In this document: piece by piece, positions 1 through 64,000 of the stretch
Layout of the letters: the number at the start of each line of letters is the position of its first letter
Position numbering within the stretch: the stretch's first letter is position 1
NCBI RefSeq assembly: GCF_000803215.1
Contig: NZ_JSXC01000011.1
Location: 124,001 to 188,000 of the forward strand
Source: Pectobacterium fontis
GTDB taxonomy: Bacteria > Pseudomonadota > Gammaproteobacteria > Enterobacterales > Enterobacteriaceae
Direction: 5' to 3'
Length of the DNA stretch: 64,000 nucleotides
The notes under the pieces: generated by a model
The model's database searches: none
Seen by the model: the letters and a program-made list of their open reading frames with translations, nothing else
Told to the model about the DNA's origin: nothing
Made by a program: the position numbers and the translations under genes

Positions 1-1890
1 TTCATCTGTGCAGACGATGCCCACGGCACGCCAATCATGCTAAAAGCACAACAGATGGGGATTGCGCCAGAGCAGATGATTGCAGCGATGAGTCAGGAGC
101 ATCAGCAGGACTTTGCCGGTTTTAATATCAGCTATGACAACTACCACTCTACGCACAGCGACGAGAACCGCGAGCTGTCAGGTCTGATCTATCGCCGCCT
201 GAAAGAGAACGGTTTTATTAAAAACCGCACGATTTCTCAGTTGTACGATCCAGAGAAAGGCATGTTCCTGCCGGATCGTTTCGTCAAAGGCACCTGCCCG
301 AAATGTAAGGCGGCCGATCAATACGGTGATAACTGCGAAGTCTGCGGCGCGACCTACAGCCCAACGGAGCTGATCGAGCCGAAATCAGCGGTTTCTGGTG
401 CGACGCCAGAGATGCGTGAATCGGAACACTTCTTCTTCGATCTGCCTGCTTTCAGCGAGATGCTGCAAGCCTGGACACGTTCTGGTGCATTGCAGGAGCA
501 AGTCGCTAACAAGATGCAGGAGTGGTTCGATTCTGGTCTACAACAGTGGGATATTACCCGCGACGCACCGTATTTCGGCTTTGAAATCCCCGATGCGCCG
601 GGCAAATATTTTTACGTCTGGCTGGATGCGCCCATCGGTTACATGGGGTCGTTCAAGAACCTGTGCGACAAACGTGGCGATCTGAATTTTGATGATTTCT
701 GGAAGAAGGACTCAAACGCGGATTTGTATCACTTCATTGGTAAAGACATCGTTTATTTCCACAGCCTGTTCTGGCCAGCCATGTTGGAAGGCAGCGGTTT
801 CCGTAAGCCGACAAACTTGTTCGTACACGGGTACGTCACGGTTAACGGCGCTAAGATGTCTAAATCTCGCGGCACTTTTATTAAAGCGGGCACATACCTG
901 CAACATCTGGATGCTGATTGCCTGCGTTATTACTACGCGGCAAAATTGTCTTCTCGTATTGATGACATTGACCTCAATCTGGAAGATTTCGTCCAGCGCG
1001 TCAATGCTGACATCGTGAACAAAGTCGTGAACCTCGCGTCGCGCAATGCGGGTTTCATCAACAAACGCTTTGACGGCAAACTGGCCGACAAGCTGGCCGA
1101 TGCCGAACTGTATCAAACCTTCACCGCCGCTGCCGCCAGTATTGCGGAAGCCTATAGCAGCCGTGAATCCGGGCGTGCCATTCGTGAGATCATGGCACTG
1201 GCGGATATCGCCAACCGCTATGTCGATGAACAAGCACCGTGGGTGGTCGCGAAAGCAGAAGGTCGGGATGCCGAATTACAGGCGATTTGCTCGATGGGTA
1301 TCAACCTGTTCCGCGTGTTGATGACATACCTGAAGCCGGTACTGCCTGCGCTGGCGCAGCGTACAGAAGCGTTTTTGAACACGGAACTGAGCTGGGATGC
1401 GATCGTCACTCCGCTGCTTAACCATCAGGTTAATCCATTCAAAGCGCTGTTCAACCGTATCGATTTGGATAAAGTCAACGCAATGGTTGATGCCTCTAAA
1501 GAAGACATGGCGACAGCACAAAAAGTTGTATCCGGCCCGTTGGCAGACACCCCCGTGCAGGACACCATTAGCTTTGATGATTTTGCCAAAGTCGATATGC
1601 GTATTGCGCTGATTAAGCAGGCTGAACGGGTTGACGGTTCTGACAAGCTACTACGTCTGACGTTGGATCTGGGCGGTGAAACTCGTCAGGTCTTCTCCGG
1701 CATTCGTGAAGCCTACCCCGATCCAGCCAAGCTGGAAGGCCGTTTAACCGTGATGGTTGCCAATCTGGCACCACGTAAAATGCGCTTCGGCATATCGGAA
1801 GGGATGGTGATGGCAGCAGGCCCCGGCGGGAAGGATATTTTCCTGCTAAGCCCAGACAGCGGCGCTCAGCCTGGTATGCAGGTCAAATAA
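1..1890 (+). CDS. metG: Methionyl-tRNA synthetase, 3' part (5' end outside window)
   Basis: Charges tRNA-Met with methionine in the cytoplasm. The reading frame is open from base 1 ([13 protein letters not shown]...), so the gene starts upstream and the N-terminal HIGH motif is not in view. Visible are a zinc-binding knuckle with two CxxC pairs (bases about 295-345), the KMSKS loop (bases 853-867), the anticodon-binding helical domain, and a C-terminal EMAP/Trbp111-like tRNA-binding domain from about base 1570 (VDMRIALI...). This last domain marks the long, dimeric enterobacterial form. A strong terminator follows at 2012-2037. Identity is certain; only the 5' truncation limits it. Confidence 0.97.
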
Positions 1891-1932
1891 CCCACACATC
1901 AAGCCTAATGCTATTCACGTAGTGTGAATGTA

Positions 1933-1985
1933 GGGGGAAACACGGTGATGAGATTCCTCGCACCGTGTTTCCCCGGTATCTCGAT
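1933..1985. repeat. Dispersed imperfect palindrome, copy 1
   Basis: GGGGAAACACGGTG (1934-1947) is the exact reverse complement of CACCGTGTTTCCCC (1961-1974), and GGTATCTCGAT follows. A related sequence occurs in reverse orientation at 30668-30732 and a more diverged one at 11287-11340, so this looks like a small repeat family and not only a metG hairpin. It lies between the metG stop and the metG terminator. Confidence 0.6.
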
Positions 1986-2011
1986 CTTTAAACGATCGGC
2001 ACTACACATCA

Positions 2012-2037
2012 AGCCGGATTTTTATCCGGTTTTTTTT
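2012..2037 (+). terminator. Rho-independent terminator of metG
   Basis: Stem CCGGAT (2014-2019), loop TTTT, ATCCGG (2024-2029), then eight T residues. The rest of the 392-base gap up to fdoG (2038-2282) is AT-rich and presumably holds the fdo promoter; no clear operator was recognised. Confidence 0.85.
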
Positions 2038-2282
2038 GCAACTTTTGCAACAATTCCCTCACAACTATCCGTTTATCCTCTTCGACGGATGTGTCACTTC
2101 GCATGGCTCATAACCATAACAAAATCGTTATATATTATAATACATAACGAATAAAGAATATACCTCTTTGTAGGTGTAATGGAGGGTTAAATACTTAAAT
2201 CTTGATTTTGCGCAAAGCCCACAATTTATGTGTTGTTAAATTGTTCGCAACAAAAATGACACATAATTACACAGGGAAACTA

Positions 2283-5200
2283 ATGCAACTCAATAGAAGA
2301 GGTTTCTTTAAAGTTTGCGCGGGGGGGATGGCTGGAACCACTCTCGCGGTATTGGGCTTTACTCCCACGGAAGCAATGGCATCAGTACGTCAATATAAGC
2401 TGTTACGGGCAAAAGAGACACGTAACAACTGCACATACTGTTCGGTCGGTTGTGGTGTGCTCATGTATAGCCTGGGCGATGGTGCCAAGAATGCAAAACC
2501 TTCGGTTTTTCATATCGAAGGCGATGCGGATCACCCCGTCAGCCGCGGCTCCCTTTGCCCAAAAGGTGCGGGTCTGGTCGACTATATCCACAGCGAAAAC
2601 CGCCTACTCTACCCTGAATACCGCGCACCGGGTTCAGATAAATGGCAACGAATCAGTTGGGACGACGCGATTGAACGTATCGCACGCCTGATGAAAGCGG
2701 ATCGTGACGCCAACTTTCAGCGTACCAACGCCAAAGGCGAAACCGTCAACCGCTGGCTGACGACTGGCATGCTGTGCTCTTCTGCCGCCAGCAACGAAAC
2801 CGGTCTCCTCGACCAGAAATTTGCCCGTTCACTCGGTATGGTCGCCATCGACTGTCAGGCACGTTTGTGTCATGGGCCAACTGTCGCTGCGCTGGCACCA
2901 ACATTCGGCCGTGGTGCGATGACCAACAACTGGGTGGATATCAAAAACGCCAACGTCATTATCGTGATGGGCGGTAACCCGGCGGAAGCACACCCGGTCG
3001 GCTTCAAATGGGCCGTGGAAGCAAAAACACAAAACAATGCAAAACTGATTGTTGTCGATCCGCGTTTTAACCGCTCCGCTGCCGTTGCCGATCTCTATGC
3101 GCCGATTCGCGCAGGATCCGATGCCGCTTTCCTGCTCGGTATCGTTAACTATCTTATTACACACGATAAAATTCATCATGAGTATGTGGTGTCCTACACC
3201 AGTGCCAGCCTGATCGTGCGAGAAGATTTCAGCTTTGACGAAGGCCTATTCAGCGGCTATGACGAACAAAAACGTCAATATGATAAATCCAGTTGGCAAT
3301 ATGAGCTTGATGAATCCGGCTTCGCCAAACGCGACACCACTCTATCCCACCCACGCTGTGTCTGGAATCTGCTGAAAAAACACGTCTCTCGCTATACGCC
3401 AGACATGGTGACATCCCTGTGCGGTACGTCTCCCAAAGATTATGAAGAGATTTGCCGTACACTGGCCGAAACCAGCGTACCGAATAAAACCGCAACCTTC
3501 ATGTACGCGCTGGGTTGGACGCACCACACTAACGGTGCACAGATCATCCGCTCAGCCGCTATGATACAACTGTTGCTTGGCAACATCGGTATGGCTGGTG
3601 GCGGTATCAACGCGCTGCGCGGCCACTCGAATATTCAGGGCTATACCGATCTGGGTCTGCTGTCGTTAAATCTGCCGGGATACATGCCATTGCCGTCAGA
3701 GAAACAGCCCGATCTGAAAACCTATCTGGGGCAAATCACACCGACGGCACTGCTGCCCGATCAGGTTAACTATTGGAAAAACACGCCGAAATTCTTTATC
3801 AGCATGATGAAGAGCTTCTACGGTGATCATGCTCAAGCGTCGAATAACTGGGGTTATGACTGGTTGCCGAAATGGGATCGCAGCTACGACGTCATGGTGC
3901 AAACCGAGTTGATGATAGAAGGCAAAATGAACGGCTACATCGTTCAGGGCTTTAACCCCGTTGCGGCGTTCTCCAACAAGAATAAAGCGACCGAAGCCCT
4001 CTCCAAACTCAAGTACATGGTCATCATCGATCCGCTGGTTACAGAGACGTCCACGTTCTGGCAAAACCACGGCGAATTCAACGACGTGGATACGAAGTCC
4101 ATTCAGACTGAAGTCTTCCGTCTGCCTTCTTCCTGTTTTGCTGAAGAGAATGGGTCGATCGCCAACTCGGGCCGCTGGTTGCAATGGCACTGGGCAGCGG
4201 CTGAGCCACCAGGAGAAGCCCATCACGATGGTAAAATCCTCGGAACGCTACTGATGCGCCTACGCGAACTGTATAACGAAGAAGGCGGTGTTTATCCTGA
4301 TCCGTTGATGAACATCAACTGGAATTATAAAAATCCGCGAGATCCACACCCAGAGGAAATCGCCCGCGAAGCCAATGGTATGGCGCTGGTCGATATTTAC
4401 GACGACAGCGGCAAGCTGATCCTGAAAAAAGGCCAACAGCTCGCTGATTTCTCACAACTGCGTGATGATGGCACCACGTCCAGCTTCTGCTGGATCTATG
4501 CGGGTAGCTGGACAGAAGCTGGTAACCAGATGGATAGACGCGACAACGCGGATGCGGGTCTGGGCTGCACACCAAACTGGTCATGGTGCTGGCCGCAAAA
4601 CCGCCGCATTCTCTACAATCGCGCCTCCGCCGACCTGCAAGGTAAACCGTGGGACAGCAAGCGTAAATTGCTGGAATGGAATGGTCAGAAATGGCAAGGC
4701 ATTGATGTACCTGATTTCGCCGCCACCGTGCCGCCAGGCAAGGACACCGGGCCGTTCATTATGCTGCCGGAAGGTCTGGCACGTCTGTTCTCCGTCGATA
4801 AATTGGTCGACGGGCCGTTCCCTGAGCACTACGAACCGATCGAATCACCTATCGGCACGAATCCGCTGCACCCGTCAGTGGTTTCCAGCCCGGCAGCGCG
4901 CCTGTTTGATCGTGATGCCAAAACCATGGGCACGGCGAAGGACTTCCCTTACGTGGCGACAACGTATTCGATTACCGAATTGTTCCGTCACTGGACAAAA
5001 CACGCACGTCTGAACGCGATTGTACAGCCCGAGCAGTTTATTGAGATCGGTGAAAATCTGGCGAAGAGCAAAGGCATTAAAGCGGGCGATGAAGTCAAAG
5101 TCTCCTGCCAGCGTGGCTACATCAAAGCCAAAGCGGTGGTCACCAAGCGTATCAAAACGCTGGAAATTGCCGGACGCAGCGTGGAAACCGTGGGTATCCC

Positions 5201-5330
5201 CTGCCACTGGGGCTTTGAGGGAACCACACGTAAAGGGTTCCTGGCTAATACACTCACCCCGAGCGTCGGCGACGCTAATTCACAAACGCCTGAGTACAAA
5301 GCGTTTCTGGTTAATGTAGAGAAGGTGTAA
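2283..5330 (+). CDS. fdoG: Formate dehydrogenase (FdoG/FdnG type) catalytic alpha subunit, Cys form
   Basis: Periplasmic membrane-bound formate dehydrogenase subunit that oxidises formate to CO2 at a molybdenum bis-MGD centre and passes electrons to the beta subunit. The start at 2283 has AGGGA five bases upstream and gives 1015 aa, the E. coli FdnG length; an upstream in-frame ATG at 2202 has no support. A twin-arginine signal (NRRGFFK) opens the protein. The 4Fe-4S cysteines are in CTYCSVGC and GSLCPKG. Residue 196 in ARLCHGP is Cys (codon TGT, 2868-2870), the position that is selenocysteine in the E. coli enzymes, so no UGA recoding is needed. First gene of fdoGHI; fdhE does not follow. 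Confidence 0.96.
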   Translation: MQLNRRGFFKVCAGGMAGTTLAVLGFTPTEAMASVRQYKLLRAKETRNNCTYCSVGCGVLMYSLGDGAKNAKPSVFHIEGDADHPVSRGSLCPKGAGLVDYIHSENRLLYPEYRAPGSDKWQRISWDDAIERIARLMKADRDANFQRTNAKGETVNRWLTTGMLCSSAASNETGLLDQKFARSLGMVAIDCQARLCHGPTVAALAPTFGRGAMTNNWVDIKNANVIIVMGGNPAEAHPVGFKWAVEAKTQNNAKLIVVDPRFNRSAAVADLYAPIRAGSDAAFLLGIVNYLITHDKIHHEYVVSYTSASLIVREDFSFDEGLFSGYDEQKRQYDKSSWQYELDESGFAKRDTTLSHPRCVWNLLKKHVSRYTPDMVTSLCGTSPKDYEEICRTLAETSVPNKTATFMYALGWTHHTNGAQIIRSAAMIQLLLGNIGMAGGGINALRGHSNIQGYTDLGLLSLNLPGYMPLPSEKQPDLKTYLGQITPTALLPDQVNYWKNTPKFFISMMKSFYGDHAQASNNWGYDWLPKWDRSYDVMVQTELMIEGKMNGYIVQGFNPVAAFSNKNKATEALSKLKYMVIIDPLVTETSTFWQNHGEFNDVDTKSIQTEVFRLPSSCFAEENGSIANSGRWLQWHWAAAEPPGEAHHDGKILGTLLMRLRELYNEEGGVYPDPLMNINWNYKNPRDPHPEEIAREANGMALVDIYDDSGKLILKKGQQLADFSQLRDDGTTSSFCWIYAGSWTEAGNQMDRRDNADAGLGCTPNWSWCWPQNRRILYNRASADLQGKPWDSKRKLLEWNGQKWQGIDVPDFAATVPPGKDTGPFIMLPEGLARLFSVDKLVDGPFPEHYEPIESPIGTNPLHPSVVSSPAARLFDRDAKTMGTAKDFPYVATTYSITELFRHWTKHARLNAIVQPEQFIEIGENLAKSKGIKAGDEVKVSCQRGYIKAKAVVTKRIKTLEIAGRSVETVGIPCHWGFEGTTRKGFLANTLTPSVGDANSQTPEYKAFLVNVEKV

Positions 5331-5342
5331 GGGTAGCCAACT

Positions 5343-6251
5343 ATGTCAATGCAATCACAAGATATTATTAAACGTTCGGCCACCAACGGCTTTACACCGC
5401 CTCCGCATGTGCGTAATGACAAAAGCGAAGTGGCAAAACTGATCGATGTCACTACCTGTATCGGCTGCAAAGGTTGTCAGGTGGCCTGTTCAGAGTGGAA
5501 CGACATCCGCGATGAAGTCGGTCATAACCTCGGGGTTTATGATAACCCGGCAGATCTGAGCGCCAAATCCTGGACGCTGATGCGTTTTTCTGAAGTGGAA
5601 GAGAACGATCGTCTGGAATGGTTGATCCGTAAAGATGGCTGTATGCACTGTAGCGATCCGGGCTGTCTAAAAGCCTGCCCTTCTGCGGGTGCCGTCATTC
5701 AGTATGCCAACGGGATCGTTGATTTTCAGTCCGAACACTGTATCGGCTGCGGCTATTGCATCGCCGGTTGCCCATTCAATATTCCACGCCTGAATAAAGA
5801 AGATAACCGCGTCTATAAATGTACGCTGTGCGTCGATAGGGTTAGCGTTGGGCAAGAACCGGCCTGTGTGAAAACGTGTCCGACTGGCGCCATTCGTTTC
5901 GGTACAAAAGAAGAGATGAAACATCTGGCGGAAGAACGCATCGCCGATCTGAAAAGCCGTGGTTACCAGCATGCAGGCCTGTACGATCCAGAGGGTGTGG
6001 GCGGCACCCATGTGATGTATGTTCTGCACCACGCAGACAGGCCATCGCTCTATCACAACCTGCCGGATAACCCGCAAATTTCCACACCAGTTAATCTGTG
6101 GAAAGGCATTCTGAAACCGCTGTCTGCGTTAGGGTTTGTCGCCACGTTCGCCGGGTTAATGTTCCACTACGTCGGTGTGGGTCCAAACACCGAGGAAATG
6201 GATCATGATCACGAGGGAGAAGACAAAGAAGGGGGAGACAAACATGAGTAA
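5343..6251 (+). CDS. fdoH: Formate dehydrogenase iron-sulfur beta subunit
   Basis: Transfers electrons from the catalytic subunit to the membrane cytochrome. The 302-aa protein carries four 4Fe-4S cysteine sets: Cys38/41/44/48, Cys99/102/107/111, Cys132/135/138/142 and Cys159/162/174/178. One C-terminal membrane helix (about residues 255-278) anchors it with the bulk in the periplasm. It starts 12 bases after the fdoG stop and overlaps the next gene by 8 bases, so the three genes form one operon. The length is closer to FdoH (300 aa) than FdnH (294 aa). Confidence 0.96.
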
Positions 6252-6879
6252 ACCAAAAATGATTTTGCGCACCAAGTTTATCGATCGCATCTGTCACTGG
6301 ATTGTGGTGATTAGCTTTTTCCTGGTTGCGCTCTCAGGTATTGCCCTGTTCTTCCCGACCCTGCAATGGCTGACGCAGACGTTTGGTACGCCGCAAATGG
6401 GGCGTATTCTGCACCCATTTTTTGGCGTGTTGATCGTCATTTGCCTGGTCCCGATGTTCTTCCGCTTTGTTAGCCATAACATCCCGAAGAAACGCGATCT
6501 GCCGTGGTTCCTCAATATTATTGAGGTATTAAAGGGTAATGAGCACGAAGTCGCTGAAGTGGGTAAATACAACCCCGGTCAGAAGATGATGTTCTGGAGC
6601 ATCATGGGGCTGACGCTGGTGCTGCTGATCACCGGCATCATCATGTGGCGCCCTTATTTTGCCCATCTGTTTCCGATTGATATCGTGCGTTACGCCATTC
6701 TGCTTCATGCGGTGGCGGCTATCGTCCTTATCCATGCCATCCTGATCCATATGTACATGGCGTTCTGGGTCAAAGGGTCTATCAAGGGCATGATTGAAGG
6801 CAAAGTATCCAAACGCTGGGCGCGTAAACACCACCCGCGCTGGGCGCGTGAAATGGAAGAGAAAGAAGCAAAGAAATAA
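6244..6879 (+). CDS. fdoI: Formate dehydrogenase cytochrome b556 gamma subunit
   Basis: Inner-membrane di-haem cytochrome b that receives electrons from the beta subunit and reduces quinone. It is 211 aa, the exact length of E. coli FdoI, with four hydrophobic segments (about residues 18-38, 54-74, 113-133 and 150-172) and membrane-embedded histidines, for example in DRICHW and [17 protein letters not shown]. The start at 6244 follows GGGGGAGACAAAC and overlaps fdoH by 8 bases; an earlier in-frame start would add an unconserved tail. The C-terminus is basic and cytoplasmic. Confidence 0.95.
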
Positions 6880-6905
6880 CCCACTCGCTTTTCATCTCCC
6901 TTCTC

Positions 6906-6928
6906 AAATGCCCGCACTGCGGGCATTT
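6906..6928 (+). terminator. Hairpin after fdoI
   Basis: Perfect 10-bp stem AAATGCCCGC / GCGGGCATTT with a 3-base loop. Only a short T-run follows, so it is a moderately good intrinsic terminator for fdoGHI. Confidence 0.7.
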
Positions 6929-7155
6929 ATCACGTCATCCGCAGTCAGTGCTAATCGTTATAACTTAAACCCAAAAGTCATAACTTCCCCTCTTTCCCGC
7001 CAGTCACCCAGCGGATATGATGCAGTATCATTTTTAAATAGACATCCAGACATAAAGACAGCTATAAAGTAGTGACGCAGAAAACATAACAATACTGCCA
7101 TCGACACAACGTTCGTCAACACAAGATCAATTTATAAAACGCCATGGAGCTGATA

Positions 7156-8232
7156 ATGAAGAAATTTACACCTGCCCTGCTTGCCCTGAGTTTACTAACA
7201 GCGTTACCGGCACTGGCTGCTCAGGACGCCACCCTTGCGCCTATTCCGGCTGCAATCGCCAATCATAATGGCCCGGTGCGCATCGCCGTTATCCGCAATC
7301 TCGGCTCTGACGACAACACCACGCAGTTTGTTTCTGGTGTGCTTGAAGAAGGCAAAAAGTTGGGCTTCAAGGTCAGCACCTTCCTGAGCAACGGCGATGA
7401 TGCGCGTTTTCAGGATTTCGTGAATCAGGCGATTAGCCAGAAATATGATGGCATCATCCTGTCACAGGGGCGCGATCCCTACTCTACCGATCTGATTAAA
7501 CGCATTGTCGACAGCGGCATTGCGGTTTCCGTATTTGATACCGCCGTCAATGGCGAGATCCCTGGCGTGACCGTCACACAACAGGATGACGCTTCACTGA
7601 CCAACGAATCACTCGGCCAACTGGTGAAAGATTTCAACGGTAAAGCCAACATCATCAAGCTGTGGGTGGCAGGCTTCCCGCCAATGGAACGCCGTCAGCT
7701 CGCCTATCAGCAGATCCTGAAAGCTAACCCCGGCATCAAAGAGCTGGAATCGATTGGTGCCGTCTCTTCTGACGTACAGGGTGATACAGCCAACAAAGTC
7801 GGTGCGGTGCTGGCGAAGTACCCGAAAGGCAAAATTGATGCCATCTGGGGATCGTGGGATGCCTTCAGCCAAGGGGCTTATAAGGCATTGAAAGAAAATG
7901 GTCGGACTGAAATCAAACTGTACAGCATCGACATCTCTAATCAGGATCTGCAACTGATGCGCGAAGCGAGCAGCCCGTGGAAAGTCAGCGTGGCGGTCGA
8001 TCCGAAGCTAATCGGTAAAGTAAACCTACGTCTGGTTGCCAACAAGATTGCCGGTGAGCCGACGCCTGCCACTTATGAATTCCGCGCCGCTGCCATTCCA
8101 CAGGCGCTGTTAGCCAGCCAGCCGGGTGCGGTCAACGTCGCCGGATTAGCAAAAATCATCCCAGGCTGGGGCCACACGGAGGATTTTATCGCACCGTGGT
8201 TTGCTACACTGGAAGCCAAACAAGCGAAATAA
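7156..8232 (+). CDS. Periplasmic sugar-binding protein (Peripla_BP_4 type), orphan
   Basis: Probably binds a sugar or related small molecule in the periplasm. The start at 7156 has GGAG six bases upstream and gives 358 aa with a signal peptide (MKKF...LTALPALA). The mature part resembles ribose/xylose-type binding proteins (RIAVIRNLGSDDNTTQFVSG, GIILSQGRDP, DAIWGSWDAFSQGAYKAL). No permease or ATPase gene is beside it; instead an LVIVD-repeat gene starts 14 bases downstream, so the two are probably co-transcribed. The ligand cannot be read from the sequence. It may share a transporter encoded elsewhere or act as a sensor. Confidence 0.8.
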   Translation: MKKFTPALLALSLLTALPALAAQDATLAPIPAAIANHNGPVRIAVIRNLGSDDNTTQFVSGVLEEGKKLGFKVSTFLSNGDDARFQDFVNQAISQKYDGIILSQGRDPYSTDLIKRIVDSGIAVSVFDTAVNGEIPGVTVTQQDDASLTNESLGQLVKDFNGKANIIKLWVAGFPPMERRQLAYQQILKANPGIKELESIGAVSSDVQGDTANKVGAVLAKYPKGKIDAIWGSWDAFSQGAYKALKENGRTEIKLYSIDISNQDLQLMREASSPWKVSVAVDPKLIGKVNLRLVANKIAGEPTPATYEFRAAAIPQALLASQPGAVNVAGLAKIIPGWGHTEDFIAPWFATLEAKQAK

Positions 8233-8246
8233 TACGGAGATAACTC

Positions 8247-9497
8247 ATGGCATCGACTCCTCTGCCCACTCCTGATTACAGCCGCAATATGCGGCTGATT
8301 GGACACAGCGATCAGGGTGGCAGACCCGACGGCGTGCAGGTGATGGTGCATCGTGGCTACGCTTACATCGGGCACATGGTTTCACAAGGTGTGTCGATTG
8401 TGGATGTGCGCGATGCCAAAAATCCCAGGCCAGCCGGGTTTATTGCTGCCCCACCTGGCACCTGGAACATCCATCTGCAAACCCATGACGATCTGCTGCT
8501 CGTCGTCAACGCCCGCGATTTGTTTGCCGATGCCAGCTTTGCCGAGGAAAAAGTTTATTACACTCGCTCCGTAGCCGATACGGTCAGTACCAAACAGCAA
8601 GGCAAGGGCTGGAGCGCCGGATTACGGATTTTCGATATCTCAACGCCGGATAAACCACGCGAAATCAGCTTTCTGCCGCTGGATGGTATCGGTATTCACC
8701 GCATCTGGTACGTAGGCGGGCGCTGGGCCTATGTCTCCGCGCTACTCGATGGCTACAGCGACTACATCTTTCTGACTATCGATCTAGCCGATCCGCAGCA
8801 TCCAGCGGTGGCGGGCCGCTACTGGTTACCCGGCATGCATACCGCGGGTGGGGAAACCGCAAGCTGGCTTGAGGGCAAACGTTACGCCCTGCACCATGCC
8901 ATCGTCAGCGGCGACACCGCCTATGGAAGTTGGCGCGATGGCGGCTTGACACTGCTGGACGTGAGCGATCGTACCCGTCCCCAACTCATCAGCCATCGCA
9001 ACTGGAGCCCACCGTTTGGCGGTGGCACCCATACGGCGCTACCGTTGCCGGATCGCGATTTGCTGATCGTGTTGGATGAAGCGGTATTGGATAATCAGGA
9101 AGACGGTGAGAAATTGATTTGGGTGTTCGATATTCGTGAACCGAGTAACCCAGTGAGTATCGCCACGTTTCCACAGCCGAAAGAAGCGGATTATGTGCAG
9201 AAAGGCGCGCACTTCGGCCCCCATAACCTGCATGAAAACCGACCCGGCAGCTTCATCAGTTCATCGCTAATTTTCGCCACCTATCAAAATGCAGGCGTAC
9301 GGGCCTACGACATCAGTAATCCGTATCAACCGAAAGAAACGGGCGCGCTGGTTCCTGCGGCACCCGCCAGAATGATCGATAAACGCCCTGGCAGACCGCA
9401 AATTATTCAGTCTTGCGATGTGTTTGTTGATGCCAACGGCATCATCTACAGCACCGATTACAACGCGGGTTTGTCGATTATTGAATACCGAGGCTAA
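8247..9497 (+). CDS. LVIVD-repeat beta-propeller protein
   Basis: Function unknown. The 416-aa protein has repeated blades of the type VSIVDVRDAKNPRPAGFI, LRIFDISTPDKPREISFL, LTLLDVSDRTRPQLISH, IWVFDIREPSNPVSIATF and VRAYDISNPYQPKETGAL, the LVIVD signature of a propeller fold. It contains several exposed histidines (for example THTALPLPDRD and GAHFGPHNLHENRPGS). No N-terminal signal peptide is apparent, although the upstream partner is clearly exported. RBS ACGGAGATAACTC precedes the ATG. Co-transcription with the binding protein suggests a linked role, which is inference. Confidence 0.75.
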   Translation: MASTPLPTPDYSRNMRLIGHSDQGGRPDGVQVMVHRGYAYIGHMVSQGVSIVDVRDAKNPRPAGFIAAPPGTWNIHLQTHDDLLLVVNARDLFADASFAEEKVYYTRSVADTVSTKQQGKGWSAGLRIFDISTPDKPREISFLPLDGIGIHRIWYVGGRWAYVSALLDGYSDYIFLTIDLADPQHPAVAGRYWLPGMHTAGGETASWLEGKRYALHHAIVSGDTAYGSWRDGGLTLLDVSDRTRPQLISHRNWSPPFGGGTHTALPLPDRDLLIVLDEAVLDNQEDGEKLIWVFDIREPSNPVSIATFPQPKEADYVQKGAHFGPHNLHENRPGSFISSSLIFATYQNAGVRAYDISNPYQPKETGALVPAAPARMIDKRPGRPQIIQSCDVFVDANGIIYSTDYNAGLSIIEYRG

Positions 9498-9548
9498 TGG
9501 CCTTCTCTTCTACCCTACCTGCATTCAACGTCTCACAACATTCAATGC

Positions 9549-9576
9549 AAAAAAGCCCTGCGAATCAATGCAGGGC
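9549..9576 (-). terminator. Terminator of pgl
   Basis: Stem GCCCTGC (9555-9561) / GCAGGGC (9570-9576) with an 8-base loop. Read on the minus strand it is followed by six T residues (9554-9549), so it terminates pgl. The same stem may also slow transcription leaving the LVIVD gene. Confidence 0.85.
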
Positions 9577-9589
9577 AGTATTCGTTAGC

Positions 9590-10588
9590 TTAGTCCAGCG
9601 CCAGCACTGACACCCACATTGGCCCCTGACCGACGGCATAACGCGCCAGCGGTTGCAGATCGCCCGACAGTTGATCGATGTGGTACACCTCAATATGCTG
9701 AGATTTCTGCCCGGCTGAAATCAGGAACTCACCGGAGTGATCAATATTGAAGCCGCGTGGCTGGGTTTCGGTCGGCTGATGACCGCTCAGCGTTAATGTA
9801 CTGCCATCTTCAGACACCTGGAAAATGCTCAACAGGCTGGCAGTACGATCGCTGATATACAGGAAACGGCCGTTCGGCGTAATGTGAATATCCGCTGCCC
9901 AGCGCGTGTCGCTGAAGCCCGCGGGCATGGCATCCAACGTTTGCACTTTCTGTACATCGCCGCTGGCTGTATTCAACAGGTACACATCGACCGAACTGTC
10001 CAGTTCATTCACGCAATAGGCAAAACGCTGATTGGGATGGAAGGCCATATGGCGCGGGCCAGCACCTGCTACCGTCGTCATTTCAGCCTGACGATGCACA
10101 CTCAACTCGCCTTCTGTCCCCAGATCGTACAGACGGATACGGTCTTCTTTCAGGCAAGGTGCCCACACGACCGTATTGGTTGGATCGATATTAGTCGAGT
10201 GGCACCCTTCCAATCCATCCAGTTGCTGGATTGGCTCACCGACAATGCCATCAGCGCCAATTGGGCTAACGCTCACGCAAGCCCCGCTGTAAGAGGCGCT
10301 GAACAGAAAATGTCCGTCGTTATCGGTGGACAAATGCGTCGGGCTACCCGGTAACGATGCCACACCTGCTTCCGCTAATTTACCCTGCTCGTCAATACGA
10401 TAGCTCAGAACCCTGAAGTCAGGACGCACGCCAACATACAGGTGGCGCTTGTTCGGTGCGATCACCATCGGCTGAACCTGCCCCGGAACGTCAACGGTTT
10501 GCAATAATGTCAGACTCCCCTGAGCGCCGAGTTGCCAAACATGAATCTGCTGGCTTTCCGGGCTGGCGACATAAACCACTTGCTGCAT
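9590..10588 (-). CDS. pgl: 6-phosphogluconolactonase
   Basis: Hydrolyses 6-phosphogluconolactone to 6-phosphogluconate in the oxidative pentose phosphate pathway. The 332-aa length and sequence match the E. coli Pgl (YbhE) seven-bladed propeller type ([65 protein letters not shown]). The gene stands alone, ends in its own terminator and is divergent from the DUF4186 gene, with the 230-base gap presumably holding both promoters. Confidence 0.95.
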
Positions 10589-10818
10589 CGTATTCTCCTT
10601 ATTTCACGCGAATGTGACGGCTCAGGAAAGCTCAAAAGCGATTCATTGAACGAATAACGAACTTGCTCAACCTGACGCACGGTATACCATAAATGACCAA
10701 TCACTCTATTCTACAGAGCCAGCGCAAGGCTACTATTGATTTAAGCAACGGCTGATTTATACGGCAGCGCCCGCACTTATCTCGTCTTGCCTCGTTCATA
10801 TTTTACGGATTTCAGGTT

Positions 10819-11181
10819 ATGACCACGTTTGATTCGCTGTTTTCCCGACTGTCACGCTCCTCTTTCCGTCAGCGTTTTAAGTTGGGCACCCAAGAGCGTG
10901 ACTATTGCCACAGCAAAGGTAAGGAGACGATCGCCTCTCACGCCACCGATTTTATCGCTCGCAGGCTAGCGCCAGCAGATCCGGTTAATGATGGCAAACA
11001 GACACCGATGCGCGGTCATCCCGTGTTTATTGCACAGCATGCGACAGCAACCTGCTGCCGGGGATGTCTGGAAAAATGGCACCATATCGCTCAACATCGT
11101 CCACTAAGCGCTGAAGAGCAACGTTATGTCGTTGAAGTCATTCTCTACTGGCTGGAAAATGCTTTAATTAGCAGACGCTGA
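10819..11181 (+). CDS. DUF4186 family protein
   Basis: 120-aa protein of unknown function. I recognise the DUF4186 pattern: FDSLFSRLSRSSFRQRFKLG at the start, ETIASHATDFIARRLAPADP, then the conserved GKQTPMRGHPVFIAQHATATCCRGCLEKWHHI core (shown here only as a landmark around residues 60-90) with a Cys-Cys-x-x-Cys group and nearby histidines that could bind a metal. No signal peptide or membrane segment. It is monocistronic. Confidence 0.75.
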   Translation: MTTFDSLFSRLSRSSFRQRFKLGTQERDYCHSKGKETIASHATDFIARRLAPADPVNDGKQTPMRGHPVFIAQHATATCCRGCLEKWHHIAQHRPLSAEEQRYVVEVILYWLENALISRR

Positions 11182-11190
11182 AATATAGTT

Positions 11191-11207
11191 GTCATACTTC
11201 AAGTTGC
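11191..11207. repeat. Isolated terminus of the ERIC-like element
   Basis: GTCATACTTCAAGTTGC is the reverse complement of the terminus type GCAACTTGAAGTATGAC, related to the ends of the full-length element at 56733-56931. No matching second end is visible downstream, so this is probably a decayed copy. Confidence 0.5.
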
Positions 11208-11286
11208 CTGTGCATTGGCGTCATAAGAAAAACGTGAAAGGCATAATAAAATTAACTACGTTTTACTCAATGCCTATCGTGTAAGC

Positions 11287-11340
11287 ATCGAAATACATGG
11301 GCGCTCACTGGCGTGAGGCCTCCCTGCACGAACCTCCCCC
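11287..11340. repeat. Dispersed imperfect palindrome, copy 3 (diverged)
   Basis: ATCGAAATACATGGGC... then GAGGCCTCCCTGCACGAACCTC aligns with ATCGAGATACACGGGT... and GAGGTATCCCTACGGGAACCTC of the copy at 30668-30732. It is more degenerate than the other two. The rest of the 595-base gap between the DUF4186 gene and yeaR is very AT-rich with no gene seen. Confidence 0.45.
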
Positions 11341-11697
11341 TTTGTCTTCCCTAATAACGGGATTAAGTAATCAGTATTAACGTTCTTACCCTCTTTTTCA
11401 TATGAATAAATACCCACTATAGATAATTACATATTTCCCGTACTTATCCCTTTAATGCCTATTGAACAATAACCATAATTAAGTATTGATAACGGTATTT
11501 TATATACCCCCCGTTGCTAATAAGTAAATAATTAATAAATAACTTAATGTAATTATTCCTTAACGTGAGTTTTTTCATCAGTTAATCGGATAAAGAAAAT
11601 AACCAGAATGCAAACATATCTCCTGACAAGAGACACCTTTTATAGAATATCGCGGTATTGTAAAAATTAATGAGCAAAAATAATTCACAAGCATTAA

Positions 11698-11720
11698 AAG
11701 AGGTATATGATATACACCAT
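11698..11720 (+). promoter_or_regulatory. Candidate NsrR operator upstream of yeaR
   Basis: AAGAGGTAT-N5-ATACACCAT is a 9-5-9 inverted repeat. It matches the NsrR half-site AAGATGYAT at 8 of 9 positions on the left and 7 of 9 on the right. It lies 57 bases before the yeaR start. In E. coli yeaR-yoaG is repressed by the nitric-oxide sensor NsrR and activated by NarL, so the site fits the gene. NarL-type heptamers occur upstream (for example TACTTAT at 11441) but are too short to support alone. Confidence 0.55.
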
Positions 11721-11776
11721 ATCGTTTTTTTCCTTCTCAACCCGCAACGTGGCTGGGTAAAGCATGAGGTTTAAAC

Positions 11777-12109
11777 ATGGAACGAATCGTCATACCCGCA
11801 AATTATGTTCATACTCGCACCACACCGTTTTGGACAAAGGAAACGGCTCCAGCATCTATCTGGAAACGCCATTTAGATGCCGGGACACGGCAAGGCGTTT
11901 ATCCGCGTTTGTGCGTAATGCAAGGGGTAATTCGTTATTATGGCTACGCCGATGAAACAAGCCCTGACCCCATCGATACGCTGACGATTGAAGCCGGACA
12001 ATTTGGCGTATTTCCCCCAGAGAAATGGCACAGAATTGAAGCGTTATCTAACGATACATTATTCAACGTAGATTTTTATGTCGATCCAAAAATTCTGATT
12101 GAAGGTTGA
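11777..12109 (+). CDS. yeaR: YeaR/DUF1971 cupin-like protein, nitrate/NO stress
   Basis: 110-aa small beta-barrel protein related to E. coli YeaR and the TehB-associated DUF1971 family: RTTPFWTKETAPASIWKRHLD, GTRQGVYPRLCVMQG, FGVFPPEKWHRIEA. A cupin-like fold with conserved His and Glu is implied; the biochemical function is not established. GAGG precedes the ATG by eight bases. The stop codon is 10 bases before the yoaG start, so the two genes form an operon as in E. coli. A candidate NsrR site lies upstream. Confidence 0.88.
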   Translation: MERIVIPANYVHTRTTPFWTKETAPASIWKRHLDAGTRQGVYPRLCVMQGVIRYYGYADETSPDPIDTLTIEAGQFGVFPPEKWHRIEALSNDTLFNVDFYVDPKILIEG

Positions 12110-12119
12110 GGTAAACACG

Positions 12120-12458
12120 ATGACAAGTGAAAACAAAGGATATTCATTAACACTGCTGAACCGTGATAATAATGGAAAGGCAGAAAAAATTTATCTTAAG
12201 CCGATGGCTTTTTATGTTCCAGATTTCGCCGCTGGCGCAGTGGCAGAATTAATCAACGAACTATCTTTAACGGGCGATAATAACAACGGTTTTTTGTTGA
12301 CGGTCACGAATAACAACAACGGCGTATCCGTTGACAAAAATTTCTCCTCGCTTGCAGAATTGAAAGACAAAACCACCTCCGCTGAAGCCGTGAAAGAACT
12401 GGTTAATATCGTACGTGGTTACGATGCAGATGAAGAAACCAACGTCTGCGGCTGGTAA
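12120..12458 (+). CDS. yoaG: YoaG-like protein with internal duplication
   Basis: 112 aa, about twice the 60 aa of E. coli YoaG. Start at 12120 has GAGG eight bases upstream; an earlier in-frame ATG at 12099 lies inside yeaR. Both halves look like YoaG. The N-half (SLTLLNRDNNG ... PMAFYVPDFAAGAVAELINEL) carries the middle PM..VP..AA signature. The C-half (LTVTNNNNGVSVD ... AVKELVNIVRGYD ... NVCGW) carries the typical start and the CGW C-terminus. E. coli YoaG is a homodimer by known structure, so this protein may be a single-chain dimer. Function unknown. Confidence 0.8.
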   Translation: MTSENKGYSLTLLNRDNNGKAEKIYLKPMAFYVPDFAAGAVAELINELSLTGDNNNGFLLTVTNNNNGVSVDKNFSSLAELKDKTTSAEAVKELVNIVRGYDADEETNVCGW

Positions 12459-12532
12459 AACTAAAAAATAGCGGAACGGCTCTACGCGGCTAGCCGAATC
12501 TGGATCTATTCGACAACGAAGAGTAAAATTAA

Positions 12533-12567
12533 GGGCAGAAGAGTTAAATTTTCTGCCCTTGTTTTTT
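12533..12567 (+). terminator. Terminator of yeaR-yoaG
   Basis: Stem GGGCAGAA (12533-12540) / TTCTGCCC (12551-12558), loop of 10, followed by TTGTTTTTT. Confidence 0.88.
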
Positions 12568-12613
12568 ACAGTATGTGAAAGATAATTACAGTAATCTATT
12601 CCGATAAATATAA

Positions 12614-13114
12614 ATCCCTAGTGGTCTCACTCAATTCCATTTATCTCCGATTCTCTTAGTTGTTTATCTCACTTCTGATCATAAGGATAGGGTATCTGCG
12701 CGTTTCAACGTCACACTACCCGATGACGAAGCCATTAATATCGCGTTTCACCTTATTAATGCCGCTGGCAGCGCCGAACTTGCCGATGCCCACCAGCAGG
12801 TTCAGTTGGTTAATCGCCTGGCAGAGATTGTTCACTACAAGTTAAACAAGAATATTGACGTCAATGCCGTGGATTATCTGCGTTTTATCAACCACCTGCG
12901 GTATTTTGCTGAACGGGTCATTGCCCGTAAAATCGCACCGGGACACGCGGATAATTTCTATCAGGAACTGCTGACACACTATCCTGACGCGATGGCGATA
13001 TCGTGGGCTATCCGGGATTATGTGCAGGAAAAATACCATGTGGCCTTGCCGAAAGAAGAGCTTACCTGGCTGACCATTCACATCAGCAGGCTGGCTACGA
13101 GCCAGACGCCGTAA
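12614..13114 (+). pseudogene. BglG/LicT-type antiterminator remnant (end of PRD1 plus PRD2)
   Basis: The open frame begins after a stop at 12611 without a convincing start. From about 12680 it reads as the end of a PRD1 domain (RFNVTLPDDEAINIAFHLINAAGSAEL), then a full PRD2 (LVNRLAEIVHYKLNKNIDVNAVDYLRFINHLRYFAER ... LPKEELTWLTIHISRL; landmarks only). The RNA-binding CAT domain and most of PRD1 are missing, and no bgl-type sugar genes are nearby. A TTG at 12806 with no evident RBS could initiate a PRD2-only peptide, but a decayed gene fragment is more likely. Confidence 0.75.
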
Positions 13115-13252
13115 GGTTTACCCCACTCAAAATATATAACCACCGCTGTTTTTTATCACCATACCGACAAATAAAGCAGCGATGTTCTCCTGATATCTCC
13201 GTATGTTGACCTTCATCACACCAGTGAACAATCCGCATAAATGAGATTGCAA

Positions 13253-13278
13253 ACAAGAGTGATTATCATATATTGTTT
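13253..13278 (+). promoter_or_regulatory. Possible Fur-type operator upstream of the iron transporter
   Basis: GATTATCATATA (13261-13272) resembles part of a Fur box, and AACAA/TTGTT arms flank it to form an imperfect dyad. It is about 75-95 bases upstream of the binding-protein start. The left half is poor, so this is a weak call resting mainly on context. Confidence 0.3.
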
Positions 13279-13351
13279 TAATCACCTGCCTAAAATATCT
13301 CCTTAATTTTATTCGATTACGCACGACATTCACTCTGGAGAAGATAATAAC

Positions 13352-14398
13352 ATGTCAAAAACGCTGTCTATTCTGCGCAAAAAAGCGCGTCTGCTGACGC
13401 TGGCTTCATCGCTGATGGTGGCCTATGCACTGCCTGCCGCCGCACAGGATTCCCTGACGCTGTATACCACGCGTGAACCCGGCCTGATTCAGCCGTTGCT
13501 TGATGCTTTCACCAAAGAGACATCGGTTAACGTCAATACGGTGTTCATCAAAGATGGAATGCTGGAGCGTGTTAAAGCAGAAGGCCAGAACTCACCAGCA
13601 GACCTGCTGATGACCGTGGATGCCGGTAACCTCATCGACCTGGTAGAAGCCGGTGTCACCCAGCCGATTCAATCCCAAGCGTTGACCGAAGCCATTCCTG
13701 CTGCGCTACGCGACAAAGATAATCAGTGGTTTGGCCTGTCAATGCGCGCTCGCGTACTCTACGCAGAAAAAACCTTGCCGTTGGACAGCTTCCACTACGA
13801 AGATTTGGCCGATCCAAAATGGAAAGGCAAAGTATGCCTGCGTGCAGGTCAGCACCCCTATAATACCGCGATGATCGCCGCGATGATTGCGCACCACGGC
13901 GAAGCCAAAACCGAGGCCTGGCTGCGTGGCGTGAAAGACAATCTGGCTCGTAAAGCCACCGGTGGCGACCGTGATGTAGCCCGAGATATCCTCGGTGGCA
14001 TTTGTGACGTAGGTCTGGCGAACTCCTACTACGTCGGGCACATGAAAAATGCGAAAGAAGGCACCGATGCACGTAAATGGGGCGACGCCATCAAGGTGGT
14101 CAAACCGACCTTTGAAAATGGCGGCACGCACGTCAATATCAGCGGTGCGGCGGTTGCACGTCATGCACCACATAAAGATCAGGCCGTGAAACTGATGGAA
14201 TATCTGGTTTCGGCACCGGCTCAGCAGCTCTACGCGCAGGCGAACTATGAATACCCCGTTCGCAAGGGTGTTACCCTGGATTCCACCATTGACAGCACCA
14301 TCGGTGAAGTGAATGTGGATAGCCTTCCGCTGACCGACATCGTTAAATTCCGTAAACAGGCGAGTCAATTGGTAGATAAAGTTGGATTCGATCAATAA
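13352..14398 (+). CDS. Ferric iron ABC transporter, periplasmic binding protein (SfuA/FbpA/YfuA type)
   Basis: Binds Fe3+ in the periplasm for delivery to the inner-membrane transporter. 348 aa with a signal peptide ending near LPAAAQD. Family features include LTLYTTREPGLIQPLLDAF at the start of the mature protein and the NSYYVGHM block, whose adjacent tyrosines correspond to the iron-ligating pair of FbpA-type proteins. GGAG precedes the ATG. First gene of a three-gene operon with a permease and an ATPase. SfuABC of Serratia and YfuABC of Yersinia are the closest named systems I can place; no symbol is assigned because the exact ortholog is uncertain. Confidence 0.87.
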   Translation: MSKTLSILRKKARLLTLASSLMVAYALPAAAQDSLTLYTTREPGLIQPLLDAFTKETSVNVNTVFIKDGMLERVKAEGQNSPADLLMTVDAGNLIDLVEAGVTQPIQSQALTEAIPAALRDKDNQWFGLSMRARVLYAEKTLPLDSFHYEDLADPKWKGKVCLRAGQHPYNTAMIAAMIAHHGEAKTEAWLRGVKDNLARKATGGDRDVARDILGGICDVGLANSYYVGHMKNAKEGTDARKWGDAIKVVKPTFENGGTHVNISGAAVARHAPHKDQAVKLMEYLVSAPAQQLYAQANYEYPVRKGVTLDSTIDSTIGEVNVDSLPLTDIVKFRKQASQLVDKVGFDQ

Positions 14399-16079
14399 GA
14401 CCGGCTTGTCAACGCTGCGCGGCGCCCTCGGGCGACCGCGCCTCCTTTTTTCTCCACTTCGCATCGCTGCCGTTGTCATTGCGCTCGGCGTACTGACCCC
14501 GCTCATTACCCTACTGTGGTTAGCCGCTGGCGCAGGTGTCAGCCATTGGGATCATCTGATGCGCTATGTGCTGCCCGATGCCGCACTCAACACATTGATT
14601 CTATTGGTTGGCGTCGGCACGTTAGTGATAGTGATTGGCGCAGGCTGTGCCTGGCTGGTGACGGCGTTTGATTTTCCCGGCAGACAACTCGTTAGCTGGG
14701 CACTGCTGCTGCCACTGGCGATGCCCACATACATTGTCGCTTTTGCCTGGCTCGATCTGTTACATCCCATTGGGCCGATTCAGGAAGCCATTCGTAATCT
14801 GCTGGGTTACGACAGCCCACGTCAGTTCCGCCTGCCGGATTTACGTTCGATGACGGGCGCTATCCTGCTGCTCGGTTTGGTGCTCTACCCGTACGTGTAT
14901 TTGACCATGCGCGCCATGTTTATCAGCCAGCCCGCCCACCTGCTGGAAGCCGCACGCACACTGGGCTTAAGCGCGACCGGCACCTTTCTGCACATTGCAC
15001 TGCCGATGGCGCGCCCTGCGCTGGCTGTCGGCACCAGTCTGGCACTGTTGGAAACGCTCAATGACATTGGCGCATCCGAGTTTTTGGGGGTGAATACGCT
15101 AACCGTGACGGTCTACACCACCTGGGTTACGCGCTCGGATTTACCCGCAGCGGCACAAATTGCCTGCACCATGCTGACGGTAGTCATCCTGCTGCTAACG
15201 CTGGAATATTACGGTCGAAAAAATCAGCGCTACGGCACCAGCCGACAGATGCGCGGCATCCAACCCGCCCCGTTGAAAGGTGTACGCGCCTGGCTGGCGA
15301 CCTGCGCGACCGTGCTGCCGATCCTGCTTGGTTTCATCGCTCCGGCCCTCTTTCTGGCATGGGAAAGTGCCAAACGTCTGGGCGATAGCGTGACGATATC
15401 CACCAGCCTGATACAGTCGTTACACAATTCGCTACTACTCGCCGTTGGCGTGACGTTAGTGGTGACTGTCGTTAGCCTGATTATTGCGTGGTATGCCCGT
15501 CATTCTGCTATTACCGACCGATCGCCAGAACGCCGTCGTACCCTACTACGCGTCGCCTCGCTGGGTTATGCCGTTCCCGGTACGGTACTGGCCATTGGCC
15601 TACTGACGCCCGGTATGGCAACGGATAATTTTCTCGCCGGACTGTTCGGCTACAAGGGGCTTCCCCTGCTTTCCGTCGGTGTGCTGCTGGTGGTCTGCTG
15701 CGCCATTCGTTTTATGGCAATAGGGATTGGTGCGCTTGATGCCGGACTGACGCGTATTCCCCCCGTGATGGAACAGGCATCGCGTTTGCTGGGGGAAAGT
15801 GAATTCATCACGTTTTTGCGCGTGCATCTTCCGCTGCTGCGCCCGGCGCTGGTGACCAGCGCGCTGCTGGTCTTTGCCGACGCAATGAAGGAACTCCCTG
15901 CCACACTGCTGTTACGGCCAGTCAATTTTGAGACGCTGGCGACCGTTCTCTATGCCGAAGCGGCCAGAGGCACCTATGAAGAAGGCGCGATAGCCGCGCT
16001 GCTGATTGTCATTGCGGGCACGCTGCCCGTGGTGCTACTGGCACGCGGTCAGTTGAAAACATCGGTTGAACAAGAATGA
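14382..16079 (+). CDS. Ferric iron ABC transporter permease (SfuB/FbpB type)
   Basis: Single-chain inner-membrane permease of 565 aa with two fused MetI-like halves, each carrying an EAA loop (EAARTLGLSATGTFLHIALPMARPAL near residues 190-215 and EQASRLLGESEFITFLRVHLPLLRPAL near 465-490; landmarks). Around 12 membrane helices. The longest frame starts with TTG at 14382, overlapping the binding-protein gene by 17 bases; another TTG at 14406 is possible and neither has a strong RBS, so the exact start is uncertain. Translational coupling is likely. Confidence 0.85.
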   Translation: MDSINKTGLSTLRGALGRPRLLFSPLRIAAVVIALGVLTPLITLLWLAAGAGVSHWDHLMRYVLPDAALNTLILLVGVGTLVIVIGAGCAWLVTAFDFPGRQLVSWALLLPLAMPTYIVAFAWLDLLHPIGPIQEAIRNLLGYDSPRQFRLPDLRSMTGAILLLGLVLYPYVYLTMRAMFISQPAHLLEAARTLGLSATGTFLHIALPMARPALAVGTSLALLETLNDIGASEFLGVNTLTVTVYTTWVTRSDLPAAAQIACTMLTVVILLLTLEYYGRKNQRYGTSRQMRGIQPAPLKGVRAWLATCATVLPILLGFIAPALFLAWESAKRLGDSVTISTSLIQSLHNSLLLAVGVTLVVTVVSLIIAWYARHSAITDRSPERRRTLLRVASLGYAVPGTVLAIGLLTPGMATDNFLAGLFGYKGLPLLSVGVLLVVCCAIRFMAIGIGALDAGLTRIPPVMEQASRLLGESEFITFLRVHLPLLRPALVTSALLVFADAMKELPATLLLRPVNFETLATVLYAEAARGTYEEGAIAALLIVIAGTLPVVLLARGQLKTSVEQE

Positions 16080-16100
16080 AAATCATGAGGAAGAGTCAAG

Positions 16101-16775
16101 GTGTCTGAGGCTACACTCGTTGTGAATAATGTCCACGTCGCCTACGGGCGCAAACATCATTTTCATCACGTTCTAAACGGCTTTTCCATGCAGGTTACCG
16201 CCGGGAAACTTGCCTGCCTGCTGGGTGCATCAGGATGCGGAAAAACCACGGTGTTACGTGCTATTGCGGGGTTCGAACGCGTCACTCAGGGGACGATTCA
16301 CGTCGGTGGACGCTGCGTCGCGGGGCCTGATGTCCATCTGCTACCGGAGCAGCGTAACGTCGGCATGGTGTTTCAGGACTACGCGCTGTTTCCCCACCTG
16401 ACCGCCGCACAGAACATTGCCTTCGGCCTGAGAAAACAGCCGAAGGATCTTCAGCAATCGCGCGTTCGCACCATGCTTGAACTGATCGATCTCACCGGCT
16501 TGGCACAGCGTTACCCACATGAAATGTCCGGTGGACAACAGCAGCGTATCGCACTCGCACGCGCACTGGCACCACAACCCGCCGTACTGCTGCTCGACGA
16601 ACCGCTATCCAGCCTCGATCCCGACAGCCGCAAACGACTGGGACAAGATGTGCGCGATATCCTGCGTGATGCCGGACAAACCGCACTTATGGTCACGCAC
16701 AGCGAACAGGAAGCCGAGCTGATGGCCAGCCACATGGGTTATTTGCAAGAAGGTAAGCTGCAATGGCGAGAGTGA
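16101..16775 (+). CDS. Ferric iron ABC transporter ATP-binding protein, short form
   Basis: Energises the iron transporter. 224 aa, GTG start with GAGGAAGAG upstream. Walker A GASGCGKTT (residues 42-50), signature SGGQQQR (143-149), Walker B VLLLDEP (162-168), switch histidine in MVTHSE (His200). It ends soon after the H-loop and lacks the roughly 120-residue C-terminal regulatory domain of typical FbpC proteins (about 345-350 aa). No remnant of that domain is visible in the following 100 bases, so it appears to be a genuinely short form. Confidence 0.87.
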   Translation: MSEATLVVNNVHVAYGRKHHFHHVLNGFSMQVTAGKLACLLGASGCGKTTVLRAIAGFERVTQGTIHVGGRCVAGPDVHLLPEQRNVGMVFQDYALFPHLTAAQNIAFGLRKQPKDLQQSRVRTMLELIDLTGLAQRYPHEMSGGQQQRIALARALAPQPAVLLLDEPLSSLDPDSRKRLGQDVRDILRDAGQTALMVTHSEQEAELMASHMGYLQEGKLQWRE

Positions 16776-16843
16776 AACTAAAAATAGATAAGGGGTTGAC
16801 TCTGTCACTGTGGGATCGGGTAAGCCGTATGTCATTTTTCCCC

Positions 16844-16877
16844 AATAAATCAGCTTCACGGTAGAAGCCGATTTATT
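16844..16877. terminator. Bidirectional hairpin between convergent genes
   Basis: AATAAATC-A-GCTTC (16844-16857) pairs with GAAGC-C-GATTTATT (16864-16877) around a 6-base loop, with one mismatch. It separates the iron transporter operon from the convergent 174-aa gene and overlaps that gene's stop codon. Confidence 0.6.
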
Positions 16878-17400
16878 ACTTGTCTTTGATGCTCGCACCC
16901 GAAGATGTTTTATGCCGCCGACGCTTTCGTAAGGTATCACTGTACTTTTTTTCAGCGTCATCAGTAATGCCCACACCTTTTGCTTTCAACATAGCCATGA
17001 CCTTCTCTGGCAAAGGCATCGTTACAGGATAACCCTGTTGATGCAGGTTATCCCACGCTAATGACGTATCATCCAGTACGCCAGGCAGAGGGACGATTTT
17101 CCAATCAGGTTTCTTAAAGCCCAGCAATGCCGTGTCATCAGGCAGAGAACCCAACGTCGCCCTGCACATTTGAATTTGTTCTAGCAATAAGAGCGTTTCT
17201 GCCCGTCTTTTTCTCAGTGTTTCTGTTGATATAGCAAATTTATCCGCATCAGAGGCGAGTAAGGCGGGAAGCATATCATCCATCGAACGCTCAAATGCTG
17301 ACATATCTGCATTCGCCACCTCAGGTGAAATGTCTTCGCCATAAAGATCGGCAAGAGAAAATGTTGCCTCTTCTCGTAAGGTTTCGGATTTTGATGACAT
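16876..17400 (-). CDS. Unrecognised 174-aa protein paired with zeta-toxin-like gene
   Basis: I do not recognise this protein. It is soluble, acidic at the N-terminus (EEATFSLADLYGEDISPEVANAD), mostly helical by composition (ETLRKRRAETLLLLEQIQMCRATLG), with a middle LPGVLDDTSLAWDNLHQQGYPVTMPLPEKV and a very basic C-terminus (TLRKRRRHKTSSGASIKDK). The motif TLRKRR occurs twice (about residues 61-66 and 156-161). It begins 26 bases after the zeta-like gene stop on the same strand and is almost surely co-transcribed. By position it could be an antitoxin or a substrate-specificity partner; nothing in the sequence proves either. Confidence 0.6.
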   Translation of the reverse strand: MSSKSETLREEATFSLADLYGEDISPEVANADMSAFERSMDDMLPALLASDADKFAISTETLRKRRAETLLLLEQIQMCRATLGSLPDDTALLGFKKPDWKIVPLPGVLDDTSLAWDNLHQQGYPVTMPLPEKVMAMLKAKGVGITDDAEKKYSDTLRKRRRHKTSSGASIKDK

Positions 17401-17426
17401 AGCAACTCCTTAAATCTGAACATTTA

Positions 17427-18134
17427 TCATACAGAGATGATGTCAAGATGAGCAAGTTTTGTATAGGGACAAGAGTGTGAACTCAAAAATTCAGCTTCCG
17501 TTCTAATGTTTCTGATACGCGTAACGTTAAATTTATTCGGTTGCGTAAAGTCTTTTTCACGGTAATACACCGTCACTTGCACCTTCCCCATGAATCGTTC
17601 ATCTTTCAATACTTTTTTGATCGTCGAGCGGCACTTCATGAAGTTATGCTTGAGTACATTCAACGGAACCGTACGCTTTCTCTGTCTGGCATACGTCCAG
17701 GCAAGCGCAGGATCTAAATAAACATAATCTATAGCCGTTAAATACCCGCGATCTAAAGCCAGAGAGAGATTGAACTCAGCGTGTTTAAAGCTCGCAAAAT
17801 TTGAGTCCATGATGATGTCTAAACCATCAGCGGTGGCTTGCTTATAAATATACTCAACAAGATTCGATGCCGCACGTTGGAAGAGTGGCGCATTAGTTTC
17901 TTCGTAATACGGTAATAGCCGGCGGCATTCATCGGCATCAATCACCAGAATATTAGAAAAATCTTTGAGTCTTTGTTTGATTAACTCAGATTTGCCTGCA
18001 CCAGGAGAACCAGCGGTAAAGAAGACGGCTGGGGTAGTCGAACGCCGCAATCCCGCAGTCATAGCACGGTAAACAATATCTTTTATCGCGTCAGCAACGG
18101 CCTCCGCTAATGCCGATATTTTGGCGTCATCCAT
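17427..18134 (-). CDS. Zeta-toxin family P-loop kinase
   Basis: 235-aa protein with the zeta-toxin architecture. The Walker A motif GSPGAGKS is at residues 42-49 (Lys48), after the strand AVFFTA. VIDADECRRLLP (64-75) matches the region with the catalytic acidic residue of zeta/PezT kinases, and a later IIMDSNFAS corresponds to the substrate-binding strand. Classical zeta toxins phosphorylate UDP-GlcNAc and block peptidoglycan synthesis; whether this one does is inference. It is first in a two-gene unit with the 174-aa protein. The usual small epsilon/PezA-type antitoxin is absent upstream, where the gap to iolB holds only that operon's end. Confidence 0.75.
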   Translation of the reverse strand: MDDAKISALAEAVADAIKDIVYRAMTAGLRRSTTPAVFFTAGSPGAGKSELIKQRLKDFSNILVIDADECRRLLPYYEETNAPLFQRAASNLVEYIYKQATADGLDIIMDSNFASFKHAEFNLSLALDRGYLTAIDYVYLDPALAWTYARQRKRTVPLNVLKHNFMKCRSTIKKVLKDERFMGKVQVTVYYREKDFTQPNKFNVTRIRNIRTEAEFLSSHSCPYTKLAHLDIISV

Positions 18135-18240
18135 GAATCACCCTAATGTCGTTTTTATGATGTAACGCCAAGTATTATAACTATTACCGTAATGAAAACA
18201 GGAGGCTTACATAAAAAACATCTCCGACAAACGTAAAACT

Positions 18241-18275
18241 GGCATAGGCCTCGCAAAACAGAAAGGCGCTATGCC
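18241..18275 (-). terminator. Hairpin at the end of the iol operon
   Basis: GGCATAG (18241-18247) pairs with CTATGCC (18269-18275), extended by GCC/GGC with one bulge. Read on the minus strand only a short TTTT follows, so termination is likely but not strong. It separates the iol operon from the zeta-like gene. Confidence 0.5.
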
Positions 18276-18320
18276 AGATGCTTGCACTATCACCTCACGG
18301 CAATACGATGATGTCTGTCC

Positions 18321-19145
18321 CTATCTGTGCTTATCCGCATAGTCGGGGCTGTTGATCCACTGGTGATCGGCTTCCCAGGTGAAACGCCATTGGCGCGTGG
18401 GGCCGGCCATCACATTCAGATAGTAGCTGTCATAGCCTGCAATGGTGGCAACCGGATGGTAGCCGCGCGGCACCTGCACCACGTCCCTGTCGTAGACCGC
18501 CATGCACTCATCTAATGAACGGTCATCGGTATAGACACGTTGCAAACAGAACCCCTGCTCTGGGTTCAGGCGATGGTAATAGGTTTCTTCCAGATAGGTT
18601 TCCTGCGGTGGGCTGTCGACATCATGCTTGTGGCTAGGGTAAGAACTAGTGCAGCCTTCATCGGTGTAGACTTCAACCACCAACAGGCTATCCGCCGCTT
18701 TGTCTTCCGGCAAAATATTATGCACGTAGCGCTGGTTATTGCCGACGCCACGCTGTTCGGCGTCGATATCCTGCGGGGCGATAAGTCGGGTCGGATGTGT
18801 GCCAATCCCCGGCGCAGAGCAAACCGCAATCTCCAGCGCGGTGTGCGCCGTTACCGTCACCGCCTCTCCAGAGGTGACATAGACCGCATAGGGCTTTCGG
18901 CGCTCAAACGGGCTCATTCTGTCGCCAATCTGTTCGAAGCGCTCGCCCGGTGTGACCACCGTCGCTTTACCGCTGACCAGTACCAGACAGCGTTCATTAT
19001 CGCTGGCGGGCAGCGATAACCTCTGATCCGGTGCCAGTTGATACACATCAAACCCCACATAGCGCCAGCCCGCCGTTTCCGGCGTGATGTGCTGCGTCCG
19101 ACCATATTCGTCAGGAGCACGATGGCGTGATAAAAGTCGGGACAT
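18321..19145 (-). CDS. iolB: 5-deoxy-glucuronate isomerase
   Basis: Converts 5-deoxy-D-glucuronate to 2-deoxy-5-keto-D-gluconate in myo-inositol catabolism. 274 aa, double cupin; family features RYVHNILPEDKAADSLLVVEVYTDEG, the metal-site region SSYPSHKHD, ETYLEETYYHRLNPEQGFCLQRVYT and VPRGYHPV (landmarks only). Strong RBS AAGGAGG. Last gene of the minus-strand iolG-to-iolB operon. The 89-base gap before it holds small hairpins (GCGTG-GCT-CACGC, 19168-19180) that might tune expression. Confidence 0.95.
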   Translation of the reverse strand: MSRLLSRHRAPDEYGRTQHITPETAGWRYVGFDVYQLAPDQRLSLPASDNERCLVLVSGKATVVTPGERFEQIGDRMSPFERRKPYAVYVTSGEAVTVTAHTALEIAVCSAPGIGTHPTRLIAPQDIDAEQRGVGNNQRYVHNILPEDKAADSLLVVEVYTDEGCTSSYPSHKHDVDSPPQETYLEETYYHRLNPEQGFCLQRVYTDDRSLDECMAVYDRDVVQVPRGYHPVATIAGYDSYYLNVMAGPTRQWRFTWEADHQWINSPDYADKHR

Positions 19146-19234
19146 CTTTTGGCCTCCTTATCTCCCCGCGTGGCTCACGCTACCTGCACGTTGAGCGGTC
19201 AGCAGCGCAAATACGCGGGGTATGCCAGCACAAA

Positions 19235-20125
19235 TCAGATCAATTCCGCCTGTTGTGCGAAACATTGCAGATTATTGTAGCCCAGTGTCGCGTACGTCAG
19301 CGGGTGCGCGACGGCCGGATCCTGTTCCGCTTCAACCACCAGCCAGCCACTGTAGTTATTCGCTTTCAGCAGGTTGAACACCGCCGGATAATCCACACAG
19401 CCATCGCCCGGTACGGTAAAGACGCCGCTCAGTACCGCGTCCAGAAAGCTGGTCTTACGGTTTTTCACGTCTTTCAGCACATCGGGGCGAATATCTTTGC
19501 AGTGAACATGATTGATACGGTTAATCCAGCGCGTCGCCACTGCCACTGGATCGGCACCCGCAAATGTCAGGTGTCCGGTATCCAGCAGCAGGCCGACTTC
19601 CGGCCCGGTATGTTCCATCAGATTATCCACGTCCTGCGCGCTTTCAATCACCGTCCCCATATGATGATGGTAGGCAATCTGTACCCCCTGACTTTGCGTG
19701 TAACGCGCAAATTCGGTCAATTTTTTGCCGTATTCCGGCCAGCGTTCTTCGGGGAAACGCGGGCGCAGATGAACGGGTTTCTGCTGGTCGCCGTGAATAG
19801 CGCCCGTCACCTCCGCAAACACCAGCACCGTCGCGCCGAGATCGCGCAACAGCGCCAGATGCCCCTGTACGGCCTCAATCTCTTCTTCGACTGAACGGGT
19901 AAGCAGTTCGCCGGAATACCAGCCGGAGACCAAACGCAGATCGTGAGCTTGCAGGATCGGCCCCAGCACACTGGCCTGACGCGGAAATTTATTGCCCAAT
20001 TCGAAACCCGCGAAACCGGCCTGCCGACCTTCGCTCAGGCAGGTTTCCAGCGGCGTATCCGCGCCCAGTGAAGGCAGATCGTCATTTGTCCAGGTGAGTG
20101 GGTTAATACCAAGTTGAACAGTCAT
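19235..20125 (-). CDS. iolE: 2-keto-myo-inositol dehydratase (inosose dehydratase)
   Basis: Dehydrates 2-keto-myo-inositol to 3D-trihydroxycyclohexane-1,2-dione. 296-aa TIM-barrel of the xylose isomerase-like/AP endonuclease 2 family: LGINPLTWTNDDLPSLG, GFAGFELGNKFP, IAYHHHMGTVIE, LLLDTGHLTFAGADP, HVHCKDIR. The acidic and histidine residues in these strands form the metal site. RBS AAGGGAAATAAC. It follows the iolC fusion gene by 33 bases in the operon. Confidence 0.95.
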   Translation of the reverse strand: MTVQLGINPLTWTNDDLPSLGADTPLETCLSEGRQAGFAGFELGNKFPRQASVLGPILQAHDLRLVSGWYSGELLTRSVEEEIEAVQGHLALLRDLGATVLVFAEVTGAIHGDQQKPVHLRPRFPEERWPEYGKKLTEFARYTQSQGVQIAYHHHMGTVIESAQDVDNLMEHTGPEVGLLLDTGHLTFAGADPVAVATRWINRINHVHCKDIRPDVLKDVKNRKTSFLDAVLSGVFTVPGDGCVDYPAVFNLLKANNYSGWLVVEAEQDPAVAHPLTYATLGYNNLQCFAQQAELI

Positions 20126-20158
20126 GTTATTTCCCTTATTAACACAGATAGATACGGG

Positions 20159-22063
20159 TTAACCGCGCTGCCGCCATACGGCGATCAGTTGCAGATAGTT
20201 ATGTTTAACTTGCTCAATCAATTCGGCGTCATCGATCTCATTGCGTAGCCACTTTTGCGCTGGCTGGGCAAACAAGGTACGACCGACGGCAAAGCCTTTC
20301 ACAATCGGGAAACCCACGGCGGCGCTAAAACCCTGTTGCAACGTTTCCAGCGGCGCATCCAGCCCCAGAATGACCACGCCCCGACAGTAGGGATCGCGCT
20401 GCGCCAGCAGTGGCGTTAGCTGCGCCCAACCTTCGGCTGACAGCGGCGGCAGTTTCCACCAATCAGGTCGCACGCCAAGATTGTAGAAGCGCTGAATGGC
20501 GCGCAGATAAAGTGCATCGCTGTGCGGCATCCCCGCGGGCAGAATGACTTCGAGCAACAATTCATGGCCGGACTGGCGACAGGCCTGATAGACCTCCATC
20601 ACCTTCATTTCCTGCTCGCGTCGCAGCACGTGGGCGTCTTCGGGATGGAAGAACACCAGACATTTCACGATGTGCTCCAGCGGCCAGCTCACCAACTGTG
20701 ATCCGATATTGCCGCGCTCCATGATTAACGGGCGCGACCCCGGCAACTCAATCGGCCGCCCGATCCACCAGCCTTTTCCGGTGATGTCATTCAGTGCATC
20801 CTGCCCGAACGTGCCGTCACACAGCAGACCGGCTTTGCCCTCCAGCCCCGCCTGCTGCGCGGCATCATAGCTGGCACGCAAAATCAGTTTCTTTAGTGCC
20901 GGAATACGGCTGATTTCCGTGCCGCAGTTCAACGCCATGTCTTCCAGTTGACTGCGATGATCGAACGCGATCACACACAGCTCATGCCACGCTTTACGGC
21001 GCGTCGTCACACGGTGCAAATGATTAAGCTCGTCGTCCAAATCGGGACGCGGCACACTCGCCGCCCGTGCTAAATAATTATCCAGCTCGATCTTACTGGG
21101 CATGGCTGGCGCACAACCGTGGCGTGACACCACCAGCGCGCCACAGGCATTGGCGTAAGTGCAGGCTTTCTCCCAGCCTTCACCGTTGAGATAGCCGCGC
21201 AGCAGGCCGGACATAAACGCATCGCCTGCCCCCAGCACATTCAGAACATCCACGCGAACGCCTTTAATCGTGATCCCTTTATCCAGATGGTCAGGGATCG
21301 CGTCGCTAAACACCGAACAGCCCAGCGCCCCACGTTTGCACACCAGTTCCGCCTGCGTGTGCTGCCGCACCGTGCGCAGCGCCTGCAAGGTATCCGTGCT
21401 GCCACCCGCGATGTGAAATTCTTCCTCGGTGCCGACAATCACGTCGAACAGCGACAACACCTGCTGCAACTGCTCCGTAACCGCCTGCGCTTCAACAAAA
21501 CGAGTTTCGCCATCACCCAATGACGTCAGCCCCCACAGCACCGGACGGTAATCAACATCCAGCACCGTTTTTACGCCGTTACGCCGCGCATATTGCAGCG
21601 CCGTCAGCACCGCTTCACGCGTGTTGGGGTGCGAGAGATGTGTGCCGGTAATCGCCAGACAGTGGGATGACGCAATGTAATCCTCGGTGAAATCGTCTGG
21701 TGAAATCGCCATATCGGCACAGTTATCGCGGTAGAAAATCAGCGGAAAGGTATCGCGATCTTTGATACCTAACAGCACCAGCGCCGTCAGACGTTCCTTA
21801 TCGGTAATCAAATGGCTGGTGTCGCAGCCAACCTGATTCAGCTCTTCACGCAGGAAGCGCCCCATATGCTCGTCGCCCACCCGCGCCAGCATGGAAGACC
21901 GTAACCCCTGTCGCGCGGTGCCGTAAGCTACGTTGCCGGACGATCCGCCCAGATACTTGGCAAAACTTCCCATATCTTCCAGACGTGCGCCGATTTGCTG
22001 CCCGTACAAATCGACAGCAACGCGCCCCATGCAAATCACATCAAACGTTTTTTCCTTACTCAT
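20159..22063 (-). CDS. iolC: Bifunctional 5-dehydro-2-deoxygluconokinase / DUF2090 aldolase-like protein
   Basis: 634 aa, about twice the length of a plain IolC. The N-terminal half (about 1-325) is a PfkB-family kinase (FDVICMGRVAVDLYGQQ; GGSSGNVAYGTARQG; catalytic GAGDAFMSG) that phosphorylates 2-deoxy-5-keto-gluconate. The C-terminal half (about 330-634; CVIAFDHRSQLEDMA, GLLCDGTFG, FFHPEDAHVLRREQE) is DUF2090, related to class I aldolases, and plausibly takes the role of the IolJ aldolase. The ATG at 22063 with AGGA upstream is preferred to an in-frame TTG nine bases earlier. The same fusion is known in other proteobacteria. Confidence 0.92.
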   Translation of the reverse strand: MSKEKTFDVICMGRVAVDLYGQQIGARLEDMGSFAKYLGGSSGNVAYGTARQGLRSSMLARVGDEHMGRFLREELNQVGCDTSHLITDKERLTALVLLGIKDRDTFPLIFYRDNCADMAISPDDFTEDYIASSHCLAITGTHLSHPNTREAVLTALQYARRNGVKTVLDVDYRPVLWGLTSLGDGETRFVEAQAVTEQLQQVLSLFDVIVGTEEEFHIAGGSTDTLQALRTVRQHTQAELVCKRGALGCSVFSDAIPDHLDKGITIKGVRVDVLNVLGAGDAFMSGLLRGYLNGEGWEKACTYANACGALVVSRHGCAPAMPSKIELDNYLARAASVPRPDLDDELNHLHRVTTRRKAWHELCVIAFDHRSQLEDMALNCGTEISRIPALKKLILRASYDAAQQAGLEGKAGLLCDGTFGQDALNDITGKGWWIGRPIELPGSRPLIMERGNIGSQLVSWPLEHIVKCLVFFHPEDAHVLRREQEMKVMEVYQACRQSGHELLLEVILPAGMPHSDALYLRAIQRFYNLGVRPDWWKLPPLSAEGWAQLTPLLAQRDPYCRGVVILGLDAPLETLQQGFSAAVGFPIVKGFAVGRTLFAQPAQKWLRNEIDDAELIEQVKHNYLQLIAVWRQRG

Positions 22064-22104
22064 AGCAGCCAATCCTGTAAAAAAGTCGCATAAAAAAGTC
22101 GTAA

Positions 22105-23238
22105 TCAGCCCACTTCATCCACGTTCACCCAGCGCGCCGTTTCATGTGACAGCACGATCGCATCCAGAACCCGCGAGACTTTCCAGCCCTCTTCGAAGTC
22201 CGGCCACATCGGGACGTCAGCCGCAATACCGTCGATCAAATCGCGCACCTCCACCGTTTTTTGATCGTTAAATCCCATACCGTGTCCGGCGCTGGCGCAA
22301 AAGGCGGCGTAATCAGGATGCTGCGGTCCGGTCAGCAGCGTTTTAAATCCCTGTCGGTTCTCCGGTTCGTCATGCCGATAGAGCTTCAGTTCCGCCATGC
22401 GTTCCTGTGTAAAACTCAGCGTACCTTTTGTTCCCGTTACCACGTAGGTCAGCCCCATTTTGCGCCCGCAGGCGATACGTGACGTTTCAATCACGCCGCG
22501 CGCGCCGCTGGCAAACCGCACCATCGCGTGCGCCTGATCCTCATTTTCCACCGTGACCCACTCGTTGCTGCCAGTGGCTGCCGGACGCTGCGCAATCACC
22601 GTTTGCAAATCGCCGCAGACACTGGCGATATCGCCTACCAGATACTGCGCCATGTTGACGATGTGCGCCGCCAGATCGCCCAACGCGCCCAGCCCTGCCG
22701 TTTCGTTGAAACAGTGCCAATCGGCAGGTTTGTTGGGATCGGCCAGATAATCCTCGTTATGCGTACCGTAAAAATGCACCACCTCACCAATCTCGCCACA
22801 GGCGATAATCTCTTTGGCCAGTTGAGAGGTCGGGTTCTTCATATAGTTGAAACCCACCAGCGTTTTCACCCCCGCTTGCTGCGCCGCCTCAACCATTTCT
22901 CTGGCATCACGCGCATTCAGCGCCAGCGGTTTTTCCGAATAAACGTGCTTGCCGTGCTGGATGGCGGCCATCGCCATCGTCTTATGCAAAAAGTTCGGCG
23001 CACAGATATCCACCACGTCAATGTCGGGATCCGCCACCAGTTCACGCCAGTCTCCCGTTGAACGCAGGAAACCCAATTCCTGCGCCCGACGCGCCGCCAG
23101 TTCCGGCGTCACTTCCGCCAGCATCGCCTTCACCAGCTTGCCTTTCAGCGCAAAGACCGTGGGTGCTTGCGCGTAGGCAATGGCATGTGTGCGACCGATA
23201 TAGCCAGTGCCAATTAACCCTATGCGTACATCCTTCAT
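22105..23238 (-). CDS. Gfo/Idh/MocA family oxidoreductase, inositol-related
   Basis: NAD(P)-dependent dehydrogenase of 377 aa, probably acting on an inositol isomer or inosose. The Rossmann motif GLIGTGYIGRTHA is at residues 6-18, the catalytic lysine is in SEKPLAL, and a conserved GALGDLAAHIVNM block carries the active-site Asp and His. The start at 23238 has GAGGTGGAT just upstream; a longer frame exists but its extra 23 residues are not family-like. It sits between the ABC permease and iolC, so a role in scyllo- or D-chiro-inositol entry into the pathway is likely. Distinct from iolG at 26950. Confidence 0.82.
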   Translation of the reverse strand: MKDVRIGLIGTGYIGRTHAIAYAQAPTVFALKGKLVKAMLAEVTPELAARRAQELGFLRSTGDWRELVADPDIDVVDICAPNFLHKTMAMAAIQHGKHVYSEKPLALNARDAREMVEAAQQAGVKTLVGFNYMKNPTSQLAKEIIACGEIGEVVHFYGTHNEDYLADPNKPADWHCFNETAGLGALGDLAAHIVNMAQYLVGDIASVCGDLQTVIAQRPAATGSNEWVTVENEDQAHAMVRFASGARGVIETSRIACGRKMGLTYVVTGTKGTLSFTQERMAELKLYRHDEPENRQGFKTLLTGPQHPDYAAFCASAGHGMGFNDQKTVEVRDLIDGIAADVPMWPDFEEGWKVSRVLDAIVLSHETARWVNVDEVG

Positions 23239-23278
23239 ATCCACCTCGGTGCGAAAAAAGAGTCGGTGCGGGTGCGGC

Positions 23279-24310
23279 TCAGATAGCGCCGCGACGGCTC
23301 TTGGCATAGGTGTCGAACGCCACGGCCAGCACGATAATCAAGCCAGTAATAATCTGCTGGTAGTAGGCCGATACGTTCATCAAGACCAGTCCGTTAATCA
23401 GGATCCCCATGATGATCGAGCCGATAATGGTGCCGCTGATTCGTCCGTAGCCGCCCATCAGCGAGGTGCCGCCGATGACGACCGAGGCGATGACGCGTAG
23501 CTCGAAGGTGATCCCCGCGACCGCTTCCGCGCTGCCAAGACGGGCACTGAGGATAAAACCCGCCAGCCCAGCCAGACAGCCAATGACGACGTAGACGCTG
23601 ACCAGTACGCGCTGCACGTTCACCCCGGCCAGACGCGCGGCTTCCGTATTGCCGCCAATGGCGTAGACGAAGCGCCCCCAGCGGGTTTTATGCAGCGCCA
23701 GATAGCCCAGCACGGCGACCAGCGCGAAGATCCAGATCGGCACCGAAATACCGAGAATTTCCCCCCGTCCCCACCAGCGGTAGCCGGGGTCGAAACCGGC
23801 AATCGGCGCACCGTCATTCATCACCAGCGTTAACCCGCGCCAGATGGTCATCCCGCCCAGCGTGACGATGAACGGTGGCAGCCGCAGTTTGGTCACGCCT
23901 AAACCATGCAGGAAGCCAATGAACGTGCCCATTGCCAGACAAACGCCCAGCGCCACCAGCCAGCTCAGGCCAAACCAGGCATCAGGATCGACAGTGGTGA
24001 AGTTGTCGCCTTTAATCACCGAGGCGGCGGTGATGGCACACACCGCCAGAATGGAGCCGACGGAGAGATCGATGCCGGCGGTCAGGATGACGAACGTCAT
24101 CCCGACGGCCATGATGCCGTAGATGGAAACTTCGGTCAGGATGTTAGTGATGTTGCGTTCGGACAGAAAATTGCTGTTTTGCGACTGAAAGAAAATCAGC
24201 AGCAAAATCATGAAAATAAATACGCCAAAGCGTTCGAAAAAGGCAATCGGATCAAACCGTCCACGCGTCGTGGACGGCGTAATAGTTTTAGAAAGCGGCT
24301 GCTGGGACAT
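23279..24310 (-). CDS. Sugar (probably inositol) ABC transporter permease, RbsC family
   Basis: 343-aa inner-membrane permease with about 9-10 hydrophobic segments. Family landmarks: TDILTEVSIYGIMAVGMTFVILTAGIDLSVGS region near residues 55-80, TLGGMTIWRGLTLVMNDG, the AIGGNTEAARLAGVNV loop that contacts the ATPase, and GGTSLMGGYGRISGT. It starts 12 bases after the ATPase stop. Location inside the iol operon supports inositol as substrate. Confidence 0.88.
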   Translation of the reverse strand: MSQQPLSKTITPSTTRGRFDPIAFFERFGVFIFMILLLIFFQSQNSNFLSERNITNILTEVSIYGIMAVGMTFVILTAGIDLSVGSILAVCAITAASVIKGDNFTTVDPDAWFGLSWLVALGVCLAMGTFIGFLHGLGVTKLRLPPFIVTLGGMTIWRGLTLVMNDGAPIAGFDPGYRWWGRGEILGISVPIWIFALVAVLGYLALHKTRWGRFVYAIGGNTEAARLAGVNVQRVLVSVYVVIGCLAGLAGFILSARLGSAEAVAGITFELRVIASVVIGGTSLMGGYGRISGTIIGSIIMGILINGLVLMNVSAYYQQIITGLIIVLAVAFDTYAKSRRGAI

Positions 24311-24322
24311 GCGTCACCTCCG

Positions 24323-25867
24323 TTATGCTGCGTGTAATGCGTCGTGGCAAATCGCCATCATCGTCATCAGTGTTTCTTCTGTGGCGTCATCGCCATGAAT
24401 TTCGCCGCTAATCCGCCCTTCGCTGAGCGTGATAATACGGTCGGAAATTGCCATGATTTCCGGCAGATCGGAGGAAATCACGATCACAGCGACACCCCGC
24501 TTTGCCATATCGAACAGCACCTGATGCACTTCGGACTTGGTGCCGACATCAATGCCGCGCGTCGGCTCATCCACAATCAATACCTTGGGATTCAGTGCCA
24601 TGCAGCGGGCCAGAATCACCTTTTGCTGGTTGCCGCCGGACAGCTTGCGCACCTCTTGTTCGCTGTTCACCATCTTGATGTGCAGCGCCTGACGGTAGGC
24701 ATCGATCAGGGCGTCTTCCTTACGGGTGTTCACAAACCAGCGCCAGCGCATAAGCGATGAGAGGTTAGAAAGCGAGATATTTTCTCTGATCGACAACCCC
24801 AGTACCGCGCCCTCTTTCTTGCGGTCTTCCGGCACCAGCGCAATACCTTGGGACAACGCATGCAGCGGCGTGGAGGGATGATAAGGGGCGCCATCCAGCA
24901 CAAATTCACCGGTAGAGAACGCGTCGGCACCAAACAGGCAGCGTGCGATTTCCGTACGCCCGGCACCTACCAGACCTGCGATGCCGAGTACTTCACCGGC
25001 ATGTACCTGAAAACTGATGTCTTTTAACGCAATGCCGTGTGCATCCAACGGCGGTTTTTCGCGGCTTAAGCCCTTTACCGCCAGCCGTACCGGCTTATCC
25101 TGATGATGCGTTTCTGAAGGTGGACGGCGGTTAAACACCACGTCACGCCCCACCATCAAACGAATAATCTCCTGTACATTGGTGCTGGCGACCTCCCCCG
25201 AACCGGTATAACGACCGTCCTGAAATACGGTAAACCGGTCACAGAGCTGGAACACTTCGTGCAACCGGTGCGTCACATACACCACGCTTACACCGCGCCC
25301 TTTAAGCTCACGTACCACGCGATGCAGGCTATCGACCTCGCTATCGCTCAGCGCCGCCGACGGTTCATCCATCACAATCAGTTTGGCATTGAGCGTCAGC
25401 GCTCTGGCGATTTCCACCATCTGCTGCTGCGCCACGCTCAAACGAGCCACCTGCGTCGTCGGCGCAATGTTTAACTTCAGATAGTCCAGTACCGCTTTCG
25501 CCTCACGGTTTACCGCCATCGCATCCACGAATACGCCACTACGCTGCGGCTCGCGTCCCAGGAACATGTTTTCCGCCACGCTCATATTGGGTAGCAGATT
25601 AAATTCCTGATAAATGGTGATAATCCCCCGCTTTTGCCGTTCAACGGGTGATTCAAGCGGTAACAGCGTCTCGCCACCAAACCAGATATCACCGCTGGTC
25701 TGCGGCTGCGCCCCCGCCAGCGCCTTCAACAGCGTCGATTTACCCGCGCCGTTTTCTCCCAATAGCGCATGAATCTCTCCCGACTGTACGGTCAACTGTG
25801 CGTTGCTCAGCGCCCAGACGCCGGAGAAACTCTTTGTCAGATGGGTAATCTTCAGTAGGGGTTCCGT
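24323..25867 (-). CDS. Sugar (probably inositol) ABC transporter ATP-binding protein, RbsA family
   Basis: 514-aa fused ATPase with two nucleotide-binding halves. The first has Walker A GENGAGKS (about residues 37-44) and LIVMDEPSAAL. The second has the degenerate loop GLVGAGRTE typical of RbsA/MglA, then signature LSGGNQQKV and VLIVDEPTRGIDVG. The ATG at 25867 with AGGAAGG upstream is preferred to an earlier in-frame start. Co-transcribed with the binding protein and permease. Confidence 0.9.
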   Translation of the reverse strand, partial: TEPLLKITHLTKSFSGVWALSNAQLTVQSGEIHALLGENGAGKSTLLKALAGAQPQTSGDIWFGGETLLPLESPVERQKRGIITIYQEFNLLPNMSVAENMFLGREPQRSGVFVDAMAVNREAKAVLDYLKLNIAPTTQVARLSVAQQQMVEIARALTLNAKLIVMDEPSAALSDSEVDSLHRVVRELKGRGVSVVYVTHRLHEVFQLCDRFTVFQDGRYTGSGEVASTNVQEIIRLMVGRDVVFNRRPPSETHHQDKPVRLAVKGLSREKPPLDAHGIALKDISFQVHAGEVLGIAGLVGAGRTEIARCLFGADAFSTGEFVLDGAPYHPSTPLHALSQGIALVPEDRKKEGAVLGLSIRENISLSNLSSLMRWRWFVNTRKEDALIDAYRQALHIKMVNSEQEVRKLSGGNQQKVILARCMALNPKVLIVDEPTRGIDVGTKSEVHQVLFDMAKRGVAVIVISSDLPEIMAISDRIITLSEGRISGEIHGDDATEETLMTMMAICHDALHAA

Positions 25868-25936
25868 CATGCTTACCTTCCTCCAGTAAGGCCGCGCCAA
25901 CGCGGCCTGCTGAATACCGTTTACATAGAAATGGCG

Positions 25937-26875
25937 TTATTTCCCTGCTTCACCAATGCGTTCGGCATCGTTCAGGTTTTCTTTGGTAATCATGGTCGGT
26001 TGGTAGTCAGCCCCGGTGATCGGTGCCTGACTGCGGATGTTATTGGTCAACTGCGTTAATGCGGTGGTGACGGCGTAGCCTGGGCGTTGATCGGCGGTAA
26101 CAGCCAGCCAGCCGTCGCGAACGCGCGCCAGCGCTTCCGGCACGGCATCAAAGCCCGTCACCATCACTTCACCGGGTTTCAGGCCCTGCCCCTGCAATGC
26201 TTCAATCGCGCCCAGCGCCATGTCATCGTTCGCAGAGAGGATCACCTGCGGGCGCTTAGGCAGCGACGGCAGGACGCTTTCAACAATGCGCATCCCTTCT
26301 GAGCGCATCCAGTTCCCCGTCTGGTCAGCCACAATATGGTATTTGCTGCCGCCCGCTTTCAGGCTGTCGCGAATTCCCTGTGTGCGTTCGATGTTAGAAG
26401 AAGAGCCAGGCTGCCCCGTCAGCAGGATGATTTCTGCACCATTCGGGAATTTGGTTTTGACATAGTCGGCAATCGCCTGACCACCTTTGTAGTTATTCGC
26501 TCCAAAGTGTGGCACGGCTTTTTCCGTTTTCACCGAACGATCGAGCGTCACCACCGGTAGCTTGGCGTCCTGAATTTCGGTCACGGCGCTGGATACCGCA
26601 TTGACATCATTTGGTGACACCACGAAGCCTTGTGCGCCGCGCGTGATGGCATTTTCCAGATCGGCGGTCTGTTTCGGCGAGCTTCCCTGCCCATCCAGCA
26701 CCTGCAAATTCACCCCCAGCTCTTTGGCGGCTTTGACGGCGGTGCGCTGCATATGAACTTCAAACGGCATAGCGAGATTCGGCGTACTGAAAACGATTTG
26801 TTCATTTTGGGCCTGAGCAAGACCAGACAGACCCAGTGCGATGGCAAGTGCGGAAACGCTGATGATCTTTTTCAT
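25937..26875 (-). CDS. Sugar (probably inositol) ABC transporter periplasmic binding protein
   Basis: 312-aa protein with a signal peptide (MKKIISVSALAIALGLSGLAQA). The mature part is Peripla_BP_4/ribose-binding-like: QIVFSTPNLAMPFEVHMQRTAVKAA, GFVVSPNDVNAVSS, VVTLDRSV, ILLTGQPGSSSNIERTQGIRDSL, VILSANDDMALGAIEALQ, VTGFDAVPEA. It captures substrate for the neighbouring ATPase and permease. Inositol specificity is inferred from the operon, not from residues. Confidence 0.88.
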   Translation of the reverse strand: MKKIISVSALAIALGLSGLAQAQNEQIVFSTPNLAMPFEVHMQRTAVKAAKELGVNLQVLDGQGSSPKQTADLENAITRGAQGFVVSPNDVNAVSSAVTEIQDAKLPVVTLDRSVKTEKAVPHFGANNYKGGQAIADYVKTKFPNGAEIILLTGQPGSSSNIERTQGIRDSLKAGGSKYHIVADQTGNWMRSEGMRIVESVLPSLPKRPQVILSANDDMALGAIEALQGQGLKPGEVMVTGFDAVPEALARVRDGWLAVTADQRPGYAVTTALTQLTNNIRSQAPITGADYQPTMITKENLNDAERIGEAGK

Positions 26876-26949
26876 ATGTCTTTTCTCTTCATCTGCTTAT
26901 GTTATGGGTGTAGGGTTGAAAGCAGGTAAAACGCGGGGTGCCGAGACGG

Positions 26950-27936
26950 TTACACGGCGATCTCCTTACCTTGAGCCAGAGATTCGAAGGCCTTATCTGC
27001 CAGATTCAACGCTCGCTCCCCGTCCAGACCGGAGCATTCCGGCTGAGTGCGGCCATTCAGCACATCGACAAAGTGCTGCCACTCTGCCGCATAGGCTGCG
27101 TGGTAGCGTTGCAGGAAGAAATATTCAGGTTTCGCCGCCAGACAGCCGTCGTCAGTCCACTGCTCGACCACGTTTTCGCGGATATTTCCCGCGCTGAGCA
27201 CGCCTTTCGCGCCATGTAGTTCGAGACGCTGATCGTAGCCGTAGCCGGAACGGCGGCTGTTGACGATGGTCGCCATCGCACCGGAGGCAAATTTCAGCAC
27301 GATGAACGCCGTATCGATGTCGCCCGCTGCGCCAATCGCCGGATCGACCAGATTGCTGCCCTGTGCAAACACAGAGACCGGCTCTTCGCCCATAATGAAG
27401 CGCGCCATATCGAAATCATGGATCGTCATGTCACGGAACATACCACCGGAAACGCGAACGTACTCGGCAGGCGGTGGCGATGGATCGCGGGAGATAATCA
27501 GGAGCGATTCCGGTTTGCCGATGCGGCCTTCGCCAGCCAGCGTTTTGACGCGACGGAATTGCGGATCGTAGCGACGGTTAAAGCCGACAAACAGCGGCAC
27601 GTTCTGCTGTTTGACGACGGTCAGGCAGTCGCGAACGCGGGCGATATCCAGATGTACCGGTTTTTCACAGAAGATGGCTTTGCCATGCTTGGCGGCCAGT
27701 TCGATCAGGTCGGCGTGCGTGTCCGTCGCAGAGGCAATCAGCACGGCATGTACGGCGGGATCGTTCATGACCTCGTCAATCGTTTTCACGTTGGTATGGT
27801 AACGTTCTGCCAGCGCCGCGGCATTCGTCGGATTCGGATCGACCACCGCATAGAGATTCGTTTCTTTGTGTGCCGCAATGTTCACTGCATGGACCTGACC
27901 GATACGACCAGCGCCCAATAACGCGATGTTAAACAT
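26950..27936 (-). CDS. iolG: myo-inositol 2-dehydrogenase
   Basis: Oxidises myo-inositol to 2-keto-myo-inositol with NAD, the first catabolic step. 328 aa: Rossmann motif GAGRIG (8-13), VVDPNP with the NAD-selective Asp33, catalytic lysine in EKPVH (Lys92), and MTIHDFDMARFIMGEEP with the conserved His and Asp. RBS GGGAG. First gene of the operon running to iolB, immediately downstream of the promoter region with the TGAAAT-N4-ATTTCA palindrome. Confidence 0.95.
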   Translation of the reverse strand: MFNIALLGAGRIGQVHAVNIAAHKETNLYAVVDPNPTNAAALAERYHTNVKTIDEVMNDPAVHAVLIASATDTHADLIELAAKHGKAIFCEKPVHLDIARVRDCLTVVKQQNVPLFVGFNRRYDPQFRRVKTLAGEGRIGKPESLLIISRDPSPPPAEYVRVSGGMFRDMTIHDFDMARFIMGEEPVSVFAQGSNLVDPAIGAAGDIDTAFIVLKFASGAMATIVNSRRSGYGYDQRLELHGAKGVLSAGNIRENVVEQWTDDGCLAAKPEYFFLQRYHAAYAAEWQHFVDVLNGRTQPECSGLDGERALNLADKAFESLAQGKEIAV

Positions 27937-28056
27937 AAATGCTCCCTTGCTGCCTGAGTGGCGTTTTACGCCAGACTGATAACGTGACGGGATACGGTGA
28001 GTCTCATTTTTCCAGCCCCATCACCCGCTTTTTACTGCGAATCGTGATAGCTAAAA

Positions 28057-28072
28057 TAAAACATTTATTTCA
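28057..28072. promoter_or_regulatory. Weak candidate operator close to iolG
   Basis: AAATAAA-ACA-TTTATTT (28054-28070) is a perfect dyad and TAAAAC-N4-ATTTCA partly matches the motif at 28257 and 32370. It lies about 120 bases before iolG, where a repressor site or core promoter would be expected. Confidence 0.35.
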
Positions 28073-28256
28073 GTTTTTTATAAATTGAAAATTATGTTTT
28101 TGCGCGCCAGTTAACATTTCCATGACATCTTCGCCGTTTTCTGCAACCCCAATCACACAACGCGTGAGAACGTTTGTTGAGGTATACAAGGCTGTCAGAG
28201 GATCGGCGCTGCGCAGGAACGCAATCGTGGGAGAAAATGAAACCACGGTTTGAAAA

Positions 28257-28272
28257 TGAAATAGATATTTCA
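28257..28272. promoter_or_regulatory. Candidate IolR operator upstream of iolG
   Basis: TGAAATAGATATTTCA, a perfect 6-4-6 palindrome, flanked by further symmetric A/T bases (TTTGAAA ... TTTCAAA). The same TGAAAT-N4-ATTTCA pattern recurs before mmsA at 32370-32385. It lies about 320 bases before iolG in a 746-base gap. Confidence 0.55.
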
Positions 28273-28432
28273 AATCACGTCATTATCATCGAGGAGGGAA
28301 AAGCGACAGACAGAACCAGATCGCAAACGTCATTTGCAAAGGCTATCTCTTCGTCAAATTTTTATGCCGATTCAGAAAGGTTTCGTGCGCAACAAGATTG
28401 TCATTTCATGCTATCTCGTAGCACGCGCCCGA

Positions 28433-28614
28433 CGCAGGGCGCTCAGTCGCCGCCGCCCTGCGAACCCAGGCTTTCCGGCTAAATTATGTCGCTACGCGAT
28501 GCCTTCGTCGGTATCAGGCTTAACGGACCGCCTGCGACGTGCTCCCTGCACGGCGCAGGCTTTCGCGGCGTCCATGCCGCTCATCCTAAGCCTGCTATCT
28601 CCTCAGCATAATTT
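28433..28614. repeat. Structured palindromic element in the iolG-iolD gap
   Basis: CGCAGGGCG (28433-28441) pairs with CGCCCTGCG (28454-28462). A second nested structure follows: AAATTATG (28481-28488) with CATAATTT (28607-28614), and inside it CAGGCTTA (28515-28522) with TAAGCCTG (28587-28594). GC-rich and clearly unlike the flanking AT-rich promoter DNA. It lies downstream of iolD (minus strand), so it may end or protect the mmsA-iolD transcript, or be a dispersed repeat. Confidence 0.6.
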
Positions 28615-28682
28615 CTTACGCCGGATAATGATCAACCCCATTTGCGCCCCTGCGTTATTTGTCGTTCTGAAGGAGAACTCAC

Positions 28683-30614
28683 TTAATACTGTCGTGCACG
28701 CGAGAGCGCCGCTTTCACGCTACTGGCGGCAGCCTCAATCTCCGGGTTGTCGGCAACCTGTGCCGTGCCGGTACGCCACCAGGATTCGTAGCCGTGCGTC
28801 ATCGTTTTCGGCAGTACCTTGATGTCGAGCAGCACGGGGCCAGAGTGCTGACGTGATTCCACCAGCGCCAGCCTGAGTGAGGCTTCATCATGTACCCGCC
28901 ATGCTTTGCAGCCGTAGCTTTCCGCGTTCTTGGCGAAATCCACCGGGATGAGCGCACCGCGCAGTTGTCCCGACGCAGCATCTCGGTAGCGGTTTTCCGT
29001 ACAGAAGCTGCCCATGCCCTGACTCATTTGCAGGTTGTTAATGCAGCCAAAACCGGCGTTATCGAACAACAGCACGGTGATCTTGATTCCTTCCTGAACC
29101 GCCGTTTGCAGTTCGGTGTGGAGCATCAGATAGGAACCGTCACCCACCATCGCATAGACGGGCTGTTGCGGTGCCGCAAGGCGTGCGCCAATGGCCGCCG
29201 CGATCTCGTATCCCATGCAGGAATAGCCATATTCCAGATGGTAGCTGTCCGGTGTTTTCACCTGCCACAGGCGCTGCAAATCCCCCGGTAGCGACCCCGC
29301 CGCGCCAACGACAATCGCATTGTCCTCCAGCTCTTCATTTAGTATGCCCAGCACGCGGGTTTGCGTCAGATGGGTGTTCAGCGTCTGGCGGTATTCATCC
29401 AGTTTATCTTCCAGACCATCCACGACTTCCGGCACCCATTCACCTTTATCCTGCACGGCAAACAGCCGCTGTAGCTCGCGTTGCCAGTCCGTACGAGCCT
29501 GTTCAACGGCCTGCTGCCAACCGCTACGATACGACACCTCCGCCAGCCGTTCAGTCAGCGCTTCCAACCCGACACGCGCGTCAGCGATCAGGGGCAAGGC
29601 ATCCAGTTTGAGTGCATCAAACTCGGCCACGTTGAGCAGCAAAAATTCGACGTCCGGGTTCTGAAACAGCGACTTGGAACCGGTGGTAAAATCGGTTAAA
29701 CGCGTCCCGACGCCGATGATCAGATCGGCCTCCTGCGCCAGCCGATTCGCCGCCAGCCCGCCGGTGACGCCAATACCACCACAGTTCAACGGATGTGAGG
29801 AAACCATCGCCCCCTTGCCCGCCTGGGTTTCGCCAAACGGAATCGCACACTGCTCGGCAAACTGCGCCAGCGCATCATGCGCGCCCGAATAGCGCACGCC
29901 ACCGCCGCAAATCAGCATCGGGCGACGTTTTCTCGCAATCAGCGCCGCCGCCTCATCCAGCCGTGCCGCATCCGGTGGACGTCGTTCGAGGTGATGCACG
30001 CGCTTGCGGAAAAACGATGCCGGATAATCCCAGACTTCCGCCTGCACATCCTGCGGCAAACACAGCGTCACCGCGCCCGTATCTGCCGGATCGGTCAACA
30101 CGCGCATAGCGTTAATCAGCGCACTCATCAGTTGTTCAGGGCGATTGATGCGATCCCAATAGCGGGAAACGGGCTTAAAGCAGTCATTAGTGCTAATCGA
30201 CAGATCGTGATACTGCTCGACCTGCTGCAACACCGGATCCGGCTGGCGGCAGGCGAAGAGATCGCCGGGCAGCAGCAGAACAGGAATGCGGTTGGCGGTT
30301 GCGGTCGCCGCTGCCGTCACCATATTTGCCGCTCCCGGCCCCACCGATGATGTCACCGCGTAGATTTTCCGTCGCTTATGTTGCTTAGCGAACCCGACGG
30401 CGATGTGCGCCATTCCCTGTTCATTGCACCCCTGATGCACCGTGAGGCGGTTCGCCTCCTGTTCCAGCGCCTGACCAATGCCCAGCACATTACCGTGACC
30501 AAAAATGGTCATAATGCCCTGTACAAAGGGGGATTCTTCACCGTCTACGCTGAGGTATTGCTGGTTGAGAAACCTGACCAGCGCTTGCGCCATGGTGATG
30601 CGACACGTATCCAT
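28683..30614 (-). CDS. iolD: 3D-(3,5/4)-trihydroxycyclohexane-1,2-dione hydrolase
   Basis: Thiamine-diphosphate enzyme that opens the inositol ring to give 5-deoxy-glucuronate. 643 aa with the three TPP-enzyme domains: N-terminal pyrimidine domain with [13 protein letters not shown] and a conserved Glu, central domain ([15 protein letters not shown]), and C-terminal PP domain with the metal motif GDGSY ... [26 protein letters not shown]. It follows mmsA on the same strand after a 187-base gap that contains a dispersed palindrome, so it is probably expressed from the mmsA promoter. Confidence 0.95.
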
Positions 30615-30667
30615 TGATCTACTCCTTCACGCAAGGGAAGATGAAAACTACTGATCCCTGCTGCAAT

Positions 30668-30732
30668 ATCGAGATACACGGGTATACCACGGGGCGAGGT
30701 ATCCCTACGGGAACCTCATCCCCGTGTTCCCC
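30668..30732. repeat. Dispersed imperfect palindrome, copy 2
   Basis: CACGGGG-CGAGGT (30689-30701) pairs with ACCTCA-TCCCCGTG further on. In reverse complement the element reads GGGGGAACACGGGGATGAGG ... and ends TATCTCGAT, matching the copy at 1933-1985. Sits between mmsA and iolD on the minus strand. Confidence 0.55.
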
Positions 30733-30801
30733 CTAAAACTACACATTATTGATGCAGCACATTTTCGGCTCTTGTTATCGTTGCCAACGTGGCACACATC
30801 C

Positions 30802-32313
30802 TCACTCCAGCGTGGGCATGACGAAGCTGCTGGTGTGGTGCTCCAGACGGACGCTGGCGGGCCAGCGGCTGGTGACGGTTTTCATGCGGGTGTAGAAGCG
30901 TACACCGTCGTTGCCGTGGACGTTGAGCGGTCCAAAAATAGAGCGCTTCCAGCCGCCAAAACTGTGGAAAGCCATCGGCACCGGAATCGGTACGTTCACA
31001 CCGACCATGCCCGCCTGCACCTCTTCACAGAACTGACGCGCCGTTTCACCATCGCGGGTAAAAATAGCGGTGCCGTTGCCATATTCATGATTGTTAATCA
31101 GCGTTACCGCTGTCTGGTAATCCGGCACGCGCACCACAGATAACACTGGGCCAAAAATTTCCTCCTGATAGATCTTCATCTCCGGCGTGACGTTATCGAA
31201 CAACGTCGGCCCGATAAAATAACCCTGCGGGTGCCCGTGTACGGACAGCGTACGTCCATCGATACGCAGCGTCGCGCCTTGATCGACGCCACTTTGAATA
31301 TAGTCAGCAATTTTGGCTCGATGCGCTGCGCTGATCACCGGCCCCATCTCGTTTTCCTGCCCGTCCACCAGACCTGGCCCGACGCGCATCGCGTTGATCT
31401 GCGCATTCAGGCGCTGGTGGAGTGCTTCCGCCGTGTCATCACCAACGGCAACCACCACCGACAGCGCCATGCAGCGCTCCCCCGCCGCGCCAAATGCCGC
31501 GCCCATAATCGCGCTAGCAGCCATGTCCATGTCGGCATCCGGCATCAGGATGCAGTGATTCTTCGCTCCCCCCAGCGCCTGACAGCGTTTGCCGTGTGCC
31601 GATGCGGTCTGATAAATGTATTCAGCCACTGGCGTCGACCCCACGAAACTCACTGCCTGCACGCGTGGATCCGTCAGCAGGACATCGACCGCTTCCTTGT
31701 CGCCCTGCACCACGTTAAACACACCATCCGGCAGGCCAGCTTCTTTCAGCAGTTGCGCCAATAGCAGCGAGAGCGAGGGATCTTTTTCCGAGGGTTTCAG
31801 CACAAAGGTATTCCCCGTCGCCAGCGCAATCGGGAACATCCACATCGGCACCATCGCCGGGAAGTTGAACGGCGTAATGCCGACGCAGACACCGAGCGGC
31901 TGCATCAGAGAATGGCTATCGACCCCCGTGCCGACATTCGCCGAGTGTTCGCCTTTTTGCAGATGTGGAATACCGCAAGCAAATTCAACGACTTCCAGAC
32001 CGCGCGTGACTTCTCCCACCGCATCGGAATAAACCTTGCCATGCTCTTGTGAAATCAGCCGCGCCAGCGTATCCATTCGTTCTTCCAGCAGCGCCTTGAA
32101 GCGAAACAAAATACGTGCGCGACGTAGCGGAGAGTGCTTCGACCACGCAGGGAATGCCGACGCCGCGCTGGTAATGGCCTGCTCGACTTCCGCCTTATCA
32201 GACATCACAACCTGGCGAATCTGCTCGCCCGTCGCCGGGTTATACACAGCGGCGTAGCGCTGGCTGTGGCTGGAGGCAATCGCCCCTTGAATGAAGTTAG
32301 ATACGGTTTCCAT
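30802..32313 (-). CDS. mmsA: Methylmalonate-semialdehyde dehydrogenase (CoA-acylating)
   Basis: Final inositol step: converts malonate semialdehyde to acetyl-CoA and CO2 with NAD and CoA (IolA role). 503-aa aldehyde dehydrogenase: PFNFPAMVPMWMFPIALATGN, FVGSTPVAEYIY, and catalytic cysteine in GERCMAL (Cys281). In this family the usual general-base Glu is replaced, here by Asn (GGAKNH), as expected for the CoA-acylating type. AAAGGTG precedes the start. Divergent from the RpiR regulator gene, with a TGAAAT-N4-ATTTCA palindrome 57 bases upstream. Confidence 0.95.
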   Translation of the reverse strand: METVSNFIQGAIASSHSQRYAAVYNPATGEQIRQVVMSDKAEVEQAITSAASAFPAWSKHSPLRRARILFRFKALLEERMDTLARLISQEHGKVYSDAVGEVTRGLEVVEFACGIPHLQKGEHSANVGTGVDSHSLMQPLGVCVGITPFNFPAMVPMWMFPIALATGNTFVLKPSEKDPSLSLLLAQLLKEAGLPDGVFNVVQGDKEAVDVLLTDPRVQAVSFVGSTPVAEYIYQTASAHGKRCQALGGAKNHCILMPDADMDMAASAIMGAAFGAAGERCMALSVVVAVGDDTAEALHQRLNAQINAMRVGPGLVDGQENEMGPVISAAHRAKIADYIQSGVDQGATLRIDGRTLSVHGHPQGYFIGPTLFDNVTPEMKIYQEEIFGPVLSVVRVPDYQTAVTLINNHEYGNGTAIFTRDGETARQFCEEVQAGMVGVNVPIPVPMAFHSFGGWKRSIFGPLNVHGNDGVRFYTRMKTVTSRWPASVRLEHHTSSFVMPTLE

Positions 32314-32369
32314 GTTTACACCTTTGTGGGTTTTGAGGAGATAAACGGCTGATACCGAATTACAGTATA

Positions 32370-32385
32370 TGAAATGAATATTTCA
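32370..32385. promoter_or_regulatory. Candidate IolR operator between mmsA and the regulator gene
   Basis: TGAAATGAATATTTCA, a 6-4-6 palindrome identical in half-sites to the one at 28257-28272. It is 57 bases before mmsA and 256 bases before the RpiR gene, so it could control mmsA-iolD and perhaps the regulator itself. Confidence 0.6.
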
Positions 32386-32640
32386 TTTAATGGAAAAGTA
32401 AAATAAATATTGATTATTGTGATCCGCTGCGAATTTTTAGGTAAACTTGACGTCGACTGTCAACAAAGGCAGGCGAGCCGCCTCTGAAAATCGCCGCGTC
32501 GGTAACAGGTGTGCCGCTGGACATGTCGCACAGATAAAACAGCCGTATTCAAAAATGAATTTTCTGTTCCGTTTCAGGCGCCAGTCATGACATCGCCCTA
32601 ATGGGATAGGTTCTTATACGTCTTTGGGAGACAACCCGAT

Positions 32641-33498
32641 ATGCCCATGGCAACCAGCCTGAGAGAGTTACAGGAACAGATCCGCGAGCGTTATGATTCG
32701 CTCAGCAAGCGGTTACAGCAGGTCGCGCATTACGTGCTGGATAACACCAACAGCATCGCTTTCGATACCGTTGCCGTGATCGCCGAGCGCGCAGACGTTC
32801 CCCCTTCAACGTTGATTCGCTTCGCCAACGCCTTTGATTTCAGCGGGTTCAACGAAATGAAACAGTTATTCCGTATGAATCTGGTAGAAGAAACGGCCAG
32901 CTATACTGACCGGGCGCGATTATTTCGGGCAATGGAAACCGATGCTGTACCGGAAACACCGTTGGATATTCTGCATGAGTTTGCCCGTTCAAACGCGCAG
33001 GCGATGCAGCAGTTGGTGGCACGCACTCCGCAAGAAGACTTGCAAAAAGCCGTCGATATACTGGCTCAGGCGGGCACCATCTATATTGTAGGGCTGCGGC
33101 GTTCGTTCAGTGTCGCCACTTACCTCACCTATGCCCTCAGCCATTTGGAAAGCAACCCCATTCTGGTCAACGGACTGGGAGGCATGTTTCGTGAACAGCT
33201 TAGTCGGGTCAGCGCACGCGATGTGGTGGTTTCCATCAGCTTCTCACCCTATTCACAAGAAACCGTGATGGTCAGCGAGATGGCCGCGAAAGCTGGAGCG
33301 CGGCAAATTGTGATTACCGATAGCCAAATTAGCCCGCTGGCAACGCTCAGCGACGTCTGTTTTGTGGTGAAGGAAGCGCAGGTTGATGCGTTCCGCTCGC
33401 AATCCGCCACGCTTTGTCTGGTGCAATCGTTAATGGTGTCGCTGGCCTATCGGCAGGGAAACGGTGCTGAACAGAGTGAAAAACAGCAGCGCGGCTAG
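32641..33498 (+). CDS. iolR: RpiR-family transcriptional regulator of inositol genes
   Basis: 285-aa regulator with an N-terminal helix-turn-helix (about residues 5-80: IAERADVPPSTLIRFANAFDFSGFNEMKQ, landmark) and a C-terminal SIS sugar-phosphate domain (about 120-260: AGTIYIVGLRRSFSVATYLTYAL, VVSISFSPYSQETVMVSEMA, VITDSQISPLA). An RpiR-type IolR represses iol genes in Salmonella, and the divergent position next to mmsA supports the same role; a pathway intermediate bound by the SIS domain would be the inducer. The start at 32641 is favoured by GGGAGA about ten bases upstream; an ATG at 32647 is possible. Confidence 0.85.
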   Translation: MPMATSLRELQEQIRERYDSLSKRLQQVAHYVLDNTNSIAFDTVAVIAERADVPPSTLIRFANAFDFSGFNEMKQLFRMNLVEETASYTDRARLFRAMETDAVPETPLDILHEFARSNAQAMQQLVARTPQEDLQKAVDILAQAGTIYIVGLRRSFSVATYLTYALSHLESNPILVNGLGGMFREQLSRVSARDVVVSISFSPYSQETVMVSEMAAKAGARQIVITDSQISPLATLSDVCFVVKEAQVDAFRSQSATLCLVQSLMVSLAYRQGNGAEQSEKQQRG

Positions 33499-33655
33499 CA
33501 GGAACCGTTTGAATTACCATGGTTTATAACCCAAAGGACAGGCCATAGGCCTACCGCCGTATCCGCAATTCATGAATGCGCGCGATAACCATTAATGCAG
33601 GTAGCGGAGCGCCTCCACAAACAGTGACAAGGCGTACTGAAGTGCGACATAACAG

Positions 33656-33685
33656 AGCCATTCAGTAGCAGACTGAATGGCTTTT
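33656..33685 (+). terminator. Terminator of the iolR gene
   Basis: Perfect 11-bp stem AGCCATTCAGT / ACTGAATGGCT around AGCAG, followed by TTT. The remainder of the 396-base gap to arnF shows no gene. Confidence 0.85.
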
Positions 33686-33894
33686 CACGTTGCCCGGCTC
33701 ATCGCTAACGCCGCCATGTTTAATAATTCATCAACATGCTCCCAACGCTAAATAATTCGCACTTCAGGAAAAAACGTTAACAAAATCAATGTACAGGCAA
33801 CGTAAAACCCGGCGGGCATTGCAGTTTGTTGCCGTAAATCATGTTGCGAAGCGTGGAGACAAGTCAAAAGTGCTAACCGTAAGGCTCAGACGGT

Positions 33895-34290
33895 TTACCG
33901 CACCGTCTTAGCTCTACGGTTAATCAGCCAGACGCCCAGCAGAATAATCAGGACACCGAGGCTCTTACGCAGGCTCGTCGGTTCATTCAGCCACGGCAGG
34001 ATAACCGCTGCCATATAGACTACAACATAGCTCAGGCTAATCAGCGGATAGGCGTGACTCAACGGCAGATAACGCAGCACCATGAACCAACACACCATCG
34101 ACAGCCCGTAGCAGACAATCCCGCTCAGCACCGCCGCCGCTGGCCAACCGGCTGTCAACGCGTTGAACGACGGCCAGTGCGTCACGGAAATGCTCGGCAG
34201 CAGCACCATCCCGCTTTTCATCAGTACCTGTGCAGCGCTGGCTAACACAATGCTGCACATTGCCCAAAAATAGCCTCTGTTCGCCATCAT
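33895..34290 (-). CDS. arnF: L-Ara4N-phosphoundecaprenol flippase subunit ArnF
   Basis: Small-multidrug-resistance-like inner-membrane protein that with ArnE flips undecaprenyl-phosphate-L-Ara4N to the periplasmic face. 131 aa with four hydrophobic helices and the typical [17 protein letters not shown] and [14 protein letters not shown] segments. Last gene of the arn operon; its start overlaps the arnE stop by four bases. Confidence 0.92.
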
Positions 34291-34628
34291 GCCCCCTGCA
34301 TCAGAGAGATACCGATGATAATCAGCGCAATACCCCCCCAGTGGTGGGCATCTACTGGTTCAGCAAACCCGTAATGTGCCAACAGCGTGACCAGAATAAA
34401 ATTGACGCTAAGTAACGGATACGCCAGGCCAAGCGGGAAATTCTGCAATACCAGCAGCCACAGCAGCAGTCCGATGCCCAGCAACAAGGCCGCCAACATC
34501 AGCCACATCAGCGTCACCCGCTGACGTCGCGCCTTGGGCAAACACCGCCAGCACTCCGCCGCCTGTTTCTGGCACAATTGCCCTAAACTGGTCAGCAGGC
34601 AGACGATAGCAACCAATAAATAACTCAT
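34287..34628 (-). CDS. arnE: L-Ara4N-phosphoundecaprenol flippase subunit ArnE
   Basis: Partner of ArnF in the flippase. 113 aa, four membrane helices ([56 protein letters not shown]). Overlaps arnT upstream and arnF downstream by four bases each, so translation is probably coupled. Confidence 0.92.
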
Positions 34629-36295
34629 TGTGCAATCTGCTTATAAAACAACAGCACATAATGGTGCGATCTTTTCACCTGATCGGGCACAGGTAGGTTG
34701 TGGTACTCCTCATCGATCTCCCGATCAACTTTCAGTACCAGCGCCACATTCCCACTACGCCGCTTCTCGTTAAGCCAAGCTGGAAAAGCGCCCTCATCGA
34801 CAAAGCGGTCTACCGAATCTCCATAGTTCAGTCCATAGTTCAGTTCACCGCGCGCCTTAAATAAGGTGATATCGCTGCGTTTCAACTCCCACGCCAGCCC
34901 GGCGGCCAGCCCTACCTCGTCGCTCAGCACATAGCGGCTGCCCTGTAGCAACGACTGGTGGCTACGAACAAAGTGTTGTGGATTCTTTGCGTCGACGATG
35001 CTCACCGGAATACTTCCACCAATGAGTAACGCCAGAAAGAGTGGACAGCCCGCCACCAGATAGCCCCATACCCGCGGTTTTCTTAAGCTGACAGCGGCAA
35101 AGGCTATCCAACCGATGAAGCAGACGATGCCCGATACAATAGTTAGTGACTCTCCCGCTTGATAGACATGCGGCATGACGATGCCAAGCGCAAGAGCGGT
35201 AACAGCAAGTGCTAACACGCCGCCAAAGGCAATATTGAGCCAGCTATTGATGCGTAATACCCGTTCGCGTATTGCTTGTGACAAACCGGACAACCACGCT
35301 GCCATCAGCAACGCCAGTGGCGCAAAGCACGGCAGAATGTAAGTCAGCAGCTTACCTTTGGCGATGCTGAAAAACAGTAGCGGCATCACTATCCAACACA
35401 GCAACAAGAGGCGTTCCGGGTGCGCTTTTCGTTCAGCCCAGCCGCTGCGTAATGCGCCTGGCAGCAGCGCAAGCCAGGGGAATGTACCTAATATCAGAAC
35501 CGGCAGGTAATACCAAAACGGTGCTTTATGCTGGGCATTATCTTCTGCAAAACGCTGGATATGCTCAATCCAAAAGAAGTAATGCCAATAATCAGTTTCG
35601 CGCGCATGCACCGCCAGTGCCCACGGCGCGCTCAGCAATACCGCGACAACAATCGCCAATGGCCCGAACAGCAGCAGTTCCTTAATCCGCTTTTGTGCCA
35701 GCGCTGCGGGGAGCACGCTGATCACCGGTAAGGCCAGCGCCAGAAAGCCTTTGGTCATAAACCCCATGCCGCAGGCCAGCCCCATCAGCCCCCAGGCGAT
35801 GAGCCGTTCACGCGTCAGCGTCGCCCTCTGAATCAATGCGTGACTGAACAGCGCCGCCGTCATCCAGAGCGTCACCATCGGATCGAGAACACTGTAAGTA
35901 CCAATGCCATACACCAGCAGCGACGTGAGGTAGATCGTCGTCGCCAACAGCGCGGTACGCCGATTTTTCCACAGCAATATCGCCAACCCAAACACCAGCA
36001 GCGCACTCAGTGCAGTAGAAAATACCGAGGCAAAGCGCACGGCAAAATTGGTATGACCGAATAACCATTGACTACTGTTATTCAGCCAATAGCCCGCAAC
36101 AGGTTTCTCAAAATAGCGAATCCCCAACAAATGCGGCACGATCCAATCGCCACGCTGAAGCATCTCGCGGCTGATTTCCGCATAGCGCGTTTCATCCGGT
36201 GACCACAGCCAGCGACCGTTCAGCGGCAACAGGTAGAGCAAAGCAAATAGCACCATTACCACGGTGCTTTTCAGCTTTATCAGGCTTTTTTCCAT
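34625..36295 (-). CDS. arnT: Undecaprenyl-phosphate L-Ara4N transferase to lipid A
   Basis: Inner-membrane glycosyltransferase (GT83) that adds L-Ara4N to lipid A phosphate on the periplasmic side, giving resistance to polymyxin and cationic peptides. 556 aa from the ATG at 36295 (GGAG upstream); an earlier in-frame start would add 15 unsupported residues. Landmarks: RWLWSPDETRYAEISREML, containing the catalytic-region acidic residues in the first periplasmic loop, and about 12 membrane helices followed by a soluble C-terminal domain. Confidence 0.95.
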   Translation of the reverse strand: MEKSLIKLKSTVVMVLFALLYLLPLNGRWLWSPDETRYAEISREMLQRGDWIVPHLLGIRYFEKPVAGYWLNNSSQWLFGHTNFAVRFASVFSTALSALLVFGLAILLWKNRRTALLATTIYLTSLLVYGIGTYSVLDPMVTLWMTAALFSHALIQRATLTRERLIAWGLMGLACGMGFMTKGFLALALPVISVLPAALAQKRIKELLLFGPLAIVVAVLLSAPWALAVHARETDYWHYFFWIEHIQRFAEDNAQHKAPFWYYLPVLILGTFPWLALLPGALRSGWAERKAHPERLLLLCWIVMPLLFFSIAKGKLLTYILPCFAPLALLMAAWLSGLSQAIRERVLRINSWLNIAFGGVLALAVTALALGIVMPHVYQAGESLTIVSGIVCFIGWIAFAAVSLRKPRVWGYLVAGCPLFLALLIGGSIPVSIVDAKNPQHFVRSHQSLLQGSRYVLSDEVGLAAGLAWELKRSDITLFKARGELNYGLNYGDSVDRFVDEGAFPAWLNEKRRSGNVALVLKVDREIDEEYHNLPVPDQVKRSHHYVLLFYKQIAQ

Positions 36296-36312
36296 ACTGT
36301 CTCCTGCTTTCT

Positions 36313-37206
36313 TTATTCTTCCACTTGTACGCCAAGCCACCCTTCCCGTCCGGGAAACGATGCGCGAGCAATCCGTCCGACCGGCAGCGTAGCCGTGTCG
36401 TCAGGCAGCAATGAGGAAAGTGGACAAAATTCGATATGCTGCTGACGAGCATGAAGGAGCAATTGGCGGAACAGCGCCAGCTTTGCCCCCCCTTCAACCT
36501 CTGCGTGAATGGTGTACACCGGCACGCCGCGATCCTGCCGGATCGCATCAAGAATAAAGTCGTTAAATTCGTCGTCGCTCACGCGCTCACCGATGACTTC
36601 ATCGTAGGTAGGTAGCGTGACCGGGATCTGCACCGTGCCCAGTTCGCCATTTTTCAGCCGTGGCCGAAAAGGTTGGGTGCCACGACAGTCGCTGTTATAG
36701 TCCAGATCCCAGCGCTGCTTCATCTCAACGACGCGCGGATCGGCTCGCCAGCCCGCCACGGCGGAGCAGCGCACGGGGGATGGCAGAATGTGCGTCAGCG
36801 CATCCATGCCTTCACGGAACTGCGCGGCCAATTGCGCCTCCGACCAACGGGCGACATTCGCCTGCCAGCCATGATGATCCCAGGCATGTAGCCCGACTTC
36901 ATGCCCCGCGTCGTATGTCTGGCAGATTAACGCGCCAAACTGCGTGCCAATACGACGCCCCGGCCACGCCGTACCAGCCAGTAAAATATCCCAGCCGTAG
37001 AGCGAGGCCGCATTGGAGCGCAGCATCTTCCATAAAAAGCGCGGACGCAACAGACGCCACAGGTGACGTCCCATGTTGTCCGGCCCGACGCTAAAAAAGA
37101 AACTCGCCTGTACATCAAATTCTGCCAGCACATCTAGCAACGCGGGTACGCCATCCCGCGTACCGCGCCAGGTGTCAACATCAATCCGCAGGCCAACGCG
37201 CGTCAT
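36313..37206 (-). CDS. arnD: 4-deoxy-4-formamido-L-arabinose-phosphoundecaprenol deformylase
   Basis: Removes the formyl group after ArnC transfer, making the pathway irreversible. 297-aa NodB/polysaccharide deacetylase domain: the first motif [12 protein letters not shown] carries the metal and base Asp residues, [14 protein letters not shown] carries the metal histidines, and RADPRVVEM gives the third motif. ATGA overlap with arnA. Confidence 0.93.
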
Positions 37207-39221
37207 CCCTGTGTATCCGTGGCATCAGCGGTATGCGAGATGTCAACGGTACGCAGGAAATAGTCCAGCGTTTCCGCGACGGTTTGCTCCATCTCCACCG
37301 TCGGCTCCCATTCCAGTAGGCGTTTGGCATTGCGAATGCTCGGCGTGCGATGCGCCACATCCTGATAACCTTTTCCGTAATAGCGGCTGCTTTCCACGTC
37401 AATAAACCCGGCAAACGGCGGGAAACAATCGCGTAGCGGGTGAGCATTAAAACTGGTCAACAGCATTTCGCCCAGTTCGCGAATGCTGGCTTCATTGTGT
37501 GGATTGCCGATGTTGATGATCTGTCCATCACACTGGCCGTTGCGGTTTTCAATAATGCGGAACAGCGCTTCAATGCCGTCGTGAATGTCGGTAAAGCAGC
37601 GCTTTTGTTCCCCGCCATCCACCAGCTTGATCGGCGACCCTTCCACCAGATTGAGGATCAGTTGAGTAATGGCACGAGAACTGCCGATACGCGCAGCGTC
37701 CAACGTATCCAGACGCGGTCCCATCCAGTTAAACGGGCGGAACAGCGTAAAGCGCAGGCCGTTTTTAGCACCGTACGCCCAGATCACCCGATCCAGTAGT
37801 TGCTTGGATACGGAGTAGATCCAGCGCTGTTTGTTGATCGGACCGACAATCAGGTTCGAAGTATCCTCATCAAACTCTTTATCATCACACATGCCGTACA
37901 CTTCTGAGGTGGACGGAAAGACGATGCGCTTGTTGTAACGCACGCAGTCGCGCACGATTTTCAGGTTCTCTTCAAAATCCAGCTCGAACACGCGCAGCGG
38001 GTTACGGGTGTATTCGATAGGCGTAGCAATCGCCACCAGCGGCAAAATGACATCACATTTCTTGATGTGGTATTCGATCCATTCGTTATGGATGCTGATA
38101 TCGCCTTCCACAAAATGGAAACGTGGATCGCCTAGAAAACGGGCAATCGCATCCGAACTGATATCCAACCCGTAGATCTCATAGCGATCGTCACGCAACA
38201 GTCGCTCAGTCAGGTGATTACCGATAAACCCATTCACGCCAAGGATCAGCACACGCGTACGGCGTCGCTGAACACGGCTGGCGAGGTTACCCAACCGCGC
38301 CTGCGGCACCATGCCCATTTCCGCCGCCAGTCGGCTACCTGACATATACAGCCCGGCTTCACCCTGCCCACTGACGATCTCCAGCGCATCCTCACCGCAG
38401 GCAACCACCAGCGGCGATGTCGAGATAATCGAGCCTGGTTTCTGCTTCACGCCATTGGCTTTCACGCTGTCGTTTTTCAGCACGCAGGCACGCCAGATAA
38501 CCACTTTGCGCTCACCGAGAAACGTAAATGCTCCCGGATATGGCTCCGTCACGGCGCGGATCAGATTGTTGATCTCACGGGCACTTTTGTGCCAATCAAT
38601 CAGACCGTCTGCTGCCGTACGGCGGCCAAAATAGCTGGCCTGACTCTCATCCTGCGGCGTCAGCGTCATCTCACGCGAGCGAATGAGCGGCAATTGCTGC
38701 GCCAGTAACGCGGCGGCGGCGGTACGGCACTTTCCATGCAGCGTCAGCGCAGTGTCTTCATCATCAATCGCCACCACAGACTGTACCACGATCTCACCGG
38801 CATCGGCGCGGGACACCATCTTGTGCAGCGTCACGCCCGTTTGCGTTTCGCCGTTCACCAGCACCCAGTTGACCGGAGCCCGCCCACGGTAACGCGGTAG
38901 CAGTGAACCATGCAGATTGAATGCGCCAAACGACGGTAGCTGAAGAATATCGTCACTTAATAACGTCCGGTAATAGAAAGAAAAAATCACATCCGGTGCC
39001 AGTTCCCGAATACGGTTCACCCAGAGCGGATGGTTCACGTCTTCCGGCGCAAACACGGGGACATCCATCCCTGCCGCCGTTTTCGCTACCGACGCATAGA
39101 AGTGGTTCTCACCCGGTGCGTCACTGTGTGTAAACACCGCCTGAATTTCGTAGCCCGCTAACGTCAACGCTTCAAGACCCACACAGCCGATATCATGGTA
39201 GGCAAATACGATCGCTTTCAT
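37203..39221 (-). CDS. arnA: Bifunctional UDP-glucuronate decarboxylase / UDP-L-Ara4N formyltransferase
   Basis: Two enzymes in one chain of 672 aa. The N-terminal formyltransferase (about 1-305) has [12 protein letters not shown] with His104 and the conserved Asp140. The C-terminal NAD-dependent oxidative decarboxylase (about 315-660) has the Rossmann motif [18 protein letters not shown], and the catalytic YSVSKQ tyrosine-lysine pair. Acts on UDP-glucuronate supplied by Ugd. Overlaps arnC and arnD by four bases. Confidence 0.95.
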
Positions 39222-40201
39222 TCTTCTTCATCCCGTAAACTGGTGGTCAGCGGTGTTGCTGCACTCACTGTTTTTTGCACAAAATAGCGTGGTCGGGCAC
39301 GCACATCGGTATAGATACGGCCGATGTACTCCCCCAATAGCCCCATCCCGACGAACTGTGCGCCGATAAACATGAACAACACGGCAAACAGCGTGAACAC
39401 GCCCTCTGCCGCCCACTCCGCGCCGAAGAACAGGCGCAGGCCGATCAACAGCAGCGCGAGCAGGAAACCCGATAGCGCGACGACGCTACCAATCAGGCTG
39501 AGTATGCGCAGTGGCGTCGTCGTCAGGCAGGTCAGCAGGTCGTACATCAGGTTGATCAACTTCAGAAAGCTGTATTTGGACGTACCGAATTCCCGTTCGG
39601 CGTGCATCACATCGATCTCGATGGTTTTCCGAGCGAACGTGTTGGCAAGAATAGGGATAAAGGTGCTGCGTTCATGACAGCGCAGCATCGCGCTGACAAT
39701 GTGGCGACGGTAGGCACGCAGCATGCAGCCGTAATCCGCCATGGATTTCCCGGTTGAGCGTCGAATCATCATGTTGATGGTTTTCGAGGCTAGTTTGCGA
39801 AACAGGGAGTCCTGTCGGTTTGCCCGTACGGTGCCCACCACGTCATACCCTTGCGACGCATACTCCACCAGCCGCGGGATTTCCTCCGGCGGATTCTGCA
39901 AATCGGCATCCAGTGTGATCACCACATCACCAACCGCCTGCTGAAATCCGGCCATAATGGCCGAATGTTGACCATAGTTACGGTTCAGTAGTACAGCAAT
40001 AATGTGCTTTTCCGGGTCCCTCGCCGCCTCAGTCAGCAATTCCGCCGAGCGATCGCTGCTGCCATCATCAACCAGAATAATTTCCCAGGGTTTACCAATC
40101 TTCCGACAGGCCACCAGCGCGCGTTCAATCAGCACCGGCAGGCTTTCTTCTTCGTTATAAACGGGAATCACAACAGAAACATTTTTGATGTCATCAATCA
40201 C
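39218..40201 (-). CDS. arnC: Undecaprenyl-phosphate 4-deoxy-4-formamido-L-arabinose transferase
   Basis: Transfers formylated L-Ara4N from UDP to undecaprenyl phosphate at the inner membrane. 327 aa: family 2 glycosyltransferase domain ([41 protein letters not shown]) followed by two C-terminal membrane helices (about 235-260 and 270-295). Overlaps arnB by eight bases. Confidence 0.95.
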
Positions 40202-41342
40202 GAACAGACTCCAGAATCGAGGTTAGCGCCGCGACGACGCGATCGACATCGCTGTCCTGCATATCAGGAAACAGCGGTAGCGTCATGAGCGACGCCGAAT
40301 TCCATTCCGTTTCCGGCAGGTGCAAATGGGGATAACGCTCACGGTAGTATTTCTGTGTATGCACGGCTCTGAAATGCAGCCCGGTGCCGATACCGCGAGT
40401 CTGCAAGGCCGCCATCAGGCCATCACGCGATATGCCGCACTGCGCTTCATCCACGCGCACCATAAACAGGTGCCAGGCGTGCAGATGGGGATAGTCAGGA
40501 ACCGCTAGCGGCTGAAGCGGCAGAGCGCGTAACGGTGTGAGATAACGCGCGGCCAACTGCTGACGGCGGGCGTTAATCGCCGGGAGCTTATCCAACTGAA
40601 CCAGCGCAATGGCGGCGTTGATATCCGCCAGATTGTATTTAAATCCCGGCATCACCACTTCGGCCTGTGGCTTGCGCCCTTGTAACTGCCTGTCGAACGC
40701 ATCAACGCCCAGCCCATGAAACTTCAGGCTGCGTATGCGTTCGGCAAGAGCCTCGTCGTCCGTCACCACCATGCCACCTTCCGCACAGGTGATATTTTTA
40801 ATCGCATGAAACGAGAAAATGGCGGTGCCGGACGCGCCAATCCACGCCTCGCGATACTGCGTGCCCACGGCGTGCGCCGCATCTTCAATCAGCGGAATGC
40901 CATAGCGCTCGCTGAGCGCACGAAGTGCATCCAGATCGGCTGGCGCACCAGCGTAATGCACGGGAATAATCGCTTTCGTTTTCGGTGTAATGGCCGCCTC
41001 AACATCCTGCGGTCGTACCATCAGCGTATGCCGATCTACGTCAACCATCACCGGTTCCGCGCCCAATAGCGTGATGATATTGACGGTTGAAACCCAAGTC
41101 TGAGACGGCGTGATCACCTCATCACCAGGGCCAATGCCAAGCGCCATCAGCGTAACGTGCATGCCGCCCGTCGCAGAGCTAACCGCAATCGCCTGTCGAC
41201 ACCCGACTTGCTGGCAAAAAGCCTGCTCTAGTTGCTGACATTTCGGCCCCGTGGTTATCCAGCCAGAACGTAATACTTCCGCCACGGCAGCCATTTCCTC
41301 ATCACCCATAGCCGGGCGGGAAAAAGGCAAAAAATCCGTCAT
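40194..41342 (-). CDS. arnB: UDP-4-amino-4-deoxy-L-arabinose aminotransferase
   Basis: PLP enzyme that aminates UDP-Ara4O with glutamate. 382 aa from the ATG at 41342 (GGGGAATACATT upstream). DegT/DnrJ/EryC1 family; the PLP lysine is Lys182 in [13 protein letters not shown], with the cofactor motif SSATGGMH and [10 protein letters not shown]. First gene of arnBCADTEF. The 190 bases upstream to ugd are AT-rich and include two AAAGATAAAC repeats that faintly resemble PhoP half-sites. Confidence 0.95.
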
Positions 41343-41533
41343 AATGTATTCCCCTAACAAATAATGGCGACAAATCATTACGTGATGTCTAAATAACGAA
41401 ACCTCAATTCATTACCATTATCATAAAACCAAAGATAAACGGCATAGCGTGCCAAGACGGTGAAAACATCGTTAATTACAATAAAGATAAACATTTCGAT
41501 AATGAAAAAAATAAATTCATTTACCCGCAGACA

Positions 41534-42700
41534 TCAATCCTTACCAAATACGTCTCGCGTATAAACTTTCCCTCTCACATCTTTTAATTCATCGGCATAA
41601 CGATTAGTAAGAATAATGTCACACTGTTGTTTAAAATTGCCAAGTTGATGAACGATAGGAAAACCTAAAAAATCATCGCCATCAATCTCTGGTTCATAAA
41701 TAACCACATTGATTCCTTTCACTTTTATCCTTTTCATAATGCCCTGAATGGAAGAGAAGCGAAAATTATCCGACCCCGCTTTCATAATGAGACGATAGAT
41801 ACCCACTGTTTTAGGGTGACGACGAATAATGGTGTCGGCAATAAAGTCTTTACGCGTATGGTTAGCCTCCACGATAGCCTTGATCAGCTTATTCGGTACG
41901 GTACGGTAATTAGCCAGAAGCTGCCGGGTATCTTTCGGCAAACAGTATCCGCCATAGCCGAAAGAAGGGTTGTTATAGTAATCACCGATGCGAGAATCAA
42001 GACAGACGCCCTCAATAATCTGCCGGGTATTTAGCCCCAGCGATTCGGCATAGCTGTCCAGCTCATTAAAGTAGGCCACACGCATCGCCAGGAAGGTATT
42101 GGAAAACAGTTTTATCGCTTCGGCCTCTGCCGAGTCGGTAAACAGAACGCGAACATCTTTTTTAAATGCACACTCCATCAACACGTTAGCAAAAAAACGT
42201 GCCCTTTCCGAGCGTTCCCCCACCACAATCCGCGACGGGTAAAGGTTGTCATATAGCGCCTTCCCTTCACGCAAAAACTCAGGCGAAAAAATGACGTTAT
42301 CCGTATCTAACTGCTGACTGATCTTCTCAGTAAAACCGACAGGCACCGTAGATTTGATCACCATAATCGCCTGTGGGTTTATCGCCAACACATCGTGAAT
42401 GACCGCTTCTACCGATGAGGTATTGAAATAGTTGGTATGTGGATCGTAATCCGTCGGTGTAGCAATAATCACGAACTGCGCATCGGTATATGCCTCGTAT
42501 TTATCCAACGTAGCGGAAAAATTAAGCGTTTCACATTGTAAAAAACGGTCAATCTCAGCGTCATTGATCGGCGATCGCTTACAATTTAACAGCGCCACTT
42601 TTTCGGCCACAATATCCAATGCCACAACCTGATGCTGTTGTGCTAATAATAGCCCATTCGATAAACCGACATATCCCGTTCCACTAATCGCTATTTTCAT
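41534..42700 (-). CDS. ugd: UDP-glucose 6-dehydrogenase
   Basis: Oxidises UDP-glucose to UDP-glucuronate with two NAD, providing the precursor for ArnA and for capsule or colanic acid-type polymers. 388 aa, the E. coli Ugd length class. GTGYVG (7-12) is the NAD site and Cys253 in GGYCLPKD is the catalytic cysteine. It lies directly upstream of arnB on the same strand with its own 191-base spacer, so it is probably co-regulated but separately promoted. Confidence 0.95.
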
Positions 42701-43128
42701 TGGGAGCTCTTTATCTCATGATTGGCTAACACTCTATTTCACCGAAGTATCTTTTTTATTCTTAAACTTGAATAGATGCGTTACATTTCAATTTATTTCT
42801 TTTTCTACTGCCACCTCTCGTTTATTGACCGCGGCGCGCTTGAAAAAACGGCCTAAACATCAGAAGCACACTTTCATTATCATTAGCAATTCCGATTAAA
42901 CGCCAATTAAACATGGTGCATTTAATGAAAAATAAAGTTCTTCTTACACCTGGCAATAATTATTAATAATTAGCACCAGAAAATAACATGAGGCCATGTA
43001 ATATAACGCCATTCATCTTTAGTGACATAACGAAGAGAAAGGTGGATATAATTTATGTTGGCGTCTTTATCGCTGGTATATCGATGCCAAGGTGTCAAGG
43101 TTAACGTTTTATATAACGCGAAGCGTTA

Positions 43129-43155
43129 GACTTAAGACCAATGGCATCTTAAGTC
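43129..43155. repeat. Hairpin in the ugd-folD gap
   Basis: GACTTAAGA (43129-43137) and TCTTAAGTC (43147-43155) form a perfect 9-bp stem with a 9-base loop. A smaller hairpin AACGC-GAA-GCGTT (43115-43127) precedes it. The 616-base gap between the divergent ugd and folD genes otherwise shows only AT-rich DNA and a repeat end at 43198-43219; no tRNA was seen. Confidence 0.5.
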
Positions 43156-43197
43156 GGCAGGCAAAAGACAACGTCGTAGGGTGCACATTTGACCTGC

Positions 43198-43219
43198 CAA
43201 CTTGAAGTATAACGGGTAT
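43198..43219. repeat. Second isolated terminus of the ERIC-like element
   Basis: CAACTTGAAGTATAACGGG followed by TAT has the form of the element's right end (compare the end at 56913-56931). No left end is visible upstream, so this appears to be a fragment. About 100 bases before folD. Confidence 0.5.
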
Positions 43220-43316
43220 AGAAACAATTAATGTTGACGCAATACCTGACAGCACGCGCCGCTTCTGACAGAATAGCGACCATCCCCCTATTTCACATTG
43301 ATGGGTTTCATCGCAG

Positions 43317-44180
43317 ATGGCAGCAAAGATTATTGATGGTAAAACGATTGCGCAGCAGGTCAAAGACGAAGTTGCCGCACGGGTCACGCAGCGTTTAGCA
43401 GAAGGAAAACGCGCACCAGGTCTGGCTGTTGTGCTGGTCGGCGAGAACCCGGCGTCACAGATTTATGTCGCCAGCAAGCGTAAGGTGTGCGAAGAAGTGG
43501 GTTTTATCTCCCGCTCTTACGATTTACCCATCACGACAACGGAACCAGAGCTGTTGGCGCTGATCGACCAGCTCAACGCCGACCAGACGATTGACGGTAT
43601 CCTGGTTCAGCTACCGTTACCGGAAGGCATTGATAACACGAAAGTGATTGAGCGCATCGCCCCGGATAAAGATGTCGACGGTTTCCACCCTTACAATGTA
43701 GGTCGTCTGTGCCAGCGTGCACCGCTGCTGCGCGCCTGTACGCCACGCGGCATCATCACGCTACTGGAGCGTTACAATATCGACACCTTTGGGCTGAATG
43801 CCGTTGTGGTCGGCGCATCCAATATCGTTGGCCGCCCGATGAGCCTGGAGCTACTGCTGGCTGGCTGCACCACCACCGTAACGCATCGTTTCACCAAAAA
43901 CCTACGCCACCACATTGAAAATGCCGATCTGCTGGTTGTCGCCGTGGGTAAACCGGGTTTCATCCCTGGCGACTGGATTAAACCAGGCGCCATCGTGCTA
44001 GACGTGGGTATCAACCGTTTGGATAGCGGCAAAGTGGTCGGTGATGTGGAATTTGAAACTGCGCAGGAAAGAGCGTCTTACATCAGCCCCGTACCGGGCG
44101 GCGTCGGCCCCATGACGGTTGCCACCCTGATTCAAAACACGCTGCAAGCGTGCGAAGAGTATCATGACCATGCCGAATAA
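43317..44180 (+). CDS. folD: Methylenetetrahydrofolate dehydrogenase / cyclohydrolase
   Basis: Bifunctional enzyme interconverting 5,10-methylene-, methenyl- and 10-formyl-tetrahydrofolate. 287 aa: the YVASKRK motif with Tyr50 and catalytic Lys54, Asp121 in DKDVDGFHP, and the NADP-binding [10 protein letters not shown]. No good Shine-Dalgarno is visible before the ATG, but the N-terminus matches the family exactly. A short gene, ybcJ, follows. Confidence 0.96.
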
Positions 44181-44212
44181 TGGGTGAGTCGAACACGGAT
44201 AAGCAGGAAATT

Positions 44213-44425
44213 ATGACAACGTTTCATCTTGAAAAACATCCGCACGTTGAACTGTGCGATCTCTTGAAATTGCTGGGCTGGAGTGAAAGCGGCGCGGCGG
44301 CCAAACTGTCTATTGCCGCCGGCGACGTGACCGTTGATGGTCAAACCGAAACGCGTAAGCGCTGTAAAATCGTCGCCGGACAAACCGTTCAGTTCAATGG
44401 CGAGACAGTAAGCATCGCCGCCTGA
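44213..44425 (+). CDS. ybcJ: YbcJ, S4-like RNA-binding protein
   Basis: 70 aa, the same length as E. coli YbcJ, which has an S4-type RNA-binding fold. Landmarks: KHPHVELCDLLKLLGW, AAGDVTVDG, ETRKRCKIVAGQTVQF. The start at 44213 (CAGGAAATT upstream) is preferred to an ATG at 44180 that overlaps the folD stop and would add 11 unconserved residues. Probably co-transcribed with folD, as in E. coli. Confidence 0.93.
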   Translation: MTTFHLEKHPHVELCDLLKLLGWSESGAAAKLSIAAGDVTVDGQTETRKRCKIVAGQTVQFNGETVSIAA

Positions 44426-44448
44426 CGCTTAGCGACGTTAATGATGGC

Positions 44449-44483
44449 AAAAAAGCCCGCGATTGATTCTCTGCGGGCTTTTT
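44449..44483. terminator. Bidirectional terminator between ybcJ and cysS
   Basis: AGCCCGC (44454-44460) / GCGGGCT (44473-44479), with A6 on the left and T5 on the right, so it can terminate transcripts from both sides. Confidence 0.9.
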
Positions 44484-44510
44484 ATTTGCTGAAAAGTTTA
44501 TAAGGCAGCG

Positions 44511-45896
44511 TTACTTACGCCGCCAGATCGTACCCTGCGGGCCGTCTTCCAGTACGATCCCCATCTCATTCAACCGATCGCGAGCCTGATCTGCCAGCGC
44601 CCAATCTTTCGCCGCACGCGCATCTTTACGCTGTTGAATCAACGCTTCGATTTCTTTCACTTCCTCATTATCCACCTGCGCGCCGTTTTGCAGGAACTGT
44701 TCAGGATCCTGTTGCAGCAGGCCAAGCACGCCAGACAGTTTACGCAGTGCCGATGCCAGTTGGTTCGCCGCCTGCACATCTTCCGCTTTCAGGCGGTTAA
44801 CGTCGCGCGCCATGTCAAACAGCACCGAGTAGGCTTCCGGCGTATTGAAATCGTCATCCATCGCTTCACGGAAACGAGCTTCAAATACATCACCGCCGTG
44901 TGGCTCAACGCTGAGATCCGTTCCACGCAGCGCCGTATACAGGCGCTCCAGCGCCGCACGCGCCTGTTTCAGGTTATCTTCACTGTAGTTCAACTGGCTA
45001 CGATAGTGGCCTGACATCAGGAAGTAACGTACGGTTTCCGGGTCGTAATAGGCAAGTACGTCACGAACGGTGAAGAAATTGTTGAGCGATTTTGACATCT
45101 TTTCGCGATCAACCATCACCATACCGGAATGCATCCAGTAATTCACATACGGGCCGTCGTGCGCACAACCGGATTGCGCGATCTCGTTTTCGTGATGCGG
45201 AAACATCAAATCTGAACCGCCGCCGTGAATATCAAAGTGTTCGCCGAGCTGTTTGCAGTTCATAGCAGAACATTCGATGTGCCAGCCGGGACGCCCCTCT
45301 CCCCATGGAGAAGGCCAATGCGGCTCACCCGGCTTGGACATTTTCCACAGCACGAAATCCATTGGATTACGCTTCACTTCCGTAATTTCAACGCGTGCGC
45401 CAGCCTGCAATTGATCCAAATCCTGACGGGACAACACACCGTAACCCGGCGCAGTCTCAACGGAAAACATGACATCGCCATTGCTTGCCACATAAGCATG
45501 ACGTCGGGCAATCAGCGTTTCCACCATTTCAATGATGTCGGCAATGTGGTGCGTCGCGCGGGGTTCAGCATTTGGGCGCAGAATATTCAAAGCATCAAAA
45601 TCAGCGTGCATTTCTGCAATCATACGGGTTGTCAGTTGATCGCTGGTTTCCCCATTTTCGATCGCCCGTTTGATGATTTTGTCGTCAATATCGGTGACAT
45701 TACGCACATATTTCAGTGAATATCCCAGATACCGCAAATACCGCGCCACCACATCAAACGCCACGAAAGTACGCCCGTGGCCGATATGACAGAGGTCATA
45801 AACGGTGATGCCACACACATACATTCCCACCTGACCGGCGTGGATAGGTTTAAACTCCTCTTTTTGGCGACTCAGCGTATTAAAAATCTTTAGCAT
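44511..45896 (-). CDS. cysS: Cysteinyl-tRNA synthetase
   Basis: Charges tRNA-Cys. 461 aa, the E. coli length. HIGH at residues 37-40 and KMSKS at 266-270. Zinc ligands that recognise cysteine: Cys28, Cys209, His234 and Glu238 (YVCG, IECSAM, PHHENE). Shares a bidirectional terminator with ybcJ. Confidence 0.97.
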
Positions 45897-45920
45897 CAGG
45901 GCGTTCCAGTGTTTTTATAG

Positions 45921-45955
45921 AAAATGGTTTTCACAAAAAAATGGTTTTCACAAAA
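45921..45955. repeat. 17-bp tandem repeat in the cysS upstream region
   Basis: AAAATGGTTTTCACAAAA occurs at 45921-45938 and again at 45938-45955, a period of 17 bases. It lies 25-60 bases before the cysS start. The remaining gap to the doxX gene (45956-46219) has the doxX terminator; an open frame there on the minus strand is not supported. Confidence 0.6.
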
Positions 45956-46142
45956 GTACAGCGTCCACACGGCAGGTCAATCACCGCCGCAGTTGGCACC
46001 CATCACACCCATGTAATTAACGAGCATTGATGCCATTAACGCTAAATGAATTGAGGGTTTATATCCCAACGGCGTATTGAAACCTGAACCCCACTGTATT
46101 GCAAGGTTAATAGAAGAGGGAATAAGCGAGAAGGGACAAAAA

Positions 46143-46173
46143 TGAAATGGCCCAGATTTTCTGAGCCATTTCA
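46143..46173 (-). terminator. Terminator of the DoxX gene
   Basis: TGAAATGGC (46143-46151) / GCCATTTCA (46165-46173), with an inner CAGA/TCTG pairing. Read on the minus strand it is followed by TTTTTG. Confidence 0.7.
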
Positions 46174-46219
46174 CGTCATCGACGCTGCGGATAAAAGCAA
46201 TACGTCGGCAAAAAAACAA

Positions 46220-46642
46220 TTAACGCCAGCGAGGATTCGACATCACTGAATACTTACCGCTACCGAGCAGGGCAATCGCAATACCGGCAAAGAAGTATAC
46301 CGCTGTGCCTTCAACACCCCAGGCACCGGTTTTTTCCAGCATGAAGAAACCATCAGGGTGAACCAGTAACGTCGCGACAACCATGGTAAAGGAGAAAATC
46401 AGCGCAGAAGGCCGTGTGAAAATCCCGAGGATCATCAGGATCGGCGTGATGACCTCACCGACGTAAACACCGTAGCCAACAAAAGCAGGAAGCCCTGCTG
46501 AAGCCAGCATACCTTCAATTGCGCCAATACCACCATGTACCTTGTGCCAGCCATGAAACAGCATCAGGACACTGAAAGAGACGCGCAAGAACAATTTGCC
46601 GAAATCGGGCTTATCTAATACTCGATTAATACTATCCAGCAT
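46220..46642 (-). CDS. DoxX family inner-membrane protein
   Basis: 140-aa protein with four hydrophobic segments (about 17-32, 55-80, 82-100 and 112-130) and DoxX features: LRVSFSVLMLFHGWHKV, GYGVYVGEVITPILMILGIFTRPSAL. Related to E. coli YphA/YqjF-type proteins; the biochemical role of this group is not established. Divergent from ppiB across a 416-base gap that presumably holds both promoters and in which nothing else was recognised. Confidence 0.85.
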   Translation of the reverse strand: MLDSINRVLDKPDFGKLFLRVSFSVLMLFHGWHKVHGGIGAIEGMLASAGLPAFVGYGVYVGEVITPILMILGIFTRPSALIFSFTMVVATLLVHPDGFFMLEKTGAWGVEGTAVYFFAGIAIALLGSGKYSVMSNPRWR

Positions 46643-47058
46643 GATTCACCTATCCATTTAGAGGTATCTGTGGGTAACAATGGCTATCAGATTAATCTGA
46701 GCCGCTAAGAAAGCATACGACGATTATGCAAAACATTGATCTGGGACAAAAAAAATCTCATTCAAATTAACTATCCATTAATACGCAAATTAATCAATTT
46801 ATTTGTTTTTAAAAGTCTGTGCTGCCTAATTAACGCCTCTATGCCATTTTTCTTCAGCGCGTCTCTTTTCTGATGGCTGCCAAAACCAAGGCGGCAACCA
46901 TTTTTATACGATTTCCCCCATTGTGCTCACCGCCAATGAACACCTGGTAAACCGAAGTACTGACTCAATCGACCAGTTATGCTATAACAGCGCTCTTGTT
47001 GTTCACTGTATTTTGTGGACTGCACTCTTATCATTAAGGCTATTTAGGGTTCATTATT

Positions 47059-47553
47059 ATGATTACGCTTCATACCAACCACGGCGATATCGTGATTAAC
47101 ACGTTTGCAGACAAGGCGCCGGTTACCGTAGAAAACTTCCTGAACTACTGCCGCAGCGGTTTTTATGACAACACAATTTTTCACCGTGTGATTAATGGTT
47201 TCATGATTCAGGGCGGCGGCTTCGCTCCGGGCATGGATCAAAAAGAAACCAACGCGACAATCAAAAATGAAGCCAACAACGGCCTGAAAAACGCGCGTGG
47301 CACGCTGGCAATGGCTCGTACCAACGATCCGCACTCTGCTACAGCCCAGTTCTTTATCAACGTTGTCGATAACGACTTCCTGAACTTCCGTTCAGAGCGT
47401 GCTGATGGCTGGGGCTACTGCGTTTTTGCTGAAGTCACCGAAGGTCTGGACGTCGTGGATAAAATCAAAGGCGTGGCGACTGGCCGCAGCGGCATGCATC
47501 AGGACGTACCGAAAGAAGACGTGGTGATCACCCACGTAACAGTCAGCGAATAA
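47059..47553 (+). CDS. ppiB: Cytoplasmic peptidyl-prolyl cis-trans isomerase B (cyclophilin)
   Basis: Accelerates proline isomerisation during protein folding. 164 aa, no signal peptide, so cytoplasmic. Cyclophilin landmarks: [15 protein letters not shown] (catalytic Arg), [31 protein letters not shown]. Ten bases before lpxH; the two are probably co-transcribed as in other enterobacteria. Confidence 0.96.
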
Positions 47554-47563
47554 TCAGACCGGT

Positions 47564-48286
47564 ATGGCAACGCTGTTTATTGCCGATCTGCATTTAAGTC
47601 TTCATGAACCGGCGATCACCGCCGGTTTTTTGCGTTTTTTACGCCATGAGGCAATTCATGCAGATGCGCTGTACATTCTTGGCGATCTGTTCGATGCCTG
47701 GATTGGTGATGACGACCCGCAGCCGCTGCACGCGATCATCGCTGCCGAACTGTATGCGTTACATCAACGTGGCATTTCGTGCTATTTCGTACACGGTAAC
47801 CGTGATTTTCTGATTGGCAAACGCTTTGCCAGACAAAGTGGGATGACGCTGTTGCCAACGGAAACGGTGCTCGACCTCTATGGTCAGAAAATCCTCATTT
47901 TGCATGGCGATACCCTGTGCACTGACGATCTGGCCTATCAAAAATTTCGCCGCCGCGTGCACAACCCATTCATTCAGCAACTCTTTCTGCTATTACCGTT
48001 ATCGCTGCGTCTAAAGATTGCCGCCAAAATGCGTGCCAGCAGCCAGCAGGCCAATCAGCAAAAATCGCAGCAGATTATGGATGTCAATCACGACGCCGTG
48101 CTTGAACGCTTACAGCATTATCAGGTAAAGACGATGATCCACGGTCACACACACCGCCCAGCCATTCATCGGGTGGATCTCGGCAAATCTGAAGGCCGCC
48201 GTGCCGTGCTGGGTGCCTGGCATGAAGATGGGTCAATGATTAAGGTCACGCCACAAAATATCGAATTGATTTCCTTCCCATTTTAA
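47564..48286 (+). CDS. lpxH: UDP-2,3-diacylglucosamine pyrophosphohydrolase
   Basis: Hydrolyses UDP-2,3-diacylglucosamine to lipid X in lipid A synthesis, at the inner face of the membrane. 240-aa calcineurin-like metallophosphoesterase: FIADLHL (Asp8, His10), [37 protein letters not shown] supply the metal ligands. Family length is exact. Confidence 0.96.
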
Positions 48287-48344
48287 TGCGTTACCCACCA
48301 TTGACTTAATGACCCCTCGCCCTATTCCTTCAGCATTTACGCAT

Positions 48345-48360
48345 ACGCAACCGTTTTCCT
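48345..48360 (+). promoter_or_regulatory. PurR box upstream of purE
   Basis: ACGCAACCGTTTTCCT matches the PurR consensus ACGCAAACGTTTTCNT at 15 of 16 positions. It lies 118 bases before purE, as in the E. coli purEK promoter, so purine repression through PurR is very likely. Confidence 0.88.
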
Positions 48361-48477
48361 CGCCATAATGGCGTGATATGCTCTACGCCCTCAACGCCAG
48401 ACCCTCTCTGTCTGGCCGACGCGAACACGTCACCAACACGTACAAATTACAGGTACAACCACAGGAGCGTTACAGGC

Positions 48478-48987
48478 ATGTCATCCAACGTTGCCCCGGC
48501 TAAAATTGCCATCGTCATGGGTTCAAAGAGTGACTGGGCCACTATGCAGTTTGCTGCGGAAATCCTCACCACGCTGAACATTCCTTTTCATACCGAAGTC
48601 GTTTCCGCACACCGGACGCCGGATAAACTGTTCAGCTTTGCTGAGCAGGCGGCAGAGAACGGTTTTGATGTGATTATCGCTGGCGCAGGCGGCGCGGCAC
48701 ATCTGCCGGGCATGCTGGCAGCAAAAACGCTGGTTCCGGTACTCGGCGTACCGGTACAAAGCTCCACGCTGAGCGGTGTAGACAGCCTGTATTCAATCGT
48801 CCAGATGCCGCGCGGTATTCCGGTCGGCACGTTGGCCATTGGCAAAGCCGGAGCCGCGAACGCTGCTCTGCTGGCCGCACAAATTCTCGCCCTGCACGAT
48901 AAAGGTATCGCCACCCGACTGGCCGACTGGCGTCAGGCACAAACTGATGATGTGCTCTCTCATCCCGATCCGCGGGAGGAGGCATGA
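48478..48987 (+). CDS. purE: N5-carboxyaminoimidazole ribonucleotide mutase
   Basis: Converts N5-CAIR to CAIR in purine synthesis. 169 aa from the ATG at 48478; the longer frame covers the promoter. Landmarks: [12 protein letters not shown] (Ser and Asp of the phosphate/carboxylate site), SAHRTPDKL with the catalytic His, [11 protein letters not shown]. Overlaps purK by four bases. Confidence 0.96.
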
Positions 48988-50054
48988 AACCGGTTTGCGT
49001 ATTAGGCAATGGCCAATTGGGCAGAATGCTCCGTCAGGCGGGCGAACCGTTAGGGATTGCCGTTTACCCCGTGGGGCTGGATGCAGAGCCGGAGTCGGTT
49101 CCGTTTCATAACAGTGTGATTACCGCCGAGATCGAGCGCTGGCCGGAAACCCCTCTCACCCGTGAACTGGCTGAACATCCGGCGTTTGCGAACCGCGATA
49201 TTTTCCCGCGTCTGGCCGATCGCCTGACGCAAAAACACCTGTTGGATTCGCTAAATCTGGCCACAGCTCCCTGGCAATTGCTGGCAAGTGCCGATGAATG
49301 GCCACACGTTTTCGCCTCATTAGGTGAACTCGCTATCGTGAAACGCCGCGTTGGCGGTTACGATGGACGTGGTCAGTGGCGCTTACGCGACGGCGAACAA
49401 CAGACGCTGCCTGCTGATTGCTATGGCGAGTGCATCGTTGAGCAGGGGATTCATTTTTCCGGCGAAGTTTCGCTGGTTGGTGCCCGCAATACGCACGGTA
49501 AATGCGTGTTCTACCCGCTCACCCACAACCTGCATCAGGACGGTATTCTGCGTACCAGCGTGGCTTTCCCTCAGCCGGATGCGCAGTTGCAACAGCAGGC
49601 AGAACAGATGCTGTCTGCGATTATGAATGCGTTGGGCTATATTGGCGTGATGGCGATGGAATGCTTTATTGTCGGCGACCGACTGCTCATTAACGAGCTG
49701 GCTCCGCGTGTACACAATAGTGGACACTGGACACAAAATGGCGCGTCAATCAGCCAGTTTGAACTGCACCTGCGCGCCATTCTGGATCTGCCACTGCCGC
49801 ACCCCATCGTCGAAACGCCCTCAGTGATGGTCAACCTGATCGGCACTGACGTGAATCTCGACTGGCTGTCCCTGCCGCTGGTGCATTTACACTGGTATGA
49901 GAAAGCGGTTCGTCCTGGTCGCAAAGTTGGGCACCTCAATGTGGCGTCATCCGATGCCGCACCGCTGCGACACACTCTGCAATCGCTGGCGAAACTTTTG
50001 CCAGCGGAATACCACAGCGGTCTGGCGTGGGCAGAGGAAAAGCTCACCGCCTGA
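48984..50054 (+). CDS. purK: N5-carboxyaminoimidazole ribonucleotide synthase
   Basis: ATP-grasp enzyme that carboxylates AIR to N5-CAIR for PurE. 356 aa: [11 protein letters not shown] at the N-terminus, [13 protein letters not shown] (ATP-grasp loop), [30 protein letters not shown] with metal ligands. Second gene of purEK under the PurR box. Confidence 0.96.
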
Positions 50055-50067
50055 CAGATTGACGAGC

Positions 50068-50102
50068 GTCATCCGGCAGATTACCCATTCCTGCCGGATG
50101 AC
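50068..50102 (+). terminator. Hairpin after purK
   Basis: Perfect 12-bp stem GTCATCCGGCAG (50068-50079) / CTGCCGGATGAC (50091-50102), loop 11. No T-run follows, so it may stabilise the transcript end or need Rho. The 430 bases beyond are very AT-rich with no gene seen and lead into sdaC. Confidence 0.65.
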
Positions 50103-50532
50103 AAATACCATTCGATTCGATCGTCGTAACGGCACACTATCCCGAAAAGAGAAAACATCTCATTAAGCGTGGTATCAGAAAAATTGCGTTTATTATTTCA
50201 TCTATTTTTATTTGTTATTTATCATTCGACAATTAAAAAAATCAACAATAAGCCATTAAGAATTATTTAAAATAAAGCATCAGTATTGATATTTTATTTT
50301 TCGCGAAATTTTATTAAAATACCGTCAGCCAATTCATTTCTGTGATCGTCTCAATATTATTCGCTGACCACCACGATATAGAATGCCGCCACAAAACAGT
50401 ATTGACCTGCTGACATTATTAGCAATATGTCCTGTTCGTTTTTTAAGCTCTGTAACGGTAAGTTGCCGATACTGTAATTTTTATACCCCAGTATGATGAA
50501 TATTAATATGTTCACCAAGGAGAAACCAGTAA

Positions 50533-51822
50533 ATGAGCACAATTCAAGATAATAGCCATGTGTTAGAACAGGATTCAGAATGGCGTAAAAGCGATACCGT
50601 TTGGATGCTAGGCCTCTACGGCACAGCTATCGGCGCAGGTGTGTTATTCTTACCTATCAATGCCGGTATTGGCGGTTTAATTCCGCTCATCATCATGGCG
50701 CTAATTGCCTTCCCGATGACCTATTATTCCCACCGAGCCTTATGCCGTTTTGTATTATCAGGAAAAAAAGGTGGCGAAGATATTACCGAAGTCGTTGAGG
50801 AACATTTCGGCGTTGGTGCGGGTAAATTAATCACTTTGCTTTATTTTTTCGCAATTTATCCCATCCTATTAGTTTACAGCGTCGCGATTACCAATACGGT
50901 AGACAACTTTATTACTCACCAATTGCATTTATCTTCTCCACCGCGTGCCGTGCTGTCATTAATATTGATCCTCGGGTTGATGTTTATTGTTCGTTTTGGT
51001 GAAGCGATGATCGTAAAAGCCATGAGTATTCTGGTTTACCCTTTTGTTGCCGTGCTAATGTTGCTGGCGCTTTATTTAATCCCGAGCTGGAACACCTCTG
51101 TTTTTGAAAACATTTCTTTAAATTCCAGCGTCACGGGCAACGGTCTGTTGGCAACATTATGGCTGGCGATTCCGGTGATGGTGTTCTCCTTCAACCATTC
51201 GCCGATTATCTCCTCTTTCGCCGTTGCCAAACGGAAAGAATACGGTGATGAGGCAGAGCCAAAATGCTCACGTATTCTGTCTTACAGCCACATGATGATG
51301 GTGCTGACTGTGATGTTCTTCGTCTTCAGTTGCGTACTGAGCCTGTCGCCAGCCGAACTGATGGAAGCAAAAGCGCAGAACATTTCTATTCTGTCCTATC
51401 TGGCGAACCATTTTAATAACCCGGTCATCGGCTACCTGGCTCCGATCATTGCCACCATCGCCATCTCTAAATCATTTCTGGGTCACTATCTGGGGGCGGG
51501 CGAAGGCTTTAACGGGATGATCGTAAAAACGTTGCGCAGCAGAGGAAAAACCATTTCCAACACCAAACTGAACCGTATCACTGCGCTGTTCATGCTGATC
51601 ACCACTTGGATTGTCGCAACGAAAAACCCCAGTATTCTGGGTATGATCGAAACGTTGGGCGGCCCGATTATCGCGTGTCTGTTATTCCTGATGCCCATGT
51701 ACGCTATTCAGAAAGTTCCGGCGATGAAGAAATACAGCGGCTATATCAGTAACGTTTTTGTCACCCTGATGGGACTGATCGCGATTTCCGCCATTGTTTA
51801 CAGCCTGCGCGATCTGCTGTAA
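50533..51822 (+). CDS. sdaC: Serine transporter
   Basis: Proton-coupled inner-membrane serine transporter. 429 aa, equal to E. coli SdaC, with about 11 membrane helices. Landmarks: WMLGLYGTAIGAGVLFLPINAG, GEDITEVVEEHFGVGAGKLITLLYFFAIYPILLVYSVAITNTV and FNHSPIISSFAVAKR (landmarks). RBS AAGGAG. In E. coli sdaC is followed by the serine deaminase gene sdaB; here the pst-type genes follow convergently, so sdaC is alone. Confidence 0.92.
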   Translation: MSTIQDNSHVLEQDSEWRKSDTVWMLGLYGTAIGAGVLFLPINAGIGGLIPLIIMALIAFPMTYYSHRALCRFVLSGKKGGEDITEVVEEHFGVGAGKLITLLYFFAIYPILLVYSVAITNTVDNFITHQLHLSSPPRAVLSLILILGLMFIVRFGEAMIVKAMSILVYPFVAVLMLLALYLIPSWNTSVFENISLNSSVTGNGLLATLWLAIPVMVFSFNHSPIISSFAVAKRKEYGDEAEPKCSRILSYSHMMMVLTVMFFVFSCVLSLSPAELMEAKAQNISILSYLANHFNNPVIGYLAPIIATIAISKSFLGHYLGAGEGFNGMIVKTLRSRGKTISNTKLNRITALFMLITTWIVATKNPSILGMIETLGGPIIACLLFLMPMYAIQKVPAMKKYSGYISNVFVTLMGLIAISAIVYSLRDLL

Positions 51823-51839
51823 GCCCCTCGCTCATTTAA

Positions 51840-51866
51840 CGCCGATACGTTATTTAACGATCGGCG
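51840..51866 (+). terminator. Hairpin after sdaC
   Basis: CGCCGAT (51840-51846) / ATCGGCG (51860-51866) with a 13-base loop that can pair further (ACGTTA/TAACG). No T-run follows. Confidence 0.55.
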
Positions 51867-51972
51867 TCAGACGGCTGACAACATCCTGATCGGGGCTAAT
51901 GCACTGGCACTAGTGAGCGCATGAGCGGGAAAAGTCACCATTTTTCTGAAACGCGGTGTGTTTAATGACATT

Positions 51973-52779
51973 TCAACCAAATCGTCCAGTAATATAATCC
52001 TCTGTGCGCCGCTGCGTCGGAGAGGTAAACAGATCGTCCGTGCGATTGTACTCAATCAATTTGCCCTGATTAATAAAGGCGGTGTAATCCGACACGCGAG
52101 CCGCCTGCTGCATGTTGTGCGTCACGAGCACTAGCGTGAAATGCTGCTTTAGCGTGCCCATCAACTCTTCAACAACCAGCGTCGAAATCGGATCGAGCGC
52201 GGAAGTCGGCTCATCCAACAACAGCACTTCCGGCTCAATAGCGATAGCCCGAGCGATCACCAAACGCTGCTGCTGTCCACTGGATAACGTCAACGCGTTG
52301 TCGCTCAGCCGATCTTTTACCTCATGCCACAGCGCCGCCGCCCGTAGCGCACGCTCTACGGCATCATCCAGAAAACGGCGATCGCGTAGCCCCTGCAATC
52401 TCAGGCCATAAATCACATTTTCATAGATTGATTTGGGAAACGGATTCGGGCGTTGAAAAACCATACCGACCCGACGGCGTAATACAGCCACATCCAACTG
52501 CGGATCGTTAATCGGCATGCCACTGAGCCAAATATTTCCCTCGGTGCGGCAGTCATCTACCAGATCGTTCATACGGTTAAAACAGCGTAACAGCGTGGAT
52601 TTGCCACAGCCCGACGGGCCAATCAACGCCGTGACTTGGTTCTTCGGAATACGAAGCGAAATATCGTTCAGAGCCTGCTTATCGCCATAGTACAAATTCA
52701 GATGTTCCACGGTTAACATCGTCTGTTCATCACGCAGTTGATGAACATCAGGCAGCGGTGCCATCTCCTTTTGTGTCAT
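51973..52779 (-). CDS. pstB: Phosphate-type ABC transporter ATP-binding protein
   Basis: 268-aa PstB-type ATPase. Walker A GPSGCGKS (about residues 54-61), [20 protein letters not shown] typical of Pst[20 protein letters not shown], signature LSSGQQQR (one change from the usual LSGGQ), Walker [31 protein letters not shown]. The ATG at 52779 is preferred to one nine bases earlier, without strong evidence. Third gene of a pstC-pstA-pstB unit; no phoU follows. Confidence 0.9.
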
Positions 52780-52803
52780 AAATCCCATAACTTCATCCTA
52801 CTT

Positions 52804-54450
52804 TCAGAGTGATAACGAACGATATTTCTCACGCAGAACATGACGGATCCCAATCGCAGCAAGGTTTAGCCCAACCACAATCAACACCAATAGCAGCGCG
52901 GTAATGTACACCAGCGGCCTGGCAGCCTCCACATCCGGGCTTTGGAACGCCAGATCATAGATTTGAAACCCCAGATGCATAAACTTTCGCTCAAGATGCA
53001 GATAAGGGAAAATGTCATCCACGGGTAAGACTGGCACCGACTTCACCACGCCGACCAACATCAGCGGCGCGGTTTCCCCTGCGGCACGCGCCACTGCGAG
53101 GATCAAACCGGTCATCATCGCGGGAACGGCCATCGGCAGCACAACGTGCCACAGCGTTTCGGCTTTGGTCGCGCCTAACGCCAGTGAACCGTGGCGCACA
53201 GACATCGGGATGCGTGATAACCCTTCTTCTGTCGCCACAATCACCACCGGCAGCGTCAGCAATGCCAGCGTTAGCGACGCCCACAGTAACCCCGGCGTAC
53301 CAAACGTCGGATTCGGCAGCGCTTCAGCATAAAACACCTGATCCAACGTGCCGCCGATGAAATAAACAAAAAAACCTAACCCGAACACGCCGTAAACAAT
53401 GGAAGGCACGCCCGCCAGATTGACCACGGCAATCCGCACCCCGCGCGTTAAGCTGTTTTTCCCTGCATATTCATGCAGATAAACCGCAGCAATCACGCCC
53501 AGCGGCATCACGACAATGGACATCAGCACCACCATCAACACCGTGCCAAAAATAGCGGGAAACAGGTGGCCTGCGCTGTTGCTGTCCGGTGAATAGTGCA
53601 CCAGCATATATTTCGCCTGCTCGCCCCAGTGGCTGATTTTTTCCCACAGATTCATCGCATTCGGATACCAAGCCTGCTCAATGTCTCTGAGCGGGATGAG
53701 ATGGACGATGCCATTCGCATCCCGTAGCTGCACGGTATCGCGATGAATGTCCAGATTGAGTGCGGTTAGCTGGCGTGACAGTTCATCAAAATGGCGTTGC
53801 AGTTCGGTGCGTTCAGCCTGAAGACGCGCCAGTGCCTGATTATCCAGCGTCTTTGTCTGCTGCCGCTTTTTTTCCTCCAGCCGTAGCACTTCAAACTGCT
53901 GGTTGATCTTCGCCATCTCTCCCATACGGATTGCCTGCGTTTTCGCTAACAATCCCTGTACCTGTTCGATGCGATGCTGCAAGGTTGCAGGAAGATCCGT
54001 TGCCACCAGCGGCTGCTCCCCTTCTAACATACCAGCCAGATAGCCATAGGCCGTGCCATTGTTAGTTCGCTTCAATACCAGAATATCGGCGGGTTTCTCA
54101 AAACGGACAATGTCGCGCGACAGCAACGAGCGAAAGCTCTGCCCATAGATTTCACGCTGACCAATCTTGATTAAATAGCGTGTTTCCGCCTTCCCAGACG
54201 TCGGGGCTACATTCGCCTGTTCCAACTGCTGAGGAGAAAGGGTTTGCTCGGCATAAATTTCCCCGATCAACGCACGCGGCATCCCTTGCTCTGGCGGTAA
54301 CGTCAGCAGCCAGACGGGCTGAGGCCACAGATAGCGCATGCCCTGCCCGGCCAGCAGCACGATGATTGTCAGCATCGCCAGCAGGCTAATCGAAATGGAG
54401 GAGGCGGTGAGCCATACCCAGGGCCTTCCCGAACGGAACCAGCGCTTCAC
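52804..54450 (-). CDS. pstA: PstA-type phosphate permease with large periplasmic insert
   Basis: 548 aa, nearly twice E. coli PstA (296). After an N-terminal membrane helix (about 15-37) comes a periplasmic region of roughly 230 residues containing a predicted coiled coil (about 165-240: repeated Glu/Gln/Leu/Arg, for example LARLQAERTELQRHFDELS). The C-terminal part (about 290-545) is the MetI-like transmembrane domain (FPAIFGTVLMVVLMSIVVMPLGVIAAVYLHEYA; EALRHG-type loop SVRHGSLALGATKAETLWHVVLPMAVPAM). GTG start overlaps the pstC stop. This long form is known in some gamma-proteobacteria such as Pseudomonas. Confidence 0.85.
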   Translation of the reverse strand: MKRWFRSGRPWVWLTASSISISLLAMLTIIVLLAGQGMRYLWPQPVWLLTLPPEQGMPRALIGEIYAEQTLSPQQLEQANVAPTSGKAETRYLIKIGQREIYGQSFRSLLSRDIVRFEKPADILVLKRTNNGTAYGYLAGMLEGEQPLVATDLPATLQHRIEQVQGLLAKTQAIRMGEMAKINQQFEVLRLEEKKRQQTKTLDNQALARLQAERTELQRHFDELSRQLTALNLDIHRDTVQLRDANGIVHLIPLRDIEQAWYPNAMNLWEKISHWGEQAKYMLVHYSPDSNSAGHLFPAIFGTVLMVVLMSIVVMPLGVIAAVYLHEYAGKNSLTRGVRIAVVNLAGVPSIVYGVFGLGFFVYFIGGTLDQVFYAEALPNPTFGTPGLLWASLTLALLTLPVVIVATEEGLSRIPMSVRHGSLALGATKAETLWHVVLPMAVPAMMTGLILAVARAAGETAPLMLVGVVKSVPVLPVDDIFPYLHLERKFMHLGFQIYDLAFQSPDVEAARPLVYITALLLVLIVVGLNLAAIGIRHVLREKYRSLSL

Positions 54451-56612
54451 GCGTTTTCTCCTTCATCACGGTAGCGTTGCCGCAAACGCTGCCGAATAGT
54501 CTCAGCCAGCGTATTCACAATAAATGTGAACACAAACAACGCTAATGCCGTCAAAAACAGCACCCGATAATGGCCACTGTTCGTCACGGCTTCCGGCATT
54601 TCAATAGCGATATTCGCCGCCAGCGAACGCAAGCCCTGAAGCAGGCCTTCGTCCATAATCGGGGTATTGCCCGTCGCCATCAGCACAATCATGGTTTCTC
54701 CCACGGCACGGCCAAAACTCAGCATCAGCGCAGCGAAAATCCCGGCGCTGGCGGATGGCAGAACGACGCGCCATAGGGTTTGCCACGCCGTCGCCCCTAG
54801 CGCCAACGATCCCTGGCTTAAACGGGTGGGTACGCTAAACAAGGCATCTTCCGCCAACGAAAAAATCAGTGGAATCAGGGCAAAGCCGAGGGCAACCCCC
54901 GCCACCAACGTATTACGTTGTACGAAATCATCCCCCAACCACTGATACAACGGTTGCCCCAACACCGCGATTTCAATATGCGGCGCAAGCCAACATCCGA
55001 GCACGACAGTCAGCAAAATAGTGGGAATAAGGAACAATACATCCCAGCCTGCGGGGAAACGAACACGCCAGCGCGTCGGCAGGCATTCAATCAGCCAGCC
55101 ACAGCCGAGCACAGCCAACATCCACAACATCGGCATGGCCAACATGGCTGACAGATACGTTGCAAAATGCGGTGCCAGCCAGATGGCGGCAATCAGGCCG
55201 ACGACAACCGTCGGCAGCGCCCCCATAATCTCCAGCGTAGGTTTAATCCAGCGCCGCAGCGTCGGCGACATAAAGCAGGCGGTATAGATTGCGGCAGACA
55301 GCGCCAACGGCGTAGCAAACAGCATGGCGTAAATGGCGGCTTTCATCGTGCCCAACATCAGCGGCATCATGCTGAATTTGGCCTGATAGCTATCATCCGC
55401 AGAGGTAGACTGCCAGATATAGGCTGGCTCGGGGTAGTTCTCATACCACAGCTTTTGCCACAGGCCCCGCCAGCCAATGTCGGGATAGGGGTTATCAACC
55501 TGATAGCGATGCCATCCCTGCGCCGTTTCAACCAGCATGGCGGCACCACGCGGCGAAAACACCAATCCCTGCGCCTGAGCGGGTAATGTCTGTGTCAGCA
55601 GCGCATGCGACTGCTTGCTGGCAAACAGCGACAGTTCACCCTGTGCGTTCAAGGTGGCAAAGACTCGTCGCTGCGCTTCCGTTGCCAGCAGTACCGATTC
55701 CCCCGCGACGTGCGGAAACTGACGAATCTCTGTCAGCGTAGCGCCCTTTTCGCCCGGAACCTCAAACCATTGACTAATCCGCCCATCGGCAGCCTGTACC
55801 AACAGCGATCGCCCGCCGGACAGCAGCGCCAGATGTAGGGGTTGCGCCAGTTGCAATTGCCGTTCTTCCCGTAGCGTCAGCGCGTTCGCCTCCACCTGCC
55901 ACAGCGTTAACGTATTGCCGCTGAGCAAATAGAGTTGCTGCCCGTCTGGGGTCAATAGCAGTTGGTTAATTGCCACCGTCGGTAATGTGACTTTTGCCCG
56001 CTGCCGCACGCCACCTTCATCAACATCGGCAACAATTAACGCATTTTCTTGCCCGATAGCCGCAACAACGACCTGTGTGTCGTCCACCGTCGCCACCGCC
56101 AGATGACGCAGCGGCTGTGCGGGCAACCCCAGCGAATACGCCTGTTTGCCCAGCGGATAACGCCAGACGGGAGAACGATCGTCCGTCCTTGACAGTACAG
56201 GCTGAACGAACGTCAAGCGACCATCCGGCTGGCTCAAAGCATAAATCTGCCGTTCCCCCTGACTCTGCGCCAGTAAACTCAGCGCAGGAACCAGTTGACT
56301 GCGTGGCATCGGCGAATTGTCCACAAACGGAATAAACTCACCATAGCCCTGATTGTCGATGCGAAAGCCGATTTGCCCATTGTCGCTAAGCCCCAGCGCC
56401 AGCGATGGATCTGCGCTATGGCGTGAAACCGTTTTTTGACCGTTAACCGTGGGAGAAAGGAACAGCGGCGTCACCACATACAGCAGATAGAAGAAGATTA
56501 ACAGCAGCATAGCCAGCACCAGCAGCCCACTGCCTGCAACAATGCGATGAACCAAGCGATCTACCCACGCCCGTCGACGATCCCGATACTGTGATGCGTT
56601 GCCTGTTTTTAC
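54447..56612 (-). CDS. pstC: PstC-type phosphate permease with beta-propeller-like periplasmic domain
   Basis: 721 aa, more than twice E. coli PstC (319). One N-terminal helix (about 28-52) leads to a periplasmic region of about 370 residues that looks like a beta-propeller: repeated short blades such as LALGLSDNGQIGFRID, RQIYALSQPDGRLTFV, VVVAAIGQENALIVADV, LLLTPDGQQLYLLSGNTLTLW, RVFATLNAQGELSLFAS. The C-terminal part (about 430-715) is the MetI-like permease domain with the loop RLSQGSLALGATAWQTLWRVVLP. Start at 56612 (GGCGAG upstream). It is the first gene of the unit, facing ppk; no pstS gene is present nearby. Confidence 0.83.
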   Translation of the reverse strand, partial: VKTGNASQYRDRRRAWVDRLVHRIVAGSGLLVLAMLLLIFFYLLYVVTPLFLSPTVNGQKTVSRHSADPSLALGLSDNGQIGFRIDNQGYGEFIPFVDNSPMPRSQLVPALSLLAQSQGERQIYALSQPDGRLTFVQPVLSRTDDRSPVWRYPLGKQAYSLGLPAQPLRHLAVATVDDTQVVVAAIGQENALIVADVDEGGVRQRAKVTLPTVAINQLLLTPDGQQLYLLSGNTLTLWQVEANALTLREERQLQLAQPLHLALLSGGRSLLVQAADGRISQWFEVPGEKGATLTEIRQFPHVAGESVLLATEAQRRVFATLNAQGELSLFASKQSHALLTQTLPAQAQGLVFSPRGAAMLVETAQGWHRYQVDNPYPDIGWRGLWQKLWYENYPEPAYIWQSTSADDSYQAKFSMMPLMLGTMKAAIYAMLFATPLALSAAIYTACFMSPTLRRWIKPTLEIMGALPTVVVGLIAAIWLAPHFATYLSAMLAMPMLWMLAVLGCGWLIECLPTRWRVRFPAGWDVLFLIPTILLTVVLGCWLAPHIEIAVLGQPLYQWLGDDFVQRNTLVAGVALGFALIPLIFSLAEDALFSVPTRLSQGSLALGATAWQTLWRVVLPSASAGIFAALMLSFGRAVGETMIVLMATGNTPIMDEGLLQGLRSLAANIAIEMPEAVTNSGHYRVLFLTALALFVFTFIVNTLAETIRQRLRQRYRDEGENA

Positions 56613-56732
56613 CATTATTCTCGCCGTTAGAGTGAAACCGCCAGAGTCGTGTTGCCAACCTATTGCGGGTAGCATATGTTGCCTTTACGCCCATAATATG
56701 ACAATGGTAAGTCTGTCTATGAATTAGATTTT

Positions 56733-56931
56733 ATACCCTAAATAGTTCCAGTCGTATGAAGGCGGCAACCGAGGGAGTCCTCAGGAGCTGACTTTAGTAA
56801 GTGACTGGGGTGACAAATCTGCTGGGAGCAGATTTGAACGCTGCTTGCAGCGGCCCTTTAGGGCGAGGCCCACGACGGGTCGAGTATTTAAGGGTAGCCA
56901 ACGTACAGACGGCTCGAAATATGACGGGTAT
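56733..56931. repeat. ERIC-like palindromic element between pstC and ppk
   Basis: About 199 bases with imperfect terminal inverted repeats: ATACCC... at 56733 and ...ATGACGGGTAT ending at 56931. The core AGTAAGTGACTGGGGTGA closely resembles the ERIC consensus. Downstream of the core are three hairpins in a row: AAATCTGCT-GGG-AGCAGATTT (56815-56835), CGCTGC-TT-GCAGCG (56839-56852) and GCCC-TTTA-GGGC (56853-56864). No transposase. It lies about 100 bases before ppk. Confidence 0.8.
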
Positions 56932-57029
56932 CGTCATCAACACGCCATAATGTTGTTGTACCCTATCTCCACAACGGAAGGGTATGAATATTGGATGAAC
57001 CTTCAGTACATGAGTTGAGCGGAGTGACA

Positions 57030-59102
57030 ATGGGTCAGGACAAACTCTACATAGAGAAAGAATTAAGTTGGTTATCCTTTAATGAACGAGTACTTCAGGA
57101 AGCAGCAGATAAAAGCAATCCGTTAATCGAACGCATGCGCTTTCTGGGCATTTACTCCAGCAACCTTGATGAATTTTATAAAGTCCGTTTTGCCGATTTG
57201 AAAAGACGCATCCTGATTAATGAAGAACAAGGTCTGGACGGCAATCTGCGACATCTTTTAGGCAAAATTCAGGCGCGTGTAATCAAAACCGATCAACTCT
57301 TTGACAGCCTGTACAACGAACTGCTGCTGGAGATGGCGCGTAACCAAATTTTTCTGGTCAATGAACGTCAGGTTTCCCCTAATCAGCAGGAGTGGCTGAG
57401 AGACTACTTCCGGCAATATCTGCGCCCGCATATCACGCCAATACTCATCTTTAACGAAACCAATCTGGTGGAGTTCCTGAAGGATAGCTATACCTACCTA
57501 GCAGTTGAAATTATTCGTGGTGACGAGATCAGCTACGCTCTGCTGGAAATTCCTTCGGATAAAATACCGCGTTTCGTCAACCTGCCAGCGGAAGCGCCAC
57601 GCCGTCGTAAAACCATGATCCTCATCGATAACATTCTGCGTTACTGTCTGGATGATATCTTCAAGGGCTTCTTTGATTATGATGCGTTGAACGCCTACTC
57701 CATGAAGATGACGCGCGATGCAGAATACGATCTGGTGACGGAAATGGAGTCCAGCCTGCTGGAGCTGATGTCTTCCAGCCTGAAGCAACGCTTAACCGCC
57801 GAACCGGTGAGATTTGTGTATCAGCGCGACATGCCGGATGCCATGGTCGCCATATTACTGGAGAAACTGGGTATCTCTTCCTATGATTCCGTTATCCCCG
57901 GCGGGCGTTATCATAATTTCAAAGATTTTATTTCTTTCCCGAACGTCGGACGCACCAATCTGGTCAATAAGCCCTTGCCACGCCTGCGGCACACCGGGTT
58001 CAACCATTTCCGCAATGGGTTTGATGCGATCCGCGAACGCGATGTTCTGCTCTACTACCCGTATCACACCTTTGAGCACGTTCTGGAACTGCTGCGGCAG
58101 GCCTCTTTCGACCCTAACGTGCTGTCGATCAAAATCAATATTTACCGCGTCGCCAAAGACTCGCGCATCATTAATTCGATGATTCACGCGGCACACAACG
58201 GCAAGAAAGTGACGGTAGTAGTCGAGCTACAGGCACGCTTTGACGAAGAGGCAAACATCCATTGGGCAAAACGCCTGACGGAAGCTGGCGTACACGTCAT
58301 ATTCTCGGTGCCTGGGTTGAAGATTCACGCCAAGTTATTCCTGATTTCCCGCCGCGAAGGGGAAAACATCGTGCGTTATGCGCACATCGGCACCGGTAAC
58401 TTCAACGAGAAAACTGCCCGCCTGTATACCGACTACTCGCTGTTGACCGCCGACGAACGCATTACCAATGAAGTTCGCCGCGTCTTCAACTTTATTGAGA
58501 ACCCTTATCGTCCGGTCAGCTTTGAGCACCTGCTGGTGTCACCGCAAAACTCGCGCGATAAGCTTTATCAATTGATCGATACCGAGATCGAAAACGCGCT
58601 AGCGAATCGTGATGCAGGCATTACGCTTAAGGTCAATAATCTGGTGGATAAGGGGCTGGCGGAAAAGCTGTATCAGGCTTCTTCTGCGGGCGTGAAAATT
58701 AATCTGCTGGTACGCGGTATGTGTTCGCTGATCCCCAATTTGCCGGGGATCAGTGAAAATATTTATGTCATCAGCATCCTTGACCGCTATCTGGAACACG
58801 ATCGGGTGTATGTTTTCAATAACGGCGGAGACAAGAAAGTCTATCTCTCTTCTGCCGACTGGATGACACGCAACATTGATTATCGCATTGAAGTCGCAGT
58901 GGAAATATTGGATCCCATATTGAAAAACCGCGTGCTGGAAACGCTCGATATCCTGTTCAGCGATACGGTGAAAGCCCGTGTCATTGATAAAGAGTCGAGC
59001 AACCTCTATGTCTCGCGTGGTAACCGGCGTAAAGTACGCGCGCAAAATGCCATTTACGACTACATCAAGGCGTTGGAGCAACCTGGAGATAAGCCTGAAT
59101 AA
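57030..59102 (+). CDS. ppk: Polyphosphate kinase
   Basis: Reversibly makes polyphosphate from ATP. 690 aa, close to the 688 of E. coli; the ATG at 57030 (GGAGTGACA upstream) begins the conserved [14 protein letters not shown]. The phospho-accepting histidine is His433 in LKIHAKLFL, with a second conserved His452 in [12 protein letters not shown]. One-base overlap with ppx. Divergent from the Pst-type genes across the ERIC-like element. Confidence 0.97.
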
Positions 59103-60637
59103 TGCCGCTAACGAATAATGAAAAAACCGAGATAAAGCCGCAAGAATTCGCGGCTATCGACCTGGGTTCCAACAGTTTTCACATGGTGATCGCTCGTGTG
59201 GTCAACGGCGCGCTTCAGGTATTGGGGCGTTTAAAACAGCGGGTGCACCTGGCTGACGGTCTGGACAAAAAAAATATGCTCAGCGAAGAAGCCATTCAGC
59301 GCGGTTTGGGCTGTCTGGCGTTGTTTGCTGAACGTCTGCAAGGTTTCCCGGCAGTGAACGTTTCCATCGTCGGTACGCACGCGCTGCGTCAGGCAGCCAA
59401 CGCCCAGGAATTTTTACGCCGTGCGGCGGATATCATTCCCTACCCGATAGAGATCATTTCCGGTCATGAAGAAGCTCGCCTGATCTTTATGGGCGTGGAG
59501 CATACGCAGCCGGAAAAAGGCCGCAAGCTGGTCATCGATATCGGTGGCGGTTCTACCGAGCTGGTTATCGGTGAAGATTTTGAACCAATGTTGGTAGAAA
59601 GCCGTCGGATGGGGTGCGTCAGTTTCGCACAGCAGTTTTTTCCTAACGGGGAAATCAGCGAAGCCAACTTCAAGCGCGCGCGACTGGCGGCGGCGCAAAA
59701 ATTGGAGACGCTCGCCTGGGAATACCGGATATATGGCTGGAAATTCGCCCTCGGAGCGTCAGGCACGATCAAAGCCACACACGAAATTCTGGTCGAAATG
59801 GGGGAAAAAGACGGCCTGATTACCCCTGAACGGCTGGAAATGCTACGCACGCAGATTTTGCAATTCAAACACTTCAAATCGCTGAGTATGCCAGGTCTGT
59901 CCGAAGACCGTCAGTCGGTACTGGTGCCCGGCCTGGCCATTCTGTGTGGTATTTTCGATGCGCTGGCGATTAAAGAGCTACGTCTGTCTGATGGCGCGCT
60001 GCGTGAAGGCGTACTGTACGAAATGGAAGGGCGTTTCCGCCATCAGGATATTCGTAGCCGTACCGCGCAGAGTCTGGCGACTCATTACAATATCGACCGT
60101 GAGCAGGCGCGGCGCGTGCGAGAAACCACACAGCAGCTTTATGCGCAATGGGCAACGCAAAACCCTCATCTGGTCCATCCACAGCTTGAGGCCATCTTAA
60201 ACTGGGCCTCCATGCTGCATGAGGTCGGATTGGGCATCAACCATAGCGGCATGCATCGCCACTCCGCGTACATTCTGCAAAATACCAACCTGCCCGGCTT
60301 CAATCAGGAACAACAGCTTGTGCTGTCAATGATCGTGCGGCTGCACCGTAAAGCGATCAAACTGGAAGAATTGCCGCGACTAAACCTGTTCAAAAAGAAA
60401 CAGTATTTGCCACTGGTTCAACTCTTACGCCTTGCCACGCTGTTAAATAATCAGCGTCAGGCCACGACCACGCCGGAATCGCTGCGGCTACATACCGATG
60501 ACAATTACTGGACGCTGACGTTCCCACTCGATTTCTTTACCCATAACACACTGGTACAGCTCGATTTGGAACGGGAGCAGGAATATTGGCAGGACGTCAC
60601 CGGCTGGAAGTTGATGATTGAGGAAGAAAAAGCCTGA
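59102..60637 (+). CDS. ppx: Exopolyphosphatase
   Basis: Removes terminal phosphate from polyphosphate and also acts on pppGpp in E. coli. 511 aa, with ASKHA-type phosphate motifs [16 protein letters not shown] and [14 protein letters not shown] and a C-terminal HD-like helical domain ([21 protein letters not shown]). Its ATG overlaps the ppk stop (TAATG), so translation is coupled. Confidence 0.97.
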
Positions 60638-60861
60638 TTGATAAAATTCCGGTGTGTGGAATCGGACACACCGGGCGCAGAAATGGCGAAAAATCGCCCG
60701 TTCTTTCTGGCACGTTCAGGCTGATTAACATAAAGTTAATAGCGATAGTGTCGATACCCAAATGATGCTGGCGAAAATTTCACCATCATCGTGCGACATC
60801 GGCGGAAAAGTGCGCTTCCTTTTCGTCGATAGGAATCCAACTCAGCTATGAGGAGAATAAA

Positions 60862-61050
60862 ATGGATGTATCACAGATCGCATCGCTCGCTACCGACTTC
60901 AGCAACCTGCGAACCAGCAGTGAAGCCAGTACGCTTGTGATGAAAAAAGCGCTCGACAGCCAAGAAGCTGTTGCTTTAGGTATTTTACAAGCATTACCCC
61001 CTCTGCCAGCCAATCCGGCGATTGGGCGTAACGTCAATACCACGGCGTAA
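60862..61050 (+). CDS. YjfB-like small protein (putative motility protein family)
   Basis: 62-aa protein beginning MDVSQIASLATDFS and containing VMKKALDSQEAVALGILQALP, the pattern of the YjfB/putative motility protein family. Function is not established. Strong RBS GAGGAGAATAAA and its own terminator, so it is a genuine monocistronic small gene. It lies between ppx and the hipA-like module. Confidence 0.8.
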   Translation: MDVSQIASLATDFSNLRTSSEASTLVMKKALDSQEAVALGILQALPPLPANPAIGRNVNTTA

Positions 61051-61074
61051 TGCCTGAACAATATCACGTACTTG

Positions 61075-61096
61075 CGCCCCATCTGGGGCGTTTTTT
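61075..61096 (+). terminator. Terminator of the YjfB-like gene
   Basis: CGCCCC (61075-61080) / GGGGCG (61085-61090), loop ATCT, followed by TTTTTT. Confidence 0.92.
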
Positions 61097-61122
61097 ATTT
61101 GTCTTATTTTCTTTTATAACAA

Positions 61123-61239
61123 ATATGACACCCTAAATTGAGCAATATATTGCTCAATTTAGGGTGTCATATCTGAAAAATGAGTAAAATATTGCTCAAA
61201 AAAAGGTAAGCATGTCATAATTGAGCAATATATTGCACA
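61123..61239 (+). promoter_or_regulatory. Operator array before the hipA-like gene: 50-bp perfect palindrome plus two copies
   Basis: Bases 61123-61172 are a perfect 50-bp palindrome whose centre is TGAGCAATATATTGCTCA (61139-61156). Two further versions follow: TGAGTAAAATATTGCTCA (61181-61198) and TGAGCAATATATTGCACA (61222-61239). Starts are spaced 42 and 41 bases, about four helical turns. The last copy ends 13 bases before the hipA-like start. This is the arrangement expected for autorepression by the HTH partner. Confidence 0.8.
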
Positions 61240-61252
61240 GTGTGGATCCGTA

Positions 61253-62584
61253 ATGCCTACCATACAAATTTTCCACAATCATCAGTGGCATGACGCCGCC
61301 GAGCTAGACATTCCCACCCCTTCTGCGGGCCGGAATGGGTTATCCTGTCTTGGCTATGATTTTGATTATGCTGCCAGTTGGTTCGGTAAAAATGACCATC
61401 GCAGTTGTAGTATCAATTTGCCGGTAGAAATGATGGAAACCTATCGTTCTACGCCTTGGTTCACGTTTTTGGATGACATTATCCCTTCGGGGTCAAGTCG
61501 GCGCTATTGGGTCAATAAATTAGAAATAGGTCATTTACCCGCTAATGAGCAAGATTATGCCCTGCTGTTTAATGGAACCATTGCCCCTATTGGCAATATA
61601 CGTCTCAAGGAATCACTGCCTTCTTCACTGAGTACCCAACAACTACAAAAAATACGTTTCAGTGTGCGAGACGTCGCCGATCGCAATAGTGATTTTATCG
61701 AATACGCACAACAACGCGGCGCTGGCGGAGGTGGAGCAACCGGAGCTGGGGGAGAGGCCCCCAAATTATTACTTCGTTGTTCAGACGACGATGAAATTTG
61801 GATAGATCCTTTTCAGGACGATCTTACTACTCAGGACATGCACTATCTGGTGAAATTTCCCAGGGGGTCACGCAGCCCAGTTGATTGCGATATTTTACGT
61901 GCAGAATATTATTTTTATCATGAACTTACATCACTGGGGATGGATACGATCAACCTTACAGGTATGCGATTAATTGAAGGGGAGCATTATCCTTCCTTAT
62001 GGCTACCTCGTTTTGATGTCGACTACATAGACGGTAAAAAAACATTACATGGAATGGAGTCTATCTATTCTCTGCTGAAAAAACCGGCGGGAAGCTACCT
62101 TAATCATTTCACTGTTATCCAAAAAATCATTGACACAATCATCCCTCCTACAGGCAATCATACGCGGCAACGTTCTGAATTAGTTATTGAAATGGTCAAG
62201 CGCGACATGCTGAATATCATTTTTGGCAATTCAGATAACCACGGACGAAACACGTCACTCATTAAACGTCCACAAGGGATATGGCTTGCCCCTATTTACG
62301 ATTTTGCCCCTATGAAAGCTGACCCTGAAGGTATAGCAAGAACGACACAGTGGGGCTCACCGTATGAAGAAGGTGGAAGAATAGATTGGTTTGCTATTGC
62401 TGAAGCGCTCTCCCCTTTCATTGATCCTAAAGATTTAATTCGTGCATTAAGCACTACCGCACGCCAGCTTATCGGCCTTAAATCTCGCCTTATCGAACGC
62501 GGCGTTCCACAGCGCATAATCACTATGCCGGTTATGGCGTTTGATTACATTGATGAAAAACTCGCAACATGGCGACTATTATGA
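61253..62584 (+). CDS. HipA-family serine/threonine kinase toxin
   Basis: 443 aa, the length of E. coli HipA (440). Kinase features: Gly-rich loop GAGGGGATGAGG (156-167) with APK following, the ATP-lysine strand YLVKFP (Lys201), catalytic GNSDNHGRN with Asp328 and Asn333 spaced as in HipA (Asp309/Asn314), and the metal Asp350 in LAPIYDF. In E. coli HipA phosphorylates glutamyl-tRNA synthetase and causes persistence; the target here is unknown. Unlike hipBA, the toxin gene comes first and overlaps the HTH gene by ATGA. The RBS is weak. Confidence 0.85.
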   Translation: MPTIQIFHNHQWHDAAELDIPTPSAGRNGLSCLGYDFDYAASWFGKNDHRSCSINLPVEMMETYRSTPWFTFLDDIIPSGSSRRYWVNKLEIGHLPANEQDYALLFNGTIAPIGNIRLKESLPSSLSTQQLQKIRFSVRDVADRNSDFIEYAQQRGAGGGGATGAGGEAPKLLLRCSDDDEIWIDPFQDDLTTQDMHYLVKFPRGSRSPVDCDILRAEYYFYHELTSLGMDTINLTGMRLIEGEHYPSLWLPRFDVDYIDGKKTLHGMESIYSLLKKPAGSYLNHFTVIQKIIDTIIPPTGNHTRQRSELVIEMVKRDMLNIIFGNSDNHGRNTSLIKRPQGIWLAPIYDFAPMKADPEGIARTTQWGSPYEEGGRIDWFAIAEALSPFIDPKDLIRALSTTARQLIGLKSRLIERGVPQRIITMPVMAFDYIDEKLATWRLL

Positions 62585-62898
62585 AAAACCTACCTTCCTC
62601 TGAACGTGATGCGCTACTAGCCAATTTACTCACAGAGCTTTTCAATGAGCGGCTTTCTCTTGGTGAGTTACTTCAGAAATTGAGAAAGGACGTTCTCGGT
62701 ATGTCACAGGAACAGTACGCTGCATTGGTAGACGTGAGCCGCCGTACTTTATCTGATATTGAAAAAGATCGCGGTAGCCAATCCATCATGCTCTTAAATC
62801 GAGTGTTCAGACCATTAGGTCTAAAAGTCGGCTTGCTCCCGCGTAGCGCTCACTTAATGCATGATCTACTGGGAAAGGGGAACCCTGGCAAAAATTAA
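62581..62898 (+). CDS. HTH (Xre/HipB-like) partner of the HipA-family toxin
   Basis: 105 aa; start at 62581 overlaps the toxin stop. An N-terminal helical extension (1-40) precedes a Cro/C1-type helix-turn-helix at about 41-62 (MSQEQYAALVDVSRRTLSDIEKD), followed by LNRVFRPLGLKVGLLPR, which resembles the dimer strand of HipB. Probably the antitoxin and the repressor acting at the upstream palindromes. Co-translated with the toxin. Confidence 0.85.
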   Translation: MKNLPSSERDALLANLLTELFNERLSLGELLQKLRKDVLGMSQEQYAALVDVSRRTLSDIEKDRGSQSIMLLNRVFRPLGLKVGLLPRSAHLMHDLLGKGNPGKN

Positions 62899-63038
62899 CG
62901 TCATTATAAAAATAAATAAGTACTCTGCGAAAACCCGAACCGTCATCATCTTTTTCACAGCGGCAGATTGACCTCGCCTACGGCTTGTGCCTAAATAAAT
63001 AACAGCGAATGTTCGCTTTCACAGAGGATTTACGGGTA

Positions 63039-63254
63039 ATGTCCACGCTTGCTCACAGACGACGCTTATCGATACGCCCACGACGAAGTGGCTCCCGGAT
63101 AGCCCGCGCCGTGTTACTCATCAGCTTCATTATTCTTTTAGGCCGCTTTGCTTACTCCGCCATCACCGCGTTTGATCACCATCAAGACAAACAGCAGCAG
63201 CGTGCTGAACAATTACCGCTTCCCACTAACGTACTCGTCAATCAGAAAGAGTAG
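63039..63254 (+). CDS. yfgG: YfgG family protein (DUF2633)
   Basis: 71-aa protein with one membrane helix (ARAVLLISFIILLGRFAYSAI) after a basic N-terminus, then a polar tail (FDHHQDKQQQRAEQ). It matches E. coli YfgG in the helix and in location near ppx. The ATG at 63039 is preferred to one 30 bases earlier by similarity. Function is not well defined. The E. coli neighbour yfgF is absent, replaced here by the YjfB-like and hipA-like genes. The following 247 bases hold a small CAGCC/GGCTG hairpin and the next promoter. Confidence 0.8.
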   Translation: MSTLAHRRRLSIRPRRSGSRIARAVLLISFIILLGRFAYSAITAFDHHQDKQQQRAEQLPLPTNVLVNQKE

Positions 63255-63501
63255 CGCTTAACCCACGGGTTCCTTTTCCTTATATGCTGTGTTTTCTTTA
63301 TCAGCCTTATCGGCTGTGCTTTCGCGCGCCCGTCATGCACATCGACACCCATGGCCTATGCCGTAGCAATAAAAAAACACGTTCAGACGCTATCGATACG
63401 TTTTTCAGACACTGATTCGCCAGTAATCCTATTCTTAATCTACTGATTTTGCGCTACGTTTAATAAAACACAGATAAAAAACAGATCGAGCATAAAACCT
63501 T

Positions 63502-64000
63502 ATGTCGAGCGTAAAAAAACTTACCGACCTCCGGCGCCGTATCTCTCTTCTGCTGTTGGAAAACAAGGAACTGGTTGAAGATATAATCAACCGGCAGCCG
63601 TGCGTGACGGAACACGATGATGCTGCGTTAAGCGACAAAACGGTACTCAGTAGCAAAATCAGGCTGCGTGAAAAAAGTATTCTGCTCGATCAAACCGCAG
63701 AAATCAGTCAAATTATCATCGAGTTACATGCTGCTGACCTTGCCGATTTGCTGGAATCGTTACCGCATGATGAACGTCTGGCGCTATGGCGGCTGATCCC
63801 AATAGAGAAGCGCGGTCGCGTGTTGATTGAGGCTTCTGACAGCATTTCCGACGATCTGATCGGCGATATGCAGGATAAGGAAATTCTGCGGGCAGTTCGG
63901 ATACTGGATATCGATGAGCAGGCTCAGCTTTCTCGCCTTGTTCCCCGTCATCTGCTCGGCAGAATACTGACCTCGCTGGAGCCAAAGCAGCGGGCGCAGC
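63502..64000 (+). CDS. mgtE: MgtE-like magnesium transporter, 5' part (cut by window end)
   Basis: Open frame from the ATG at 63502 to the end of the window (166 codons, no stop). After a helical start (KKLTDLRRRISLLLLENKELVEDII) the sequence from about residue 75 is an MgtE N-domain: ELHAADLADLLESLPHDERLALWRLIP, DSISDDLIGDMQDKEILRAVRILD, LSRLVPRHLLGRILTSL (landmarks), the cytoplasmic Mg2+-sensing superhelix. CBS and membrane domains would lie beyond the window. No Mg2+ riboswitch was recognised upstream. Confidence 0.82.
   Translation, partial: MSSVKKLTDLRRRISLLLLENKELVEDIINRQPCVTEHDDAALSDKTVLSSKIRLREKSILLDQTAEISQIIIELHAADLADLLESLPHDERLALWRLIPIEKRGRVLIEASDSISDDLIGDMQDKEILRAVRILDIDEQAQLSRLVPRHLLGRILTSLEPKQRAQ

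Follow-up and report, generated by a model that had tools for sequence, protein, structure and literature searches.

In the epsilon/zeta system of pSM19035 and in PezAT, the antitoxin gene stands upstream of the kinase gene. The opposite order, kinase gene first and inhibitor gene after it, has been described for AvrRxo1:Arc1 of Xanthomonas, whose kinase is zeta-like (PMC4938570, in the part available). In Neisseria, ng epsilon1/zeta1 has a rearranged kinase with a mid-chain P-loop (lysine K115) and a C-terminal OB domain, and the antitoxin of ng-zeta1 is described as unrelated to epsilon in the accessible sections of PMC5923241. EzeT of E. coli, which like the kinase studied here is a zeta-type kinase of enterobacteria, carries its antitoxin as an 82-residue N-terminal domain of the same chain (PMC4803016, excerpts). 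Two surveys, both available in part, also give neighbours: in TASmania the neighbours paired with zeta are ParD-like, HTH_3 and integrase-like (PMC6504116), and in a survey of Xanthomonas the unassigned gene beside a plasmid zeta lies upstream of it, not downstream (PMC4861877). A full-text literature search, with most subscription papers outside its reach, showed no description of the partners reported below among the matches listed.

The locus lies in a 64,000-nt stretch of the genome of the plant-associated Pectobacterium fontis (the window; part of contig C10 of a 4.15-Mb genome), and an orthologous locus was found in a Pectobacterium betavasculorum record (L007). As the first-pass annotation had stated, two ORFs are present on the minus strand, a kinase gene and then, after a gap of 26 nt, a partner gene. 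The partner is downstream in the window and in the other pairs read, so the order does differ from that of epsilon/zeta and PezAT. The features of the locus are:

18321-19145, minus strand: flanking gene, which we take to be iolB, the name being recognised from sequence
17427..18134, minus strand: zeta-type kinase gene, 235 aa, first of the pair; proposed toxin
17988..18011, minus strand: Walker A motif GSPGAGKS, residues 42-49; G42, P44, A46, G47 and K48 invariant in 20 aligned kinases
17922..17939, minus strand: catalytic region D66-x-D68-x-x-R71; D66, D68 and R71 invariant in 20 aligned kinases
17406..17411, minus strand: AAGGAG, Shine-Dalgarno sequence of the partner gene
16876..17400, minus strand: partner gene, 174 aa, second of the pair, kept beside the kinase; proposed antitoxin
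17257..17400, minus strand: N-terminal module of the partner, residues 1-48, the part that alone is conserved across genera; proposed kinase-binding part
17203..17220, minus strand: first TLRKRR, residues 61-66
16918..16935, minus strand: second TLRKRR, residues 156-161, where the basic C-terminal tail begins (net +7 over 156-174)
16101-16775, plus strand: flanking gene, presumably an ABC-transporter ATPase gene, likewise named by recognition of its sequence

The Shine-Dalgarno sequence at the kinase start is weaker than the AAGGAG of the partner gene, and the GC content of the pair is low (0.435 and 0.459, vs. 0.523 for the window). A promoter scan gave 1 site where 3.3 were expected. The 186-bp gap that separates the end of iolB from the kinase start contains an inverted repeat, CTGGCATAG/CTATGCCAG (window 18239-18277), which is perhaps the iolB terminator.

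The first gene was called a zeta-like kinase with intact motifs in the first-pass annotation, and this is borne out by its match to Pfam Zeta_toxin (PF06414; E 7.8e-26, 91.2 bits vs. a curated cut-off of 22.3), by GSPGAGKS and by D66, D68 and R71. The structure predicted for the kinase without its partner is confident (pLDDT 91.0, pTM 0.88) and matches zeta up to residue 232 of the 272-residue zeta chain. In the fold comparison, 209 residues are matched to zeta and 207 to PezT, vs. 160 for a polynucleotide-kinase-like fold, and the Z score is about 4-5 units better. The zeta-family features found in the window kinase are thus the predicted zeta fold, the P-loop lysine and the catalytic aspartate; D68 aligns with PezT D66, whose role is taken from the available part of PMC3062530. 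In an alignment read by eye, E94 lines up with zeta E100 and N112 stands where zeta has T118, both zeta residues being substrate contacts according to excerpts of PMC4938570. Because of this asparagine, by which the kinase differs from zeta of epsilon/zeta, UDP-GlcNAc may not be its substrate. The pooled pN/pS of the kinase is 0.12 (6 genus rows; the broken L012 omitted), and most kinases of our set are about 224-265 aa as read, PezT being 253.

Other described kinases are distinct in architecture. The P-loop lysine of AvrRxo1 is K166 (PMC4938570, in part), compared with K48 in the window kinase, which therefore lacks anything equivalent to the long N-terminal part of that effector. With its P-loop at 42-49 and its chain end at 235, the window kinase is unlike ng zeta1, and unlike EzeT it has no long N-terminal domain ahead of the P-loop in its 235 aa, the antitoxin being proposed to come from a separate downstream gene.

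The partner gene could not be assigned in the first-pass annotation, and profile searches left it so: against Pfam, NCBIfam, PADLOC and PHROGs the 174-aa protein gave no above-chance match (best E 0.16), and for ten partners from relatives nothing in Pfam, PHROGs and NCBIfam scored better than E 0.0039, the weak matches being to unrelated families. Searches of the partners against PDB sequences, through which alone they were compared with ng-epsilon1, returned nothing significant, so that, unlike in epsilon/zeta and PezAT, no solved chain is significantly similar to the partner in sequence. The arrangement resembles AvrRxo1:Arc1, with the kinase gene first and a short partner directly downstream. 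However, the Arc1 motif KExFD(x25-27)(Y/L)ExxYY, as given in the part of PMC4938570 available, is present in 0 of 24 partners including that of the window, and a relationship to Arc1 was dropped.

The pooled pN/pS over partner codons 1-48 is 0.24 (7 genus genomes), and 0.53 over the rest of the partner (5 rows; the window and the shortened L013 omitted). Selection on the first 48 codons, the AAGGAG sequence and an N-terminus that matches a plasmid relative are signs of a real gene, and a chance ORF is ruled out by selection together with conserved adjacency. In the genus, 7 of 25 genomes (our own included) carry the partner; the other six partners are 85-115 aa as read, and the match of the window partner to them spans residues 1 to 66-77. 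Kinases 40-45% identical occur in three other genera of the family (L015, L016 and L017), on an Enterobacter plasmid (L019) and on four viral contigs. In all of these the kinase is followed by a partner of 58-217 aa with the same N-terminal motif, whose core is SL..LYG..IS.....A....FERSMDDM (residues 15-43). The window partner and that of the Enterobacter plasmid match at 42% over residues 1-43 (E 4e-7 in a single comparison), and the Kosakonia and E. kobei plasmid partners (L021, L022) join via L017 (40% over residues 1-47, E 2e-8). What defines the long-partner family is thus a stretch of about 45 residues at the N-terminus; the middle varies, and most members end in a basic segment. A viral-contig scan with the long-partner alignment gave one locus, on a contig already found by the kinase scans. 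The search of the order with the long-partner profile hit only our own genome among 275, a result given no weight because the draw may omit genomes known to carry long partners.

The very basic tail described earlier is present, with a net charge of +7 over the last 19 residues (156-174). TLRKRR does occur twice as had been noticed, but it is not conserved among the relatives of the partner, which have just basic patches at similar positions; it is not a feature of the family, and its reading as a functional repeat was dropped.

Directly downstream of more distant kinases, and frequently overlapping them by 4 bases, is a gene whose product, as read, has about 50-92 aa and carries the motif [LF]S.F...ASS.EKK.VY..V...A...Q. 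These minimal partners align in order with the long ones, but hhalign gave a probability of 0.1% and a P of 0.63; we therefore treat minimal and long partners as two families, and a single homologous partner family for all kinases was dropped.

The first-pass annotation had also raised the question whether the partner always neighbours zeta-type kinases, and the adjacency proved conserved across genomes, plasmids and viral contigs. Two scans of viral contigs by kinase alignment, with 47 and 61 loci, together cover 61 distinct contigs; a first scan with the window kinase alone as query had no match. A kinase at E 1e-10 is present in 60 of the 61 contigs, and a partner adjoins in 59 of 61 (55 minimal, 4 long), a test that is partly circular for those contigs from which some rows of the partner profiles were taken. 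The two contigs without a partner (L086 and L175) are both distant sequences, L175 having no kinase at E 1e-10, and the kinases of the 59 paired contigs form 28 clusters at 80% identity.

Among cellular genomes, the searches of family, order, class and phylum used sets that overlap. The window kinase was found at E 1e-3 in 5 of 295 genomes of the family, with a long partner in 4 of 5, the distant L018 kinase having no recognised partner. In the order, 10 of 394 genomes have the kinase at E 1e-15 and 8 of these 10 the partner, while in the other two the kinase is a fragment (L036) or is longer and more distant (L037). The class search found the kinase in 3 of 321 genomes, our own and L038 with a partner and the distant L039 without a recognised one. 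Moreover, 11 plasmid records match the kinase (partner in 5 of 8 examined), as do 4 phage records; the one phage record examined (L027) holds a fragmented kinase and, next to it, a minimal partner. Searching PLSDB and the phage records with partners gave nothing beyond the loci found by the kinase, and a DNA search of E. coli genomes gave no match. In reverse, the minimal-partner profile matched 3 of 349 genomes of the phylum, with a whole kinase upstream in L112, a remnant in L113 and none seen in L114. The L114 minimal partner (L114:1501-1659, a minus-strand match), in a 3.2-kb locus with no recognisable kinase, is possibly an orphan antitoxin.

In a tree of 36 kinases, a branch (89/82) separates off the 9 kinases with a window-type partner, which join the two plasmid kinases of Kosakonia and E. 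kobei in a set (96/88). The kinases with a minimal partner, 21 in number, stand apart (93/71), with the partnerless L023 among them. The latter (L023:2866-3675), from a Pseudomonas aeruginosa plasmid, is a clear kinase of the minimal-partner branch with no partner adjoining.

Decay of the pair was summarized over 88 loci (60 viral, 28 others) by kinase and partner profiles, leaving out the window, L007 and the distant L018, L026, L037, L039 and L175. Both genes are whole in 72 of the 88, where "whole" means profile positions 40-165 in one frame, so that the early-stop kinases L048 and L082 count as whole. The partner is kept beside a broken or missing kinase in 11 loci. A kinase without a partner is found in 2, L023 and the distant phage protein L086, which leaves one clear reverse case; a broken kinase with no partner is found in 2 (L020, L036), and L173 is cut by the contig end. 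This asymmetry leans toward a toxin-antitoxin pair, but it was set aside as proof because the kinase is the larger target and near-copies (L063, L083, L084, L085) are among the 11. By gene size alone, the chance of at least 11 of 12 losses on the kinase side is about 0.3 by our own estimate, and sequencing errors may account for frameshifts in the metagenome contigs.

The strongest indirect support for a toxin-antitoxin module comes from the chromosomal site, at which parD-parE swaps with the kinase-partner pair. iolB is present in all 25 genus genomes, our own included, and the gap between it and the ABC-transporter ATPase gene holds kinase and partner in 7 of them, one kinase (L012/L104) being in pieces. 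In 10 of 25 genomes (L095, L097-L099, L102, L103, L105, L108, L109 and L111) the gap is occupied by parD-parE, an identity tested on one pair (L095; Pfam ParD_antitoxin E 1.5e-6, ParE_toxin E 2.6e-14); the toxin gene of L105 appears shortened. Two genomes have parD alone (L089, L094), five have no gene in a gap of 87-127 bp, and in the remaining one (L107) iolB is followed by different genes, unassigned ORFs of 190 and 213 aa, the ATPase gene not being reached. The gap is thus a toxin-antitoxin exchange site.

From the above, the downstream gene is most likely the antidote of the neighbouring toxin kinase. We regard it as probable that the pair is a two-gene toxin-antitoxin module in reversed order, in which the partner inhibits the kinase via its N-terminal module. 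This reading draws on the zeta/PezT fold with intact catalytic residues, the adjacency, the survey of the site, the low GC content and the fused model described below, and, as in type II systems, two protein genes lie side by side in one direction and are kept as a pair. In the proposed process, the free zeta-fold kinase made from the first gene would arrest growth by phosphorylating a small metabolite, a UDP-sugar or other nucleotide. The inhibitor, made from the stronger ribosome-binding site of the second gene, would bind the kinase by its short N-terminal module and hold it silent, and the variable, basic remainder of the long partner might act in regulation or stability.

The suggestion of a new antitoxin type made in the first-pass annotation gains from parD-parE at the same site in sister genomes, but not from gene order. 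A kinase-first order is not new in itself for a zeta-like kinase, as AvrRxo1:Arc1 has it; the partner families are new relative to the literature searched. In public records, several such kinases are named "Zeta toxin family protein" and their neighbour is a mere "hypothetical protein". If the reading is right, the antitoxin of a whole branch of zeta kinases on plasmids, viral contigs and chromosomes is encoded downstream, by a gene of about 50-220 aa that has no name so far, and this would add partner families to the set beside epsilon, PezA and Arc1 in the control of zeta kinases. It would also open to observation a chromosomal site where two unrelated toxin-antitoxin modules replace each other.

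A predicted complex was obtained from the viral locus L061, where a single in-frame stop separates kinase and partner; with Gly in place of this stop, the two were folded as one chain, from an alignment in which two rows alone cover the partner. The fused model has a pLDDT of 88.4 and a pTM of 0.87. The minimal partner forms helices 262-269 and 272-304 (pLDDT 88-91 over 261-300, 75 over 301-307), and the linker 243-258 is of low confidence. Because a free-floating partner should drag the pTM well under the pTM of a kinase alone (0.88 for the window kinase), we infer that the partner is confidently placed in this prediction, which concerns a minimal pair and not the window pair.

The same model allows another reading, namely a split zeta kinase whose partner supplies in trans the C-terminal helical element of zeta and completes or activates the kinase. 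Residues 6-306 of the L061 model align to zeta 2-258, running on into the partner, and its alignments to zeta, PezT and AvrRxo1 extend to residues 303-307, within the partner helix, while the window kinase stops at zeta 232, so the partner might complete the fold; the genes are, moreover, almost always adjacent, many with the 4-base overlap. However, these are models of two different proteins, for which the first and last aligned residues alone are reported, and the overlay may be loose. Chain length is uninformative, given the similar sizes of these kinases and PezT. The window kinase is modelled confidently without its partner, partners persist next to broken or missing kinases in those 11 of 88 loci, and the site alternates with a known toxin-antitoxin module. 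We therefore hold a split kinase to be rather unlikely. An identification of the partner as the zeta C-terminus by sequence was dropped, since neither partner profile matches a zeta or PezT chain. A related version, in which the small partner is a detached C-terminal piece replacing the last helix of zeta, docking would switch a two-chain kinase and the long enterobacterial versions add a variable tail, seems to us unlikely.

The toxin-antitoxin reading also has to be weighed against a phage-defence or superinfection-exclusion pair, whose kinase effector would be freed when a phage disturbs the partner. Toxin-antitoxin pairs often act in phage defence, and many relatives are on viral contigs. 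In one locus (L034:47-2396), the final base of a pglZ-type defence gene (PADLOC PglZ, E 1.2e-161) is also the first base of a minimal-type kinase gene, whose small partner comes next. On the other hand, neither window protein matches PADLOC, and the site alternates with parD-parE, no defence gene being recognised there. We consider a defence pair quite improbable, and it differs from the toxin-antitoxin reading in purpose, not in mechanism. A non-toxic metabolic or repair kinase of polynucleotide-kinase-like type with an accessory subunit is highly improbable in view of the better fit to zeta and PezT, the patchy presence (7 of 25 genomes in the genus, 5 of 295 in the family at E 1e-3) and a carriage on plasmids and viral contigs unlike that of housekeeping genes. 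The profile, structure and genomic-context analyses gave nothing pointing to an injected effector.

The genome to which the window belongs (G000) contains two more matches to the Zeta_toxin profile above the cut-off, on contigs C34 and C35 (L002 and L003), in ORFs of 463 and 456 aa.
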